Below, one piece after another: positions 1-64,000 of a DNA stretch of 64,000 bases. This stretch comes from Lasiodiplodia sp. COLG20 (lineage: Eukaryota > Ascomycota > Dothideomycetes > Botryosphaeriales > Botryosphaeriaceae), in NCBI GenBank assembly GCA_009801085.1, contig VNWV01000002.1, positions 496,001 to 560,000 on the forward strand. The letters are read 5' to 3'. Every line of letters begins with the position of its first letter. The stretch's first letter is position 1. The notes beneath the pieces were generated by a model. It saw only the letters and a list, made by a program, of their open reading frames with translations. It made no database searches and had not been told where the DNA came from. The translations under genes were made by a program, and so were the position numbers.

Positions 1-1992
1 GCGACAGGGAAGCCCAGCAGCGTGCCCGCAGCGGTTAGGGCGCCTGCTCGGAGCGGGAAGAGAGGCGCTCGGGCAGGCCTGATGCTCGACTCGCCTCTGG
101 TGCTGGGTTGCCGGTCCTGCCCATCGGTGCGGCTCCCCCCCGAGCAGCCCGCTGGAGTCCACCCAGGTGCATGCAGCGATCTGCTTGAGCACCGCCGTTG
201 CACCGCGCTGGCTGACACACTTCTCCCCTTGCGAGGCCAAGCCTTCGATCTGACGCTTCCACGCATGCATCCACGCCCAGCGTCGCTCAACTGCCCAACG
301 GCGCCGCTCACCGCATGCAGCGCCGCGCACTGAGCACCGCCGCTCCACGCCCAGCGCCCGCCGGCCTGCCGCGCCCGCCCCCGTACCATAGCCGTCGAAT
401 CGCTGCCCTCCCAATCGGCGCCCGCCCCGCCCACTGCTAGTCGTCCATCAGCAGCGCCCGTCAGCGTCTTGGGCGCGCCGCCGACGACGCTGCAAGGGAG
501 CGACCCGCCGCCATCTGCGTGCTGCCTCTCCCGCCCCTGGAAGTCCCAGACCCTTCGCTTGGAACAGCGCAGCGAGCACTCGAGCCACCCGTCGGGGCTC
601 CCTGCGCCCTTTCTCATTACCGTGGCGCTGGGAACGGACAGCTGGCTGCCCGTTTGAATGCCTGCTGCTCCAGCATTGCACAAGGGCCACGAGCCATGTC
701 AATAATTCTCCTATGTATCTAACTCTCCGAGCACCACATACGTGGCGCCACAACCGTGTTTCGTCCTGAGCTGCCGTTGTTTCGCACCGTCTGTGACCTC
801 GAAACACCCGCCGTGCAGCCGCCAATGGCCTGCTGCTGTAATGAGGGCGGGTTCCTGACGTTTTGTTCCTGTCTTGCATTGCTTTTTTTTTTTTTTTAAG
901 CCGGGTGAACGGCCCGTCCGTACCTGTGCTGCGCTGCTGCTGCAAGCTGCACCTGGATGCCGGCGTCAATGGCCGGGCAATGGGGTCAAAAAGGCCGTCA
1001 GGCACCCATTGCCTTGTATCAGAATGTCAGTCGGGCGCCGAATAGGGTCTTGTGCCCCATCTATTCTTTAATTGACTGCCTTATGCAGCTATAGAGCTTT
1101 TCACAAGTGTCGTGCGCTTGTGTCGCTTACCAGCCGCCCGAATCCATTTGCCGGGACCGCGTCTATTGTACAAGGCTGATCAGCACATGGCTTCTTGGTC
1201 CCAAAAAGCCAGCCTTGTAAGCACAGAGCCTGAGCGACAGGAGAGACGTGTCCCGTGTTCTAGCCCGACTGTGGGAAGTCAGTTCATCAGGCCTCTGCCA
1301 ATGAATCAGCATTCAGCCATCTGACAGCCGGTGAATCAGCTCTCGACAAGTCGCCCCCACTGCGCCTGGTGCACATGCTTGCTACAAGCAGATCCGTAAG
1401 CAAATGCGACTCTGCCATACTCGGTGTATCTCAATAACAAGTATCTCAATCATGACGTGTGTACTAACCGTCATCCATCGCAATCGGTATAAACGTCCCA
1501 AAAAGGGGTAAAAAATCCGTCTCCATCATGCTCCAGCACGGAAAAAAAAAATTTAACGTGTAAGATGAGAGATAGACCCCACCCACAGAAAAATCAAGAA
1601 CAGAGAAAAACAACCATCACCGCGAAGGGGAATCTGCCTGCTTGAAAGAGCAAACCACGCCAACATGCGCCCATGGTAAATCTTCTGCCCGTAAAAAAAA
1701 AAAAAAAAGAATGGAAAAAGAAACCAACCTAAAAAGTCAGGCAGAAGCAGAAAGGCGTTCGTAGAAAAAGCAGAAAAGGGGTACTCCGCGAACCAAAGCA
1801 TACCTAGCCATCTGCACAGGTCCATCCCAGCTGAGCATCCTGAGCACCCAGATTACCCGTACTCGCACCGTCATGGCGGTGACCAAGCCTGAACACATCA
1901 GCCCCTCTCATCACCATTCACATTTCGCATGTTCAGCCTGCCAAGCAGTACGACGTCGTAACTCGTGCCCAACCACAATGATCCTGGCTCCT
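1..1992. other. Gene-free left flank
   Basis: I see no convincing gene here. The first 900 bases are GC-rich and carry overlapping open frames on both strands without recognisable protein features. Homopolymer tracts occur at about 882-897 (T) and 1693-1708 (A). The segment next to 1993 would hold the 3' UTR and terminator of the minus-strand gene that follows. Confidence 0.5.
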
Positions 1993-3198
1993 TCACCTGA
2001 AAGGCGGTCGATCTGAGCCTTCTGGCTCAAGACTAGCAGCACTCATGGGTTGGCTCGGGCTTCTCGCGCCGCTCAAGTCACCGCTGCCAGTCTTCCTCAA
2101 TGCCTGTCGCATTGTCTCGACCATGAGCTCACCGCCGCTCAGCGGCGGGCTGTAGGCACCCTGAGAAAGAGTCGGACTTGCAGGCGCACCGCCTATACGT
2201 GGTGCCTTCGCGTCGATTCCTTTCATGCTGGGAGCACCGCTGGTTGGGGGGCTCGTGCCGACGCCGCGAGAAGAAGCGGGGCTCCGGACAGGGGACGGCG
2301 AACGATTTGCAGTCGATGAGAGAGACATGTGGTGGATAGAGTCGCGGCTGGTCTCGGCGTGTTCTGCTTGCACGACATCTGCGAAGGAGATGAAGGAGAG
2401 ACGGCGCACGTCTTCCTTGTCAAAGGAGCCGTAGTTTGAGCCGTCGGCCCCGTCATCCGTTTCCGACTTCGAGGCCACTTCGTCGATCGTCGGCGACGAC
2501 ACAGCCTCGGTGGACCCGGAACTCGCGGCGATGCTGGATGCTGCGGGCTGGTGCGCTGCGTGCATTACGATCTCGACCTCATCCGGGTTCAAGTGATCGT
2601 CCGTGATGGCCTGGGCCGAAGCTTCCAGCACCGGCGGGATGTGATCCTCGGTTTGGATGTGCGAGGGTATAGCGGGCGAAAGTTCGCCCGGGAGGGTGTT
2701 CTCCTGCACATTGCGCTCGAATATTTGCGATGAAGCCGGCGAGTGGAGCCGCGGCGAGGAGGATCTGTAACCCCTGCTAGGGGACGCGGCGGACGAAGCA
2801 TAGACGCGCGGACTGCCCTGAGGCGTGCAGACAAAGGCCTGGCGGGCATCGACGGGCGGCGAATGCCTTGGTGAAATAGGACGCACGGCAGCGCGCGCAG
2901 GCGTTGTCTGCAACTGCGAAGGCGGCGCAGTCGCGTTTGCAGGCACGCCGGCTGGGGTGCGCGGCGGCGCCTGGTCCTGCTGCTTGACGGGCTTGTCCTC
3001 CTTCTTATCGGCGCTGTCCTTCTTTCGCCCCAATCCAAAGAAGCGGCGCTTGCCGGCCGACTTTGGGGTCGCGGCTGCGTCGTCGTTGGCGCCGTCGCCG
3101 TCGCCGGTGGTGCGGCGCTCCGGCAACAGGGCGACGGAGGAATTGCGCGGGCTGGGGCCCACGGGCATGGCCTTGGGTGGCTCCTGCAGGGCGCTCAT
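1993..3198 (-). CDS. Hypothetical Ser/Pro-rich disordered protein
   Basis: A single uninterrupted exon encodes 401 residues. I do not recognise a named family. The protein is rich in Ser, Pro and Ala and looks largely disordered. Residues about 50-70 form a basic patch (KRRFFGLGRKK) followed by alternating Lys/Asp/Glu. Many SP and SPR sites suggest proline-directed phosphorylation. Two stretches look more ordered and more likely to be constrained: RRLSFISFADVVQAEH at about residues 265-280 and GELMVETMRQALRKTGSGD near residue 355. No signal peptide or membrane segment is visible. The ATG at 3198 is the first in frame. It stands alone, with long gene-free DNA on both sides. The coding call rests on length, lack of introns and biased composition; function is unknown. 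Confidence 0.7.
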   Translation of the reverse strand: MSALQEPPKAMPVGPSPRNSSVALLPERRTTGDGDGANDDAAATPKSAGKRRFFGLGRKKDSADKKEDKPVKQQDQAPPRTPAGVPANATAPPSQLQTTPARAAVRPISPRHSPPVDARQAFVCTPQGSPRVYASSAASPSRGYRSSSPRLHSPASSQIFERNVQENTLPGELSPAIPSHIQTEDHIPPVLEASAQAITDDHLNPDEVEIVMHAAHQPAASSIAASSGSTEAVSSPTIDEVASKSETDDGADGSNYGSFDKEDVRRLSFISFADVVQAEHAETSRDSIHHMSLSSTANRSPSPVRSPASSRGVGTSPPTSGAPSMKGIDAKAPRIGGAPASPTLSQGAYSPPLSGGELMVETMRQALRKTGSGDLSGARSPSQPMSAASLEPEGSDRPPFR

Positions 3199-6100
3199 TG
3201 AGTCGCTCGTAGGGCGGGTCGAGAGTGGGAGGAGATTTGGCGGGCGGTGGAGAGGCGATGCGAAGAGGGTGGTGTTGCGCTGGGGAGCGGGAATTGGGCG
3301 AGGCGCGGCGCTGGGAGCGATGGCTTCAGGGCCGGAGTCAAGCAGGCGTCACAGCAGGCAGCGGGCGAATGCGCAGAATCACGCAGGATTGGCCGGTCCC
3401 TGGGCTCTTGGAGGGCGGCGTGTCTGAAGAGGACGGACGACGTGGAGAGTGTTTGACGGGCGCTTCAGCGCAACGGTCCTCGAAGGCGCGTCATGTGCCG
3501 GATGACCCAAGGCCAAAGTCCAAGCTTGGAAGGCTGCACGCCGAAAGTCCAGGCCGCACCCTCGTGGCAGCAGGGCAAGTGGGGGATCATACGGCGGGGA
3601 CCAGCAGAAACCTGCTGGCCGGCGCGCCCGATCGTCGCCGCCTCGCATCTTCACGCCCCTGTTTGCAATGATGCCAGCAGGCCTCTACACTGTGGGTTTC
3701 GACTGCCAATGACGACGCCGCCCCGATGTCACGCAGCACAGCACCTCCGCCGGCAGCCGCAGGCAGCTAACGCGCCGTTGGAAAGGGTCCACCCCGCCAA
3801 GCGGCGCCTCGGGCCTGCCCTTCTCACCTCACTCTGCCTCGTACTATCCGGCCCAAGACACTCCAGCGCCGACCGCCCACTCCCAGCTGATTCAGGAGCC
3901 GCCGCCGCCTGTCGATCAAGCATCCAAGCATCCCTATGACGCCGGTGGTAATGCTGATCGGCACCCGTCACGTTTGGGCTTGATGGCAAGTAACACGAGT
4001 AATTCGCCGCAGCCAGCGCGCGACACGACACCGCTCGCCGCCACGCAGCCTGTATACGTATCAGCCTGGCTGCTCGGCTGCACCCGCTTATCGCCTGCGC
4101 GGAGATTGACGCCGCGTCCCATCGTGTGGTAATGATTCGGGGGCTGCTGCGTGACCCCAACGCTCGGTCTCTCGGCCGTGTTTCCCGCCTTCGTGCAGTG
4201 CCTATTCGGGTAAGCCTGTGTCTGCTTCGCATATGCCGTCATGATCTCCTTCGACTCGATTGTTTGGGGCTGCCGCGCATCCACGTTACCAGAGCACCGC
4301 GGCGCCGGCTCCTCCTTAGATGCGCGCATGCTGGCCCCTGGCTATCTCGGTATGGCCCGTCATACCCGAGTGCTGCCCAATCTAAGCCCTTCCAATCTTC
4401 CGGGTCAGGAGCATTCAAAACGTTTGGAAAGTACCAAGGCATGGTGGTGGGTCTGCAGCCTGTACTCACCGACTCGTTTGCTGCCCTATCGACGACGAAC
4501 CTTCGGCGAAGTTACCTTGACAACCACGAGACTACTCAAACCTTGTCTTCTGGCAAAAACGAGCGTAGCCCGTTGACTCGTGACCATGGCCCTTCCAGTT
4601 AAACTTGCCGAAGCTAGTATAAAGAGAAGCCAAATTTGGACTTGTGATACCTTCCACGGAGCGTCCAGAGGCCCGCATCTCTACCTCTTTCGTTTCTGAG
4701 ATTACCGAGTTGCAAATGTCAGTGCGGTTTGTTCATGTCGGTAAGGAAGTTGCCGAGGCTCGTAGGATTTTCCATTCAGCCGCCCGAAAGAACGATGTGC
4801 GTAAGGATTTTGGTCGTGCTCTTCTGTTGCGCGAGCGCGCACCGTCAATCTGGAAACGCAATCCATTAAACGTGGCTGATATTACCATGGGCTGCTCTAT
4901 TTTCTGCGCTGCGCCAGAAGATTGCGGGACGGACATCAAACCTGATGGACTTCGGAATTCAGCATGGTCACAGATCTGTGGAGGCTAAATGTGCCAGCAC
5001 GGCCCGTTTGCCTAAGTAGTTGGTTCGTACCAAGTCGTATCAGATTAGTCGTCTGGATCGCAATTTATTACTAGACTTTGCAATCGAGGATTGTGCGAGA
5101 GTGAAGAACGTGGGGTTTGGTCATTGAACTACAATTATCTTAGTGCGCAAATTTTGACGCGTTGATTGCATCTACACTCTCTACATGAACACCATCGGCC
5201 AGCCTCCGCGATCGGCCTAGGAACGATGCATCATGCTCAGCCGTTAGAGAGTCGTGAATCTTCCAAGCGTCGAAACAAGCCATTGCACGCTCTGAAACCT
5301 CAGCGCATGACTGAAGGAAGGCCGAAGGTGAATTCCGGCTGTGACTGGGTGCCACACCCATGCCGCATCCCTGTCTCTATCACACTTCTTTGTCTCGTGC
5401 TTGTTCGTCTCCCATGCTTTCCGCCCCCGCTTTGTCCCAGATGTGTTGTTATCTTTAAGCCTTTCATTCTAAGCTTTCGCCACCTCCTTTTTTTTTTTCT
5501 TCCCAAGTCTCATGACCACGCGGTGATGTGTGTGTGAATGCGAGGTCTGGTATGAACCTCCGTACTGCAACAGACAACGGGGTTGAATCGCCCATCCACA
5601 CATAAATGGGGAACATGTATGTAACCAAATGCATCAAACAAAAGTCTCGCCCGGCTTTGCTGGAATACCAAGCGAACCAATCTGGTAGATCAAATTTGGT
5701 ATCAGAGTTGTGGACCATTGAAGATCGTGACAAGTGCTTAAAAAGCTTTGCTAATGGTGTGGATGAATAGTGGAAAGTTCAATATCACATTTGCGAAACA
5801 CACAGCACACCTGTCCTCATGATATGTTTAGGTTGCTCAGTCATCCATTTCATTTCCGGATTGCAATCCTGTCTGAACCCGGTGTACATGCTTTTTGAAA
5901 AATTTCTGTTTCCCGCCAATCAACCCCTACAGCCACCTGCTAGTAATGCATGCCTCTGCTACTAACGATTTTGTCGTGAGCAGGCCGAAGCTTTCGAAAA
6001 GAACAAACCAAACAGAAACGCCCACTTCTCAAGCTGGATATGTTCGGTTTGGGGGTTGTTTTTCTTCTTCTCACGCGGGACTGCGGTGACCCTCATCGGC

Positions 6101-6224
6101 ATGTGAGCTGCCGGTCTTCAATCAAAACGCCAGAACAGACGGAGCAGTGATGACCGCTCCGAAGAAAAGCAAATTAAACACCATCTCTCATACTAAACCA
6201 AATTGCGCAAAGCCCATTCCCCGA
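3199..6224. other. Intergenic, gene-free
   Basis: About 3 kb between the start of the hypothetical gene (minus strand) and the 3' end of SPT6. It contains many short overlapping frames on both strands, none with recognisable domains or a plausible exon chain. The part next to 3199 should hold the promoter of the minus-strand hypothetical gene. A T-rich tract lies at about 5490-5500. I see no RNA gene. Confidence 0.5.
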
Positions 6225-9200
6225 TTACCGCTTCCTAGCGGCGTTATTGGCGAAGAGAAGCTTGAACCCGTTCTTCAGCGCACGCATGTCTGGGTAGTGA
6301 TTCTTCTGAAGCTCGAAGGCATTCGGGATGACTTTCACAGGCCAGGAAGCGAGCTCAGCTTGCTGGCCCGCTTTAAAGCAGAGATGGAAGTACCCAGGGA
6401 ACTTCGGGTTGATGCAGAACGCATACATGCTACGTCTGGGGTTAGCTTCAGTGTAAGTCGTAAGCCATTGCTCTGTAGACTTTTGTCAGCAAATTGCAGT
6501 TCATGGATTTGTGACGCGAAATGCCTACCGGTCTGCGCCCTGCTACCGCTCTGGTATTTCTCGTCCGTCATCATTTCATCGACCTTCTTGGCCATAGCCT
6601 TGACGTGAAGTACGATCAACTCGTCAAGATCACTGTACGTGTATTTACCACCGATCTTGAGAGTACGTCCCAGACTGAACTCGTTCTCCTTATCCAACTC
6701 CAACACATCGATGTGCTGATAGATGTTGTCAGACACCTTCCAGGTAACGGCAAGGTGATCCAATCCCTTGGAAGAAGGCCGGATAACGACATCGCCCCGA
6801 CCTTGAGAGCCAAGGAACTCCTCCGCCTGGGCGGCGTTGAAAGGGCGGAAGAGAGGATGCTTGATGACACGCTGAGCGCGACCGGTCTTGCTTTCCTTTT
6901 CCTTGGCTTCTGCGTCCTTGTCGGCCTTCTCTTGGTCATCCGCCCATTCACCTCGAGGGCGGTCGATGTGTCGGTTGTGACCATCCTTGAGCTGTTTCTC
7001 GTTGAAAGAAACCTGACAGGACAACGCCTTCCGATTGAGGAAGGTAACCTTTGCTTGCACAGTCTGGTTCGACTGGAACACTTGCCTCGGGTCAATACCA
7101 CGCTCTCCACCCACATTGTTGGGGAACTCAGGCTCGTTGCAGATGGCCTCCATGCCGCAGTCCAAGCGGCCTTCGATGTGGTCGGGGAAGACACGTCGAA
7201 TCTTCACGGGAACAATCATGCCCTCAGATAGCGACTCACGAGTCTCTCCAGTGAGCATGGTGTAGATCTCGTCAGATGTCATGTAAGTAAACTTGTTGCG
7301 CAACTCCTCATATGGCACCTGTAATTCGGCACGGATGGTCTCGAGGGTGGCGCGCTTTCGCTGATGGAATTGTGCCTCCAGCTGCTCGGCATATTCTTCC
7401 AGGACCAGGTCGTTAACCTTTTCTTGAGCATCCTCACGGATGAGCCTCTTTACTACCGCGCCAGGGCCATTCTCATCTTGTTCAGCCTTGATGTCTTCCT
7501 CGTCCATCTCAAGTGCATCCGCCGCCATCTTGCGACCAAGATCATAGTCTTCAGGATGCACACGAGTGGAGTCCAGGTAGTCGGATTCTGGCTCTGTCGG
7601 GTCGTAGCTGATGTAGAGGAAGCTGGCACAGTTCGTCCAGACTTTGGGGCCAACGGATGGAAGAACCTTCTTGTCAGGGTCGCCTACAAGCTCGTCCCTC
7701 GTGTACACAACTCCACCATTGAGGTTGGTGACCTTGAGAAGCTGCTGTGCCTTTCTTGGCCCAAGACCACATACGTACGGAATTAAGTTCGCGAGATAAG
7801 AGTCGGCGATGGCATCGTTGATCTCAATGCCGACAAGGTTCACGATGTCCACCATAGCCATCTCCAGGTACTTCATGAGTTTGTCTTGCGGGAGAAGGAT
7901 CTGGTTCGGGTCGAAGGAAACCGAGATGATGTCTTTGCCGAGAGCAGCGTATTCCTTCAAGGGGCTTTGCAGGAAACGGGCCAGGGCGATACAGTACTTC
8001 ACCAACGGAGGCTGGCCAGGATGGTCCACATTGGACCTGTCGCTGGTATGGTAAAGTCGTGCAATCTCGTCGTTGACCATGACAACCTCAAGCTTGTCGC
8101 TCTTTTCGTTGCCGTCCTCGTCTTCATAGTCAGCGCAATGGAGATCATGATCATCCACGATTTGCTGGAGATCCTTGTAGAGCTTGCGAGTCTCCACCGA
8201 GAAGCCGGATACGCCAATGACATCAGGTCTCCGCCGCTGAATCAATTCAACAAGGTCCTCGATATCCTTCGCGTCAGGAATGTACTTTTCTTTGTTTCCA
8301 GGTCGGAGGTCGTTGAACTTTCCTTGCTCAAGGACACGGCCTTCCTCATCAACCCAGGCATAGCAGACAGCGTCGCGGCCAGGAATACCGTTACCGTTGG
8401 ACAGTGCGAGAACTCTGGGGATGGTACCAAGTTGCATGCCCTTCGGCTTGTACGGCGCCTGATCCAACTTCTCTGCGTATCTGTCCTTGCATTGTCTGGC
8501 CAGAGCATTCTCGCACTCTGCCTTGACAGTCTCCTTGACACCTTTGGCAATGATCCTTTCGAGTTTAGGCAACGCCATATCCAGGATCTCTGACCGAAAC
8601 TTGTTCCAGTTCGCGGCACGATCGCTAGTTCCATCCGAGCTGAGCAGTGACCTAAACTCTTCCTTGATCCTGTCATAGTTCTGCAAGCGGACTTTGACTT
8701 CAACCATGCCCTCGTCTTCGGCCTTAAGCATCCGCAAAAACAACTCAGGCCTCCTAGCCATGGCTGTGTACTCCTGATTGCGCAGATACTTGAATTCGTA
8801 GTACGGATGATCCTCAGTGATCTTGCGGAGACCCTTCTCGGTTCGGTAGATGTCGAAAAGTCCACTGGTGTAGAAGGTGCGTCGCATAATACCCCGCATC
8901 CTCGGGCTCATGACAAGCTCTTCCGCAAACATCGCCTTTGCCGAACGCAGGACTGCAGCGGCATTCTGGTACTCCGGAGGCTCCAATAGATGATCGGCCA
9001 TATCCTCCGGCATTTCTTGGGGATCTTCAGGGTACAACCGGTGGCCTTCCTTCTGCAGGTTCTTCGCGTAATCGTCAGGAGTGATGCCAATGGCACGAAC
9101 AAGGTTGTAGACCTTGCTCGCTCGGATTCTTTCGTACACGGTGTTGCCGCCGCGCGTCCGTTTCTGGACACCAGTGCCGGCTTCCGCCTCCATGGTGTTG

Positions 9201-10672
9201 ACGTCTTTGAGTTGAGCCGAGTACGTGAAATGGATGTAGTCTTGGATGTCCTGGATCTCTTCAATCGATTCGGCCTTTGTGAGAAGCATCTCGAACACAG
9301 GGTCCTCAACGTTTGAAATGGTCCTCAGCGTATCGTAGGTCTTGATGAGGGCCTCTCGTTTCTCTGACAAGGCTCGGAATTTCAAGTCCAGTTCGAAGAT
9401 TTCCCATAGGTCTGCTTGAGTGAGAAGTCGCTGGGGCCCGGAATTTCCATCAATGTCATCTTGATCTTGCTGGGAGCTGGAGTGGATCAAGTAGTCCTTC
9501 CGGTGGTTGAAGATGAAGGGAACTTCCAGATCCTCAATATTCATGAGCTCCAAGACCTTGCGAACAGCCTTCTGGAAGGGTTGTTCGCAGCTTTGGCCGA
9601 GGCGCTTCTTGGGCCAGAGGAGTTTGGATACCCAGAGGGCCTCCACACCCAAACGGTTTGCCATTTCGTCTTCGTCAAGTTCCAGTGGTTTGAATGGCTT
9701 CCTGGCAAGCTGGAACCGCTCAGGGACGTCAGTAAAACGGATCGTGTTGTCCTCGTCCGTCATCATCTTCTCTGCGAGCTGGGATGGCTCGAACACATCC
9801 TTCAGCTCCAAAGGCTTCTCATCTCCCAGTTCCTCCTCGTCTTTCTGCTCTTGAAGCTCCAAGGCCCAGTCGTATTCTGTGCCATCGCCGAATGCATTCC
9901 GGTAGTCCTCCATTTCGGCCTCATCCAATCCAGCCTCCGGGAAACCCACACCGGCAACGGTCCTCTTGCCAGGCCTGGAGACCTCTCGGTCTTCCTCGTC
10001 TTGTAAGCCCTCTTCGTCGTCGAAGACGTCTTCTTCAATGAAATCGGCGAACTCATCGGTGACGCCGCCCCTCTGTTCCCGGCGGGAGGGCCTCTCGTCA
10101 TATCCGTCGCCAAGGTCCTCATCTTCATCGGAGAAAATATCGTCGACACCGCGGGGGCCTCGTTCCGTACGCTCTTCCCTGTGGCCGCGCTTGAGGCGCT
10201 TGAATTTGGACTGTGGCACGTCAGAACCAGTTTGCACAACGGGGTCACACGGACGCGTACCTGAGTGGGCTGCTCCCGAGGGACCGTCTCGCCGATGAGG
10301 TCAAGGTCCTCCTCGTCTAAGGCAGCTTCTTCTTCCTCACGCTCGGCCCGCCGCCTCTTTCTCCTCTCGCGCCTGCGGGCGCGCCGCTCCTCTTCATCCT
10401 CTTCATCTTCGTCAACGATGAAGCCTTCACGAATCTAGAAGGGGCGTAAGGTGAGCGTGTTGACGCAATGGCAGGACAAGGGTGGCGCAGATACTTACAG
10501 CGGCGGCGGCTTCCTCGTCGTCGTCCTCGTCTTCCTCCTCGCTGGAATCATCCATGCCGCGTGTATTGCGGGCCGGCTTGCCCTCCTTCCGACCGGCATT
10601 TTCCTCGTCGTAGTCGCCGTCGTCAGACTCGCTGCCTAGCTCGGCGGCGGTGTCTAGCAGGGGATGCGCCAT
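6225..10672 (-). CDS. spt6: Transcription elongation factor SPT6
   Basis: Histone chaperone and elongation factor that travels with RNA polymerase II. Four exons (introns 10435-10498, 10211-10260, 6446-6528) give 1416 residues, usual for the family. The first ~190 residues are extremely acidic (EDEDDDEE runs) with basic interruptions, as expected of the Spt6 histone/Spn1-binding N terminus. A Tex-like core follows, with a YqgF/RNase H-like fold near residues 700-860, helix-hairpin-helix and DLD regions, an S1 domain near 1100-1180 and tandem SH2 domains from about 1230 to the end. The SH2 part contains [10 protein letters not shown], the phosphopeptide-binding Arg segment. The last exon starts at 6445 and restores the canonical ending around [20 protein letters not shown]; without that splice the C terminus would be nonsense. 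The ATG at 10672 opens a short exon with an acidic sequence. Divergent from the MAPKK gene. Confidence 0.97.
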
Positions 10673-11836
10673 GTTGTGAAGTTACGATCGGCCGGCGAGA
10701 TGCGAGGCTTGTGTAGCTGACGTGGCGAGGAAGCGGTGCGCCGGCGGGGGCGCGCGACAACGAGGCTGGCCGATGTGCTCGGGCGCGTGTGGTGGATGGA
10801 GTTGTCGGCTTCGCAGCAGCGCTGGTCACCGCGACGCCAGCAATGAACATGAAAGCTGAGCGCGCCAAGGCGGCGGCGTGCCAAGCATTTTCTCACCGCC
10901 CGCCGGATTGGGGCGCTGACATAACCGCAGGTCGGGCCGGACCCGACCCGACCCCTCCGCGCAGCGAGAGACAAGCGGACACTGTCCTGGCGGCTCGCCT
11001 CTGTGCGCCGTGTCCTATGAGCCCGGCCGCTATAGTTGCTCGTAACGGCCTCACATCATCACCTCGCTTGCCAGGCGACGGCACGCGCAAGGAGCGGCAA
11101 AACGCAGCGCATCTCGTCTGTAAGATCGCCGGCGCCCGTAGGCACATGTGAAACTGAACGTGGCCGCCAGGCCGCGTTGAAGCCTGAGCGCTCAGAGCAG
11201 CGCGCGATGATTTCTGCGGATCATGCAGAGAGGAGCCTCCGCAGTGAAACAGCCCCGCTGCCGCTAGTCCGTGATATTCATGACTTGCGACTCCGTCTCA
11301 TTGTGCCACTGGTCAAATAGCAGAGCTGCCGCGATGCGGCTTGCAGGAACCACCAGTGCCCGCCTGCTGTTCGGACGCTGATTGAACCGCCGCCCACTGC
11401 ACGCCCCGTGCCCCACGCCCCAGCCAGCGCGTCACGGCGTTCTCGACTGCAAACGCCCGCTAACCACCACCGCCGCTCAAAATCCTGTTCCAGCCCACCG
11501 CGCGCCGTTGTCCTGTCTGCTCACCTCGTTCGCTCGCATCCGACCAGCACTGCTGTCCTTGAGCGACTCTACCCTCCAACCGGACCCACCGTCGCGCCCA
11601 AAGCGGCAATCCAATAGTTAGACGCCCTGCCCGACGGGCACCACACCCGGTACCTCCTTTCGCCAGCGGACTCCCGATTGGTGCACCACGCTTCCGCCGC
11701 CGCAACGCCCTCGCAGCTCTGCCGCCGTTACGTCCCTCCAACTCCTGACCTCTTCTGCGGCCACCAGCCCACCGCCCACCGCCCACCACACCCCCCCACA
11801 GCCCATCGAGCACAGTGACGCAACCACGCGCCCAAC
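10673..11836. promoter_or_regulatory. Divergent promoter region, SPT6 / Ste7-type MAPKK
   Basis: About 1.16 kb between two start codons facing away from each other, so it must hold both promoters and 5' UTRs. It is GC-rich on the SPT6 side. A pyrimidine- and CCCACC-rich tract (about 11755-11810) lies just before the MAPKK ATG, a common make-up of fungal 5' leaders. No clear TATA box is visible. Open frames here look like noise. Confidence 0.6.
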
Positions 11837-13353
11837 ATGGCGGATTCTCAGTTCAAAGTCCGCACGATGAAGCGGAAGAACGTCAAGGGCCTGGCGCTGA
11901 GTGCGCCCCAGCCGCGGGCCGCGCAGTCTGGCGCCGACGCACAGCTGCCTGGATCGCGCCGCGACGACGACAGGGCCGCCGGCCAGCTGGAGATTGGCGT
12001 CGAGTTCAGGCTGGACCTCAGAGCGGAGGACCTCATCGTGATAAGAGAGCTCGGTCATGGTAACGGAGGCACCGTCAGCAAGGTCCAACATGCTGCTACA
12101 AAGGCCATCATGGCCCGCAAGGTGCGTGGATTTATCTGCTTAAATCCGAAGCTGTCCCGATTGTTAACAATCTCCCTGCAGATTATCCACGTCGAGGCGA
12201 AGAACGAAGTCCGCAAGCGGATAGTGCGCGAGCTGCGCATCATGCACGACTGCGCCTGCCCGTACATTGTATCGTTCTACGGCGCCTTCCAGAATGAGTC
12301 GGGTGATGTTGTGATGTGCATGGAGTATATGGACTGCGGGTAAGGTGACCACGGCTTTCGGGAGTACCAGGAGAAGTCTAACGGGAATTCAGCTCGCTCG
12401 ACGGCATTTCGAAGAACTTTGGCCCCGTCCGCGTCGATGTACTAGGAAAGATCGCAGAAGCAGTTCTTGGTGGCCTCTCGTACCTGTACAAGCAGCACCG
12501 GATCATGCACCGCGATATGAAACCGTCCAACATCCTGGTCAATTCTCGGGGACAAATCAAGATTTGTGACTTTGGTGTTTCGAGCGAGCTGGAGGGCTCG
12601 GTCGCGGAGACATTCGTCGGAACCGGCACCTACATGGCCCCGGAGAGGATCCAGGGTGCAAAATACACAGTCAAGTCGGATGTCTGGAGTGTGGGGTTGA
12701 CCCTGATGGAGCTTGCCATTGGCAAATTCCCCTTCAACAGCGACGCGGACGATGAGACCGGCGGACCGCAGGGCATTCTGGACCTCTTGCAGCAGATTGT
12801 GCTCGAGCCCGCCCCCAAGCTTCCCAAGAGCGATGCTTTCCCGTCGATTCTGGAGGAGATGATCGCGCGCTGTCTGATGAAGAATCCGGATGAGCGGCCA
12901 ACGCCTTGGGATCTATATGTATGTGCCCCGTCACCCCTCGATCCTTTTCCCTTAAGCTAATTGTTCAAACAGGAAACGGACCCCTTCCTCCTTGCTGCTA
13001 AGCGTACCCCGGTGGACCTCGAGGCGTGGGCGGTTAGTATGATGGAGCGCCAGAACCGCAAGTCCCATCTGCAGCCGACACCTGCGTCTGCAAAGATGCG
13101 CGAACAACTCCGCGCATCCCCGAGTCACAGCCCAACACCGTCTTCTGCTTCGAATGGTCGTCACACTCCCACCTCGAGCCATACCCCACGCTCCAGCGGT
13201 AGTCAAGACTCCAGAGACGGTAGAGAGAGACCACAGTACCCAGCCAGGACTAGCAGCGCGGGCCAACTATCTGGCGGTCAGCCCATGCAATTGCCGATCA
13301 GGCCAGCACCCCCGCCAAGCAACCCGCTTCCGCAGCCGCCGAAGAAAATTTGA
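11837..13353 (+). CDS. ste7: MAP kinase kinase, Ste7 type
   Basis: Dual-specificity kinase of the mating/invasive-growth (Fus3/Kss1-type) MAPK cascade. Four exons (introns 12122-12181, 12340-12392, 12919-12972) give 449 residues. The N terminus has a basic-then-hydrophobic stretch, MKRKNVKGLAL, typical of a MAPK docking site at the start of fungal Ste7 proteins. The kinase domain runs from about residue 60 to 345: Gly loop GHGNGGTVSKV, invariant Lys in ARKIIHVE (the first intron falls right after ARK), HRDMKPSNIL catalytic loop, DFGVS, an activation loop with the MAPKK pattern SVAET, then APER. The C-terminal ~80 residues are a Ser/Pro-rich disordered tail ending in a proline-rich segment. 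The start at 11837 is chosen because MADSQFKVRTMKRKNV resembles the family N terminus. Pbs2 or Mkk1/2 types are less likely because the N terminus is short. Confidence 0.93.
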
Positions 13354-15754
13354 GCGCTGCATATGGGCGAGAAACAGTGCAGAATCCTGATGAGACTGAA
13401 GCTCAGTGTGTCATGCAAGTCACGCCGCCACTGGGAGTAAAGGATGAATAGATGCACTGCGAACACGCATTAATAAGACGTGTTTCAGGCATTGATCCTT
13501 GCACTGGTGTACCGGGGAGACTCCTTTTCCCGCGTTGTGTTGGATTAGGTCGTTGGGTTCATAGCATTCATCGGCGCCCCATCCATAGGGATTTCCCTTA
13601 TTTTCCGTCTCCCGTCTCCAATCAACTTTTCTCAAGGATATCCTATCAGTGTCCAATTCCGGAAATCAGCCTACGCATCTTCTGGTGGCGGGAAGGGATG
13701 GAGTTTTGGGTGTTCGTAGGATAGGAGGCAGGAGGTTTATTAGGGGAAGTCGTTTTCAAGTTTTTTCGAAATCTTTGCGAAAACGGAAAGAAATCTGCAT
13801 TATATCAATGACACTGTGGTTTGATTCTTGATCTATCCCGTCGCTGATGTTTTCGTTGTAGGATCGCCCTCAAAATTCGTTCCTCTTATCTCCAGTACAT
13901 GCCCAAAATTAGCACAATCTCTGCTCAAATATGTTGGGGCCGAAACATAGGGTGCATCGGGAACCGAGAGCGTCGAAACAAGGACCCCTCAGACGTTCAA
14001 GAGACTATGAAACGGACGATCCGTAAGAACGCGCGGATTTAACGTATCCGTGCCCCCTCGGGAAGCAGGCCGAACAGGGGAATGATCCGTAAGCAAATTT
14101 CTGAGACGACACCATGACTACACCTCATGCGCAGGGATGAAAATGCTCGAGCTGATGGGTGAGCCGCTGTATCACTACGCGCCCTCACGTCCCAATGGTT
14201 GCTCCGACCTCCCAAGAGCAGTCGCGGCTTCATACACAAATGATGCACCCACCTCCCATCATTTCTCCGCGATTAAAGCAAATTGATGGCTTTACTGTAA
14301 CAGGATATGTTTTCCCCCCTCAAGGTATCGCCCTCTCAAGTGAAAGATTTTCCATTAGATTTATCGCTGTTGAGTTTTCAAGCTGCTTATCCAACACTAA
14401 CCATCGACAATACCTGTAAGCAGCGTCCACCGCAGCGCCAGCGTGCATATTGACTCGTCCTATTCATCGTCTTAGTAAATGAACAGCTATGTCTCCTAAT
14501 AAACAACTTCATAAAACATATAATGTTAAAACGATGAAGCGTATGATATTTAGGTTCATTCATAGGAAATCAATGATAAGCTAATTGGATACATAATTTC
14601 ATCTTTCATTATATAACTTCTAAATTATCTACTCCTAATTGTCACTTGTCAAACATCTATTATTAACTAATACTTGCTTCCTTACATTTAGATGGTTATT
14701 CCCAGCAATACAGCTACGGTTAAGTTGTTCAGAACTTCCTTTTTCAGATATTAAACGATTTAACAACCCAGAGAAGAAACATACCCCGGCAAGCTGTGTG
14801 TCGTATTGAAATCATGTAAAACTATCATATCGTATTCACATGACCACATCTTTCATTACAGAAATGCAATTGTTACTAGTCGTGATCTTCTTCTCTTCGC
14901 CACCGTTCGGTAATTGTGAGAGACAAACTGCTCTTTAGACGCCGCAGCTATGGTAGTAGCGAGTTACGGGAGATTTAAGCCCTTCGTTTCCTATAAAGAA
15001 CGCTGCATTACTCTCACGTAGATAGTTCAAGCGTTAATAGACGAGTGCAAGTCTCAGGATAGTACAAAACACATTTCAAAGCCGAACACAATCACTGGAA
15101 TAAGTAGGGTACTACGTTAAATAAGAAAGTTTTTAGGTAAGCTCAACTCACTTGTCGTCGGCTGCGGCAAGTTTAAATCACAACCTGTCATGATGGCAGC
15201 AAAACGCGCGTATGTTCGTATCCTGAGTAATAACCGTGAGCTTTCGCTGAACAACACTCTAGACGTAGCACTACCCCATTAAATCTTGTAGGATGCAATC
15301 GGAGGGTCTATTGTAGTTCGGCTACTACGGCGTCAGGTACTATTATTGACAAGGAATGTTTACTCTTGTCTTCACGCAGTCAAACGACCTTGTTCGCTCC
15401 TATGAAAGTTTCGATATTCTAGTGTAGAGCATCTATCATTCAAAGCGGAGGTGATCGGCAAAAGCGAGCCGAGTCGCCTGGTAAACAGACGTGCAAATGG
15501 GGCTGCGATTCTGCTGAAAGTCTTGGGTAGAACGGGGAATATATCTGGTCAAACGCCACCGAGCCCTGGATCAATTGTATTTTCGTTCCCCAAGATGATG
15601 AGCCTGGCAGCAAGCATATTTCTTCCCGCTGAGTAGACGCCTTCAACACCTCGCTCGTTCAAACGCCAGCATTATACAGAGCTCGTAGCCATATGGCAGC
15701 AGGTACTCTTGTGATGGATATCATTGCCTCTGATCCCTACCCTCTTTTAGTGTT
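13354..15754. other. Convergent intergenic region
   Basis: Lies between the 3' ends of the MAPKK (plus) and cyclophilin 40 (minus) genes and therefore contains both terminators. There is no gene-like frame. The middle part is markedly AT-rich and is listed separately. Confidence 0.6.
14440..15420. repeat. AT-rich block, possible decayed mobile element
   Basis: About 1 kb with far lower G+C than its surroundings. Hand counts of three lines within 14521-14700 give roughly 20-30 percent G+C, while neighbouring genes are about half G+C or more. Stop codons are dense in all frames and TA steps are common. This fits a transposon remnant mutated by RIP, or simply relaxed spacer DNA between converging genes. 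I found no terminal repeats, target duplication or recognisable transposase, so the call is tentative. Confidence 0.35.
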
Positions 15755-17096
15755 TTAAGAGAAAAACTTGGCATAAGCCGCCTTCTCCTTCTTCTTAAAC
15801 TCCGCAAGCCTCTTCTTAGCGTTGGTCAGACCGTTAAGGACAGCCGAGTCATTGGGCGCAAGCTTCTGAGCTGCCTCGTAATCCTGGATAGCCTCCTCCT
15901 CATTCTTGCGGGCCTCACGGGCCTGGGCTCTGCGGAAGTACGCCTTTGCCTTGTCGGCGTCGGAGGTACCTTGAACCTCGAGCGCGTAGGTTGCGCTCTT
16001 GGCTGCGCCTTCATAATCCTTCAACTTGTTCTGCAGGAGCGCGCTGTTGTTGTGCAGCTGGAAGCGGAGGGAAGACAGCTGCTGCTTGGTCTCCGGGGGA
16101 TCCTTCTCCTCAACCTCGGGATTCTCGTTCAGGTAGCGAAGACCCTTCTGGTACTTGGCGAGACCGAGGCGGATGTCACCAGCCTTGAAAGCCTTGTTGC
16201 CCATATCCTTGAGATCTGCGGCAATCTTGGCAATCTGAGGCGCAGTGAGCTCCTCAGATTGGTCCTCGGGGAAGTCTTCATATGGGTCGCCGGTGCTGTC
16301 GGGGATGCGTTCGGTACATTTCTCGTAGTCCTCGCCGGTGAGTTCGCCGCAGTCTGTTCAAAAATTGAGGGTCAATTCACGACACACAGAGGCAGGGAAG
16401 GGGATGTAATACCAGCAATGATAGGGTATTGCTCCTGGACAGGCCTGTCTTGGGCAGCGGTGGGCAGGTTCTCAAGCTGGCGCACGATCGACTTGCCGTT
16501 GATAACCTCACCGAAAACAACGTGCTTGCCGTCAAGGTGGGGGGTGGGCACGGTGGTGATGAAGAACTGGGAGCCGTTGGTACCAGGGCCGGCGTTGGCC
16601 ATGGACAGCAGGAAGGGCTTCTCGTGCTTCAGCTCGAAGTTCTCGTCCTCGAACTTCTCGCCATAGATGCTCTCGCCGCCAGTGCCGTTGCCAGCAGTGA
16701 AATCTCCACCCTGGATCATGAACTGCTTGATGACACGGTGGAAGCCGGAGCCCTTGTAGTGCAGCGGCTTGCCCGACTTGCCCTCACCCTTCTCGCCAGT
16801 GCAGAGGGCACGGAAGTTATCCGCAGTCTTGGGAACGACTGTGATGGCCGGTGGTTACTACGAGGCTACGGAACGGCGGGATCGACGGGGCGCTTACTAT
16901 CATTGTACTGCGAATGGTCAGTTCTAGTAAGAGCAGCACGAGCAAGGACAGGAGGCACCCACAAGCTCAAAGGCAATGCGACCGGCGGGCTGAGAGCCGA
17001 TTTGGATGTCGAAAAAGACACGGGAGCGCTCTGTTTATGCAAGGTTAGCGCTTGCAGGCAGCTTCGCGCGGGGTTGCACTCACTCTGATCGGCCAT
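15755..17096 (-). CDS. CPR6: Cyclophilin 40 (peptidyl-prolyl isomerase + TPR)
   Basis: Hsp90-associated peptidyl-prolyl cis-trans isomerase. Five exons (introns 17031-17083, 16908-16962, 16839-16897, 16354-16412) give 371 residues, the normal CYP40 length. Residues 1-175 are the cyclophilin domain: [33 protein letters not shown] with the catalytic Arg, NGSQFFITT and [11 protein letters not shown] linker leads to TPR repeats from about residue 215 to 345, the Hsp90 C-terminal binding module, and the protein ends in a Lys-rich helix. Exon 1 is only 13 nt (codes MADQ plus one base) and exon 3 only 10 nt (16898-16907, coding YND plus one base). Both are needed to give the expected MADQKRSRVFFD start and [15 protein letters not shown]. 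The tyrosinase gene ends 331 bp upstream on the same strand. Confidence 0.95.
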
Positions 17097-17427
17097 TGTT
17101 GCGTGGTGCGTAGTGAGCGGAGGGAGACCAGAGACCGGAACTGAGGAAAGATGCAGGGTGCGCGTTTGGGTGTACCTGCAAGATGTAGATGAAAGCACAG
17201 CCAAAGATATGCGCGCAAAGTCGTGGAGAGCAGGCTGGAGTCGCGGCTTCAGGAAGATTCCATTCGGCGATGACGCCCGAGCGCGGGCCGACTGCTGCCC
17301 CAGGGCCCAAAACCACGACAACCAAGCGATCTGCAGCAGGGAATGTCCTGGCAGCGCCTCTTCGCCCAGAATTCGTTGCCGCACGATTCACTTTTCACCT
17401 CCAACCTAGTATTGCACACAGTCTACC
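17097..17427. promoter_or_regulatory. Promoter of cyclophilin 40 gene / tyrosinase 3' end
   Basis: 331 bp between two minus-strand genes. It must hold the terminator of the tyrosinase gene and the promoter of the cyclophilin gene. I see no distinctive motif and no separate gene. Confidence 0.5.
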
Positions 17428-18893
17428 TCAGCTCGAGTACAGCTGGTCGTAATCATAGCAGAGCACCCCGCCCCGGATGTCCATCACGTCTCCAACGGTC
17501 ACATTCTCAGCATTCACGCCCAGCGACAGCGGAAAATCCAACGTGACGTTCCCTCCCTGCGCATTGTCGTAGTCCATGAGATAGATTGGTCCGGATACGT
17601 CTGTCAGCCGCGCCTCCAGATCCATCGCCTGCCATGACCACCACACACGGTCCAGGTTGCAGTGGTGCATGTAGAAGATGGGCAGCATGGTTCTCAGCCT
17701 TTTGTCAACCCATGGATATCGAAGGGAACTTACATCTGAAGGGCTTGCGTACAGATCGCCCATCTGGCCGTACGTTCCACCAACACCGTAGTGGCCACCA
17801 CCGTGAACGCCAGACGCGTCAAATGATGGGCCGCCCTCGACGACCCTGTCGAACCAGCCGAAGTCTGGCTGACTCAGAGTCACTTGGGTTTGGTTCATCC
17901 CAAGATATCTTCCGGCAAAGTACGGACTAAAGTCGCGTGCGAGGCAGCGCGGATTGCCGCTGAGGTCGCTCAAGGGTCCCAAGTTGACTGTCAGGTTCGC
18001 AAACGGACCGTCCTGGATGCAGCCTCCGCCGGTGCGGCCCGGAACAGAGAGCGGATCCGACGTGTTGAGTGGGATGAGCAGTCCATTGCCTCCAAAGCCC
18101 AGTATAGGATCAAACACCGGCGAAGCCAGGAAGTCTGTCTCCGAAGTTACATCCAAGGTCCAGTCCCAGTACGGCTGGGCTCCTGTGTAGCCGCATTCAT
18201 TGCGGAGGCCTCTCTCATATGCCGCCGTGAACCACCGGTGCCAAGCGAGGAAATGGCCCTGCGTGGAGCTGTTAGCATATGACCGTTTAATCGAAATGTG
18301 CCGCGGACTGCCGATCCGGCTTCGACACCGAATCGAATGCCGAACTCGCCCGGCACTTGGAATCAAGGCTAGGCCGAGCGAACTGAGCACATTCAATCTG
18401 CTCTGCTAGCTGAGGAGATCTGCATGGATCGGCGCCTCCGACCTCGGCCCTACTCAATAGCTTCAACGGTCACACGGGACTGACTGACCGTGTAGTGAAT
18501 ATCAAAGGTCAATATGGGCGTTAGTTTTGCAGTGTCGACGTCAGAGGCGGCAGACATACCTGATTGATGTGCGTAGCCACGAGATCCTCGAAGCGCGAGC
18601 CGACACCGGGCGCGTCGGCCTTGGGTGTGATCGGAGGCTTCGTCAGAAAGCATTGCACCGCGGCGAGGTACTCGAGCTTTTCGTCATTCCTGAGCGTGCG
18701 CCTGGAGAAGCATTGATATCTTCAGCCTCCATCCCTGCAGATCTCCGCTCCACAGCACTTACCACTCCTTCCGAACGATGGGACGTTCACACGCAACAGC
18801 TGCATTGCTACCGTACGGAGCGGCGTCCGTCCTTGGAGCTAAGGCCAAAACCCCTAGAAGGAGGCCAGCGCCACACTTTGCAAGCTTCGTCAT
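17428..18893 (-). CDS. Secreted tyrosinase (type 3 copper oxidase), unusual splice sites
   Basis: Oxidises phenols/catechols with a binuclear copper centre. By homology there are five exons: 18763-18893, 18560-18701, 18489-18509, 17734-18258 and 17428-17682, totalling 357 residues. Residues 1-24 look like a signal peptide. CuA ligands are His88 (ATHINQ), His96 (TFDIHYT) and His105 (HFLAWHRWF). CuB ligands lie in GVHGGGHYG and in FYMHHCNLDRVWW. PYWDW and SPSD are family signatures. Introns 18702-18762 and 18259-18488 have GT...AG ends. Introns 18510-18559 and 17683-17733 start with GTATGT and GTAAGT but the homology-defined acceptors are TG. With those boundaries the frame closes exactly; without them His96 is lost or extra residues are inserted before the CuB helix. 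So this is either a gene using rare GT-TG splicing or a recently damaged gene. Family is sure; activity is not. Confidence 0.85.
17683..17733 (-). other. Intron ending in TG (tyrosinase intron 4)
   Basis: A 51-nt segment with a perfect GTAAGT donor right after SPSD and ending in CTG before PIFYMHH, where family members are continuous. The only AG dinucleotides near its end (after CAAAAG and GCTGAG) would shift the frame. Because 51 is a multiple of three and no stop occurs, retention would add 17 residues beside the CuB helix. Confidence 0.55.
18510..18559 (-). other. Intron ending in TG (tyrosinase intron 2)
   Basis: A 50-nt intron with a perfect GTATGT donor and a CTAAC branch sequence ten bases before its end, but the last two bases are TG instead of AG. 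The following 21-nt exon codes TFDIHYT, which completes the copper A site. No AG lies between the branch site and that exon. Reading through meets a stop codon inside the intron. Confidence 0.65.
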
Positions 18894-20240
18894 GGATCGA
18901 TTGACGAAACAACTTGCGAATCAAAACTGCCGATCTTTCGATCTTCGGCTTATGCTCGTTGGCGCGCGGCTCTCTGGGATTCTGGCGGTTAGTCACCGGC
19001 TACAAAATTTTATCGAATGGGTCTTCCGGCTGAATGCAACTGACCTGCAGGGCTGAAAAAGACCGAGAGAGGGTTAAGACCGAGAAGGTTTTCGGTGTTA
19101 CTCGGGCAGAGGAAGTCCATGATCAGGGAGACATTATTGTGAACAGCTGATCTTTAATACACGGCCGAGATCTACGCCTATGAGAAAAGATCCTGCCGCC
19201 CCCTCAAGGCGCTATCTACGTTACCGAGCTCATCACCTGTGCCGCACTCAGTGCCTCGCGTAATTGTACAAGCATCCGAATGCTAAACCCACGGAAGTAA
19301 CAACTCCCAAAGCGCGGCTGGGGCCGAAGGCATCCGATGGCGGCTCGCAGAGATTCCGCGGCAGCCTGGTCAGTGCACAGCTGGGGCGGCACCGCGATGC
19401 GGCGCGTTCACGACAAGCTTTATGAGTCGGCATCGGGGCCCTGTTGCAACCTCTTTCTCCCGCCCATCGAAAGCGCTCGTCCCGATGCCTGCACAGCCAT
19501 GAAACGTTAGTTGCACGAGTCGCCCAGACTGTACGACATGAAGCTCGCAGTACGGCATGCGCCTATCAAGAGGGCGCGGCTAAAGGTGGTGCAGCCTCTC
19601 CGCTGACCGACAGCGCCGCAGCGGCCTAGTTTCCAAATGGGCGCCACATCCGCCAGTCACGACCCACTGCGGACCGAGAGCAACCAGAGTCGAGCTGCGA
19701 GGAGCTAAGGCCCGGCCGTGGCTCCACCATCTCAGAGGGCCAGGGTTCGGATTGCCGAAGACAGCCTGTTTCGAGATGCTGTGGCAGACTACGGCTGCGC
19801 CTTTGGCTGGGAAGGGTAGCGACTAGCACTCCGCATTGGCCTGCATCATGCATCTCTGTGCACCAGGACCAGGGGGCAAATTGCGAACACGCCGGCTGCC
19901 AATCAGGCTAAGAGCCACCTCGTTGCTTCGTCGGCGATCTCCAAATGATGGGGTCAGACCAGGCAGGCTGTGCCCCGGCTGCTGCCGTCTTCCCGGCAAC
20001 GCGCACGCGGACAGCCTGCCCTATGTATGCCACGAGGTTCCCTACCCAATGTCGAAGATAGATGGGCTTCCCGCCCATGCATTCCGCACCCGCTGCTCGA
20101 CACCCATCCTGCGGGTTGAATAACTGATCTCCCTCTCCCGCATCCTATCCCTCACCCTCGGTATCAGCAATTGATCCTCCCATGAGTTCCGTCAATCAAC
20201 CCGCCGATAGTGCTCGCATAGCTTTATCGTCCTGACCATC
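18894..20240. promoter_or_regulatory. Divergent intergenic region, tyrosinase / rhodopsin-domain gene
   Basis: About 1.35 kb between two divergent start codons, so it holds both promoters. Short frames on both strands look like noise. Nothing here reads as a regulator gene linking the two neighbours. Confidence 0.5.
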
Positions 20241-21704
20241 ATGGCTCCAAACGACTATGGTCCGACCATCGAGGTGACGGCCTTTACCCTCACCAGTCTC
20301 TCCACCGCCATTGTTGCCCTGAGGTATGCCTTCGACGACGCGTCAATGCTTCACTACAGAATCTTATTGAGAAACCAGGCTATACTGCAACGTTCATCTG
20401 TTGAAGAGGGCCGGTCTCTCCGATATTTTCATGGGCATTGCAATGGTGCGTGACCAGGCTCTGTCCTTTGGAATTCCGTCTTACAAATAGCGCAGATCAT
20501 GACTTGGGCTATAGCAGTCATCAACTACTTTCAAGTCAAGTATGGTTCAGGGAAACATATCTATAACCTATCATCGGTATGCAATCCTTCCCAAAGCATA
20601 GCTGTGTAGCGGTACTAATGGTGTATAGTCGACGCACGCTCTCGAAGGCACTTTGAAGTCATGTAATACAGCGCTCCTGAGTCAGATGCCTTCTCTTACT
20701 GACGGGAAGCAGGGTATTCTTTCCAAATCGCCTACCTCGTCGACCTCCTTTTCGTGAAGCTTTCAATCCTGTGCTTCTACTGCGCAATCTGCGACCAAAA
20801 ATGGTTTCGCACCGTCATTTACTCCATGATGGGAATAGTTGGAAGCTTCACTATCGCTATGACCTTCGTCAACGCATTCGAATGCCCTAATCCCTCGGAT
20901 GCCTTTACCGTTGAGATTATCATGGCCGGCCTCGGATCCTGCAGGGACCTGCATTCCATGTACTTTGCGCAGGCAGGCTTCAACATAGCAAGCGACCTAG
21001 TCATCATGTTGATACCGGTCCCTCTGCTTGCACGTCTGCAGATGCCTAGATCGAGGCGAATTGCGCTGTTCGGCATTTTCAGCGTCGGCTTCGTCGCAGT
21101 GCTAGCATCCATCCTACGGCTGTGGACTCTGTCGATTTGGGCCAAGTCGACGGATGTTCCGTATTCCGGCGGCCCCATCCTCATATGGACCCAGATCGAA
21201 TTGAACGCAGCAATTATCTCCGCCTCGTTTCCTGCGATGAAGGCCCTTTTCGCGCATACCTTCTCCGACCACCCAACGACTCGGAGGTCCTCCAGCGGTG
21301 CGCGCTATTTCAAGTATAGCTACGGTGCAAACTCTGCAGACAAGACTAAGGGCGTGAACGCAAAGGACAGCATCATCAGCTTGAAAGCACTTCCATTCAT
21401 GAAGAGCGCCACAGGCGAACCTCGGACATCCAAGACAATGACCAGAGGCGGGAATGCAACGCGAAGCTTCGAATCCGGACGCAGCGACGAGGAAATGTTT
21501 TTCGACGAGCCGGTCGGCCATGAGGCTGTTGTTGAGAGCGGAAAGAACTCATCGGACGGCAGCGGAGATAGGGCTACTGGACTGCAACAGCCCCAACCCA
21601 CGTTCGCAACACACTCGGGCATCATGAAAAGTCTGACAGTGGAGCAAACGACAGAAAATTCCACGGGCCGTCCGCAATATTACAGATCCCATTATCTCCG
21701 CTAA
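20241..21704 (+). CDS. Fungal rhodopsin-domain integral membrane protein
   Basis: Five exons (introns 20324-20378, 20446-20495, 20577-20628, 20663-20712) give 418 residues. The order of hydrophobic segments fits the seven-helix fungal rhodopsin-like/PTH11-related family: helix 1 near residues 8-28 (VTAFTLTSLSTAIVALR), RAGLSDIFMGIAMIMTWAIAV, the SFQIAYLVDLLFVKLSILCFY helix with its typical KLS(I/L)L motif, GIVGSFTIAMTFVNAFECP, DLVIMLIPVPLLARLQMP, IALFGIFSVGFVAVLASILRL, and IWTQIELNAAIISASFPAM. Conserved loop features include a Cys (FECP) and the LP.P...L segment. From about residue 280 a hydrophilic Ser/Lys/Gly-rich cytoplasmic tail follows, likely phosphorylated. These proteins lack the retinal lysine of true rhodopsins and are often called orphan receptors; substrate or ligand is unknown. 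Divergent from the tyrosinase gene. Confidence 0.88.
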
Positions 21705-24700
21705 CATTATATCTTCACGAGAGACGATTATCCTTCACGCCGGCCACGTGGGCATGGGTTGGTTTGGCTTGGTTTTGGGTTTGGCGAACACTGGTTATAC
21801 CAACATTGTTACGGTGGCTTATTTTCTTTACAAAAATACCCTGGCCTGGAGGGGAAAAGGCTTGGGAATTGCGATCCAGTCAGACACTCAAAGAGTTTCT
21901 TTTCCTTTCAAGATACCAAACATATGCACAAATATCATATACCCCATCTCGTTTGTACAGTAGGAGCAGTCAGAGCAGGTAAAGATTCTACCCTTGAAGC
22001 TCTCATATCGATGTCCCGAAGACACTGCAACAGATGCCGAAATCTAGCCCAGTCCATCGGAAAATCAACCAGAGTATCCCCCTTGTTCGAACAAGCGGGG
22101 CCGCGGATTGTCACCTACCTAACTCAGCTACCTAGCCAGCCCCTGCAGCGGCCACCAATGCAGGTGATCCGACGGACACACTTCGTTGTAGGTATCTGTG
22201 TACCAGGTTCAAGGCAAATTCCTTCCCTTTCTCCACTTTTTGCACGCGACGAGAGCAGGGGAAAGAAGGCGGGAGCTCCACCACAGCCAAGTTCCAGGTC
22301 CAGGCTGAACTGCGACAGGGTACGTAGCGAGGCTGATTACGCGTTATAAGCGCCGCCATCAATTGGCTCAGCAGCACCTGCGCGGCGAAGCCTAACAGGC
22401 GGAGCTAAATCTTCCCGGCTTTGCCACTTGTTGTCGTCGGCAATGGGAGGGGGGGACGGCAGAGAAACGCACCACATCTCTCTGCAGGACGATTACAGGA
22501 CTTCGGCTGTACGAGCCTGTTTCCGTTGGCAAATGAGCTGTGGTTGCAACCGTGTCTTACCCCCTCTTTTTTCCTCACGCCCCGAAGAATTGGGGATCCG
22601 TGCATCACCCGAACGTGCATGGCCGTGGGCTGTGGAAAGCGGTCCGCGAATCATGTATTCGGAATAAAAAAGAAGCAACACGGCACGCCTGCAGAGGAGG
22701 AAAAACTTATCCTGGTCCGCTAATCACATAGCACCGGTCAGTGAGCGTGATGACCACCGCACAGGCGCTGACGTCCTGTCGTTCTTCTCTCTTTTCTTTT
22801 GAAGCCTGGAATCCCTGGGTGTCTCGGGTACTCCCGAGCCGCAGGCCCGCAACTCCGAGAAGACTTGCCTTTGTGTCATTGGCCGACTGGAGCAGTGAAA
22901 TGTAATTCGCTTTTACGGAGCGCTAATTCAGCGCTGTTCACGCTGTTGACGCTGAGTGTAAGATTGCATCATCAATTCTCTTTCTTCTCTTCCCCGGTCT
23001 GTCACGAATGGTGTATAGCTTTGTTAACCATAATATTAGGCCTATGTAGATTTAGCTCTAGCTCCTGTCGGCACTTGCTTACCTACCATCATACTATTCA
23101 TATCTAGGATTCGCGAATCGGCCGTTATGCTCGCGTCGTGGCGCTCGTGCGTCGTCGATCCCGGTTCGGTAAGTCCCCTGCCCTTGGGTGGGTGCTGGGT
23201 GGGTCTTGGTGTGCCTGAATCTCCATGAGTGCCCTTGCTACTCCAGCTGAGTCGTTGTTGATGTCCCTTGACACGTTGCGGTGGAGTATTTTCCTGCAGG
23301 CGGAATTAGCCGGGCTCGACAAGCCCAGGAAGCCTCCAGATCTAGAGCGAGCGGATGATGAAGATGAGCGTGCATGTGGATTTTCTTTTCTTTTTTTTTT
23401 GTGGAAGGCAGGGGGGTGATTGGAGGTCTGGGGGATTTGTATGCAAGAAGACAACAGGGAGACGGTGGAGAATGTGAGACGGTACGGCTCGGACGGACGG
23501 ATAGCATCCGTGATGCTCGAACGTTGCTTAATTTCTTTCCTTTTTCTCACATCATTGGTTGCTTTTGCAGGAGGGCTGAATCTGCGCAGCCTCATCACAA
23601 TCGTGTGTGCTCATGTCTCATTACGGATACTAGGGATCAGTCCCGAGGGGTGGCACAACATGAGAGCTCTTGCTAGAGAAGGACGCACCATCCCGATTCC
23701 CCGAGTGATGTCTTGTAGTTAGTTTTTTTTTGGTCTTGCATTTGGTAAGTTTAATGACTCGCATGCTTGTGAGTTGACACGTGTATGAGCAAAGCTTATT
23801 AAACGAGTGCCGATTTCTTGTTTTTTGTCTTTGATGTGCCCCGATTTTCATGTCTCTTACCACAGCATTGAACACGGCGTAAACCCGACTGGTGCCCAGA
23901 CTTGATCACTCACCTCACCCCATGGTCGGGTGAATTCGGACACCTCCTTCATTTGGAATTTGTCGTGTCCGGCCTCAGCACGTGAACTGCTACTGTAGAC
24001 AATCTGCCACAGGCCGATCATCAACCCTTACGTCCAAGAGAGGGAGAAAAGGTAGACGAAAAGGAAAAATGGATCGCCTAAAGGTCCAAGGTCTTGCTCC
24101 TTTTGCCCGAGACTGCGCCTCACCCGAAACGGTCTCGAAGCAAAAAGCATACACAGGTAACGGCGACTTGGTCCATGCTTTTGGTGCTACAGACGGGAGA
24201 TGCTAGTATGCTATAAAAGGCATTAAAATACGATGCTAACAGCGGCGACAGCAGCTGTCCCACAGTCTCAAGCTCCTCGAAACGTTATGCTGCACAGTCT
24301 AGCCTCACCGCGACAAGTATCTACCTGGTAGGCAGCGCCGCTTTCCTCCCGACACTTCGTATCAGGTTTTTTTTTTTTTTTCGTGTGTACTGTACGACGA
24401 TGGTGGTTCGAGGTGGTTTGATATGCATGCTGTTAGAACACGTCTGCTTCTTGTTCGGTATCCTTTGCGGAACATGTGGAGAGAATTGGTTGCATGGCGA
24501 CGTTGGAGAATCCGTGGGGAAACGCCGATCATTGTATATAACGGGCAAGTGCCTTGTACGTAGACTCTGGGGGTTCCTGGTTTGCGGAAAAGGTTGTTGC
24601 AGCCTCAATATACTTCTGACAGGAGCAACTAGCTACAAGGTCGGGATCGCCCTCGCTCTCACGGCTACGCAGATCGCAGGGATGAGGCTGAAAACTACGC

Positions 24701-25166
24701 ATTGAGGATGCGAGATTCCGACATGGATAATCCTGGGGGAGAAAAAGCACAGCTGGCGTGTGGGTTCGGGATGTGTGGATACGGTGGCTGTGCGGCGCTT
24801 GAGGCAAAAGTTGCGTCAATCAATCCGCGACGAGGCGAGCTTCTTCTAACTTCTAGAGAAAGCTTGAAAATTTGGGCAATTGCTGCCATGTAAGCACACA
24901 TACACATTGCTCTAGGGGCTTGTATTTCCCCTTCTCAGGAATTTGGACAAGGTTAATGCAGCACTACGTCAACAAATCGCCAATTGCTCACCTGCAGACA
25001 ATACGAAAGTGACAGAGTTACCCGCATCCCGCATCATTCATTCTTAGAGCCATTCTATCATTCTCACAATTAGACCACTATTGAAATTGATCATAAAACT
25101 TGGCGCACATGTGTTCGAGCCGGTAGACGACCTGATTACTTATAGTCAGGCCCGAGTGAGAGAATT
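21705..25166. other. Gene-free region of about 3.5 kb
   Basis: Between the rhodopsin-domain gene and the 3' end of the Rieske gene. Open frames are short, overlap one another and carry no recognisable domain. T/A homopolymer tracts occur at about 23388-23399 and 24366-24380. A TATA-like element (CTATAAAAGG) lies near 24211 but I cannot attach it to a coding sequence. An unannotated non-coding transcript cannot be excluded. Confidence 0.45.
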
Positions 25167-26652
25167 CTACCAATCGAGCTCGTTGCGCGGCCCTAGTCTT
25201 TCCCACAGGCCTAAGTCTGGGGGCTTCGTAGTTTTCAGGCAGCTCAGCTGCTTGCACACTACAGTAAGAAGCTTTATTAGCATAGGTCGAAAACAAGCTC
25301 TCCCATATTTGGCCTCTTCTTCTCGTCTTCGCAGGAGATGTATTAAGTGAGACTTACGAAGATCAGCCTGACTATACTTCTCACTGACAGATGATTCTCT
25401 GCTCGCTGGCCACACTTCCCTGCCTTCTCTTCTTTCCTCCTTCAAGTGCTTCGTCATCTCGTCCAAGATTCCCTTCTGAAGTCCACGTCCAGCCGCAGCA
25501 TCAAGCGTCTTCGTTGGTGCCGGAGATTTGGCGGCACCTAGCAGCGCTTGGACTTCATCCTTAATAGCTTGGATGGCAACATCAGCCTGCGCGTTGTCGC
25601 CGGGCCAATTCAGGTAGATATGGCACGTAAAGGCGGTCCGGGCAGCGGATGTGGGCGAGGCGGACAATGTGTACCAGAAGCGCCCGCTCGAAGCGACGTG
25701 AAGGGAGCTCATGCCGTAGGGGTCGAGGATCGAGTGCGCGCCTTGGGCAGAAATGGTGGAGAGGAAGGGCATCTTGGAAGTAATGCCCAACCATGCGCTG
25801 GGAACGATGTTGGCGGCGAAGCCGGAGCTCTCCATGTGGTGTACTACAAGGCAAAAGGTCTTTTCAGTATCGATCAGGAGTGTGGGTGTTAGGTGATGTA
25901 CCCGCTTCCTTCCAGTTGATGTCTTCGTCGAAGTCGAGCTGGGCCAGGGGAGCGGACCTCTCGGAGATGCCCCAACTCTTAGCCAAGACGTCAACGACCT
26001 TGAAATTCGGTGTTGAAACTCCCTCGCAGCTCAAGTTCACGAATACAAAACCTTGACGAGTGGTGTGAGTATGGATTTCGAAAAGTCCGTTCTGGCTCTT
26101 GTCAAAGCTCTCGATATCCTCGAATGCAGGGGCCTTGACAAGGCGCCCTCTGGTATCGTAGCTCCATCCATGGTACCGGCATCCTAGAACAGCAGAGGAT
26201 CCAGACTTCTTCCTAGCGACGGTATATGCGCGGTGTCGACAGACATTATGGAAAGCTCGGATGATGTGATCTTTGCCAAGTATCAGAAAGATTGGATAGT
26301 GGGCCAGCTGGAATGTGTGGTAGTCTCCTGGCTTGGAAAAATGGCTTCGATGGCTAAGGAATAGCCATTGCTTATAGGCATTGTCAGATGGCCTTTGATT
26401 GGATGATTCCCCGTCCGGATGGCTTACCTTGCTGAAGATTGCACGACGCTCCAACTCGAATAGTTCGCTACTGGTCCACCAATCATCTGGAAAGTCAGAT
26501 GCTCGATATGCTTCAAGCTTTGCACTATCCTGAGTAAGAGGCGCAGTCGGTGAAACCGCGCCACCGTTCTTGTCACTGACGATGTACCTATACGCTAAGA
26601 TGGCAAGGATTGCCGGCAAAATCGCCAAGAACACAGAGAAAAAAAGAGCCAT
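25167..26652 (-). CDS. Rieske [2Fe-2S] oxygenase-like protein with degenerate catalytic domain
   Basis: Related to choline-monooxygenase/CntA-type Rieske oxygenase alpha subunits. Four exons (introns 26371-26427, 25844-25901, 25259-25357) give 423 residues. Residues 3-25 are a hydrophobic N-terminal anchor. The Rieske site is intact: Cys119 and His121 in NVCRHRAYTV, Cys139 and His142 in GCRYHGWSYDTRGRL, with the normal 17-residue spacing. The catalytic domain starts normally (INWKEAV at 226-232), but where the family has E..HC...HP this protein reads S237, F240 and V245. Both iron-binding histidines and the bridging acid are therefore gone. I also see no clear ED....E..Q motif for the third iron ligand. 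The C-terminal ~90 residues are charged and unlike the family. The gene upstream on the same strand is a paralogue with the opposite defect. Inference: it supplies electrons to that partner. The upstream in-frame ATG at 26715 is an alternative start. Confidence 0.85.
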
Positions 26653-27124
26653 GGTGAGATCCGTAGCTCCCGGAAGCTGCCTTTGGTAGTGACAGCAACA
26701 GCCGTGGATATACAAGTTTCACATGGCCAGGCGACCGAAAGTTCGCATGATAAACCGTGCGTGCTTGTTCCCAATTTGGTCACGAAATCCCTTCCCAAGA
26801 GCTGTCAGGAGCACGGCAAGCAGAGGTTGAGTCGTCGATGGGCAGATGATGCGGGGATTGGATTGCGCTTCCCGTTTGGGAACAGCGTATAGATCCCGCA
26901 TGGTGGGTACGGGCCAATCATACTGTGCGCTTATGCAACAGATACCTTAGAAGGAAGCCACGTTGGGATGATGGGCAGGACAGCTGTCGGATGCTTATCT
27001 TTAGCCCGGCTCGTGCAACATGATGGTCCCGACGGTGCCAGAAAGTGAGCTTGATTCATTGTTGTGCTGATCACACTAGCACGATTCGGGTAGCTTAGGG
27101 CCACCTCATATTTTCTGCAAGTTG
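26653..27124. promoter_or_regulatory. Spacer between the two oxygenase genes
   Basis: 472 bp holding the 3' end of the upstream oxygenase gene and the promoter of the Rieske-bearing gene, both on the minus strand. No further exon of either gene is visible: the missing cluster-binding or iron-binding motifs are not encoded here on either strand. Confidence 0.6.
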
Positions 27125-28164
27125 CTAACAAACCTCGACGGCCTGCTGGTCGAGATTATGCTGTTCGAAAACCATCTCTAGAACCCGACCTTGGTAGTCT
27201 GGAAAAAAAGTCAATAAACACGCATGACTGCAGGGCAGAGGACGTACAGGCCACGCCATTTTCTTTGTTGGGGTTCAAAATACCCTCAGCGTAGACACCT
27301 TTCTCCAGATTGGCCTGAGCTTTCTCGCAGAGCTCATAGTCCTCGAGGGCAACCTGTCGCACAAATTTGAAGTACTCCTCGAATTTTTCGCCCGACTCCA
27401 TGTGGTAGTAGTCGAACTCCATGCGCGTGACATTTGGGTCTTCAGTAGGACACACGCGGAAGGAGCTCATTCCACCGCCATAGACGTTGAGGGTGCAGTT
27501 CGGAAAGAAGTAGAGGAACAGGCCATCATCGGGCTTCTTGGGGTCAGCAATGTGCTGTGAGAAGTTCTTGAAGTTCTTGACCGAGTAGAAGGTGGGAGGA
27601 TAGTAGATGGAAAAGGAGGGGTGAGTGTACTGGCAATGCAGACACTCCTGATAGCCATCAACCATGGTTTTCCAGTTGAAACGGCCCTCGTACTTGAGAC
27701 TACGGCGGTGCGGAAGCTTGGTGAAGTCGACACGAGAGAGCAGGGGCTCAAGGTCGGGGAAGAAGTCATCGAAGTCAGGAGCGTCGGCCGAGATGGTAGC
27801 AAAGAGGAGCCCTGTCGACGTGGTCCGGCTGCGCACTTCTTGATTCTTGATTATTTGACGGGTCAGCGGATTTCAGGTTGGTCGACGTGTGAGCAGACCG
27901 TTTCCTGCAACAGGACTTTCAAGTCCCCGTTCTCGGTGCGAGTCACGTAGACTGGAACCTGGGCGACTTCGTAGACGACATTGTCTTCGTGGAAGCGAGT
28001 GACAGGGCCTAACAGGTACCATGACTACTGGATTCAGCCATAGCTGGATGCAATATGCAGTCGAGCGTTGCTACCTTGAAGAAGACGGCGCGGCGTTCCA
28101 GGTCGTAGAGCTCTTGGCTCGTGTACCACGATGCAGGCAAGGTTCTGGGAAGATCAGGAGCCAT
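27125..28164 (-). CDS. Choline-monooxygenase-like catalytic subunit lacking the Rieske cluster subdomain
   Basis: Four exons (introns 28025-28074, 27846-27898, 27199-27247) give 295 residues; complete relatives are about 370-430. The start matches the family (SWYTSQELYDLERRAVF, residues 12-28), as do the first Rieske-fold strands (WYLLGPVTRF, VPVYVTRTENGDLKVLL). It then jumps from residue 72 directly to EVRSRTTSTGLLFATI, the segment that normally follows the cluster loops. About 55 residues with the Cys-X-His and Cys-X2-His pairs are absent. The catalytic domain is complete: FNWKTMVDGYQECLHC with Glu139 and His142, YTHP with His147, and ALEDYELCEKAQ with Asp241 as likely third ligand. The ending GVAYYQGRVLEM is canonical. 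No membrane segment. It needs an external electron donor; the adjacent Rieske-bearing paralogue is the obvious candidate. Intron 2 has a weaker donor (GTCTGC). Confidence 0.85.
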
Positions 28165-28483
28165 GTTGGAGGGAAGACGTGGCCTTGAGGTGCTGCGTCC
28201 ATTCCGTGGCGCTTGGTCTTATAGATGGTCCGGCTAGAGCTTGACGAATACGGTTAAGCGATCCCAGGCGCAGATGCAGATAACGGTCTGGCTGCAAGTG
28301 CCCAACAAGCCGGCCATCCCCAGACTACATCATGTCTGTTGCCAGGATGACTTGTGAGTCGTGTGTGGAAATGGTTAGGTCCGTGCCGAAGGTTGGCCGG
28401 CGATGACGCGACTCAACGCGACGCGACCGAAGCTTGACGCGTCCACCAGCCACTCCATTCCTCCCCACACCCTCTCGCGCGCC
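28165..28483. promoter_or_regulatory. Short divergent promoter, oxygenase / GEN1-like nuclease
   Basis: Only 319 bp separate the two divergent start codons, so promoter elements and both 5' leaders share this stretch. The segment just before the nuclease ATG is rich in CCACxCC and pyrimidines. No clear TATA box is visible. Confidence 0.5.
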
Positions 28484-30692
28484 ATGGGGATCAACGGGCA
28501 AGCCTCCATTTTCCCCATCGACGCTCTCTATTCTAACGAATCTCCAGAATCTGGGACATTTTGGGCGATGGCGAGATCACGCCTATTGCCCGGCTTGCTT
28601 CCGACCACTTCCAACGGACCGGCCGCCCGCTGCGCATTGCCGTCGACGAGGCCGGCTGGCGTTTCTGCAATTTGAATCCCCATCAAGTGAAGGCGATCCG
28701 CGAGAGTACGACCGTATCCCAAAGCTCCCTTCTCCATCTCTATGCTGATCCGCCATCATGACAGAGGAACCGGCCGCCAACCCCGTCGAGAAAGCCATCC
28801 TGTACCGAATCCTCAAGCTGTTGAAACTCAACATCCAGCTTCTCTTCGTCTTTGACGGCCCGGGAAGACCCTGGAAAAAGGGCAAGACTGCTGGCATGAT
28901 CAAGTACAAAGACATCGACACTCTGCGTCGCCTCCTTGGCCTCCTTCGCGTTCCACACCATTGCGCCCCCGCCGAAGCTGAAGCAGAGTGCGTTCGACTA
29001 CAACAGGAAGGCATCGTGGATTCTGTGTGGTCCGAGGACAGTGACAGCCTTATGTTCGGATGCACTTTGCTCATTCGCAACCTACGTGACAAGGACAAGA
29101 AGAGCGACACCCATGTTAGAGTCTACCGCGCGAGCGACCTATGGGAAAAGAAACAGCTGGATCGCAATGGCCTCGTTCTGATTGCCATGCTGGCTGGCGG
29201 TGACTACGACCCTGTTGGCGTCAGGGGATGTGGTGCAAATCTGGCCTACAGAGCCGCAAAGCGTGGCCTGGGAAACACCCTGTGCCAGACTCCGGACAGG
29301 GAATTGTTCTATTTCCGCGACCACTTACACCCCCTCTTCCGTGGCAAAGACGTCGAGATCCCCCATGACTGGCCTAAGCTAAGACATTTGAACAACTACC
29401 GGAACCCGAAGGTATCCAGTCGTGAAGAGCTGCACGATTTGAACGCCCTCAGGAACAACGGCTGGGATCGTGAAATTGATCAGCCTAAACTGCGCACTTT
29501 TCTTCAAGAACGCTTTCAAATCTGGACCAAGAGCTACATGAAGCACATTTTGCCTGTTCTGCTCGTTCGAGCTCTATCCAAAACCGCGCTTTCTCCCATG
29601 ATTTCGAATCCTTACTCGGTCGAAATTGTTCGCTCAAGGAAGCAACAATCTGCTACCGAGTGCGAGGACACGCTCACTAGGAAGATCAAATTCTTACCGC
29701 ATAACCTGGTCGAGTTCGATTTGACTGTGCCTCCAAAAGAAGAGGACTGGTCGAAGCTGGCAACGAAGTCTGACGGCGCATTTGACCCCGGATCCAAAAT
29801 AGACTGCGAGGTTTTAGAAATCGTTCTTCGAACCTCTCTTCCAGCGTCGCTTTTTGAAGCGCCTGCCCCAGGGACACCCTCTGGAAGGCGAAAAAGGAGG
29901 GCCACCGGACATGACAGCGCTAATGTGGAGTCTGCTGACGTTTCAAGTGGCTCACTGGCGCCCGGAGTCGAGTTGGACAGCGTAAATGAACCAAGAAAAC
30001 GAACGAAGACGAAAAACACAGGCAGTCATACCGCTGAACGCAATGAAGTTGACAGAATAGTTGAGAGAATGATGGGTGTTCGTCGACGCCAGACCGTGGG
30101 CAACAGCAATGCCGGTCGTATGCTCAACTCAGGCTCCAACGCCACTGCGCGTCCGCGCCCTGTCCTTCAAACGCTACCTGATTTGCCAGACGTCATGCAA
30201 CATCGCGCTACTACTGACATTGTTGACCTTGGATCCGAAAGCGAGGACGAGCTTCCTTCACCCTCCAGACTTCTCTCGCCGGCCAGAACTCAGCCATCCG
30301 CATCTGACCAAAGACGGCAATACCGACTACATCATACCGGTAGTCCAACAATCGTGTCAGCCGGGTCCGCTAAGGGGTCCCGACTAGCGCCCAACCCGCA
30401 ACCTAGCTATGACGCGGAGTCGTTGGCAGCGCCGGCAATTACCGCGGCAACACATCGGTCTGCGCCATGTTTAACACAGCCACCGGTCTCTGGTACGGCA
30501 TCTGCTCCCCGGCAACAGGTGGTGGCAGAGCCATTTTCCGTGCGTGATGCAGTGCGTGCCCATTGGTCACGTTTTAATCCAACGGCCTCCAGCCGCGATG
30601 GCAAGACGCAGGAACCGTCTAGTACAGGCGTATCTCGAATCCCAAAACCTACAGCAAATGCAATCGAATGCATTGACTTGACCAGTGATTGA
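28484..30692 (+). CDS. GEN1/YEN1-type XPG-family structure-specific nuclease
   Basis: Flap/Holliday-junction nuclease family protein acting in recombination intermediate resolution. Three exons (introns 28498-28547, 28706-28764) give 699 residues. Exon 1 is 14 nt and its intron has a GC donor (GCAAGC) with a normal CTCCAG acceptor; splicing yields MGINGIWDILGDGE, the expected XPG N terminus. Acidic metal-binding residues are in place: VDEAGW near residue 36, FVFDGPGRPW, APAEAEAECVRLQQEG with the I-region acids, SEDSDSLMFGC, and GGDYDPVGVRGCG. An XPG-I and helix-hairpin-helix segment follows to about residue 230. The C-terminal ~300 residues are disordered and Ser/Arg-rich, with GRRKRRA and PRKRTKTKN basic patches that look like nuclear localisation signals, and the protein ends ECIDLTSD, resembling a SUMO-interacting motif. 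FEN1 and RAD2/XPG are less likely because the N and I domains are close together and no PCNA box is seen. Confidence 0.88.
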
Positions 30693-32400
30693 ATGTCTCG
30701 CAGGGACACGAGCTTATACCGGGATGCGGAATTTGATCCTCATGGCTATTTCTAGAAAGTTTCATTGACTGTCTACGACATGCCGGTCGATCCCGACGTT
30801 GCTTTCCAAAAAAGGTTCCATAATTGAAAGATCGAATCTCCGAACACATGCCCTCCGAACTTCTACATTCCAGGCCCTCAATCGACGACCATCATAAGAC
30901 GCGCTTAAGCATATTGGTACTTACTTTGTCATGGAGTTCTCCCTTAATTTTCTTCCACTGGATGTGAAGGAGTCCTACGTTCCTACGCTATGTGAAGGAA
31001 TGGTCTCTAGGTCCGCGGGCAGTGGCATTAGTTAGCGGTCCTACAAATCCGGATCCACACAATTGCTTACCTCGCCCAGCGGCCACATGCTTGGCCTCAG
31101 TCAACAAACGACTGGGTATGCTTCGCATGCACGGCATTGATTTAATCTCCTATGCCTTGCATTGAGTTTAACGTCGTTTGGCCTTTGACTTTGAGAATAC
31201 CTCGAGGCCCCTGCGCGATTGCACAGACATACTCCCGGACGGAACGGCCAGCAAACCCAGAAATGGTGCACAGCGATTGGCGGTGTCTAGACTGCAGTTG
31301 CAGATCAGGGATGTGAGCGAGTCAAGCAACAATCATGGACCGACTACCGGAGACGCCATCTGGATTGGATTCCAAGCGTGCACCCAATGCGGACTATCGA
31401 TCGGTCGGCCAGGTAATGAACCGCTCAAACAAGACTCCAGAAACGAAAGAAGCACAGAAAGAAGCTACGATGGCTAGGCAGCGAGATTACAGATCGACCT
31501 AAGGACCTCGTATTGCACTCGGACACAACCGGGGCGGTACCCGTGGGTTTAGCGGTCTGTATCAGAGTCGATATGTGAAAGTCATGTGGAATACACAGCT
31601 ACTGGCGGACTTGATGGCTTGGCGGATGGCGGATTCGGTCGTGGCGAATGGACTTGTGTGCGGTACATGGAGGGCCGAGATCAGAGGAGCCGCCAAGGCC
31701 GGAGACGCGCCCCGCCAAAACGGCCAGCAGCGTCTTACTCAGGATGCGTCAGATGGTGCGGAGTCTCGAGGCCGCGCTCTTGGTATCTACGATCTGACTA
31801 CGTCGGCGCTTTCGAAAGGCTGCGCCGTCTTACTGATCGTCGTGGCTGATGGAGATCGTCAAGGAATTCATGCGCGGCTGACTGCAAAGGCTCGGTGTAT
31901 AGATACTGTGGGCTGTCAGACGCTAAAATCTGACCCGGCGCAGCACAGGATCGATTAAGCTCAAACTTTATTTGCTGGAACACGCCCCGAATTGATTCAG
32001 AAACATGTCGGACCAATCACGTCAACTCCCTCTGGGCCAGCACTTGAAACACAGAGTCTATCCGTGGCGACCGCAATGGAGGCCGGGCGGGCTGCAGGGA
32101 TGCTCCCTGATCGGCGCGTGGAGAAGCCGCGTTGGAACAGGTGCAGCGCGCCATGAACTCTTGCATCCATGTGCCGCATCTTGTTACTTCCTAATTAAAG
32201 CATCTCACGTTGCTGGGCACCAATTGTAGGCCCGGCAACCCGGTCGTGTTAAATTGAAGCCGTGCTTCTTTAAAACCCCAATCGCTGCAACTGCCCATGT
32301 CGAGATCATCGGCCTTCCTCCTTTTTAATCTTGTGGTCTGTCACAATTGAAACAAACCCACAGAGCCGCATCCCCTCACTTCTGTTCCATTCGTTTCGAC
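30693..32400. other. Intergenic, gene-free; promoter of multicopper oxidase at its end
   Basis: About 1.7 kb. Frames here are short and unconvincing. The last ~150 bp precede the multicopper oxidase ATG and carry a CCAAT at about 32219-32223 and a TTTAAAA element near 32270, plausible promoter elements. Confidence 0.45.
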
Positions 32401-34471
32401 ATGTTACGGTCGATATTGCCCTCGCTGCTGCTGGCCGCAGCAGCCTGGGCCAAGGAGCCTACACTCCAGGTTCACGACGATACCTTCATTCCAGATGCCG
32501 TGCTGCGAGTCACCGAGGGCCCCACAAGCATAGGATGTATCGAAAGAGACTCGGTCGTCGTCAACGGGACCGTACCGGGCCCGCAGCTATCATTCGTCTC
32601 GGGCAGTGTCGTGTGGATCCGTGTCTACAATGACATGCCCAATGAGAACCTCACAATGGTAAGCAGCATGGACAATGTGTGCTGAGGCAGTGACTGACAT
32701 GTGGCAGCATTGGCACGGTCTGACGATGGCGACCGCCCCATTTTCCGACGGAAGCCCAGCTGCGAGTCAGTGGGCCATTGCCCCTCTAAAGTTCTTCGAC
32801 TACGAAATCAACCTGGCCGACATCCAGCCGGGAACGTACTTCTACCATTCTCACGTCGGCTTCCAAGCCATCACTGCCACGGGGTCTTTGATCATCACCG
32901 ACAAGCCGGGCGAGTCACCGCCCTATGAATACGACGACGAGCGAGACCTTGTATTCACCGACCTGTACAACACCACGGACCATGATATCGAAGGTGGGCT
33001 TGGCGCGAACCCGTTCAAGTGGAGTGGCGAGGTCGGCGGCGTTCTCATCAACGGCCACGGCATCTCGTCGTACACCTCGACCAACGACGACGACAGCTGC
33101 AGCCTGGCGCGGATTTCGGTCGATCCGGGAAAGACGTACCGCCTACGGCTCATTGGCGCGACCGCTCTCTCTTTCTTTACCATGGCCATTGAGGACCACA
33201 ACCTTACCATCATCGAGGCCGATGGCGCCTACACGGAGCCTGTAGACGTGTCCTTCGTCCAAGTTGGCAATGGCCAGCGCTATTCGGCACTCCTCAAGAC
33301 GTGGACTTGCGACCAGCTCGCCGGAAATGCAGCCCGCGGCCGCCACCAATTCTATCTTCAGCTCGAGACGCGCGACCGTCCGAGCAGCTTGACGAGCTAT
33401 GCCGTCCTGGATTATGGTGCTGCCTGTGGAGGCCCCCCGTCCTATGCGTCCCGCCAGATTGGTGGCAACTGGCATGGCAACAGCAACAAGTACGGCGGCG
33501 GTGGTGGTGGCGGCGGCGGCGGCAACAACAACAACTACGGAAGCACCAACAGCAGTAACAATTACGGCCCGATCTCGACAAAGACGCCGCCGAAGACGCC
33601 GCCAATGCAGCTGCCACCGACGGTCCAAGGCTGGCTTGACGATGAACTCAATCCCCTGACTCCGCGGCCGGACTTCCCCACGGCGGACGAAGTGACGCGG
33701 ACGGTAGTCATGGACATCCAGCAGATCAGCGACAACGGGGGGATCCGGTGGGTGCAGAACGACATCTCGTGGTACGAGGAGACGCCGCGGGTGCCTTACC
33801 TCGTCGCGCTCTACACCAACGCCAGCCAATGGCTGCCCGACTACGAGACGGCCGTGGCCAGCGGCACGGGACGCGACGCGCGGGTGGCGGCGTGGCCGGC
33901 CAAGATCGGTGAGGTGCTCGAGATCGTCATCCAGAACACGGGAAGCTACTCGGGTGGCGTCGACAGCCATCCAATGCACTTCCACGGCGCGCACTATTTT
34001 TATCTGGGCAGCGGTCCCGGCACGTACGACCGAGCGGCCAACGAGGCGAGGCTGGCGGGCCGCACGCCGGTGACAAGGGACACGACGATGCTGTACCGGT
34101 ACAGCGAAAAGGAGGAGCCGAAGAAGGATCACAGCTGGGTAGCGTGGAGGATCAGGGTGGAGCAGCCCGGCGTGTGGATGCTGCATTGCCACATCCTGCA
34201 GCATATGATCATGGGTAAGTTTGTTGCCTTTTTCGGTTTAATGCCGCCTTGGCCGAATACGGCAAATGCAAGGAGTTGAGGTGTCGCTGACGACAATTTT
34301 TATCTGCAAACAGGAATGCAAACGGCGTGGGTGTTTGGGAACTCCTCGGACATCCTGACGCTGCCGCTGCCCATGGTCGAAGGATACCTGGTGTACGGCG
34401 GCAACGTGCTTGGAGATGACGACAATCCACCTAGCGTGGTCCATTTCTTCGATAACGATAACGAGAATTAA
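32401..34471 (+). CDS. Secreted multicopper oxidase, ascorbate-oxidase-like
   Basis: Blue-copper enzyme that oxidises small reductants and reduces oxygen to water outside the cell. Three exons (introns 32659-32707, 34215-34313) give 640 residues. Residues 1-17 form a signal peptide ending AWA. All four copper motifs are present: HWHG immediately after intron 1, YFYHSHVG, HPMHFHGAHYFYLG, and HCHILQHMIMGM. In the last motif the position ten residues after the Cys is Met, the usual axial type-1 ligand of ascorbate oxidases, which predicts a lower redox potential than fungal laccases with Leu or Phe. The middle contains an unusual low-complexity insert at about residues 345-370: ten consecutive Gly, then Asn/Ser/Tyr-rich sequence, then a TPPKTPP segment before the third cupredoxin domain. 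Several NXS/T sites are present. Substrate cannot be read from sequence; ferroxidase function is less likely because no C-terminal membrane anchor is seen. Confidence 0.92.
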
Positions 34472-36050
34472 GGGTACCAGATAGAACAGGGCGTGATTTC
34501 CGGGCGCAACAACAAGTCTTTAAAGCGATTTCATTATTGCAAGGAAAACTAGTTTGTAATTAGCCGCGTAGACGGCTATTAGTAGTCATGGCGGCATATG
34601 AAAGATGTCAGCCTTTCAGGTTCTGCAGGAGGCATTACGTTCTTGCTACATAGGTACTTGGAGTACATATCTGGAAGTAGAGATGTAGATTCTTAATCTA
34701 TGAAGATACCGATTAAAAAGAATTTTAATGGGCACTGCAAAAATTGTTATGTGTTCCAGCTGTTCTGCCGTAGAGTCAAAATGGAATTAAAAAAAAAAAA
34801 AAAGAGGAGTGCAATGGAGTGCAGCTATTCAACTCGGGGCTTGGAAGCGGTGTGGTGGTGTTGTCAAAGTGATCTGTAATTCGGTTTGCGGTACGCGTTA
34901 TTGTGTCAAATAGTAGTATATCTTGGCAGCGATAGTCGACATCATCGATTTTTGAGGAAGAACAGGCAGTCTCGTACGAGCTCTTGGCCGCGTGTCGTAC
35001 GAGCTGTCAACAAGGGATGTCCGGGGAAGACAGTAGAACCGCGGGAATAAAAGAGACTTGGAGATCTGGTACCCAAAGCAGACGCACTGCGGAGAGGGTG
35101 ACACAAGCAAATGTCTCGTGAGATGTTCGATCCCAAAGGGGACCGGTTGACCTCGGCAACGCGCCAACGAAAGAGGAGGGGGAACGCAGGCTTCCATACT
35201 TTCCGACTCATAGCAAAAGCACATACAGCTTTGCAGCACCTGCTTACCTTTCCTTCTTCCTGTTCGCTCCTCAGCGCTCCCCCATGCGCGGACCCACAGT
35301 CTCCCGGCAGTGCATCGTGCGATCATGATGCTCTCTCCTTATCGTCGCCGCCAACAGGAGCCCCGATAACCGGGGCTACCTACAACGCCCCTGCTGCTGG
35401 TAAACCGCGCGTCGCACTCCGCATCCGCCCAAAGCCTGTCCAACAGCGCCGCCGCCCGCCTCGAGTCTCCGTCCTGTCAGTGACGCATATCTGCTACGAA
35501 GATGTCCGCCACGAAGCACAACCGGTCTCGGCGGGCGAGTTTGGGCCGCCAGCGGCCGGGTTCGGCGACGGCAGCCCGGCACTTTGGGTCGGGAAGCGGC
35601 TATCGTGATCGAAACAAGATCTAGAGACAAGTTAATACAGGAGGGTCTTCCCTGAACCGGATAGGGAACGCGGCAGTGCTTTTGAACTGCGCTCTTTTTT
35701 TCGACGACCGAGATCAGACGAGAATTCTCCGGGTATTGCATCAGCTGTCTTAGTGTCTCAAAAAAACGCACAATCCCCTGCTTGCCCACACCACAGCAAT
35801 GCCATCTCGTAGCAATACAACACATAGTGTCGGCCGAGGACCAGACCCACTGAAATCACCGGTCGGTGGACTGACAGCAGAAGAGGATAAAACCCTAATA
35901 CCTGGCCTGCAAAGCTAACGTCAGACTTTGATTTGAATTTGGTCACACAAGAACATTCTTGCACCACCGCTCTCGTATCCATCCGGGCCTATATAAATTC
36001 GCGCTTTCCAGACCATCAGACGAGAGAAAAAAAAAAAAACACAAGCAGCC
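34472..36050. other. Intergenic, gene-free
   Basis: About 1.6 kb between the multicopper oxidase stop and the 2EXR protein gene. The first 400 bases are AT-rich with an A tract at about 34789-34803 and probably include the terminator. Other frames are not convincing as genes. Confidence 0.45.
35990..35998 (+). promoter_or_regulatory. TATA box of the 2EXR protein gene
   Basis: TATATAAAT lies about 53 bp upstream of the ATG at 36051 and is followed by an A-rich leader (about 36027-36040). Position and sequence fit a TATA-directed fungal promoter with a short 5' UTR. Confidence 0.6.
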
Positions 36051-36836
36051 ATGACAGACACCACCACTCAATTATCATCACAACCGCGGGCAGCACCCTC
36101 CGCCTTACCATCCTCCTCCCTCTTCGACCGCCTACCCACCGAACTCCGCCTCCAGATCTACGACCTCCTCTTCCCAGACAAGCCCATCCCAGCGCACCCC
36201 TGCGACACCGGCTCCTTCCGGCGGGACGGCCAGCCCGCCTCGACCACCGTCCTGCGCCTGAACCGCGCCATCCACGCCGAGGCCCAGGCCGTCCTCTACT
36301 CCAAGGCCCCCTTCGAGGTCCGCATCCACCCCGGCGGCATCGCCCTCTGCGGCGGCGGCCAACTCACCTACCCGGACTTCGACTTCGGCAAGCGCGGCGG
36401 CCCGCGCAAGGTGCATCCCGTCGTCGCCGGCGGTTCCTGGGATGCCGTGCTGGCCCACGCGCGCCGCCTCGACGTCAAGATCGTGGCGTGGGTGCAGTAC
36501 AGCATCTTCGATCACGTGCGCGAGTACGTGCGGCACTTCGTCGACAGGCTCGTCGAAGCCGCTGGCGGAGGAACCGCTACGCCGGTGCTGCTGGACCTGC
36601 GCATCAGCGTCGAGTGGCACAACGGCACCACCAATTTCCCCGTCACCCACCCCACGCCGCAGATGGCGAGGCAGCTGCTCGAGCCCTTCGCCAAGATCAG
36701 GGTCCGCCGCAGCGTCGATGTGGGGAACGTCGGCACTCCGCGCTACTTCTTTGGCGCGCCGGCGCTGGCTGTGGTCGAGGAGGAGGAGTACAAGGCTTTG
36801 AAGGACGAGCTGAGGAGCAGTATATTGTTGAGATAA
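36051..36836 (+). CDS. 2EXR/F-box-like hypothetical protein
   Basis: Intronless, 261 residues. Residues 24-40 (LFDRLPTELRLQIYDLLF) match the opening helix pattern of the fungal 2EXR/F-box-like families, followed by VLRLNRAIHAEAQAVLYSKAPFEVRI, the usual second block of such proteins (a conserved L..N..I..E...ILY arrangement). The rest is a mixed alpha/beta sequence without catalytic motifs. The gene is strongly G+C-rich, with C- or G-ending codons, which explains long shadow frames on both strands. The start is supported by the TATA box and A-rich leader directly upstream. Function is unknown; F-box-like proteins may recruit substrates to SCF ubiquitin ligases, but 2EXR proteins are mostly uncharacterised. 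Confidence 0.8.
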   Translation: MTDTTTQLSSQPRAAPSALPSSSLFDRLPTELRLQIYDLLFPDKPIPAHPCDTGSFRRDGQPASTTVLRLNRAIHAEAQAVLYSKAPFEVRIHPGGIALCGGGQLTYPDFDFGKRGGPRKVHPVVAGGSWDAVLAHARRLDVKIVAWVQYSIFDHVREYVRHFVDRLVEAAGGGTATPVLLDLRISVEWHNGTTNFPVTHPTPQMARQLLEPFAKIRVRRSVDVGNVGTPRYFFGAPALAVVEEEEYKALKDELRSSILLR

Positions 36837-39388
36837 AAGAAGAAGAGGAAGAAGCCTTTAATGATATTATCAAGTAATGTCGTCGACGGTTTAAAATGAG
36901 GCGGCGTTCGGAAGAAGGGATGGAGTTTGGGCAGATGGCAAATGGCGTTGGGCAAAAGTTTTTGGGTTCGCGTTCATCATGCCATCTTTGGAAATGACCT
37001 TGTAGATATATGTACTTGCCTGCTGTCTGTACAGTGTGCACAAATAATGCAATTGGGTCTCTTCCCCAATATTAAAAAGAACCGAAGTAAGAACGTTCAT
37101 CCATCCGGTGTCTCTTGTCTCTGATGCCTTCATACTGCACCGATATCAATCTATCGTAGACAGGAGGAGGGTGGATGTGGCGCTCCCACCCAATCAGCCG
37201 TGACAAAGGACTCGACCAGGGAGATGCTGGTCACGTTAGGTGTCCCAACTTCAGGCCGTACAGTCGAGTTGTCGCGAAGCTGCCAAAAATCCGGTCGAGG
37301 AGCTCGTTCGGTAGGTGACCGATAGATAGTCGTGCCAGGAGGGCCGCGGGCTGACGGCACCATTTTCAAGACTTCGGCGGACCTGCTAATAAATTAGTGC
37401 TATGTTCCTCCAGTCCGTTTTATAACATTGCGGCGCAATAGTGATCCAGTGCCTAAACTCGGTCGAATTTAGCCAACACCCAGCCAGATCTGGCTCTATA
37501 CCAACCACCAGGCCTAAGTCTGACGTCTGCACAGCCTCTCTTCATGCCATTCTGAACAAATTAATAGTAGATGCCATGTTTTCAGCCGACGTATGGAGTC
37601 CTGATCCAAAGTCCAAGTAGGGGTCCTCTCGAAACGCGATGCGCTATAGCGAGGCGCACCTCAACCCCTTATCATCTCTCAAAGAGCTTCCACGAGTATC
37701 GAATGCTATATTAGTATCATGCTGACAGATTGTAACTCTGTGGTGTACGTCAGTGACCTTTGGCACTAGTAGACTCAGGTCTATGTGTACGAAGCCCGAA
37801 GGATGAGTGGACAGAATCCTGCCAGTTTCTTTTTTGAAAAGGACATTACAATAAGCTTTGTTCTTCCAAAGAACGGTAACTCGCTGCAAACAAGTAGGCA
37901 AGCGGAAGTAATTCCAGGAAGCAGGTCCTAAACAGCGTGAATAAAGTCAAAGCTAGAGGCCGAAAAGGGTGCAATGAAGGAAGTATAGTGCTTGTGAGTC
38001 TGGCAGTGGAAGGAAAACTTCAGCAGAGTAAGTTGTGGAGTAAGCTAAGACCAAGCAGCAATCTTTGCTAATGACAGGCAAGGCATGCCGTGAACTTTCT
38101 TGCGATTAGACATGGCTGTTGAGTGAACTTGTAGAACACGAGCGGGCTGTGGAGCGCAACAGCTGCATGACCTCATAATCAAGCCTCTTCTCTCCACCTC
38201 ACGCAATTACCCCCGAAACTGTGCCGATGAGGACCAAAGGGCGCTTTACGCCTAATTCATGAATCAGTGAGTCTAGACGATGGTCGCTTGGCGCCAGGCA
38301 GTGAGACTAGACCGCGAGCGTCATCGTCTCAGGCCGAGGGAAATTAGGAGAGCATCAAGGAGATGACGTCGACCTAGACATTTCGGTGTGGAGAGCACTC
38401 CCCTGAAACCATGCTTGCGTCTCCACTCGTGGCATGGAGAAGCGTGCATCTCTGGAACTCTAGGCCGGAATTGCTGCCCAACTGCTAAGCGACGGGACCG
38501 GCCCGGTAGCGGCAGGTATAGCGCCGCACGTTCTGTCCAGTGATCAAGCGCAGTGGCGAGCATCGCCAGCACTGTTGACTCGGCGAGCGGTCGGTCCCTA
38601 TGTCCCCACCCGTAGGGCCGGCAGCAATGCGTTCTCTTTCCCCTGCGACACGGAGGCTCAACTTGCGCTTGGATTCTTGCTGTCTAATCCATGGGCCAGA
38701 TACTCCTATTACATCATCGTTTACCCCAACAGTCACGGAGCACTTTGTCCGTCAGCGCGGCGAAGTCGTTGCTGTGACCGAGTCAGAACCAACGCGCTTA
38801 TCACCAGCGGCCCGTTACGTGGCGTATTTTGGGGCTGGGCTGTTTTCCCAGCATGGATCATGAATAAGTTGCCCACGTTGAACTGGCTGGAGGCCGGTGG
38901 ATCCTTCCCGGCGAGGCGGTTCGTACAGAGCTCTGATGTGTTCATACTACCATAATCCACAGGGGCGGACGCGTTGCTCATCAGGGCTGGTCCTGTCCTG
39001 CTGCTTTCCCAGCTGTTGCTCGTCGGGCGTGTACTTCGGAGACTGTTCCGACGGCAGGTCAGTAGAAGGCAGCCAGGGCAATCAACGCAAACATCCGCTA
39101 GACACATTTTTCTGCGTGCCCCGCCGAGCCATGAGAAGGGACGTGCCAGCTTAAGTCACTGTAGCCGGCAAGCACCGTCAGATTGAAGACTAGCTTGGAC
39201 GCACCGTAGGGCACGTGGCGCAAAAGCGATGACTTTTTAAAGAGCGTGCTCCAGAAGTCCAGACGCCAACTCCTTGGGTCTGTCCTTCCGTCTGCGGCCT
39301 TTGCGGTATCAATATTCCGAGTGAATGGTTCGGAATATCTAGATGAGGTTGCACAGCTGAAAGATGGAATGACCGCTTCCAATTGCCC
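36837..39388. other. Intergenic, gene-free
   Basis: About 2.55 kb between the 2EXR gene (plus) and the 3' end of the SAM/HMG gene (minus), so it contains two convergent terminators. None of the small frames has recognisable features. Confidence 0.45.
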
Positions 39389-41950
39389 TCACTTCCACCA
39401 AAGGACGGAATATGTTCCGACGCCATTGCTCGTTTCGCGCACGCCCTGGATTTTTGCCTTCAGTCCCAACGAGAATGGGTCTGCAAGCAACTCGGACAGC
39501 TTCTTAACGATGGAAATGATCTCCTCGTCGCGGGGCTCTGCGGCTGGTTGGGGCTGAGAGGATACACCTGGCAGCTCGGCATGTGACTGGGCAGTTGAGA
39601 GAGGGGCTGATGACCTTCGGAATTCTTCGTGCAGCAATGCATTTGCGACGTCGGCTTTTTCATATTGCAAACGCTGTCGTTTGTCTACAAGGGCGTCGTA
39701 CAGGGGTTGGATGACGGCGAGGTATTTCGCAGCTACAGGCTCAGCTGTGCTGCAGGCACAGAGAGTATCGGCGCAGACTTTGGCGTAGGCAAAATCCTCT
39801 TCGATCGTAGCAGAGTGTTGGTCCATCATTTGCAGACCGATACCAAAAAGGATTACCGTGCAGGTTTGGAAGGCCCAGTGACTACGCAAGGTTTCAGTTG
39901 CCAATCTCGCAGGTTGAAGCGCAGGGGCTCACTCACATCATGACCCAGCAGCGCCTCGTCATAGCGCCGCCCCAGCTTATGAGCTGCATCATGCGTGTCA
40001 TCTGCTGTGCGGCAATCGAGCAACGTGTCCGATAGCTCTGGATTTGCGAGTACGGCATGTCCAGATTCCATTTCGAGTGGATTCTGGCTTCGCATGCCTG
40101 GAGCAGCAGTTGCCGGTACAGCGAGATAATGGCACCCAGGTAGAACATGTGTATCATCAGAATGGCTCTCCGTTGATAGGGGGTCAAACACGAGGATTGC
40201 TGCTCGTCTGCAAGCGCAGCAAGATGCATCGTGGCAGGCAGTGATCTGTGCCATGTATCGAGCTTCTCGGTGAGCAGCTCAATGTGCTCGGTCCTGACGG
40301 CGCTGGCGGCTTTGTGGATAGTTACTTCGGCGATCTCTCTGGACACAAGCCCGATCTTACATCCTTGGATGTAAATTGCGTCGGATATTGAGGTCGACTG
40401 CATCAAACGAGGCCATGCACGCTGGATGGATTAGCGGCTGACGGGAATCGGGGCTGGCCTCAGCAACATACCGTGATATCGTCTGTCCTCACGTCCGCCT
40501 TGTAGCCCAAGGTCGTGGACAACCAGCTGCCTTCATCAGTACAATGCCTCGACAGCGGGGCGAGAACAAACCATTCTACAAATATCAAAGTGCATATGAG
40601 TCTATGGGCATCTTGCACGGTGATCGCCCCTGATTCATTAGCTTCCTCGGGCTCCTTGTAGCGAGAGATCTGGAGGCCAGCAGCTACAGTGCCATCAGTC
40701 AGCGGACATCAAGTGTTGAAGCATCGAACGACTTACCGACGACATGCCGCGCAACCATGTGTTTTTCGAGTATAGAATGAATGGAAAGCATGGTGAAGAC
40801 CCACAGGGACCTGTAGTCGATAACGCCAGAGAGTTCAGACTCAAAGATGAATGCAGCAGAGACAAACAGGCCATGGCGCTCGGTGTCGGTCATGCAGTCG
40901 ACATCATAATGGGCGCCGATGGCAGCCAACAGGAGGACGACCATCAGGGGAAAAGGCTCAATGGTTTCGTGGCTGTAGACATGATCTAGCATCTGTTGCA
41001 GGTGCTCCTCTCTGACGAGAAAAAAGAAAGAGCCCGTGCCTACCCTACACGACATTGCGGCTTTGCGGAGCCTGTCTTGGGGCGGAAGGTGGTGGACGTC
41101 AAACCTCGGGACGCCCTCGGCCATGACTTCGTCCCTCCGCACCGAGAGCTCCTGCATGGCCAGCTCAAAGGCGACGTGACACTCATCGTACTTGCGCTGG
41201 CCCAGCTCAGGTCGCGAAGCAGCTTCGCCGGTACCGGTGGACAGGGTCTCGGAAGAATTACTCCTGGATTTGCGGTCGTGGTCGACGGACGGGCGCTTTG
41301 GCTGCGACTGGGCGTGGTTAAACGACTTGAGATAGTTCTGGTAGCGGCGGTAATTCTCGGTGGTCTTGTATTCGTCCATCTGGGCCTCGTACTCTTGCAT
41401 GTCGCGGGCGGCCTGGCATTCCCACACATGCTTCTGCTCGGGGGGCAAGGCCTGCCAGCGGCGTCCGACCTCGCGAGCGATCTCAACGAAAGACTGGGAA
41501 TTAATGGCGGGGTCGGTGCGCAGAGTGTCGGCGAAGTTGACGTAGGCGGTCTTGGGCTTCTTTGGGGCGTTGATGTCGGGGCGAGGCTTGCGGCGGTATC
41601 GTCGCTTCTTCCTCTCCTCGGCTTGTGGAGGGCTGGTGGATGCGTCTTCCGGGGTGGTGGTGGTGGTGTGCGGGCTGCGGTCAGTACTGTCCGAGGCCAG
41701 AGAGGCGCGGGACTGGGCACCGCGGGAAGCGGCGATCTCGCGCTGCAGAATGCGGCGATGGCCGAGTTTGAAGCCAAGATGGGCCATGTCGTCCTCGGAG
41801 ATGTCGCACACTATGTCCCACTAGAGTGCGGGTTAGCTTCGTCCGGGGGCTTGCGGGGAAACGCACAGTGTCGAAGCCATTCTGCAGCAGAACAGGCAGA
41901 TAATCGTGCAGGCGGATGCGATGGAGGATGCCGCTCAGCTCAGCAGCCAT
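39389..41950 (-). CDS. SAM domain + HMG box + fungal transcription factor domain protein
   Basis: Six exons (introns 41821-41866, 40684-40736, 40527-40571, 40422-40471, 39882-39936) give 770 residues. Residues 1-65 form a SAM-like domain (ELSGILHRIRLHDYLPVLLQ, then WDIVCDISEDDMAHLG and FKLGHRRILQREI). A disordered Ser/Thr linker leads to a basic stretch (KKRRYRRKPRPD) and an HMG box at about residues 108-180 (INAPKKPKTAYVNFADTLR, then REVGRRWQALPPEQKHVW). From about residue 250 to 640 the sequence resembles the fungal transcription factor middle homology region: RVGTGSFFFLVREEHLQQML, PFPLMVVLLLAAIGAHY, FVSAAFIFESEL, LWVFTMLSIHSILE and later FYLGAIISLYRQLLLQACE. A Zn2Cys6 cluster is absent; the HMG box seems to be the DNA-binding part. 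The last 130 residues are polar. A nuclear regulator is likely; targets are unknown. Divergent from the histidine kinase gene. Confidence 0.87.
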
Positions 41951-42672
41951 GGCGGGAGCTTGGGCAGGAGAGGAGGCGAACGAACGAAGCAGCGCTTAAG
42001 CGAGCGGAGTCGAGAGCGGGAGGGCGCGCAATGACATGGCGGGGGCTCCGCTCGTTGGGCGGCGTAGGCGTGCCTGGGCTGAGGTGGAGACGAAGGGGAG
42101 GCCAGCCCTTGGGGCGGGCGTGCACGCGATTATACTGAAGGGCTGGCCGGCGCTGATTCGCGCGGCTCGCGCACGCGGGATTCGAGCGAACAGCCCAGGC
42201 GGCTGGAAGTCGATCGTGCAGCGGATCGTTGCTGCGAGAGAAGGCCGTCGCGCCCCGCTTTGACGTCAGCCACATCCAGCTGCTTGCACCTTGGCCAGGA
42301 CCCTCCCTGTCGCGTGCTGGCTGCAGGGTCGTCTGCGGCCGGGCGAGAACGCAGGGTCTGCCAGTGGCGACCAGGCACACTCCGCGCCACCTCACGCTGC
42401 TTGGGAGTGGCTGCAGCTGAACCGCCAGGAGATCGACGCCCAGGATGATTGCGCGCAGAACCACCTCCAACCAACTCGGCGCGCTTCCCGCTCCAGACGC
42501 ACCTGCCCTCCCGCTCGCCACGCCTTCCTAGCGCCGCGCCAGTGCTCCCGTTCGCGCACATGTCTCGCCGCTATGTCACCAACAGCTCCGGGATGCATTC
42601 TTTGTCGCCAGCTCTTGGCCATTCCTCCCGCACCGCTGCCAGCTCCGGCCGCTGCGTGAATGCCTCCCGGAG
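41951..42672. promoter_or_regulatory. Divergent promoter, SAM/HMG factor and histidine kinase
   Basis: 722 bp between two divergent start codons, very G+C-rich. It holds both promoters and leaders. No TATA box is evident. Long frames here, including an antisense frame continuing from inside the SAM/HMG gene, are composition artefacts. Confidence 0.5.
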
Positions 42673-45600
42673 ATGAGGCCCTCGAGCTGCACCGACGACG
42701 CCTGCGACGGCTTGTGCTTGCTGACTTCCTTCTTGGACCACGACGACCGCCCGACCTTTATTCTCGACGCCCACAATGGCTCCCGCTCCGAGATCTTCTA
42801 CCAGAACAAGGCCCTGCGCGATTTTCTTGGCCGTCTCTCGTCTGCCGACACCACCCAGGACATTGGCGAGCACTTTCGGGACTGGGCATCGAGATTTGAT
42901 GCCACCGCCGAGCCTGCCGACCGCACTGGCGCTGCCGCCAACATTAGCTTCGGCAGCCGCAACTGGACCAGCCGCCTGCTGCGCAGCCGCTGGAGGGTCA
43001 TCTCCGCCATCGCCCTCGACGACGAGTCCAGCCATGCCACCAAGCGGGACCGCTCGCACGATGGCGCCGACAACTTGGGCCGTGAGTCCGCCCCAGTTTT
43101 TCCAGGCACCTCCGCCGAAGAGTTGAAGGAGAAAGCCGGCTTGAGTGCACGAGACTCCTTCAGTTCCTCGTCGCTACGTCGCCTGGACTGGATCAAGGAC
43201 CCGCCAAATGACCTTCCGCCTTACTATCGCTTTCTACTCCACCATGACTGGGCTTCGACCCCTCTTGGCCCCATCACCGACTGGCCTGATCTCCTCAGAC
43301 AGACCGCCGTGACCATCCTGTCGAGTCCGGATCCACGCTTGCTACTCTGGGGTCACGACATGTGTCTACTTTACAACGAAGCTTGCCTTGCCCTGATTGG
43401 CCACAAGCATCCAGACGCTCTAGGACGCGGTCCAGCCCATGTCTTCTCCGAACTTTGGAGGCCACTCAAAAGTATTGTCGAGCTCGCAATGCACCAGGGA
43501 AAGGCCACCCGTGTTCAGGACCTGCAGTTGAGCATCAACAGAAATAAAAGTCTCGAGCTAGAGGAGACATATTGTAAGTATCGTGCTTTCCTTCAAACCC
43601 CTCACTTGCTCATCCCCTGGTCGCAATCCCCTTACGCCAGATGTCCTGGCGCGCCAAACCACCATGGTCTCTTCCTGAACCTGTTGTTGATCTAGCTCTT
43701 CTTTTTCTTCGGCCAATGCCACTTGATCATGGGGCTGCCTTCTACAGCCCCGTCGCGCAATTGTCCCCGCACATTCTCGGATGCTCCGTCGAGTGATGCG
43801 GCGTGCACTTAATTAACCACCCATGCAGGGAGCTTTACTATGTTGCCAATCATTGATTCAGACGGGACAGCAATTGGCGCCTTGGAGGAGTTTGTCGAGA
43901 CCACAAACCAAGTGATCGGAGAGAGGCGCATGAACACCCTTATTACTCTTGGCGAGAAGGCCAGCTCTGCAAAAGGCATCGAGGAGCTTTGGAGCTTGAT
44001 ACTCACGAGCCTTGAGCCCAACTCGCATGACGTGACTTATGCGCTTCTCTATTCGGTCGACGAGGATGGCGTAAGAGTTGATGAGGAGCCCGACACTTCG
44101 AAGCGCAAAAGCTGTTTCCTGGAAGGCACGATCGGGATTCCTAAAAGTCACCCTGCTGCTATACCATCTTTCGTCCTGACTGAAGGTGATGAAGGCTTCT
44201 CGGTTCCTTTCAGGCGATCATGGACGTCATCTCAGCCTGCTCTTCTTCGCGCAGACGACGGATCCCTCACTGATCCCATATCCGACTTATGTGTTGAGGG
44301 TCGCGGATTCAACCAACCAAGCACGACAGCTATCGTTCTACCAATCCCTCCGCTCAGCGGCACTAGCATTCGCGGATTTTTGATAATGGGACTTAATCCG
44401 CGTCGAAACTACGACGAAGATTATCAGGTTTTCATTCGCCTTTTGAATGACCGTCTCGTTAAAGCAGTCGCGTCAATATTCCTCCCGGAAGAGCAACGGC
44501 GCAGTCGCCAGATTATAGAGGAAACCAACTCTCGCCATGACAAATTTTCCAGAGAGCTTGAGCGTCGGAGGCAGGAAGCTGAATCTGCAGAGGCAACTTT
44601 CACAGCGCTGGCTGAATGTGCTCCTGTCGGCTGTGTTGTCTTCCAGCTCAACGGGCAGCCGCGGTGGATGAACCAGGCTTATCTCGACTTGAGCGGTCTG
44701 AAGCGCGAGGATTTTGGTGGAGACCCTCATCTGTGGTCAAGTACTGTGATCCCCGAGGATCGCAAATATGTTGAGGAACAGTGGGAAAAACTTGTCCAGG
44801 GCCATGATATCCAGCCGTTCGAGTTCCGCGTTAGGAAAACGTGGCATCTTCAGGGCTCAACAGATGAGAGTGATCGAATGGAGTCTTCTTGGGTGCTTGC
44901 AAACGCATTCTTGAAGTACAATGAAGCGGGTGATCCCCAGCGGATCTTGGCTTGGCTTACCGACATTTCCCATCAGAAGTGGAGCCAACAGTTGCAGGCC
45001 CAGAGATTGGAGGACGTCCTGGAAACTAAACGACAGAGCGAAAACTTCATCGACATGGTAAGCGTTCTTTCGCTCCTATTCTTCACTCTTACTTTCGCAT
45101 TCTTTCTTTCTGGCGTCTCGCGAACTCTACTGGGAGACACTGTACTTCAAGCGGGACGGAGAGCTAAATTAAACGTACTGTATCTGGCCTAATTCCAAGA
45201 ATACTGACAATTTTGCAGACGTCACACGAGATGCGGAACCCACTTTCTGCAATACTTCAGTCAGCAGATGGTATTCTTGGCGCCTTGGGATATGACAAAG
45301 CCGGTATCGAGTCGCACTTCCTGAAGTCTGGGCAGTTCGCGAGGCTGACGCAACCTAGATATTAAGTCCCTGCAACAGATCCGCGACCCCCTCCTGTTGG
45401 ATTCTGATACCCAGGAAATAATTATTGACAGCGCCCAAACCATTGTGCTGTGCGCCCAGCATCAGAAACGAATTGTAGATGATATCGTATGTTTTTGTGG
45501 TATCCCGTAAATGACCATACACTGACAAATATCTAGCTGGTTAGTTAAATTTTTGAAACCCAGGAGCAAATGCATGCCATGCACAACATCAAACATTACA

Positions 45601-47291
45601 GCTTCCCTTTTTACATGAGCCAACCGTGGGGGAAAGTGGACTACGGACTGACACGTATTGCAGACTCTGTCCAAACTCGATTCAAAGCTCCTAGTCATAT
45701 GCCCCGACCTTGTCCAACCGGTGACTCTTGTTGAAAGAGCAATTAAGATGTATGAGGCAGAGCTCACCAATGCCGAAATCCGACTCAGCCTCTCAATACA
45801 CCAATCTTACGACGATTTGGCTATTGATATGGTATTCCTCGACCCCTCACGTTTCCTCCAAGTCCTCATCAACCTTATTACAAACGCCATCAAATTCACT
45901 CGAGACCGGGACAAAAGAGCGATTACAATTTTCTTGTCGGCTTCACTCAGACAACCTTCCTCTGGCCATGAAAACCTTGCCTACATACCTCGCCGCTCGT
46001 CGAGATCTGAGCACACCCACTCGGATGATGGAGGACAGGGGGAAGACATTTTTCTGCAGCTGGCCGTTGAGGATACAGGAAAGGGTCTCAGCGAAGACGA
46101 GATGAAACTTCTCTTCCACAGATTCTCGCAGGCATCTCCTAAGACATATGGAGAGTATGGTGGCTCCGGCTTGGGCCTTTTCATCTCTCGAGAGCTCACG
46201 GAACTCCAAGATGGACAGATTGGCGTTGCTTCTCAGGCTGGAAAAGGAAGCACTTTTGCATTCTATATCAAGGCGAGAAGAGGGCCATCAGAATCAAGCC
46301 CGGAGATAACGACTCCCTCATCTATCGATGCACTACGCATCCCGCCTCTCCGCCGGCCGAGTTCATCCAAGCGAGCGGTGTCAGATGCCAGCAATCAACC
46401 GGAGATGATGCCACTAACAAGCCCTTCGGATCCAAGCTGGAACTATAGTCAAGTCGAAATGAAGGACGTTGCGCCTTCACAGCCTCTAGAAGCTAATTCG
46501 AAGACTCGGTTCCCTCACCTGAGAGTGCTTATAGTCGAGGTGATTCTCAACCTCCCCTCCCCTTTGTATCTCCGTTCTTAACGCATACTATGGTGTAAAC
46601 GAATACGGAATATTATTACTGATATGCTTGCTTTAGGACAATCTTATCAACCAAAAGGTTCTCTCCAAGCAACTTCGCCATGCAGGCTGCACAACGCACC
46701 TTGCCAACCACGGCCTGGAAGCGCTCGATATACTCGCCCGCAGCACCTTCGCAGCATCGCCCACATCGGAGACGCTTGTAGATATTTCTGTCTGCCTCAT
46801 GGTTTGTTGTTTTCTTCTTCTCCCCACTCCCTCTCTCCTCTCTCCTTCTCTTCCCTGCATCACCACCAGTCCACACTATTCAACACTACCTCCATCGATC
46901 GAATAACCACCCCTGTCATTCTACCTCCTTTTTCTTACCTCCTCCCTATTCGAAACAGGACCTCGAGATGCCCATCATGGATGGGCTTACCTGCGTTAAG
47001 CGCATCCGCGCGCTCGAGGCCGAGGGATCGCTCGCCCAACACGTGCCCGTCATCGCCGTCACGGCCAATGCCCGCAGCGAGCAGATCAGCGCAGCCATGG
47101 ACGCCGGCATGGACCTTGTCATCACCAAGCCCTTCCGCATCCCAGAGCTCTTGCCGCAGATGGATTCGTTGCTGAAAAGGATGGCGGAGGAGTTGAGAGA
47201 GGAAGAGGAAGAGAAAGGGGAAGATGAGGAGGACCAGAAGGCTAAAGAGCTGAATGGTGGAGAACAGAAGGGAGAGGAACGGGGCGAATAG
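42673..47291 (+). CDS. Hybrid histidine kinase (PAS-GAF-like-PAS-HisKA-HATPase-REC)
   Basis: Sensor kinase of the multistep phosphorelay feeding Ypd1 and response regulators. Seven exons (introns 43574-43828, 45058-45218, 45271-45358, 45487-45663, 46540-46636, 46802-46958) give 1227 residues. A PAS-like region lies at about 185-300 (HDWASTPLGPITDWP...LLWGHDMCLLYNEACLALIG). A GAF-like region follows at about 310-560, a short coiled coil, then a second PAS at 570-700 (CAPVGCVVFQLNGQPRWMNQAYLDLSGL). His713 in TSHEMRNPLSAIL is the phosphorylation site. N box NLITNAIKFT near 840, G1 box DTGKGLS near 907, G2 box GGSGLGLF near 936. The receiver starts at about 1055 (LRVLIVEDNLINQK), its phospho-acceptor Asp1118 opens the last exon (DLEMPIMDGL), and the Lys lies in ITKPF. 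The last ~45 residues are Glu/Lys-rich. No membrane segment is seen, so it is probably cytoplasmic. The signal sensed is unknown. Confidence 0.93.
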
Positions 47292-48142
47292 CCAGTAGGC
47301 GTAACGAAGGGGAAGGTGATGTAAAACAGGGGGTAGAGAAGTCCTGTGTTGGAAAATCAGTAGGACGGCCGCGTGCGTTGAGTGAGTTGTTCCCCTTAGT
47401 GTCCATCTTAAACGTTCCTATTCCTCTTTATTCCTCGGTTATTACTTTTCCTCCCTGCAAATGTGGCAATTTCCACACGCGAAGAGAGATTCGTCACTAC
47501 TGGGGTATCGGAGACATGAAGAAGACAGAAGCAACAGCACGTCTGTGGTGTATACATTGCATTTGGTTTTCTCTTCCATTTTGTGCTTGAATGCGTTTGG
47601 CGGCATGAGCAACATAAGCCAGCATAGCGGTTATATTTGATTGTGCGTTCGTACGGCCGTATTTTCAATATTAAATATCCAAAGCCACGTAGCTACAAAG
47701 GCAAAGGTTCATCTAGAGGCACTAGTCGCGAGCTGGCTGTTTTTCCATCACCAGTTCAGTTGTGTAGAAACCGAAGAACTTCTTTTTCTTTTTTCGTCTA
47801 TCTGGGATCCACCTTTAACGAAACATGCAGGGCATAAACAAGGTTGCTAGTACTACGGGAATTTGGTATTACTGGAGAACTGGAAGCCAATGAATAGAGA
47901 ATAGCAATAAGACACAGCCTATTCAGGATATCGTATGGAATGAAAGCAGCCCCGTCAACTGACGTGAGAAACACCAACAAGTGCAAGCCAAAAATGGAGA
48001 TATCCACATGTTGCCTCGCCAACTGTCTTCGCTCACTGAACTTCTTCTGCCACTCTCTTTCATCTCATCTTGCATGCTCGATCAATTCAAGGATGCCTCA
48101 TGATTGCATGCGGCAAAAGGACATACAACTGCCGTGTACATC
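47292..48142. other. Convergent intergenic region
   Basis: About 850 bp between the 3' ends of the histidine kinase (plus) and the IFRD-like gene (minus). Comparatively AT-rich, as expected for terminator regions. No gene seen. Confidence 0.5.
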
Positions 48143-49696
48143 TCATTTCCTGTCTTTGGGCTTGCGACGTTGTATCATGATACTGCGAATCGAGGTTAGC
48201 GTGGGCCATGATAAACTTCTGTCACGCAGCGCAACTTACGGCAAACTATCAAACACCACCTCGTTCTTCTCATAGTGCGTAGCAAACCCACCCTGAAGGC
48301 TTCTGCGCAACGCATTCAGCCTGAACAGCTTCCACCACTTGTCAATCTTCATCTCGCCGTACTGGCTGATCTTGACAAACATCCTGCTGCCATAGATTCG
48401 GTTGTCCAAGTCCATGGCTGTGCTGTAGTGCGGACCGCGGGTAGGGTGCTCGACGCTGTTCAGGATGTCGCTAAAATTGGAGCGCATGCGACTGCGGTCC
48501 TTCTTAGAAACGCGGCCTGACTCTGGCCTCAGCGATGCAAGTGCCGAGAGCTTGTGCTTGAGCTGGTCTTCGCGGCGATATACAGTGTAACGCTTGATCA
48601 TTCTCGTGGAACCAGGGGCGGCGTGCGGATCGTCGGCTTCATCTTCAGAAGAAGGCTCCTCATCCTCTTCTATTTCGGTACAAGATTTCTCATACAGCAA
48701 CGCGATGTTTTCGCCTGCAGCAATTTGGACACTGACATCTGCCGAGTCCAACTGGTCCACGAAAGCTTCCATAGCTGGTTCGGTGCTGTCTTCGAGATCG
48801 TCCATCTGAGTGGCGAGGAAGCCCCATTCTGTAAGAGAGGCAACTACAGGTGCGGCTTGGTCTCCAGCATCGATGGAATGGCCGTCTGATTCGACAATCT
48901 CCAAGAAGTAGTCCATGGTGTCTTGGGTTTCTTCAAGCGACGCACCGCCATAGAAAGTGGCGGTGCCGAGGGCATGGATCGCAGCGACCTTGCAGATGAG
49001 AGACTCGGAGTCGTTTATGATGGCCTTGACCGGGCGAACTATGGCGTCGTAGATGCGGTCAGAGGGGCAGGTTATTACGGTCAGCTCGATGGCTATGAAG
49101 AAGGATTAGCAAGCGCCAAGGATGTGCAGTCAAGAAACGTACCCTTAAGGGCCATAACGGTCTCGCGCTCGCTGGAGCCAGGTCTGACGCTCTTGATAAT
49201 GGCGGGGATGAGTTCGCCGAGCTTTCTCTCAACGTCCTCTGCTGCATAGTGTGCTTTTAGCTGGTAGGCGTACGCAGCGAGAGCATCGGCACGGCCTTCG
49301 GCGCTGCTGCGCTTGCGGTCGATGATTTCGGCCATGCGGTCGCCCAGATGGGCCTTCCAGACGTCGGGGGGCGCATCGATGTCTTCGGAAGAGAGGATGT
49401 CGTCGATAGAGTTGGTGCTATGCAATGCACCGTCAGCCGTCGCACGTTGGGAGCGCGAGCGCGCAAAAGTTTGCGACCGTGACGACTCACCTCCAGTTAG
49501 TATCGTCGCTCAAGTTGCCCTCTTCGTCGTCAGAAGCGCTTCTACTGACTGTGCGACTGGCATTCCTGGACTCTGCGCGCGAGTTGGCGGCGGAGGCGGC
49601 TTTGGAGCTGGCGCCCGAGGCGACGCGCGAGCGGGCTTTGCGCGATATGGTCTTGGTGCTGCCGAGGACCTGGCGGCGGAGGTCCTTGTCTGGCAT
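48143..49696 (-). CDS. Interferon-related developmental regulator (IFRD)-like protein
   Basis: Four exons (introns 49418-49490, 49093-49142, 48183-48239) give 457 residues, the usual length of IFRD1/2 relatives. After a basic Ser/Arg/Ala-rich start (residues 1-65) comes an alpha-helical, HEAT-like N-terminal IFRD domain: WSTNSIDDILSSEDID, RKRSSAEGRADALAAYAYQL, the SSERETVMALKGAIELTVIT segment, KVAAIHALGTATFYGG, and ALLYEKSCTEIEEDEE. The C-terminal part holds KDRSRMRSNFSDILNSVE and FVKISQYGEMKIDKWWKLFR, a well-conserved C-terminal block of the family. The last intron removes an in-frame stop directly after the donor and adds IMIQRRKPKDRK, a basic tail. Mammalian IFRD proteins are co-regulators, and IFRD2 and relatives bind inactive ribosomes; which role applies in fungi is not evident from sequence. 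Confidence 0.9.
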
Positions 49697-50323
49697 GGTG
49701 GGTGGGCTGGAGACGGTAGCTGCGGAATGCGGGAGCGGTGGCTGGCAAGATGAGGGAGTTGGGAGTGGCGTTATGCGAGGGGCGAGTCCGTGGTGGTGGT
49801 GCAGGCTGCTAACTGTTTAATGACGTCGGGGGCAGATGGAGATTTGACTGCCTGTGCGGGTGAAAGTGGAACTCGTGGGATCGGTGGGATGCGCGGTGGG
49901 CCATATGGAAGGGTGGGTCGGGTTGAGGCGGGCGTCGGGCGTCTGGAGAGAGCAGGCAGTAGGCAAAAGGCGAAGGTGAGGCGCGAATATTCGCTGGGAG
50001 CTGCAGCTGACCGCGCGCAGGCAGGTGCTCTCGACCCCAGCGCTTATTCGTGCGTCTAGCGATTGGACGCCGGCCTCCGCAACTGCACCTTCCGGCATCG
50101 TCCGACTGCAGCGCTGGACGCGCTCTCCTCTGCCACAGCCAACTCGCAGCGCCCACGCCGCCGCGTCCCGCGTCTCCGGTGGTGTTCGGGATGGATGAGG
50201 TCATCGACACGTGATGTCAGCGAGCTTGGATCGCCCAGAGCCCAGTGGCACTCTCAACTCACCTCCTCCCTAAAAGTACAATATTCCGTACATACATGAC
50301 TTCGTGTCTCATACGCAGCTGTT
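49697..50323. promoter_or_regulatory. Promoter region of the IFRD-like gene
   Basis: 627 bp between two minus-strand genes. It is G+C-rich and holds the promoter of the IFRD-like gene and the terminator of the upstream small gene. No distinctive element or extra gene seen. Confidence 0.45.
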
Positions 50324-51012
50324 TCAAATTGTGTGCCTGTCGCCGCGCTGCCTCTTCACGCTCTGCTCGAGGAGCATTGCTGCGTCCCGTCGTGCCTCGA
50401 CGTCCTCCAAGCTCCCGTACTTGACCGGCATGTCTTCCATTGCCTGCTTTCCGTACAGCGGGAACGGGTCTTCTCCTGGGCCTATGGTTACGTATCGACG
50501 GAACGGTGTTTCAACCGAAGCCCGTGGCCGCTTTGGTATCTTGAATTCTTCGGCCCCGCTCTCGTCGTTCTGCACTGTGTCGTCCAGACTGAACGCGAGC
50601 CCGCTGTCCCTCTTTCGCGTCTGCTCTTGGTTCCGCCACATCTCCTGGTAGGCCATCATCTGCCCCTCAGCGCTGACGACATTCTCAGCATAGTGCGTGT
50701 CCGACTGCACGTCTGTTAGCAATGGCCTCTGTCCAATACATCTGCTGGCCTACCTCGTAATGCGTCGCCTCCAGCGCCCGCAGGTTCTCTTGCGATAGCC
50801 TTGCCGCGTCACGGTTCGACTTGACTGCCCTCGACCTTGACGAGCAGTCCGAGACCATGTCGATAAAGACGATTGCGATGCGCTTGAAGTTTCTGCTGAA
50901 GGCAATGAGTGCTCATTCTCTTTCCAGGAATTCCAGTACTCACTGAACGCCACACTTGTGGTTGATTTGAAGACGGTCAGAGCTGAGTCAAGGTTGCTAA
51001 GAAGACTGATCA
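50324..51012 (-). CDS. Small conserved-looking protein, 5' end unresolved
   Basis: Three coding exons (introns 50896-50939 and 50705-50753) are clear: the junctions join as VAFSDRNFKRIAIVFIDMVS and ALEATHYESDTHYAENVVS. I do not recognise the family. The protein is mostly helical and charged, with RPRASVETPFRRYVTIGPG and a C-terminal EARRDAAMLLEQSVKRQRG. The first visible exon, opening ISLLSNLDSALTVFK, has no in-frame ATG. It is preceded by a strong polypyrimidine tract and CCTAG acceptor ending at 51013, leaving TG as the first exon bases. So either the start codon is split by an intron (A|TG, giving 198 residues) or a short coding exon lies further upstream; ATGGTGCTGGTTGCAT near 51147-51132 before GTATGA is one weak candidate. 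The start is therefore uncertain, but the coding nature of the three exons is well supported. Confidence 0.65.
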
Positions 51013-54000
51013 CTAGGAAAAAGAAAAAGGCGCAAGCCCTAATGGGACTTTATCAAGTAAAAGGCAGCTCTCTCGGCCCTCCCATCCTCTGAAAACAAGA
51101 GTCTCCTGCGGGGGTGTTTTAAGATATCATACATGCAACCAGCACCATTGGGGGGCTTTGTTTTTTTTTTTTTGGCGAACCTGGCAGCATCCCATGTCTG
51201 ATAAGAGAAAGGGTCCGGGAACTGTGCTATACACCACCAGGGACCGCCCAAAATATCTCCAACGAGCCTCATCGCCCGAGCGATGGACATTCGCCCCCAA
51301 CAGCACGGACGTTCGAGCAGTACCGTTTCAGGGTAACCGGGTGCGGTGCCACTCGGCTTTGCCGCAGTGCTAAAAGCTGACATTCCACGTGGGAGCCGAG
51401 CCGTTCCCGCATCCAGAGAGATGCGCCCCGGACACGCCGGTAAACGCACGCCGACCCTTTCGGCATCACCGTGATGCAGGCTCGCGGTATGCGCGGCCTG
51501 GGCGGCCCAGGGATCTGGCACCGCTGCAGCGGAACAAGGCTGAAGGAGTGAAGGAAAAGATCGCGTCGAGCGCATGATCGGCCAGATTGGCTGCGCAATC
51601 GGGGCGGTACCTTAATTCCAGCGTCGAATGACCTTTTCCTGGAAGCGCTGCGGCTGCTGACCTCAGACGCTAGAAACTCCTACGCAGGAATTTTTGGAAG
51701 CCAACTGCGTTGCACACAGCTGCAGCTCCCAGACAGCAGACGTCAGCAGCCGATGAAACGCACAGCTTCTACACTCAATCTCGTCACCGATCGATGTATT
51801 TTTGGAGCGGTGGGTACCTCTCGCTTCTGCCTTGGGGGCCAGAACGCCGGCCACTCAGCAGCGTTGCAGGGGCCCCTTGCCGGATCGCCCGTTCGATATG
51901 ACGACGCAAACCGAGTCTCAAATGGGATCGTCGACGGGCTTGCGCGACGGTTCGCCCATGCCGAAGCACAGGCTGCCCCGCCAAACGTTTTCCCTGCTTC
52001 TCCTGTCTGCGTCTGGCCTGGGCCCGCAACATGGACCCGTCTTCTGCAGGCCGCAACTGCACGCTCGTCACAGCGCCTGCTCACATTATTCCTCCACCTA
52101 TGGCGCTGGCCGGCGAGTTCCCGCGCGCGCGGGCACTGGGACGGCGACTGACGTCGTCGTTGTGCCTTATCCGCCGCACTGGCGCCCGGGCCTACCCATG
52201 AAGCCGGCTGCCTGGGTCTGGGGAAGAAACCACTCGTATCGCTGCCTTTCTGCGACGGGCACTAAACTGACTGCGCCGCACACAGTCCAGACCTCGCATT
52301 GTCCATGCTCCTGCCCTCTTTTATTTCCGTCTGGCTCAAGTGGGGTCTCCACTTTCTATCGGGATTGATATGGGACGAACTGTTTCACACCACTCTTTGT
52401 TTGCTTTTTCAACCCCCCTGTCCGTTGTGGAACGCGTCCTCGCCATTTTGCCGACCCATGCGGCTCTCGTCACGTTGGATTCCCCCCTTTTCACCCGATC
52501 AACCATGACCTCGCTGTGAGACATGCTTCTCTGCAAGGTACCCAGGCCCGCGGCCGCGGACTGAAGCAGCTGCATTATGCACACAGCGCCATGCTTTTTC
52601 CGCTGCTTCTCCAAACACATGTCGGGCTCCTTTAGTGGCATGATCTGGTAGGGCACCAACTCATGGATGCGTAGCTGTGATGCACCCCGAGTTCGCGCCC
52701 CTCTTTCTCCTCCGACTTGCATCGGCCATCATCTCTAGGCTTTCATCGGAGACGCCAGCATATCCAACCATTTACCGCTGCTCAATTGCTATGTACTGGA
52801 AAGCCTTGCTGAAAATCACAGATCGCCAATGATCAACCATCTCATCGCGCGCGCGAAAGACACCAACAAGGCTCATACACCATGAGCGAGTCAGCAAATA
52901 CGACCAGTCGCACCAAACACCCTTTTACAGCCTTGTGCCTCTGAACAGCGGCACATAGCAGTGGGAGTCATGATCAGCGTCAACCGCCACAAACATCGAG
53001 TGTCCCAACCACCGGGTCGTGCACAATGGCACACCGCTTTTCTTCAACACCTTGTCGCTTCCCCGCCGAAGGAAAAATAAATCAGCGTACACACTGAGCA
53101 GAGATCGTATTTTGTTCTTCCAAACTGTCGTCTCACCATAACCAGCAGCCATGCAAGGTATCGCAAAATGAGAGCTATCAACTCTCCCGCCCACGACCGA
53201 GACAAATATACCACATGCGCAAGCCCTTCCCGAACTAACCGTCATCGCAATGTACCCAGCACCACGGCTGTGGGCTCAGCTCGCTGTTCCTTCGACGGAC
53301 CCAGTGCCACGGCTTTGGAGAAAACGAGATATGAGAGATAGTGAGGGATCGAGATCTCTGGGGCACGTACGGACGTAATGTGTGTGCGACTGAATCAAGC
53401 AGACGGGTCGCTGCGTCTTTTCCCACCTGAACTCGGTCCTTGCTCCTACATCATTGAACTATCCACCTCTTTCCCGCCTGCGGATCACTTCCTGTATGCA
53501 TTACGCCTGAGAACAGGCAAAGGCTTTGGTGGACCCATCATCCCTGATCAGGCTAGGCCATGGCACTGACTAGCTACAGCGTCGACTCATGCTCTCGTAG
53601 AAGACCGAATATGCAATTTCCCTTTTTGTGCTTTTTCTTCGATGACATGCCTGCAATACCACTACTTCCATCAACCATTTAATTGGGCCACGGGTCCGGT
53701 GGACGATCTACATGCGCAGAACAAAAGAAAGGTGGAGGAAGGGCAAACACCCGTGTATGTGCGTGTGATTGCTCGCATTCGTGCTACTGTGATACAGCAT
53801 ATCCACCTGTATAGCTGCGGGGACGGGAGCGAAACCGAAAAAGAGCAGCATTGTGATTCTCGGGTTTTCAGGAATGAGGCGCTTAGGTTTCAAGGATGCA
53901 GCGCGCCTGCATTGCGGTCGCTCCGAAGATTGCAAAAATTACAGTAGAGCGGCTACGATATTGTAGACAGATCTATCACCATACCAAGTATTTCAAATCA

Positions 54001-54521
54001 TGGGAGTCATCACTCGCGCTTGTACAGATGGAGATTTATATGCGTATAATATTTTTTTTGTTGAGTTATAATATGGTTTCCATATGCTACCGTGATCTCA
54101 TACTCTGCATACCAAACAGAAGACAGGGGCTCTCTTTCTTTCCGTCTTCTCTCTACAGCCCCGTCCCAGTAATGCAACCCATCGACCATGCAATGCTATG
54201 TGTCAAGGTATAGTATTTGTGAAGAGCGAACGTGAGGGGTATCGTTAAAAGAGAAAAAAAAAAAACACCAAAACCGTGCAAAAGCGACAGTGAACATGAG
54301 GCTATGCAGGTGAAACAAAAATCAAGAACAAAATGCTGTTATGAACGCTTTGCTCTGTCCAACTGCGCATGAAACTTCGTGAAAAAATGGGTCGTAAATG
54401 AAACAAAGGAAATAACCCCCTACCACCAAAAGACTCGACTCCATGAGTGTGGAGCGAGCGTTACCAGAAACAGAAAAGAGACAATTGAGAAGCAAAGAAG
54501 AGACAGGGCTCTTCTTCACAC
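51013..54521. other. Gene-free region of about 3.5 kb
   Basis: Between the 5' end of the small gene and the 3' end of the C2H2 factor gene. Frames are short and overlap on both strands, with no domain or believable exon chain. T and A tracts lie at about 51162-51174 and 54255-54265. The 51013-51200 part may include the missing first exon and promoter of the small minus-strand gene. Confidence 0.45.
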
Positions 54522-56702
54522 TCAGAACCAAGCGACTGCCCACCCCTTCCGCTTTAACCCCTCAATCACCCGGACACACCCACCGACCAGCTCACCGGGC
54601 GCCTCCGAGCCACTCAGAGCCTCGCAGACCCAATGAAGGACAGACTCGGCGCCTTTGCACCAAGTTTGCAACAGCGACTTGTCGATTGCATCGGCAAAGC
54701 ACACTGCCTCATTGGAGAGGAAGGCCTGGGCAGCACGCACGGCGTCGTGAGCATCTTGGTGGTGGTTGGAAGGGATGGGGGAGGTAAGGCTGAAAGGAAT
54801 GCGTGGGGCAGACGCTGCAGCCACAGCGGCCCAAAGGACCAGTGAGGCATAGAATAGGACAAGCTCGGCGCCAAATGACAGGGCGGAACTTGCGTCGACG
54901 ATGCGAGTATCGGCGGCAAGGCGAAGAGCCATAAGCGCTTCCTGCAAGGCATTGCGCGCTTGCTGCGGGCGGTCGACAACTGGGGAATTATCGAGGCTAC
55001 TGGTCCATTGCTTGACCGTATCCTTAGCTGCAGCATGCTCGTCGCTCCGGACCTTTTCGCTGAATACCCATGTTTCACCTGCGACGGCAAGGAGGGCGCG
55101 AAGAGGGGTTGATGATGCGATACGGATACCGTGGATGCTCAAACGTGTTGCCATGCTGCACGTGTTGCAAGAGTCCAAGCGCCCGAGTGCGCCATCACGG
55201 CTGGTGTGTGTCCAAACCGCTTGAGCGGCCTGGAACTCGTCATGGCATTTTCCGTCAGTAGGGCCGGCGGCAGACGGTGCGCCTGCCTTTTTAGGAAATA
55301 AGCTGCTAAGTTGCGGCAGCATCTTTCGCCAAGCCCACTGAGTGGCGTCCCAAGCGGACAGGGGTGCTGGAGTAGGAAGTCGGAGGCCCGGCACCGTGGA
55401 GTCGGCGACTTGGCGAATGAGCAGGGTTGCCGCTTGTGCTTCGAGGATGGCGCATGCTGTCAGCAGGCGCGTCTTTTCTGAAGCGCCGATCCAGGCAGTC
55501 CATTGGCGGGACAGGGTCAAGTCGTCTGAATGCGGTGGAAGCGGCACGAGGCTATCGACTGAGGCGGTCGGGTGAGAATCGTGATCGGCAGCAAGCTGAA
55601 AATTGATAAGCACAAGCCTTACAAAGCAACGAAGCGAGGTCGATTGGTGGGATTTTCTGGGTGTATGGGAAGTGGGGGCCGAGATTACTCACCTTGCGGA
55701 ACATGCCTTGGAAAGTAGCGGAGAGGCTGTTCGATGCGCGTTTGCCGCGGAACTGAGAAAGGAGCTCGACAAGGAACACGGCTTGCATGTCGCAAATGCG
55801 AGCGTCTGTAGGCAGACGTACGTGTTCGCGCTGTTGCGGTCAGCTTTTGGTCGCCTGATGTTACATTTGGAGTGGATGCTACCTTCGCCAAGGCTTTCAG
55901 GCATTTCTCGTGCAACGCCCTGCTCTCCGCCCTTGCGCCAACGACACTGGAATACTGGGCGCCAACCGCGATCATGGCGGCCAGACACAGCGGTTTTTCC
56001 GTGGCGAGGTCAAAGGTCGGGCGGTGCTTTATCGGGAAGTGCGGGTGGAAAGCCTGCCAGTAATTGTCGAGGTGTTCAGTCATCTGTTGACGGTCAATAG
56101 ACGGAATACCGAGCGGTTGTGGTGGGAACAACAGACGGTACTCTTCGCTGTCGAGGTCGTCAAAAGACCGGTAAGACGCGGTTGTGCTCGTGGAGAAGTA
56201 TGACGGATGCATTTGGTGATGGTCGGCAGCGTAGTTGTAGATGGACGTATCGGAGGTGGCATAAGAAGCGACGCCAGAACTGCCCGAGAAAGACGTGTGC
56301 TGCTGGTCGGCACGGTCCACGTCAAGCCAGTAAAAGGGCTGCGTCGAAGCGGTAGACGCCGGAGAGCGCGGCGCCGTTGGCTGCGCCCAAGAGTCGATGA
56401 AAGATGCGTTCGAGAGCGTGCGAGGGCGGTAGGCAGGGTACGGGTGCGGGACGTATCCGAAGTCGGCAGGATATTGGGTGATGTGGCCGGGAGAAGCGTA
56501 GTCACTGCTGGGGACAGGATACTCCGGAGGGGGGCTCCACCTGTAGTTGTCGAACATCGAGCCTGTGCCAATCACGTCCTCGACGCCGATTGGGGCTCTC
56601 GCGTAGGGAGCATTGTGGTGGAATTGCTTCATGTTCTGCGCACTGTGGAGTCGTCAGCACGTCTGGTCGGAACTAGACGGAAATGAACAGCGGAAGAGGA
56701 AA

Positions 56703-56733
<31 letters not shown>

Positions 56734-57818
56734 AAGAAAAGGAAAATGATAAAAAACAAAAAAGACGCGGTCGACCCAAGATCCCCCAAACATACTTAAA
56801 GACCTGTCTAAGAAAACCGCCTGACGGAACCGTATTACGACGAAATCGAAATTGAGAATACCTTGAAGTTGAAGGGGGCACAGCCGAGTCCGAGGCCACC
56901 GGGTAGATGGGCGCCTCGACGCGAGCGACGGACTGCGGTGCAGACGGGTTGGCGGCGACGATGCCGGCAGAGGCGGTCGAGTTGTGGCTCGTGACGGAGC
57001 AGCGGCGGGTTTCGTCATCCTGGGACGGATCCTGGCTGCGGTTCGCATTCGCATCAGCAAGGGCGCGGCGGCAGGGGCTGCATTGACTTACTGTCGCTCG
57101 CGGTGGCGCTCGAGCAGGTCGGTTCTGTGGAATGTCTTTCCGCAGCCGGGCCAGTCGCACTGCAGGGTGGACTCGCTGTGGTTCTGCTGGTGTCTCCTGG
57201 GCAGGCAGTCAGCATCTAGGCAGCCGCAGGCAGCAACGCGGGTGGGGCACTAACCTCAAGTGCTCGGCCCGAGTGTACGACTGTGGGAAAAAGATCGTCA
57301 GTCGCAGAACTCAACGTGCCAGAACCAGCAAAGCGCACCGCGCCTAGACTGCGCAGGCAGAATGCGTGATGCTGCCTCAGCGCGCGGAGGGTGGGCCAGC
57401 AGGCATATGACTCGGAGGGCAGGGATCGACTTACCTTTCCGCACGATTCACACAGGTGGACTTTGAGGCCCTTCTTTGCTTTGGAGATGCGACCAGTCTT
57501 GGTGTACTTGGTCGGCACCTCCGACGGGCTGGCTGAGCGTTGCATGGCGGCGGCAGTGGACGAGGAAGCTTCAACGTTGTCGCGGGACGAGCCGTCGCGG
57601 TGGGGGCTGGGAGCCTTGGTGCTGGAACGGCGGGGGCCAGAGATGCTAGACGACGACTTCAGGGAACGGCGGCCTTCATCCGACGATTGCGAGGCGCGGC
57701 GGCGGCTAGGTGGCTGGTGCTGGGGCGGGGCGGCGGGCGAGGCGTAGGTGTGGTGGAGAGGTTGGCTGGAGGTCGACGCCGACGATGACGATGGCTGAGG
57801 TCTGCTGTGGTCTGCCAT
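54522..57818 (-). CDS. C2H2 zinc-finger transcription factor with fungal transcription factor domain
   Basis: Seven exons (introns 57281-57434, 57197-57254, 57036-57091, 56643-56861, 55831-55882, 55596-55692) give 886 residues. Residues 1-120 are Ser/Pro-rich and disordered. Finger 1 uses Cys123, Cys126, His139 and His143 (CESCGKSYTRAEHLRRHQQNH). Finger 2 uses Cys150, Cys155, His168 and His172 (CDWPGCGKTFHRTDLLERH). The pair is spread over four exons, one only 26 nt (57255-57280), and the His172 codon itself is split. A Tyr/Pro/Ser-rich region leads to the fungal transcription factor region from about residue 400 (EHLDNYWQAFHPHFPIKHRPTF, AAMIAVGAQYS, DARICDMQAVFLVELLSQFRG). The helical C terminus continues to residue 886. 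Likely a DNA-binding regulator of the C2H2-plus-MHR class (AmdX/Klf1-like); targets unknown. An in-frame ATG at 57890 would add 24 residues. Confidence 0.9.
56702..56727. repeat. AG/GA dinucleotide microsatellite in intron
   Basis: About thirteen AG units inside the 219-nt fourth intron of the C2H2 factor gene, close to its acceptor. On the coding strand this reads as CT repeats and could act as a polypyrimidine tract. Confidence 0.85.
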
Positions 57819-60800
57819 GGGCCGCGGTGGTGGTCCAGAAGGATATATATGCGGAAGAGGGATATTACTCGCGGAGATCGCCAGGCCCACCTCAGGTGCT
57901 GGTGGATTGGCGGGGCCCTGTAAGGCAGATGAGATGGACGAAGCTTGTGCCAGGTCGCCAAAGCAGGGCTGCGGTAGGCTGTGAGCGGCCCAACTGCACG
58001 CCGGGAGATAATTAAAGGTTGGCCCTAGGGGAGGGGCCCAGATCTGGAGATCACAAGTGGTACGGGCACTGGAGGCGGGAAATTTTTAGCACCGGGTGCC
58101 GCTTGGGGAAGGTCGAGGGGGGATCGAGAATAGTAGCAGCCAGACGTTCAAGCGAGCCTTAGTCTGAGGGCATAGAAGACTGAGCGGACGGGTGGTGTGT
58201 GCTAACCTTGGTCCTGGAGCGGAGGGCTGGCGCGTCACATCATCATCCTGCTGCGGCAGGCATATAAGGATGGCGCTGTGCTTTCGGCGAGGATGTACGG
58301 GTCCAGAGCGGTGGGTCCCTAAAGACACAGTTCGGCTGTGCTCATGCCGGGAAGATTATTATAGAGCGATTGGCAGCAGCCCTGTTGGTCCCTGCCGAGC
58401 GTGTGTGGGACCTCTGGCTCCGTCAGATAGACGCAGGTACTCCAATGGCGGAGCGCATGGGGCGTCGCAGCGTGAGGAACCGGCGCTCCATTGGTGCGCG
58501 CGGACCGTTCCCGTGCGACGGCGACGCCCAAATTCAGGATGTTGGAAGGCGTCGAGGCTTGGACGTGAGTGGTGAGAGCACATGCCGCTATTTTCGGCAC
58601 ACACATGCTGCGTCTCTCCCAGCCCTCCGCTGCGCCCTCAGGACCCTCGGCGCCGTGTCGCAGCTCCACCGCACGGCAGGACAAGGCTGCGACACCGCTG
58701 CCCCGTGGCGGTCACCCAGGGCCAAACGTCGACATCGTTGACATCGGCGGCGGATGCGTGAAGGATCAGCTAGCGGGCTTAGCGCGGAAGCGACCGGGGT
58801 GTGCACATGCTGTTTTCGGGCATTGCTCAGGGCTGGCTGCTGCTGCCACCGGTGCCCCGTGGCCCGCGATATCAAAAAAACGTGTGCGCCCTGCCGTTTT
58901 GGCACCGACCGCCTGCTGGCTGCTGGCCCTAGGCCGCCGCAACGGGCTATGCGCGCGCTGCTCCAATACACCACCGGCGCGAGAAGGGCAGCGAGCAGCG
59001 CGGCGGGCAGAGCTTACCGCAGCACCACCCCGGCCGTCAGCCTCGGGGCAACGTCTGCCCTGCCCCAGCTATTTTCGGCGCCAGGGCCCAGCGTGCCGTT
59101 AAGCCTGCGGCGGCCCGGCTCTTGCCATTCGCGCCGCGGGCGTGGGCTTTCAGCGCTCGACTACCTGCGTCTCCACACCCATTGGCCGGCGCGCCGGTAC
59201 TAGCGGAAAGCTTGGAGCGCGCACATCCCGCCCGCCGCCTCCTGGGGGTGCCGGCCGTCTCATGAAACGCATGCGCGTGGTGTTGAGGGCGCGCGTAGCT
59301 GCGCGCGCTGGTTGGCATGCCGGGCGTGGCAAGCTCCGTCACCGCGGCACACAGCGCACACGTGGAGGCGCCGTGCCAGGTGAGATCTCGAGAACCACGC
59401 AGACGGTGGGGAAGCCGGGCTCCCCGTCTAGCGGGTGGAGCACTGACTCGATACGGGTATCGCAACTTCCAATTTCGCGGGCGTTGGTGTTGATGGACCC
59501 GACGCTGCTGCGTTGCTCCTGATCGCCGCTGGCTGCCGCAGTGCTCGCGCCCACAGAGTTAGATCGCGCGAGCTCCCCCCAGCCGCCCTGCCAATTCTCA
59601 AAAACAACCCTGCGCGGATATCGCCATCCCCTCACTGTCCCCTCCACCCCTCCGCCTGCACGCTCCCGACTCGTCAATCCCAATCTCGGCCACGGCCGCG
59701 CGCGACCCGACCGCGCGAGCTCCCCGGCCTGCCTGCGAGCGCATTCCCATTCCCGGCGCGTTGGAAGCGCCCCCCGGCCGAGCAGCATGACGCGACCGGC
59801 CGCCTGGCCAATGTGCGCTGCTGCTCGGTTTGAGCCGCAATGTCGCACTGAGTCGCGGCGACAAGGCACGTCCGCCCGGGCAATAATAAAGTAGAGCAGC
59901 ATCTTCGCAATCGCTTTCGCACTTCGGCCCTACCAACTCAACGCTGCTGTCGCAGCTCGTCCTCCCGTCCCCTACTCATCAACCGCAATCTAGCCGTTGC
60001 AGGCAACACGTCGCGGATCGTTCGCTACCCACGGACCCGGGCGTTGGTCTGCGCGTGCCCATCGCCAGCCGGCCTCCTTGTGCCTGCCTCCTGCACGCTG
60101 CCCGGCAGAGGGCGCGCTGCGGGCGGCCGACGACGGCCGGTGTGACGGCGACACAGAACCGCGCGGAGAAGTCCTTGTGCGAGCGTCTTGGAGGCCGCAG
60201 AGCTCACCAACGACGGCTTGGCGCGAGGTGCAGGGATTCGCATCCTTCGGCGACGGATTCGGGAAAGGCGTTGGAACCGCCGTGGGCGCATGATGGCTGC
60301 TGCGGCCAAAAATAGGCAACAGCGGCGGAACCAGATCCGCGTAAAAAGCAATGACGGGTCTGAGGCGGGCGCTCGGCGCTCAGAAGATATGAAGAAGAGC
60401 AGCAGGCGAGGTCGAGAGAAGCGTGTGGCCCGCGCAGGCCATCTCGGGAACTTAGCCTGTTGCGTCACGCCGGCACGTGCAGCTCGCTCCCCAGACCCGA
60501 CCCTTTGCCCTCATTTCGAGCGCGCACTAGGACCCTCATTCCCGGAGTTAAGGTCCAGACTATGCCCCGGAAATTCGCGAGCGCAATCAGATCTCGTCTC
60601 GACCTCATGCGCGTTTTCGCAATCGCTTTCTCGCCGTCACCACACGCGACTCATTTCGCCAGGCACCCCGTGGAGAACGCCACCGAAACTTTGTTGCAGA
60701 ATCCGCACCATGCAGCACTACTCTGAGCACTGCCCATGTTTGGCCGTCTTCTCCCTGAATTTCCTTTTTTGATCGTATGATTGATGCGTGCAGAAAACAC

Positions 60801-63299
60801 CGGGCCCGAGATGATTGTGTCCAGCCATGCCGGTTTCACACAAAGCCACTATTGATGCCCAGTTGAACTCCACCAGCCCCCCTCTGTTGAGCGTCTCCAT
60901 CACCGGCAAACCGCGTGACGTGACGTCTTTTTTCTTTTTCGTTTTTGGCGACTGCCGTGGCTAACGTTTGCCGGGAACAGCTTGCACATGAACCCCACTT
61001 TCTATCAACTAATTTTGCTTCTACACCGCATCGGCCCGGCTTTGTTGAGTCCACAAGTTGCAAACGTTCGAGAACATGGAGCATCAACCTGTGTTTTCTT
61101 CTGTTGCTCTCCTACATCGGCACCCAACCAACCTCACTTCACCGACCTAAGATAGCTCCGAGATACAACCTGTAGACCCACTTTGCTTCAAAGCCCCGGA
61201 TTCACAAGCCCTGAGACATGCCAGTATTGGAGCTGAAAGACGCGCGTTATACGAACCAATGAACGCTCAGACGTCGCTGATCAGCGCTCAACTCTCTGCA
61301 TCCAACCTCAACCGCAAACAACACAATCGAGATTATACAAGGTCTCCCCTACATTGCTCTCACAGACTTTGAATGCCCGTCGTCTGCTCGAAATTCTCAC
61401 TCCCGCTCTCCTATGCTCCAGACACAGTAAGAAGCATGAGTGGCGAACCCAAGCGCAACGCAGCACAGGTGTGCAACTGCTCCGCCGCAATCCCTGCCAC
61501 TCCACGCCCAACGTCAGATTCTTTTTCATCCTCGCGCCGGAAACCGCACAACGTGTGCACATGGCCGTCAGCCTCCCCGCTGCTTCTTGCGCCTACCCCT
61601 TTACCTTGATGTCAGCATCTATCGTAGCTTCTTGATCCTTCTCGCCCCCCGCCTTTGGTACGGCTTGATGTGTCATCCCTCCGGCGACCGCAAAGCTCCC
61701 AGAAGACCGAGTGACACCGCCTTCCCCGTGTTCCGGCTTATGTTATCGCAGGGCAATGCAGATGGCAAAACACTAATGTATCACCACTCCTTCTCCCATC
61801 CCGCCACCACCACCACCACCACCACCACACTGCTACACTCTGTTTGCCGCCCCTTTGCAAGCCTTTACCGCCATTGATCGTCTCCGTTGATCCCGCGCAC
61901 GAAATGGGACGGAAGTCGAAATGACCAAAAACTCTCCGCGATAGTCTCCGAATGAGATTGCCCCTTCGGCCGAAATGAGGCTAAACCAACTCTATCCATC
62001 CAGCGGCGCAACGTTCAACCGCCCTTGCCACCAATCATCTAACCAGCTGTGCAGGCGGGGAGATGCAAGTATCGCACTCCTGCAGCGGAGGGCGTGACCC
62101 CGGTCCTATTTCACACCATTCCAATAATTTTCTTCTAGCGCGCCTGTGAGAGAAGGCCATGTGCACACGATGCACAACGGGTCAGGAGTGCGACGCTGGG
62201 ACGACGCAACGGCCGCATCCAATGAGAATCCGCCTTGGCGCCGGAGACGGGCAAGTGGCTCTGTCTGCCATAAGCAAGGCGGAGTGGGCTGCATGCAGAA
62301 GGGGCAGTAGCAAACGCCCATTCGCTCCGACCGGCGACGGTAACGGTGATGACATCCTGCATACTTCTGCTCGATAGACGCGCGGCAAACCACCACGCTC
62401 CTGCGTCAACGGTCTGCCTTTCCAGTTTCTAAATTTACACCGGGGCCGGTGCGCGCTGGGACTCTGTCTTTGTCTTTGCTGCCGCTAAGAGTCGATGGCG
62501 CAATCCGTGCGGGTGTTTGAGGTGGGATTCCTAGCGGCGGTGTCAGCCTCGTTTCATGTGCGGGTGATTGATTGTGTCTGGGACCGAAGGAGGCCCTGCC
62601 GCGCAGCATAGGGCCTCAAAAAAAATTTCGCCTCAAGCATGTAGGAATGAAATTTGGTTCGCAAAAAGGTTGAACGGCAGACTGTGTTTACATGCTTTAG
62701 GTAAGTGATAGGCATGATCTTCTTCGGCGGTGTAAGCTTAGAATAGGAATAGGCTCTTGAATGTAGATCACGAGTAGTGGCGAAAGTGGAAGCGATCTTG
62801 TATGTTCTGTAGTTTGATGCTGACATCTCATTCTCAGCACGTGCAGATCACTTATGGAAGCATTACCGACTACTACTACGTGTACAAACTGTGTGGATGC
62901 AAGGGAGCAGTAGCGCACGTCTAGTCCGCTGTGCAAATATGCACTTATCGCAAGGACTTCAGCAGCAGAGATGCACTCACTGAACAAACACCACTATTGC
63001 CAGTCGGTGTCACCTCGTCAACAGAAGCCTAATAATATCACTTGTACTCTCCTCTCTAATCTTAGGTTGACCGTACAGCAGGCTGCATGTCGTGTGCGCT
63101 TGTTCTGCACCTAACAGCCCCGGTGTTACGATGCCATCCCTCTTGTCTTCCATTTGACACTTGTCTCGCACGGATTTGCGTGAAAATAGATCGACAACGT
63201 GTCCACCTGATAGACCTTGCGACGAAAAATACCTTGAAAAAAGTAAGTTTCGATTCATTACTATAAACAACATGACCACAGTCCTTCCGGAACATAATC
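57819..63299. other. Gene-free upstream region of about 5.5 kb
   Basis: The largest gap in the window, between the start of the C2H2 factor gene (minus) and the 3' end of GUF1 (minus). From 57819 to about 60700 it is very G+C-rich with many overlapping frames on both strands, none with features of a protein. From about 60700 on it becomes less G+C-rich. I see no domain, no convincing exon chain and no RNA gene. It presumably includes a long promoter/leader for the C2H2 gene and the GUF1 terminator. Confidence 0.45.
61804..61828. repeat. CCA trinucleotide repeat
   Basis: About eight uninterrupted CCA/CAC units in otherwise non-coding sequence. A simple-sequence tract with no apparent coding role. 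Confidence 0.8.
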
Positions 63300-64000
63300 T
63301 CACTTGGCCAAAAAGCCCTGGAAAGCTTTCTGATCAATGATGACGTTTCCAACAGCCCGCATCTTCTTCTTTCCCTCCTTCTGCTTCTCGAGCAATTTCT
63401 TCCTTCTTGTGATGTCGCTAGCATGCAGCTTAGCCAGGACATCTTTCCTGAACGGCTTGATTGTCTCTCTTGCCACGACGCGCTTGCCGACAGCAGCCTG
63501 GATGACGACCTCAAACATCTGACGATCAACATGCTCCTTGAAGCGTTTGACCCAGTCTCTTCCGATGCGCTCGGCCTGAGAGCTATGGACGATGCGTGCG
63601 ACGGCATCGACGGGCACTTTGTTGACAAGCAGCTGGAGCTTCTGAATGTTAGAGCGGCGGAAGCCGGCATCTTCATAGTCCAGCGTAGCGTATCCCTTGG
63701 TTGCACCCTTGAGCTTTCCAAAGAAGTCATCGACCAGTTGTGCCAGCGGCAGGTCGTATTTCAGGATTACTTGGGTAGCCGTAAAGAAGGTAAGTGACTT
63801 CTGCTCGCCACGATTTGCTTCACAAAGCTCCACAACGCGGCCGATATACTCCTCGGGGAGCGTGATGGTTGCCTCGACGTAGGGCTCCTGCACTTCTGCC
63901 ACTTTGGTATGACGGTCCTGCTCGTCGGGGAATGCGTTGGGGTTAGAGAGGACTGCTTCGGTGCCGTCTTTGTAAATGAGCTTGGTTGGAACCGATGGGG
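63300..64000 (-). CDS. GUF1: Translation factor GUF1 (mitochondrial EF4/LepA), C-terminal part
   Basis: Mitochondrial homologue of bacterial LepA/EF4, a ribosome-binding GTPase that assists protein synthesis under stress. Only the 3' part is in the window; the frame runs off the right edge at 64000 without an intron in this part. The visible ~233 residues cover the end of domain III/IV and the EF4-specific C-terminal domain: [82 protein letters not shown], and the hallmark [22 protein letters not shown] followed by AFQGFLAK at the end. The Lys/Arg-rich segment reaches into the ribosome near the peptidyl transferase centre in bacterial LepA. The GTPase domain and mitochondrial targeting peptide lie outside the window. 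The stop at 63300 agrees with the normal family end. Confidence 0.96.

What the first reader, a model, noticed from the sequence alone, without database searches (positions are those of the whole stretch)
25167..28164. Adjacent Rieske-oxygenase paralogues with exactly complementary losses: a possible split, heteromeric Rieske oxygenase
Seen: the gene at 25167-26652 keeps Cys119/His121/Cys139/His142 of the [2Fe-2S] site but has Ser/Phe/Val where the family has the bridging acid and two iron-binding His. The neighbour at 27125-28164 keeps Glu139, His142, His147 and Asp241 but lacks the cluster-binding loops altogether. Each site is intact in one protein and missing in the other. Known: Rieske oxygenases are head-to-tail oligomers in which the cluster of one subunit feeds the iron of the next, and the bacterial N-demethylase subunit NdmC lacks its Rieske domain and receives electrons through the extra Rieske cluster of NdmD. 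Inferred: the two proteins form a mixed complex with one working site per pair, so neither works alone. I know of no described fungal enzyme of this make-up.
Basis: partly seen in the sequence, partly recalled or inferred. Interest (0 to 1): 0.88.

Follow-up and report, generated by a model that had tools for sequence, protein, structure and literature searches.

The report
Fungal Rieske oxygenase split in two
Two neighbouring fungal genes each carry one half of an oxygen-using iron enzyme: one keeps the electron-storing iron-sulfur cluster, the other keeps the reactive iron, and the same split pair recurs across many moulds, so the two proteins very probably work only together.

Summary
On the minus strand, gene A (26652-25167, 423 aa) keeps the four Rieske ligands and has lost the bridging acid and iron-binding histidines. 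Gene B (28164-27125, 295 aa) keeps Glu139, His142, His147 and Asp241 and has lost the Rieske loops; a 53-nt intron lies where they would be. This is no local decay. All 120 listed relatives of B (of 362 found) have the iron site and no Rieske motif. Of 163 listed non-fused relatives of A, 160 have all four cluster ligands and 0 of those 160 has both iron histidines. The halves share a contig in 20 matched cases, with consecutive locus tags in 5 of 5 readable ones, and lie side by side, divergent, in a Leotiomycete-like contig. The iron-sulfur-targeting tail and a membrane-anchor-like segment sit on the cluster half. Best reading: an obligate heteromeric Group V (quaternary-ammonium) Rieske oxygenase. 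The complex is inferred; AlphaFold left the arrangement open (pTM 0.49). Precedents exist: two-chain chlorophyllide a oxygenase of Micromonas and bacterial NdmCDE. So: a new variant, well supported by sequence; substrate and reductase unknown.

The parts
25167..26652 (-). Gene A, Rieske half: N-terminal hydrophobic segment, N-lobe plus Rieske [2Fe-2S] domain (Cys119, His121, Cys139, His142), then a degenerate catalytic domain without iron ligands, C-terminus ...ELDW
   Evidence: exons 26652-26428, 26370-25902, 25843-25358, 25258-25167; Pfam PF00355 only, on a 395-aa draft; ligand columns
25167..25258 (-). last exon of gene A; ends in Leu-Asp-Trp, matching the CIA targeting tripeptide [LIM]-[DES]-[WF]
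   Evidence: motif as defined in PMC10623007 (passages)
26581..26652 (-). start of gene A: hydrophobic N-terminal segment MALFFSVFLAILPAILAILAYRYI, a likely membrane anchor
   Evidence: translation; hydropathy in relatives, 89 of 99 tested
27125..28164 (-). Gene B, catalytic half: N-lobe, no Rieske loops, helix-grip catalytic domain with Tyr137, Glu139, Cys140, His142, Cys143, His147, Asp241
   Evidence: exons 28164-28075, 28024-27899, 27845-27248, 27198-27125; Pfam PF00848 only, on a 291-aa draft; ligand columns
27846..27898 (-). 53-nt intron (GTCTGC...CAAG) lying where canonical enzymes encode the Rieske cluster loops; leaves no room for a hidden Rieske exon
   Evidence: same junction in public protein P0001
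26653..27124 (.). 472-bp spacer between the two genes (B upstream, same strand)

Best explanation
Genes B and A encode the two subunits of one obligate heteromeric Rieske oxygenase of the quaternary-ammonium (Group V, CntA/stachydrine demethylase) type. The A subunit has become the electron-delivery subunit: probably tethered to a membrane by its N-terminus, it receives a Rieske [2Fe-2S] cluster from the cytosolic iron-sulfur assembly (CIA) system through its C-terminal tripeptide and takes electrons from an unlinked reductase. Its old catalytic domain no longer has the iron ligands and survives as a fast-drifting scaffold with the fold kept. The B subunit has become the oxygen-activating subunit: it binds Fe(II) by His142, His147 and Asp241, and its Glu139 reaches across the subunit interface to the cluster of A, as Glu205 does between neighbouring CntA subunits (12.2 A between chains against 44 A within a chain, PMC7948474). 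Shown: the anatomy, the reciprocal conservation, the adjacency, the targeting signal on A, and the predicted fold of each half. Inferred: the mixed complex, the cross-subunit electron path, the substrate class and the membrane location.
Against: No complex was observed or confidently predicted: the natural fused protein P0138 gave pTM 0.49, so the placement of the halves is unknown. Many fused entries look like gene-model merges: 10 of 16 lack the C-terminal helix of B and 5 of 16 lack the iron motif. Two of 163 non-fused Rieske-list proteins lack an intact cluster motif without being short fragments (P0272 has Tyr for the last His, P0287 shows no CxH loop). Column by column, 19 of 160 Rieske halves have a His at one iron position and 17 at the other, 7 an acid at the bridging position; the Asp column of the iron triad fell in a gap for 159 of 160, so its loss in A is not tested. 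Co-occurrence could be checked only among the best 120 hits listed per search; no Sordariomycete species with both halves was seen. The mirror-tree correlation (r 0.57, 0 of 2000 permutations as high) is what shared species history alone would give. The A gene of L022, as read, has no terminal Trp.
Confidence: 0.85

Rival explanations
1. Gene A is a membrane-bound Rieske ferredoxin that serves several acceptors (for example a canonical paralogue or a cytochrome P450), and gene B is an iron oxygenase that takes electrons from elsewhere; the two are neighbours because they are tandem duplicates or act in one pathway, not because they form one enzyme.
For: No complex was seen. A Rieske oxygenase with both sites in one reading frame exists in the same genome (C34), so other partners are available.
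Against: The losses are complementary across the listed family; linkage survives a change from tandem to divergent order; the A part keeps the whole oxygenase alpha-subunit fold, not just a ferredoxin; B keeps the bridging Glu in 120 of 120, which makes sense opposite a Rieske cluster.
Confidence: 0.1
2. One or both genes are decaying duplicates (pseudogenes) of a canonical enzyme.
For: The cluster loops of B are deleted outright, A's catalytic domain is degenerate, and one intron of B has unusual splice signals (GTCTGC...AAG).
Against: B is 71% identical on average across 21 pairs and keeps every iron ligand in 120 of 120; A's Rieske part is 67% identical with intact ligands in 160 of 163 non-fused rows. 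Neither pattern fits decay.
Confidence: 0.02
3. B is no longer an oxygenase but a ligand-binding protein of the START/Bet v1-like fold; A does redox work for something else.
For: Database names call B 'Bet v1-like' in many species.
Against: All three iron ligands, the bridging Glu and the Group V Cys pair are kept in 120 of 120; best structural matches are CntA chains.
Confidence: 0.03

Closest known systems
Chlorophyllide a oxygenase of Micromonas pusilla (MpCAO, two polypeptide chains)
   Same: A eukaryotic Rieske oxygenase in two chains that makes product in vitro with the non-native reductase VanB and NADPH (PMC9615114, outline and passages read). That one chain carries the cluster and the other the iron is recalled from Kunugi et al. 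2013, which is not held.
   Different: A chlorophyll enzyme of green algae; the fungal pair lies by sequence and fold near CntA (quaternary ammonium group), has the CIA tripeptide and a membrane-anchor-like segment on the cluster subunit, and occurs in many ascomycetes.
NdmCDE, bacterial 7-methylxanthine N7-demethylase
   Same: The catalytic subunit NdmC has no Rieske cluster and is thought to be fed by a Rieske cluster on another protein (PMC4408171, passages read).
   Different: In NdmCDE the cluster is fused to the reductase NdmD and a glutathione-S-transferase-like NdmE is needed; here it sits on a catalytically dead oxygenase paralogue with no reductase domain.
Carnitine monooxygenase CntA (and stachydrine demethylase Stc2), Group V Rieske oxygenases
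   Same: Among the top sequence and fold matches of both halves; bridging Glu, His-His-Asp, Cys-x-x-Cys pair and the substrate Tyr (Y in 109, F in 11 of 120) are in B.
   Different: CntA carries both sites in one chain and forms an alpha3 homotrimer (PMC7948474, passages read).
alpha3-alpha'3 heterohexamers of Rieske oxygenases
   Same: Two different alpha-type chains in one particle (form named in PMC12445004, passages read; that NdmA-NdmB is an example is recalled).
   Different: There each chain is thought to keep both sites (recalled); here each chain has lost one.
Fungal CMO-like proteins such as CMO1 of Scheffersomyces stipitis
   Same: Same broad family; many B entries carry the name 'Choline monooxygenase, chloroplastic'.
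   Different: Described as proteins with both domains (PMC6157903, passages read); neither half here is.

Membership tests
Canonical Rieske oxygenase alpha subunit | Rieske [2Fe-2S] ligands and mononuclear iron ligands in the same chain | tested here: not met
   A has only the cluster ligands, B only the iron ligands
Canonical Rieske oxygenase alpha subunit | alpha-subunit fold (N-lobe, Rieske lobe, helix-grip catalytic domain) | tested here: met
Canonical Rieske oxygenase alpha subunit | head-to-tail trimer with cross-subunit electron transfer | not testable with these tools
   no complex prediction offered; fused natural protein gave pTM 0.49
Group V (quaternary ammonium) Rieske oxygenases | Cys-x-x-Cys pair beside the iron site | tested here: met
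   120 of 120 listed catalytic halves; a feature of some Group V members per PMC10952381 (passages)
Group V (quaternary ammonium) Rieske oxygenases | oxidises a quaternary ammonium substrate | not testable with these tools
   only the pi-cation Tyr is seen: Y in 109, F in 11 of 120
Split (two-chain) Rieske oxygenase, as in Micromonas CAO | cluster and iron site on two separate, co-occurring chains | tested here: met
   co-occurrence seen in matched cases, exclusiveness not tested
Split (two-chain) Rieske oxygenase, as in Micromonas CAO | activity needs both chains | not testable with these tools
   needs expression and assay
NdmCDE | Rieske cluster fused to the reductase | tested here: not met
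   A has only PF00355 and no reductase domain; no reductase domain among the ten neighbouring ORFs scanned
CIA-matured iron-sulfur client | C-terminal [LIM]-[DES]-[WF] tripeptide | tested here: met
   A ends LDW; 73 of 160 relatives strict, 126 of 160 end W/F; B does not

The most novel reading that the evidence does not exclude
Ascomycete fungi evolved, once and early, a membrane-tethered Rieske oxygenase of the quaternary-ammonium type by splitting its two metal sites between a live oxygenase chain and a dead one, so that a pseudo-oxygenase is now a dedicated electron-delivery subunit. The enzyme would be a trimer of heterodimers or another non-homotrimeric assembly drawing on an endomembrane electron source, independent of the algal split.
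Probability: 0.55. Interest if true: 0.8.

Novelty: new variant of a known kind. Interest (0 to 1): 0.74.

Why it matters
Rieske oxygenases are usually described as chains holding both metal sites. A widespread, adjacent, reciprocal split lets one take the electron-transfer and oxygen-activation steps apart genetically: cluster-only and iron-only proteins are supplied by nature, in fungi that can be transformed. It would be a clear case of one enzyme divided into two interdependent chains, says which subunit the CIA machinery must load, and would correct many database entries that call the iron-only half a choline monooxygenase. It also points to an unassigned, probably quaternary-ammonium, metabolism in fungi.

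Tried and rejected
Hidden exon restoring the Rieske loops in B: rejected, 53 nt of intron only. Pseudogene: rejected by conservation. Chance adjacency in one genome: rejected. Fusion proteins as Rosetta-stone proof: used with care only; 5 of 16 lack the iron motif and 10 of 16 lack the last helix of B, so many are probably merged gene models. Predicting the mixed complex: only single chains can be folded; the natural fused protein P0138 was used (62 aligned sequences), the halves fold (mean pLDDT 79.7) but pTM 0.49 leaves their arrangement open. The VIA rows for that model span residues 332-633. Origin of the two halves: each is one side of a branch, but their places relative to CntA and two own-genome canonical proteins are unresolved (76/59; CntA is a long branch and one row is half empty). 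Reductase: none among the ten neighbouring ORFs scanned; an ORF with a Fer2 domain and, by eye, MOSC and flavin domains lies about 180 kb away on the same contig, no link shown. Prokaryotic homologues of B: the one scan of genome contigs confirmed one locus, a MAG contig that is fungal. Literature: ten searches, listings read, gave no description of this fungal pair; the library lacks most subscription journals. Both halves within one Sordariomycete species: not seen in the listings, not testable further (three of three protein searches used).
Full report
WHAT WAS CLAIMED. Two neighbouring Rieske-oxygenase paralogues with exactly complementary losses, read as a split, heteromeric enzyme.

THE OBSERVATION. 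The window is position 496001-560000 of contig C12 of a 43.5-Mb, 88-contig genome; the nearest named protein is from Lasiodiplodia hormozganensis. Both genes are on the minus strand. Gene B (28164-27125) has four exons and codes for 295 residues, identical to the L. hormozganensis protein P0001 over the first 285; gene A (26652-25167) has four exons and codes for 423 residues ending ...RNELDW. In A the cluster ligands are Cys119, His121, Cys139, His142; at the bridging acid and the two iron histidines it has Ser, Phe, Val. In B Glu139, His142, His147 and Asp241 are there and the cluster loops are gone; a 53-nt intron sits at the deletion. Pfam sees PF00355 alone in A and PF00848 alone in B (draft models).

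IS IT A FAMILY OR AN ACCIDENT? A search with a draft of B gave 362 proteins, 120 listed; all 120 listed carry PF00848 alone and are 253-372 aa long, 106 of 120 between 290 and 340, against 391 for the deposited CntA chain. All 120 have the pattern ExxHxxxxH and none has CxH...CxxH. A search with a draft of A gave 986 proteins and one with an alignment of six Rieske halves of other fungi gave 1217, 120 listed each, 179 different ones in all. Of these 179, 16 contain a B-like block (fusions) and 3 others show no intact CxH...CxxH: P0127, a fragment; P0272, where the last His is Tyr; P0287, with no CxH loop. The other 160 were aligned with CntA and an own-genome paralogue that has both sites: Cys, His, Cys, His in 160 of 160 (they were picked for the motif, so the fair figure is 160 of 163 non-fused rows); both iron histidines in 0 of 160; a His at one of the two positions in 19 and 17; an acidic residue at the bridging position in 7; a HxxxxH-like pattern within 45 residues after Asn-Trp-Lys in 7, none of them with an acid in place. 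The Asp column fell in a gap for 159 of 160 and tells nothing. In the 120 catalytic halves the same kind of alignment gives Glu, Cys, His, Cys, His, Asp in 120 of 120 and gaps at all four cluster ligands. So each metal site is kept in one family and lost in the other.

LINKAGE. The tables give the longest contig of each cluster. Where both locus tags can be read from the same genome they are consecutive, 5 of 5: Polytolypa 06583/06584, A. niger 003062/003061, Rasamsonia 5422/5421, Monascus 001500/001499, and Neocucurbitaria 062760/062750, whose tags go by tens. These are Dothideomycetes and Eurotiomycetes (classes recalled). For a third class, a scan of prokaryote genomes with the B profile returned one locus, in a MAG titled Deltaproteobacteria. 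Its B gene is broken into pieces as by introns, and its last piece is 91% identical over 88 residues to the protein of Rhexocercosporidium, a Leotiomycete (class recalled), so the contig is fungal. There an A gene with intact cluster motif and, by eye, no iron motif lies beside B on the opposite strand; its C-terminus as read has no Trp. The neighbourhood is thus kept although the gene order changed from tandem to divergent. Rieske halves are also listed from many Fusarium and relatives, and catalytic halves from Xylariaceae sp. FL0016 and Pseudomassariella, but no Sordariomycete species with both was seen. Sixteen entries hold both halves in one chain, B before A in 16 of 16; 11 of 16 have the iron motif and 16 of 16 the cluster motif; 6 of 16 keep the C-terminal helix of B. 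I count them as evidence of same-strand adjacency, not of true fusion.

CONSTRAINT. Over 21 pairs (20 matched plus the window) mean pairwise identity is 0.71 for the catalytic half, 0.67 for the N-lobe plus Rieske domain of A, 0.26 for the dead catalytic domain of A and 0.25 for its N-terminal anchor and linker (134 of 210 comparisons long enough). Selection acts on the live site of each protein. The identity matrices of the two halves correlate (r 0.57, 0 of 2000 permutations as high), which shared ancestry of the species can explain on its own. In a tree of 24 rows (10 catalytic and 11 Rieske halves chosen by me, 3 canonical) each half is one side of a branch (100/99 and 100/100), which fits one origin for each; how the halves join to canonical enzymes is open (76/59).

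AN INDEPENDENT SIGN THAT A CARRIES THE CLUSTER. Many cytosolic iron-sulfur proteins are loaded through a C-terminal [LIM]-[DES]-[WF] tripeptide; Neverland and choline monooxygenase are named among the [2Fe-2S] cases (PMC10623007, passages read; see also PMC11126956, passages read). A ends Leu-Asp-Trp. Of 160 Rieske halves 126 end in Trp or Phe and 73 fit the strict motif; a number of the other 34 stop early or have odd tails that look like missed last exons. Of 120 catalytic halves 2 end in Trp or Phe and none fits. Likewise a hydrophobic N-terminal stretch (mean hydropathy above 1.6 over 19 residues within the first 60) is found in 89 of 99 Rieske halves tested (those of 380-520 aa starting with Met among the first 120) and in 1 of 117 catalytic halves. 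The maturation signal and the likely membrane anchor went with the cluster.

HOW IT MOST LIKELY WORKS. In CntA the two metal sites are 44 A apart in one chain and 12.2 A apart across neighbouring chains, and Glu205 bridges them (PMC7948474, passages read). In such an architecture a chain needs only one good site if its neighbour has the other. I infer that A and B are such neighbours: electrons pass from a reductase to the cluster of A, over the subunit interface to Glu139 and the iron of B, where oxygen is activated. A ring of three cannot alternate two kinds of chain, so I expect heterodimers or a trimer of heterodimers, the form its authors thought likely for the algal case (PMC9615114); this is inference. 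B keeps the marks of Group V enzymes: Cys140/Cys143 (the CntA pair Cys206/Cys209, PMC10952381, passages read) in 120 of 120 and Tyr137 (CntA Tyr203, pi-cation contact with the ammonium group, PMC7948474) as Tyr in 109 and Phe in 11 of 120. I therefore expect a quaternary ammonium substrate; which one is unknown. No reductase domain was found in the ten neighbouring ORFs scanned.

WHAT IS ALREADY KNOWN. The bacterial NdmC has no Rieske cluster and is thought to be fed by one fused to the reductase NdmD (PMC4408171, passages read). The Micromonas chlorophyllide a oxygenase is in two polypeptide chains and makes product in vitro with VanB and NADPH (PMC9615114, outline and passages read); that its chains divide the two sites is recalled from Kunugi et al. 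2013, not held. The fungal pair would work like these but lies by sequence and fold near CntA and differs in carrying the cluster on a dead oxygenase paralogue with its own targeting tail. Fungal choline-monooxygenase-like proteins in print are described with both domains (PMC6157903, passages read). Ten literature searches gave no description of the fungal pair in their listings; one candidate, PMC13311259, mentions Rieske once and its passages do not treat such a pair. A Fusarium transcriptome paper lists one 'YeaW'-like gene without further detail (PMC7010643, passage read).

VERDICT. New variant of a known kind; interest 0.74.

Noticed in passing
L022 (NYXK01000188.1:51313-58490): A contig filed under a Deltaproteobacteria MAG is fungal: the B gene is interrupted as by introns and its last piece is 91% identical to a Leotiomycete protein. 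The MAG seems contaminated.
   Followed up: partly
proteins P0001-P0120: Many iron-only halves carry the database name 'Choline monooxygenase, chloroplastic' or 'Bet v1-like protein' although they have no Rieske motif; a recurrent misannotation.
   Followed up: yes
P0138, P0140, P0141, P0143, P0154-P0156, P0160, P0171, P0176, P0245, P0284, P0285, P0288, P0289, P0291: Sixteen entries with both halves in one chain; six (P0171, P0176, P0245, P0284, P0285, P0291) keep the C-terminal helix of B and could be true fusions, the others look like merged gene models.
   Followed up: partly
P0272 and P0287 (Fusarium): Rieske halves whose cluster motif is changed (last His to Tyr) or not found (no CxH loop); decay or annotation errors.
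   Followed up: no
L023 (G000:C12:705500-708800): 716-codon ORF with a Fer2 domain and, by eye, MOSC and flavin/NAD domains: a possible phthalate-dioxygenase-reductase-type electron donor about 180 kb from the pair.
   Followed up: partly
L024 (G000:C12:3803300-3806300): A nitrite-reductase-like ORF (named by eye) of the same genome also ends in Gly-Leu-Asp-Trp, the iron-sulfur targeting tripeptide.
   Followed up: no
window 17431-18405 (-), 32663-34276 (+): Tyrosinase and multicopper oxidase domains by Pfam in the same window.
   Followed up: no
window 28749-30689 (+): ORF with an XPG I-region (PF00867), divergent from gene B.
   Followed up: no
window 43813-46578 (+): PAS and HATPase_c domains in neighbouring ORFs, probably one sensor kinase gene.
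   Followed up: no
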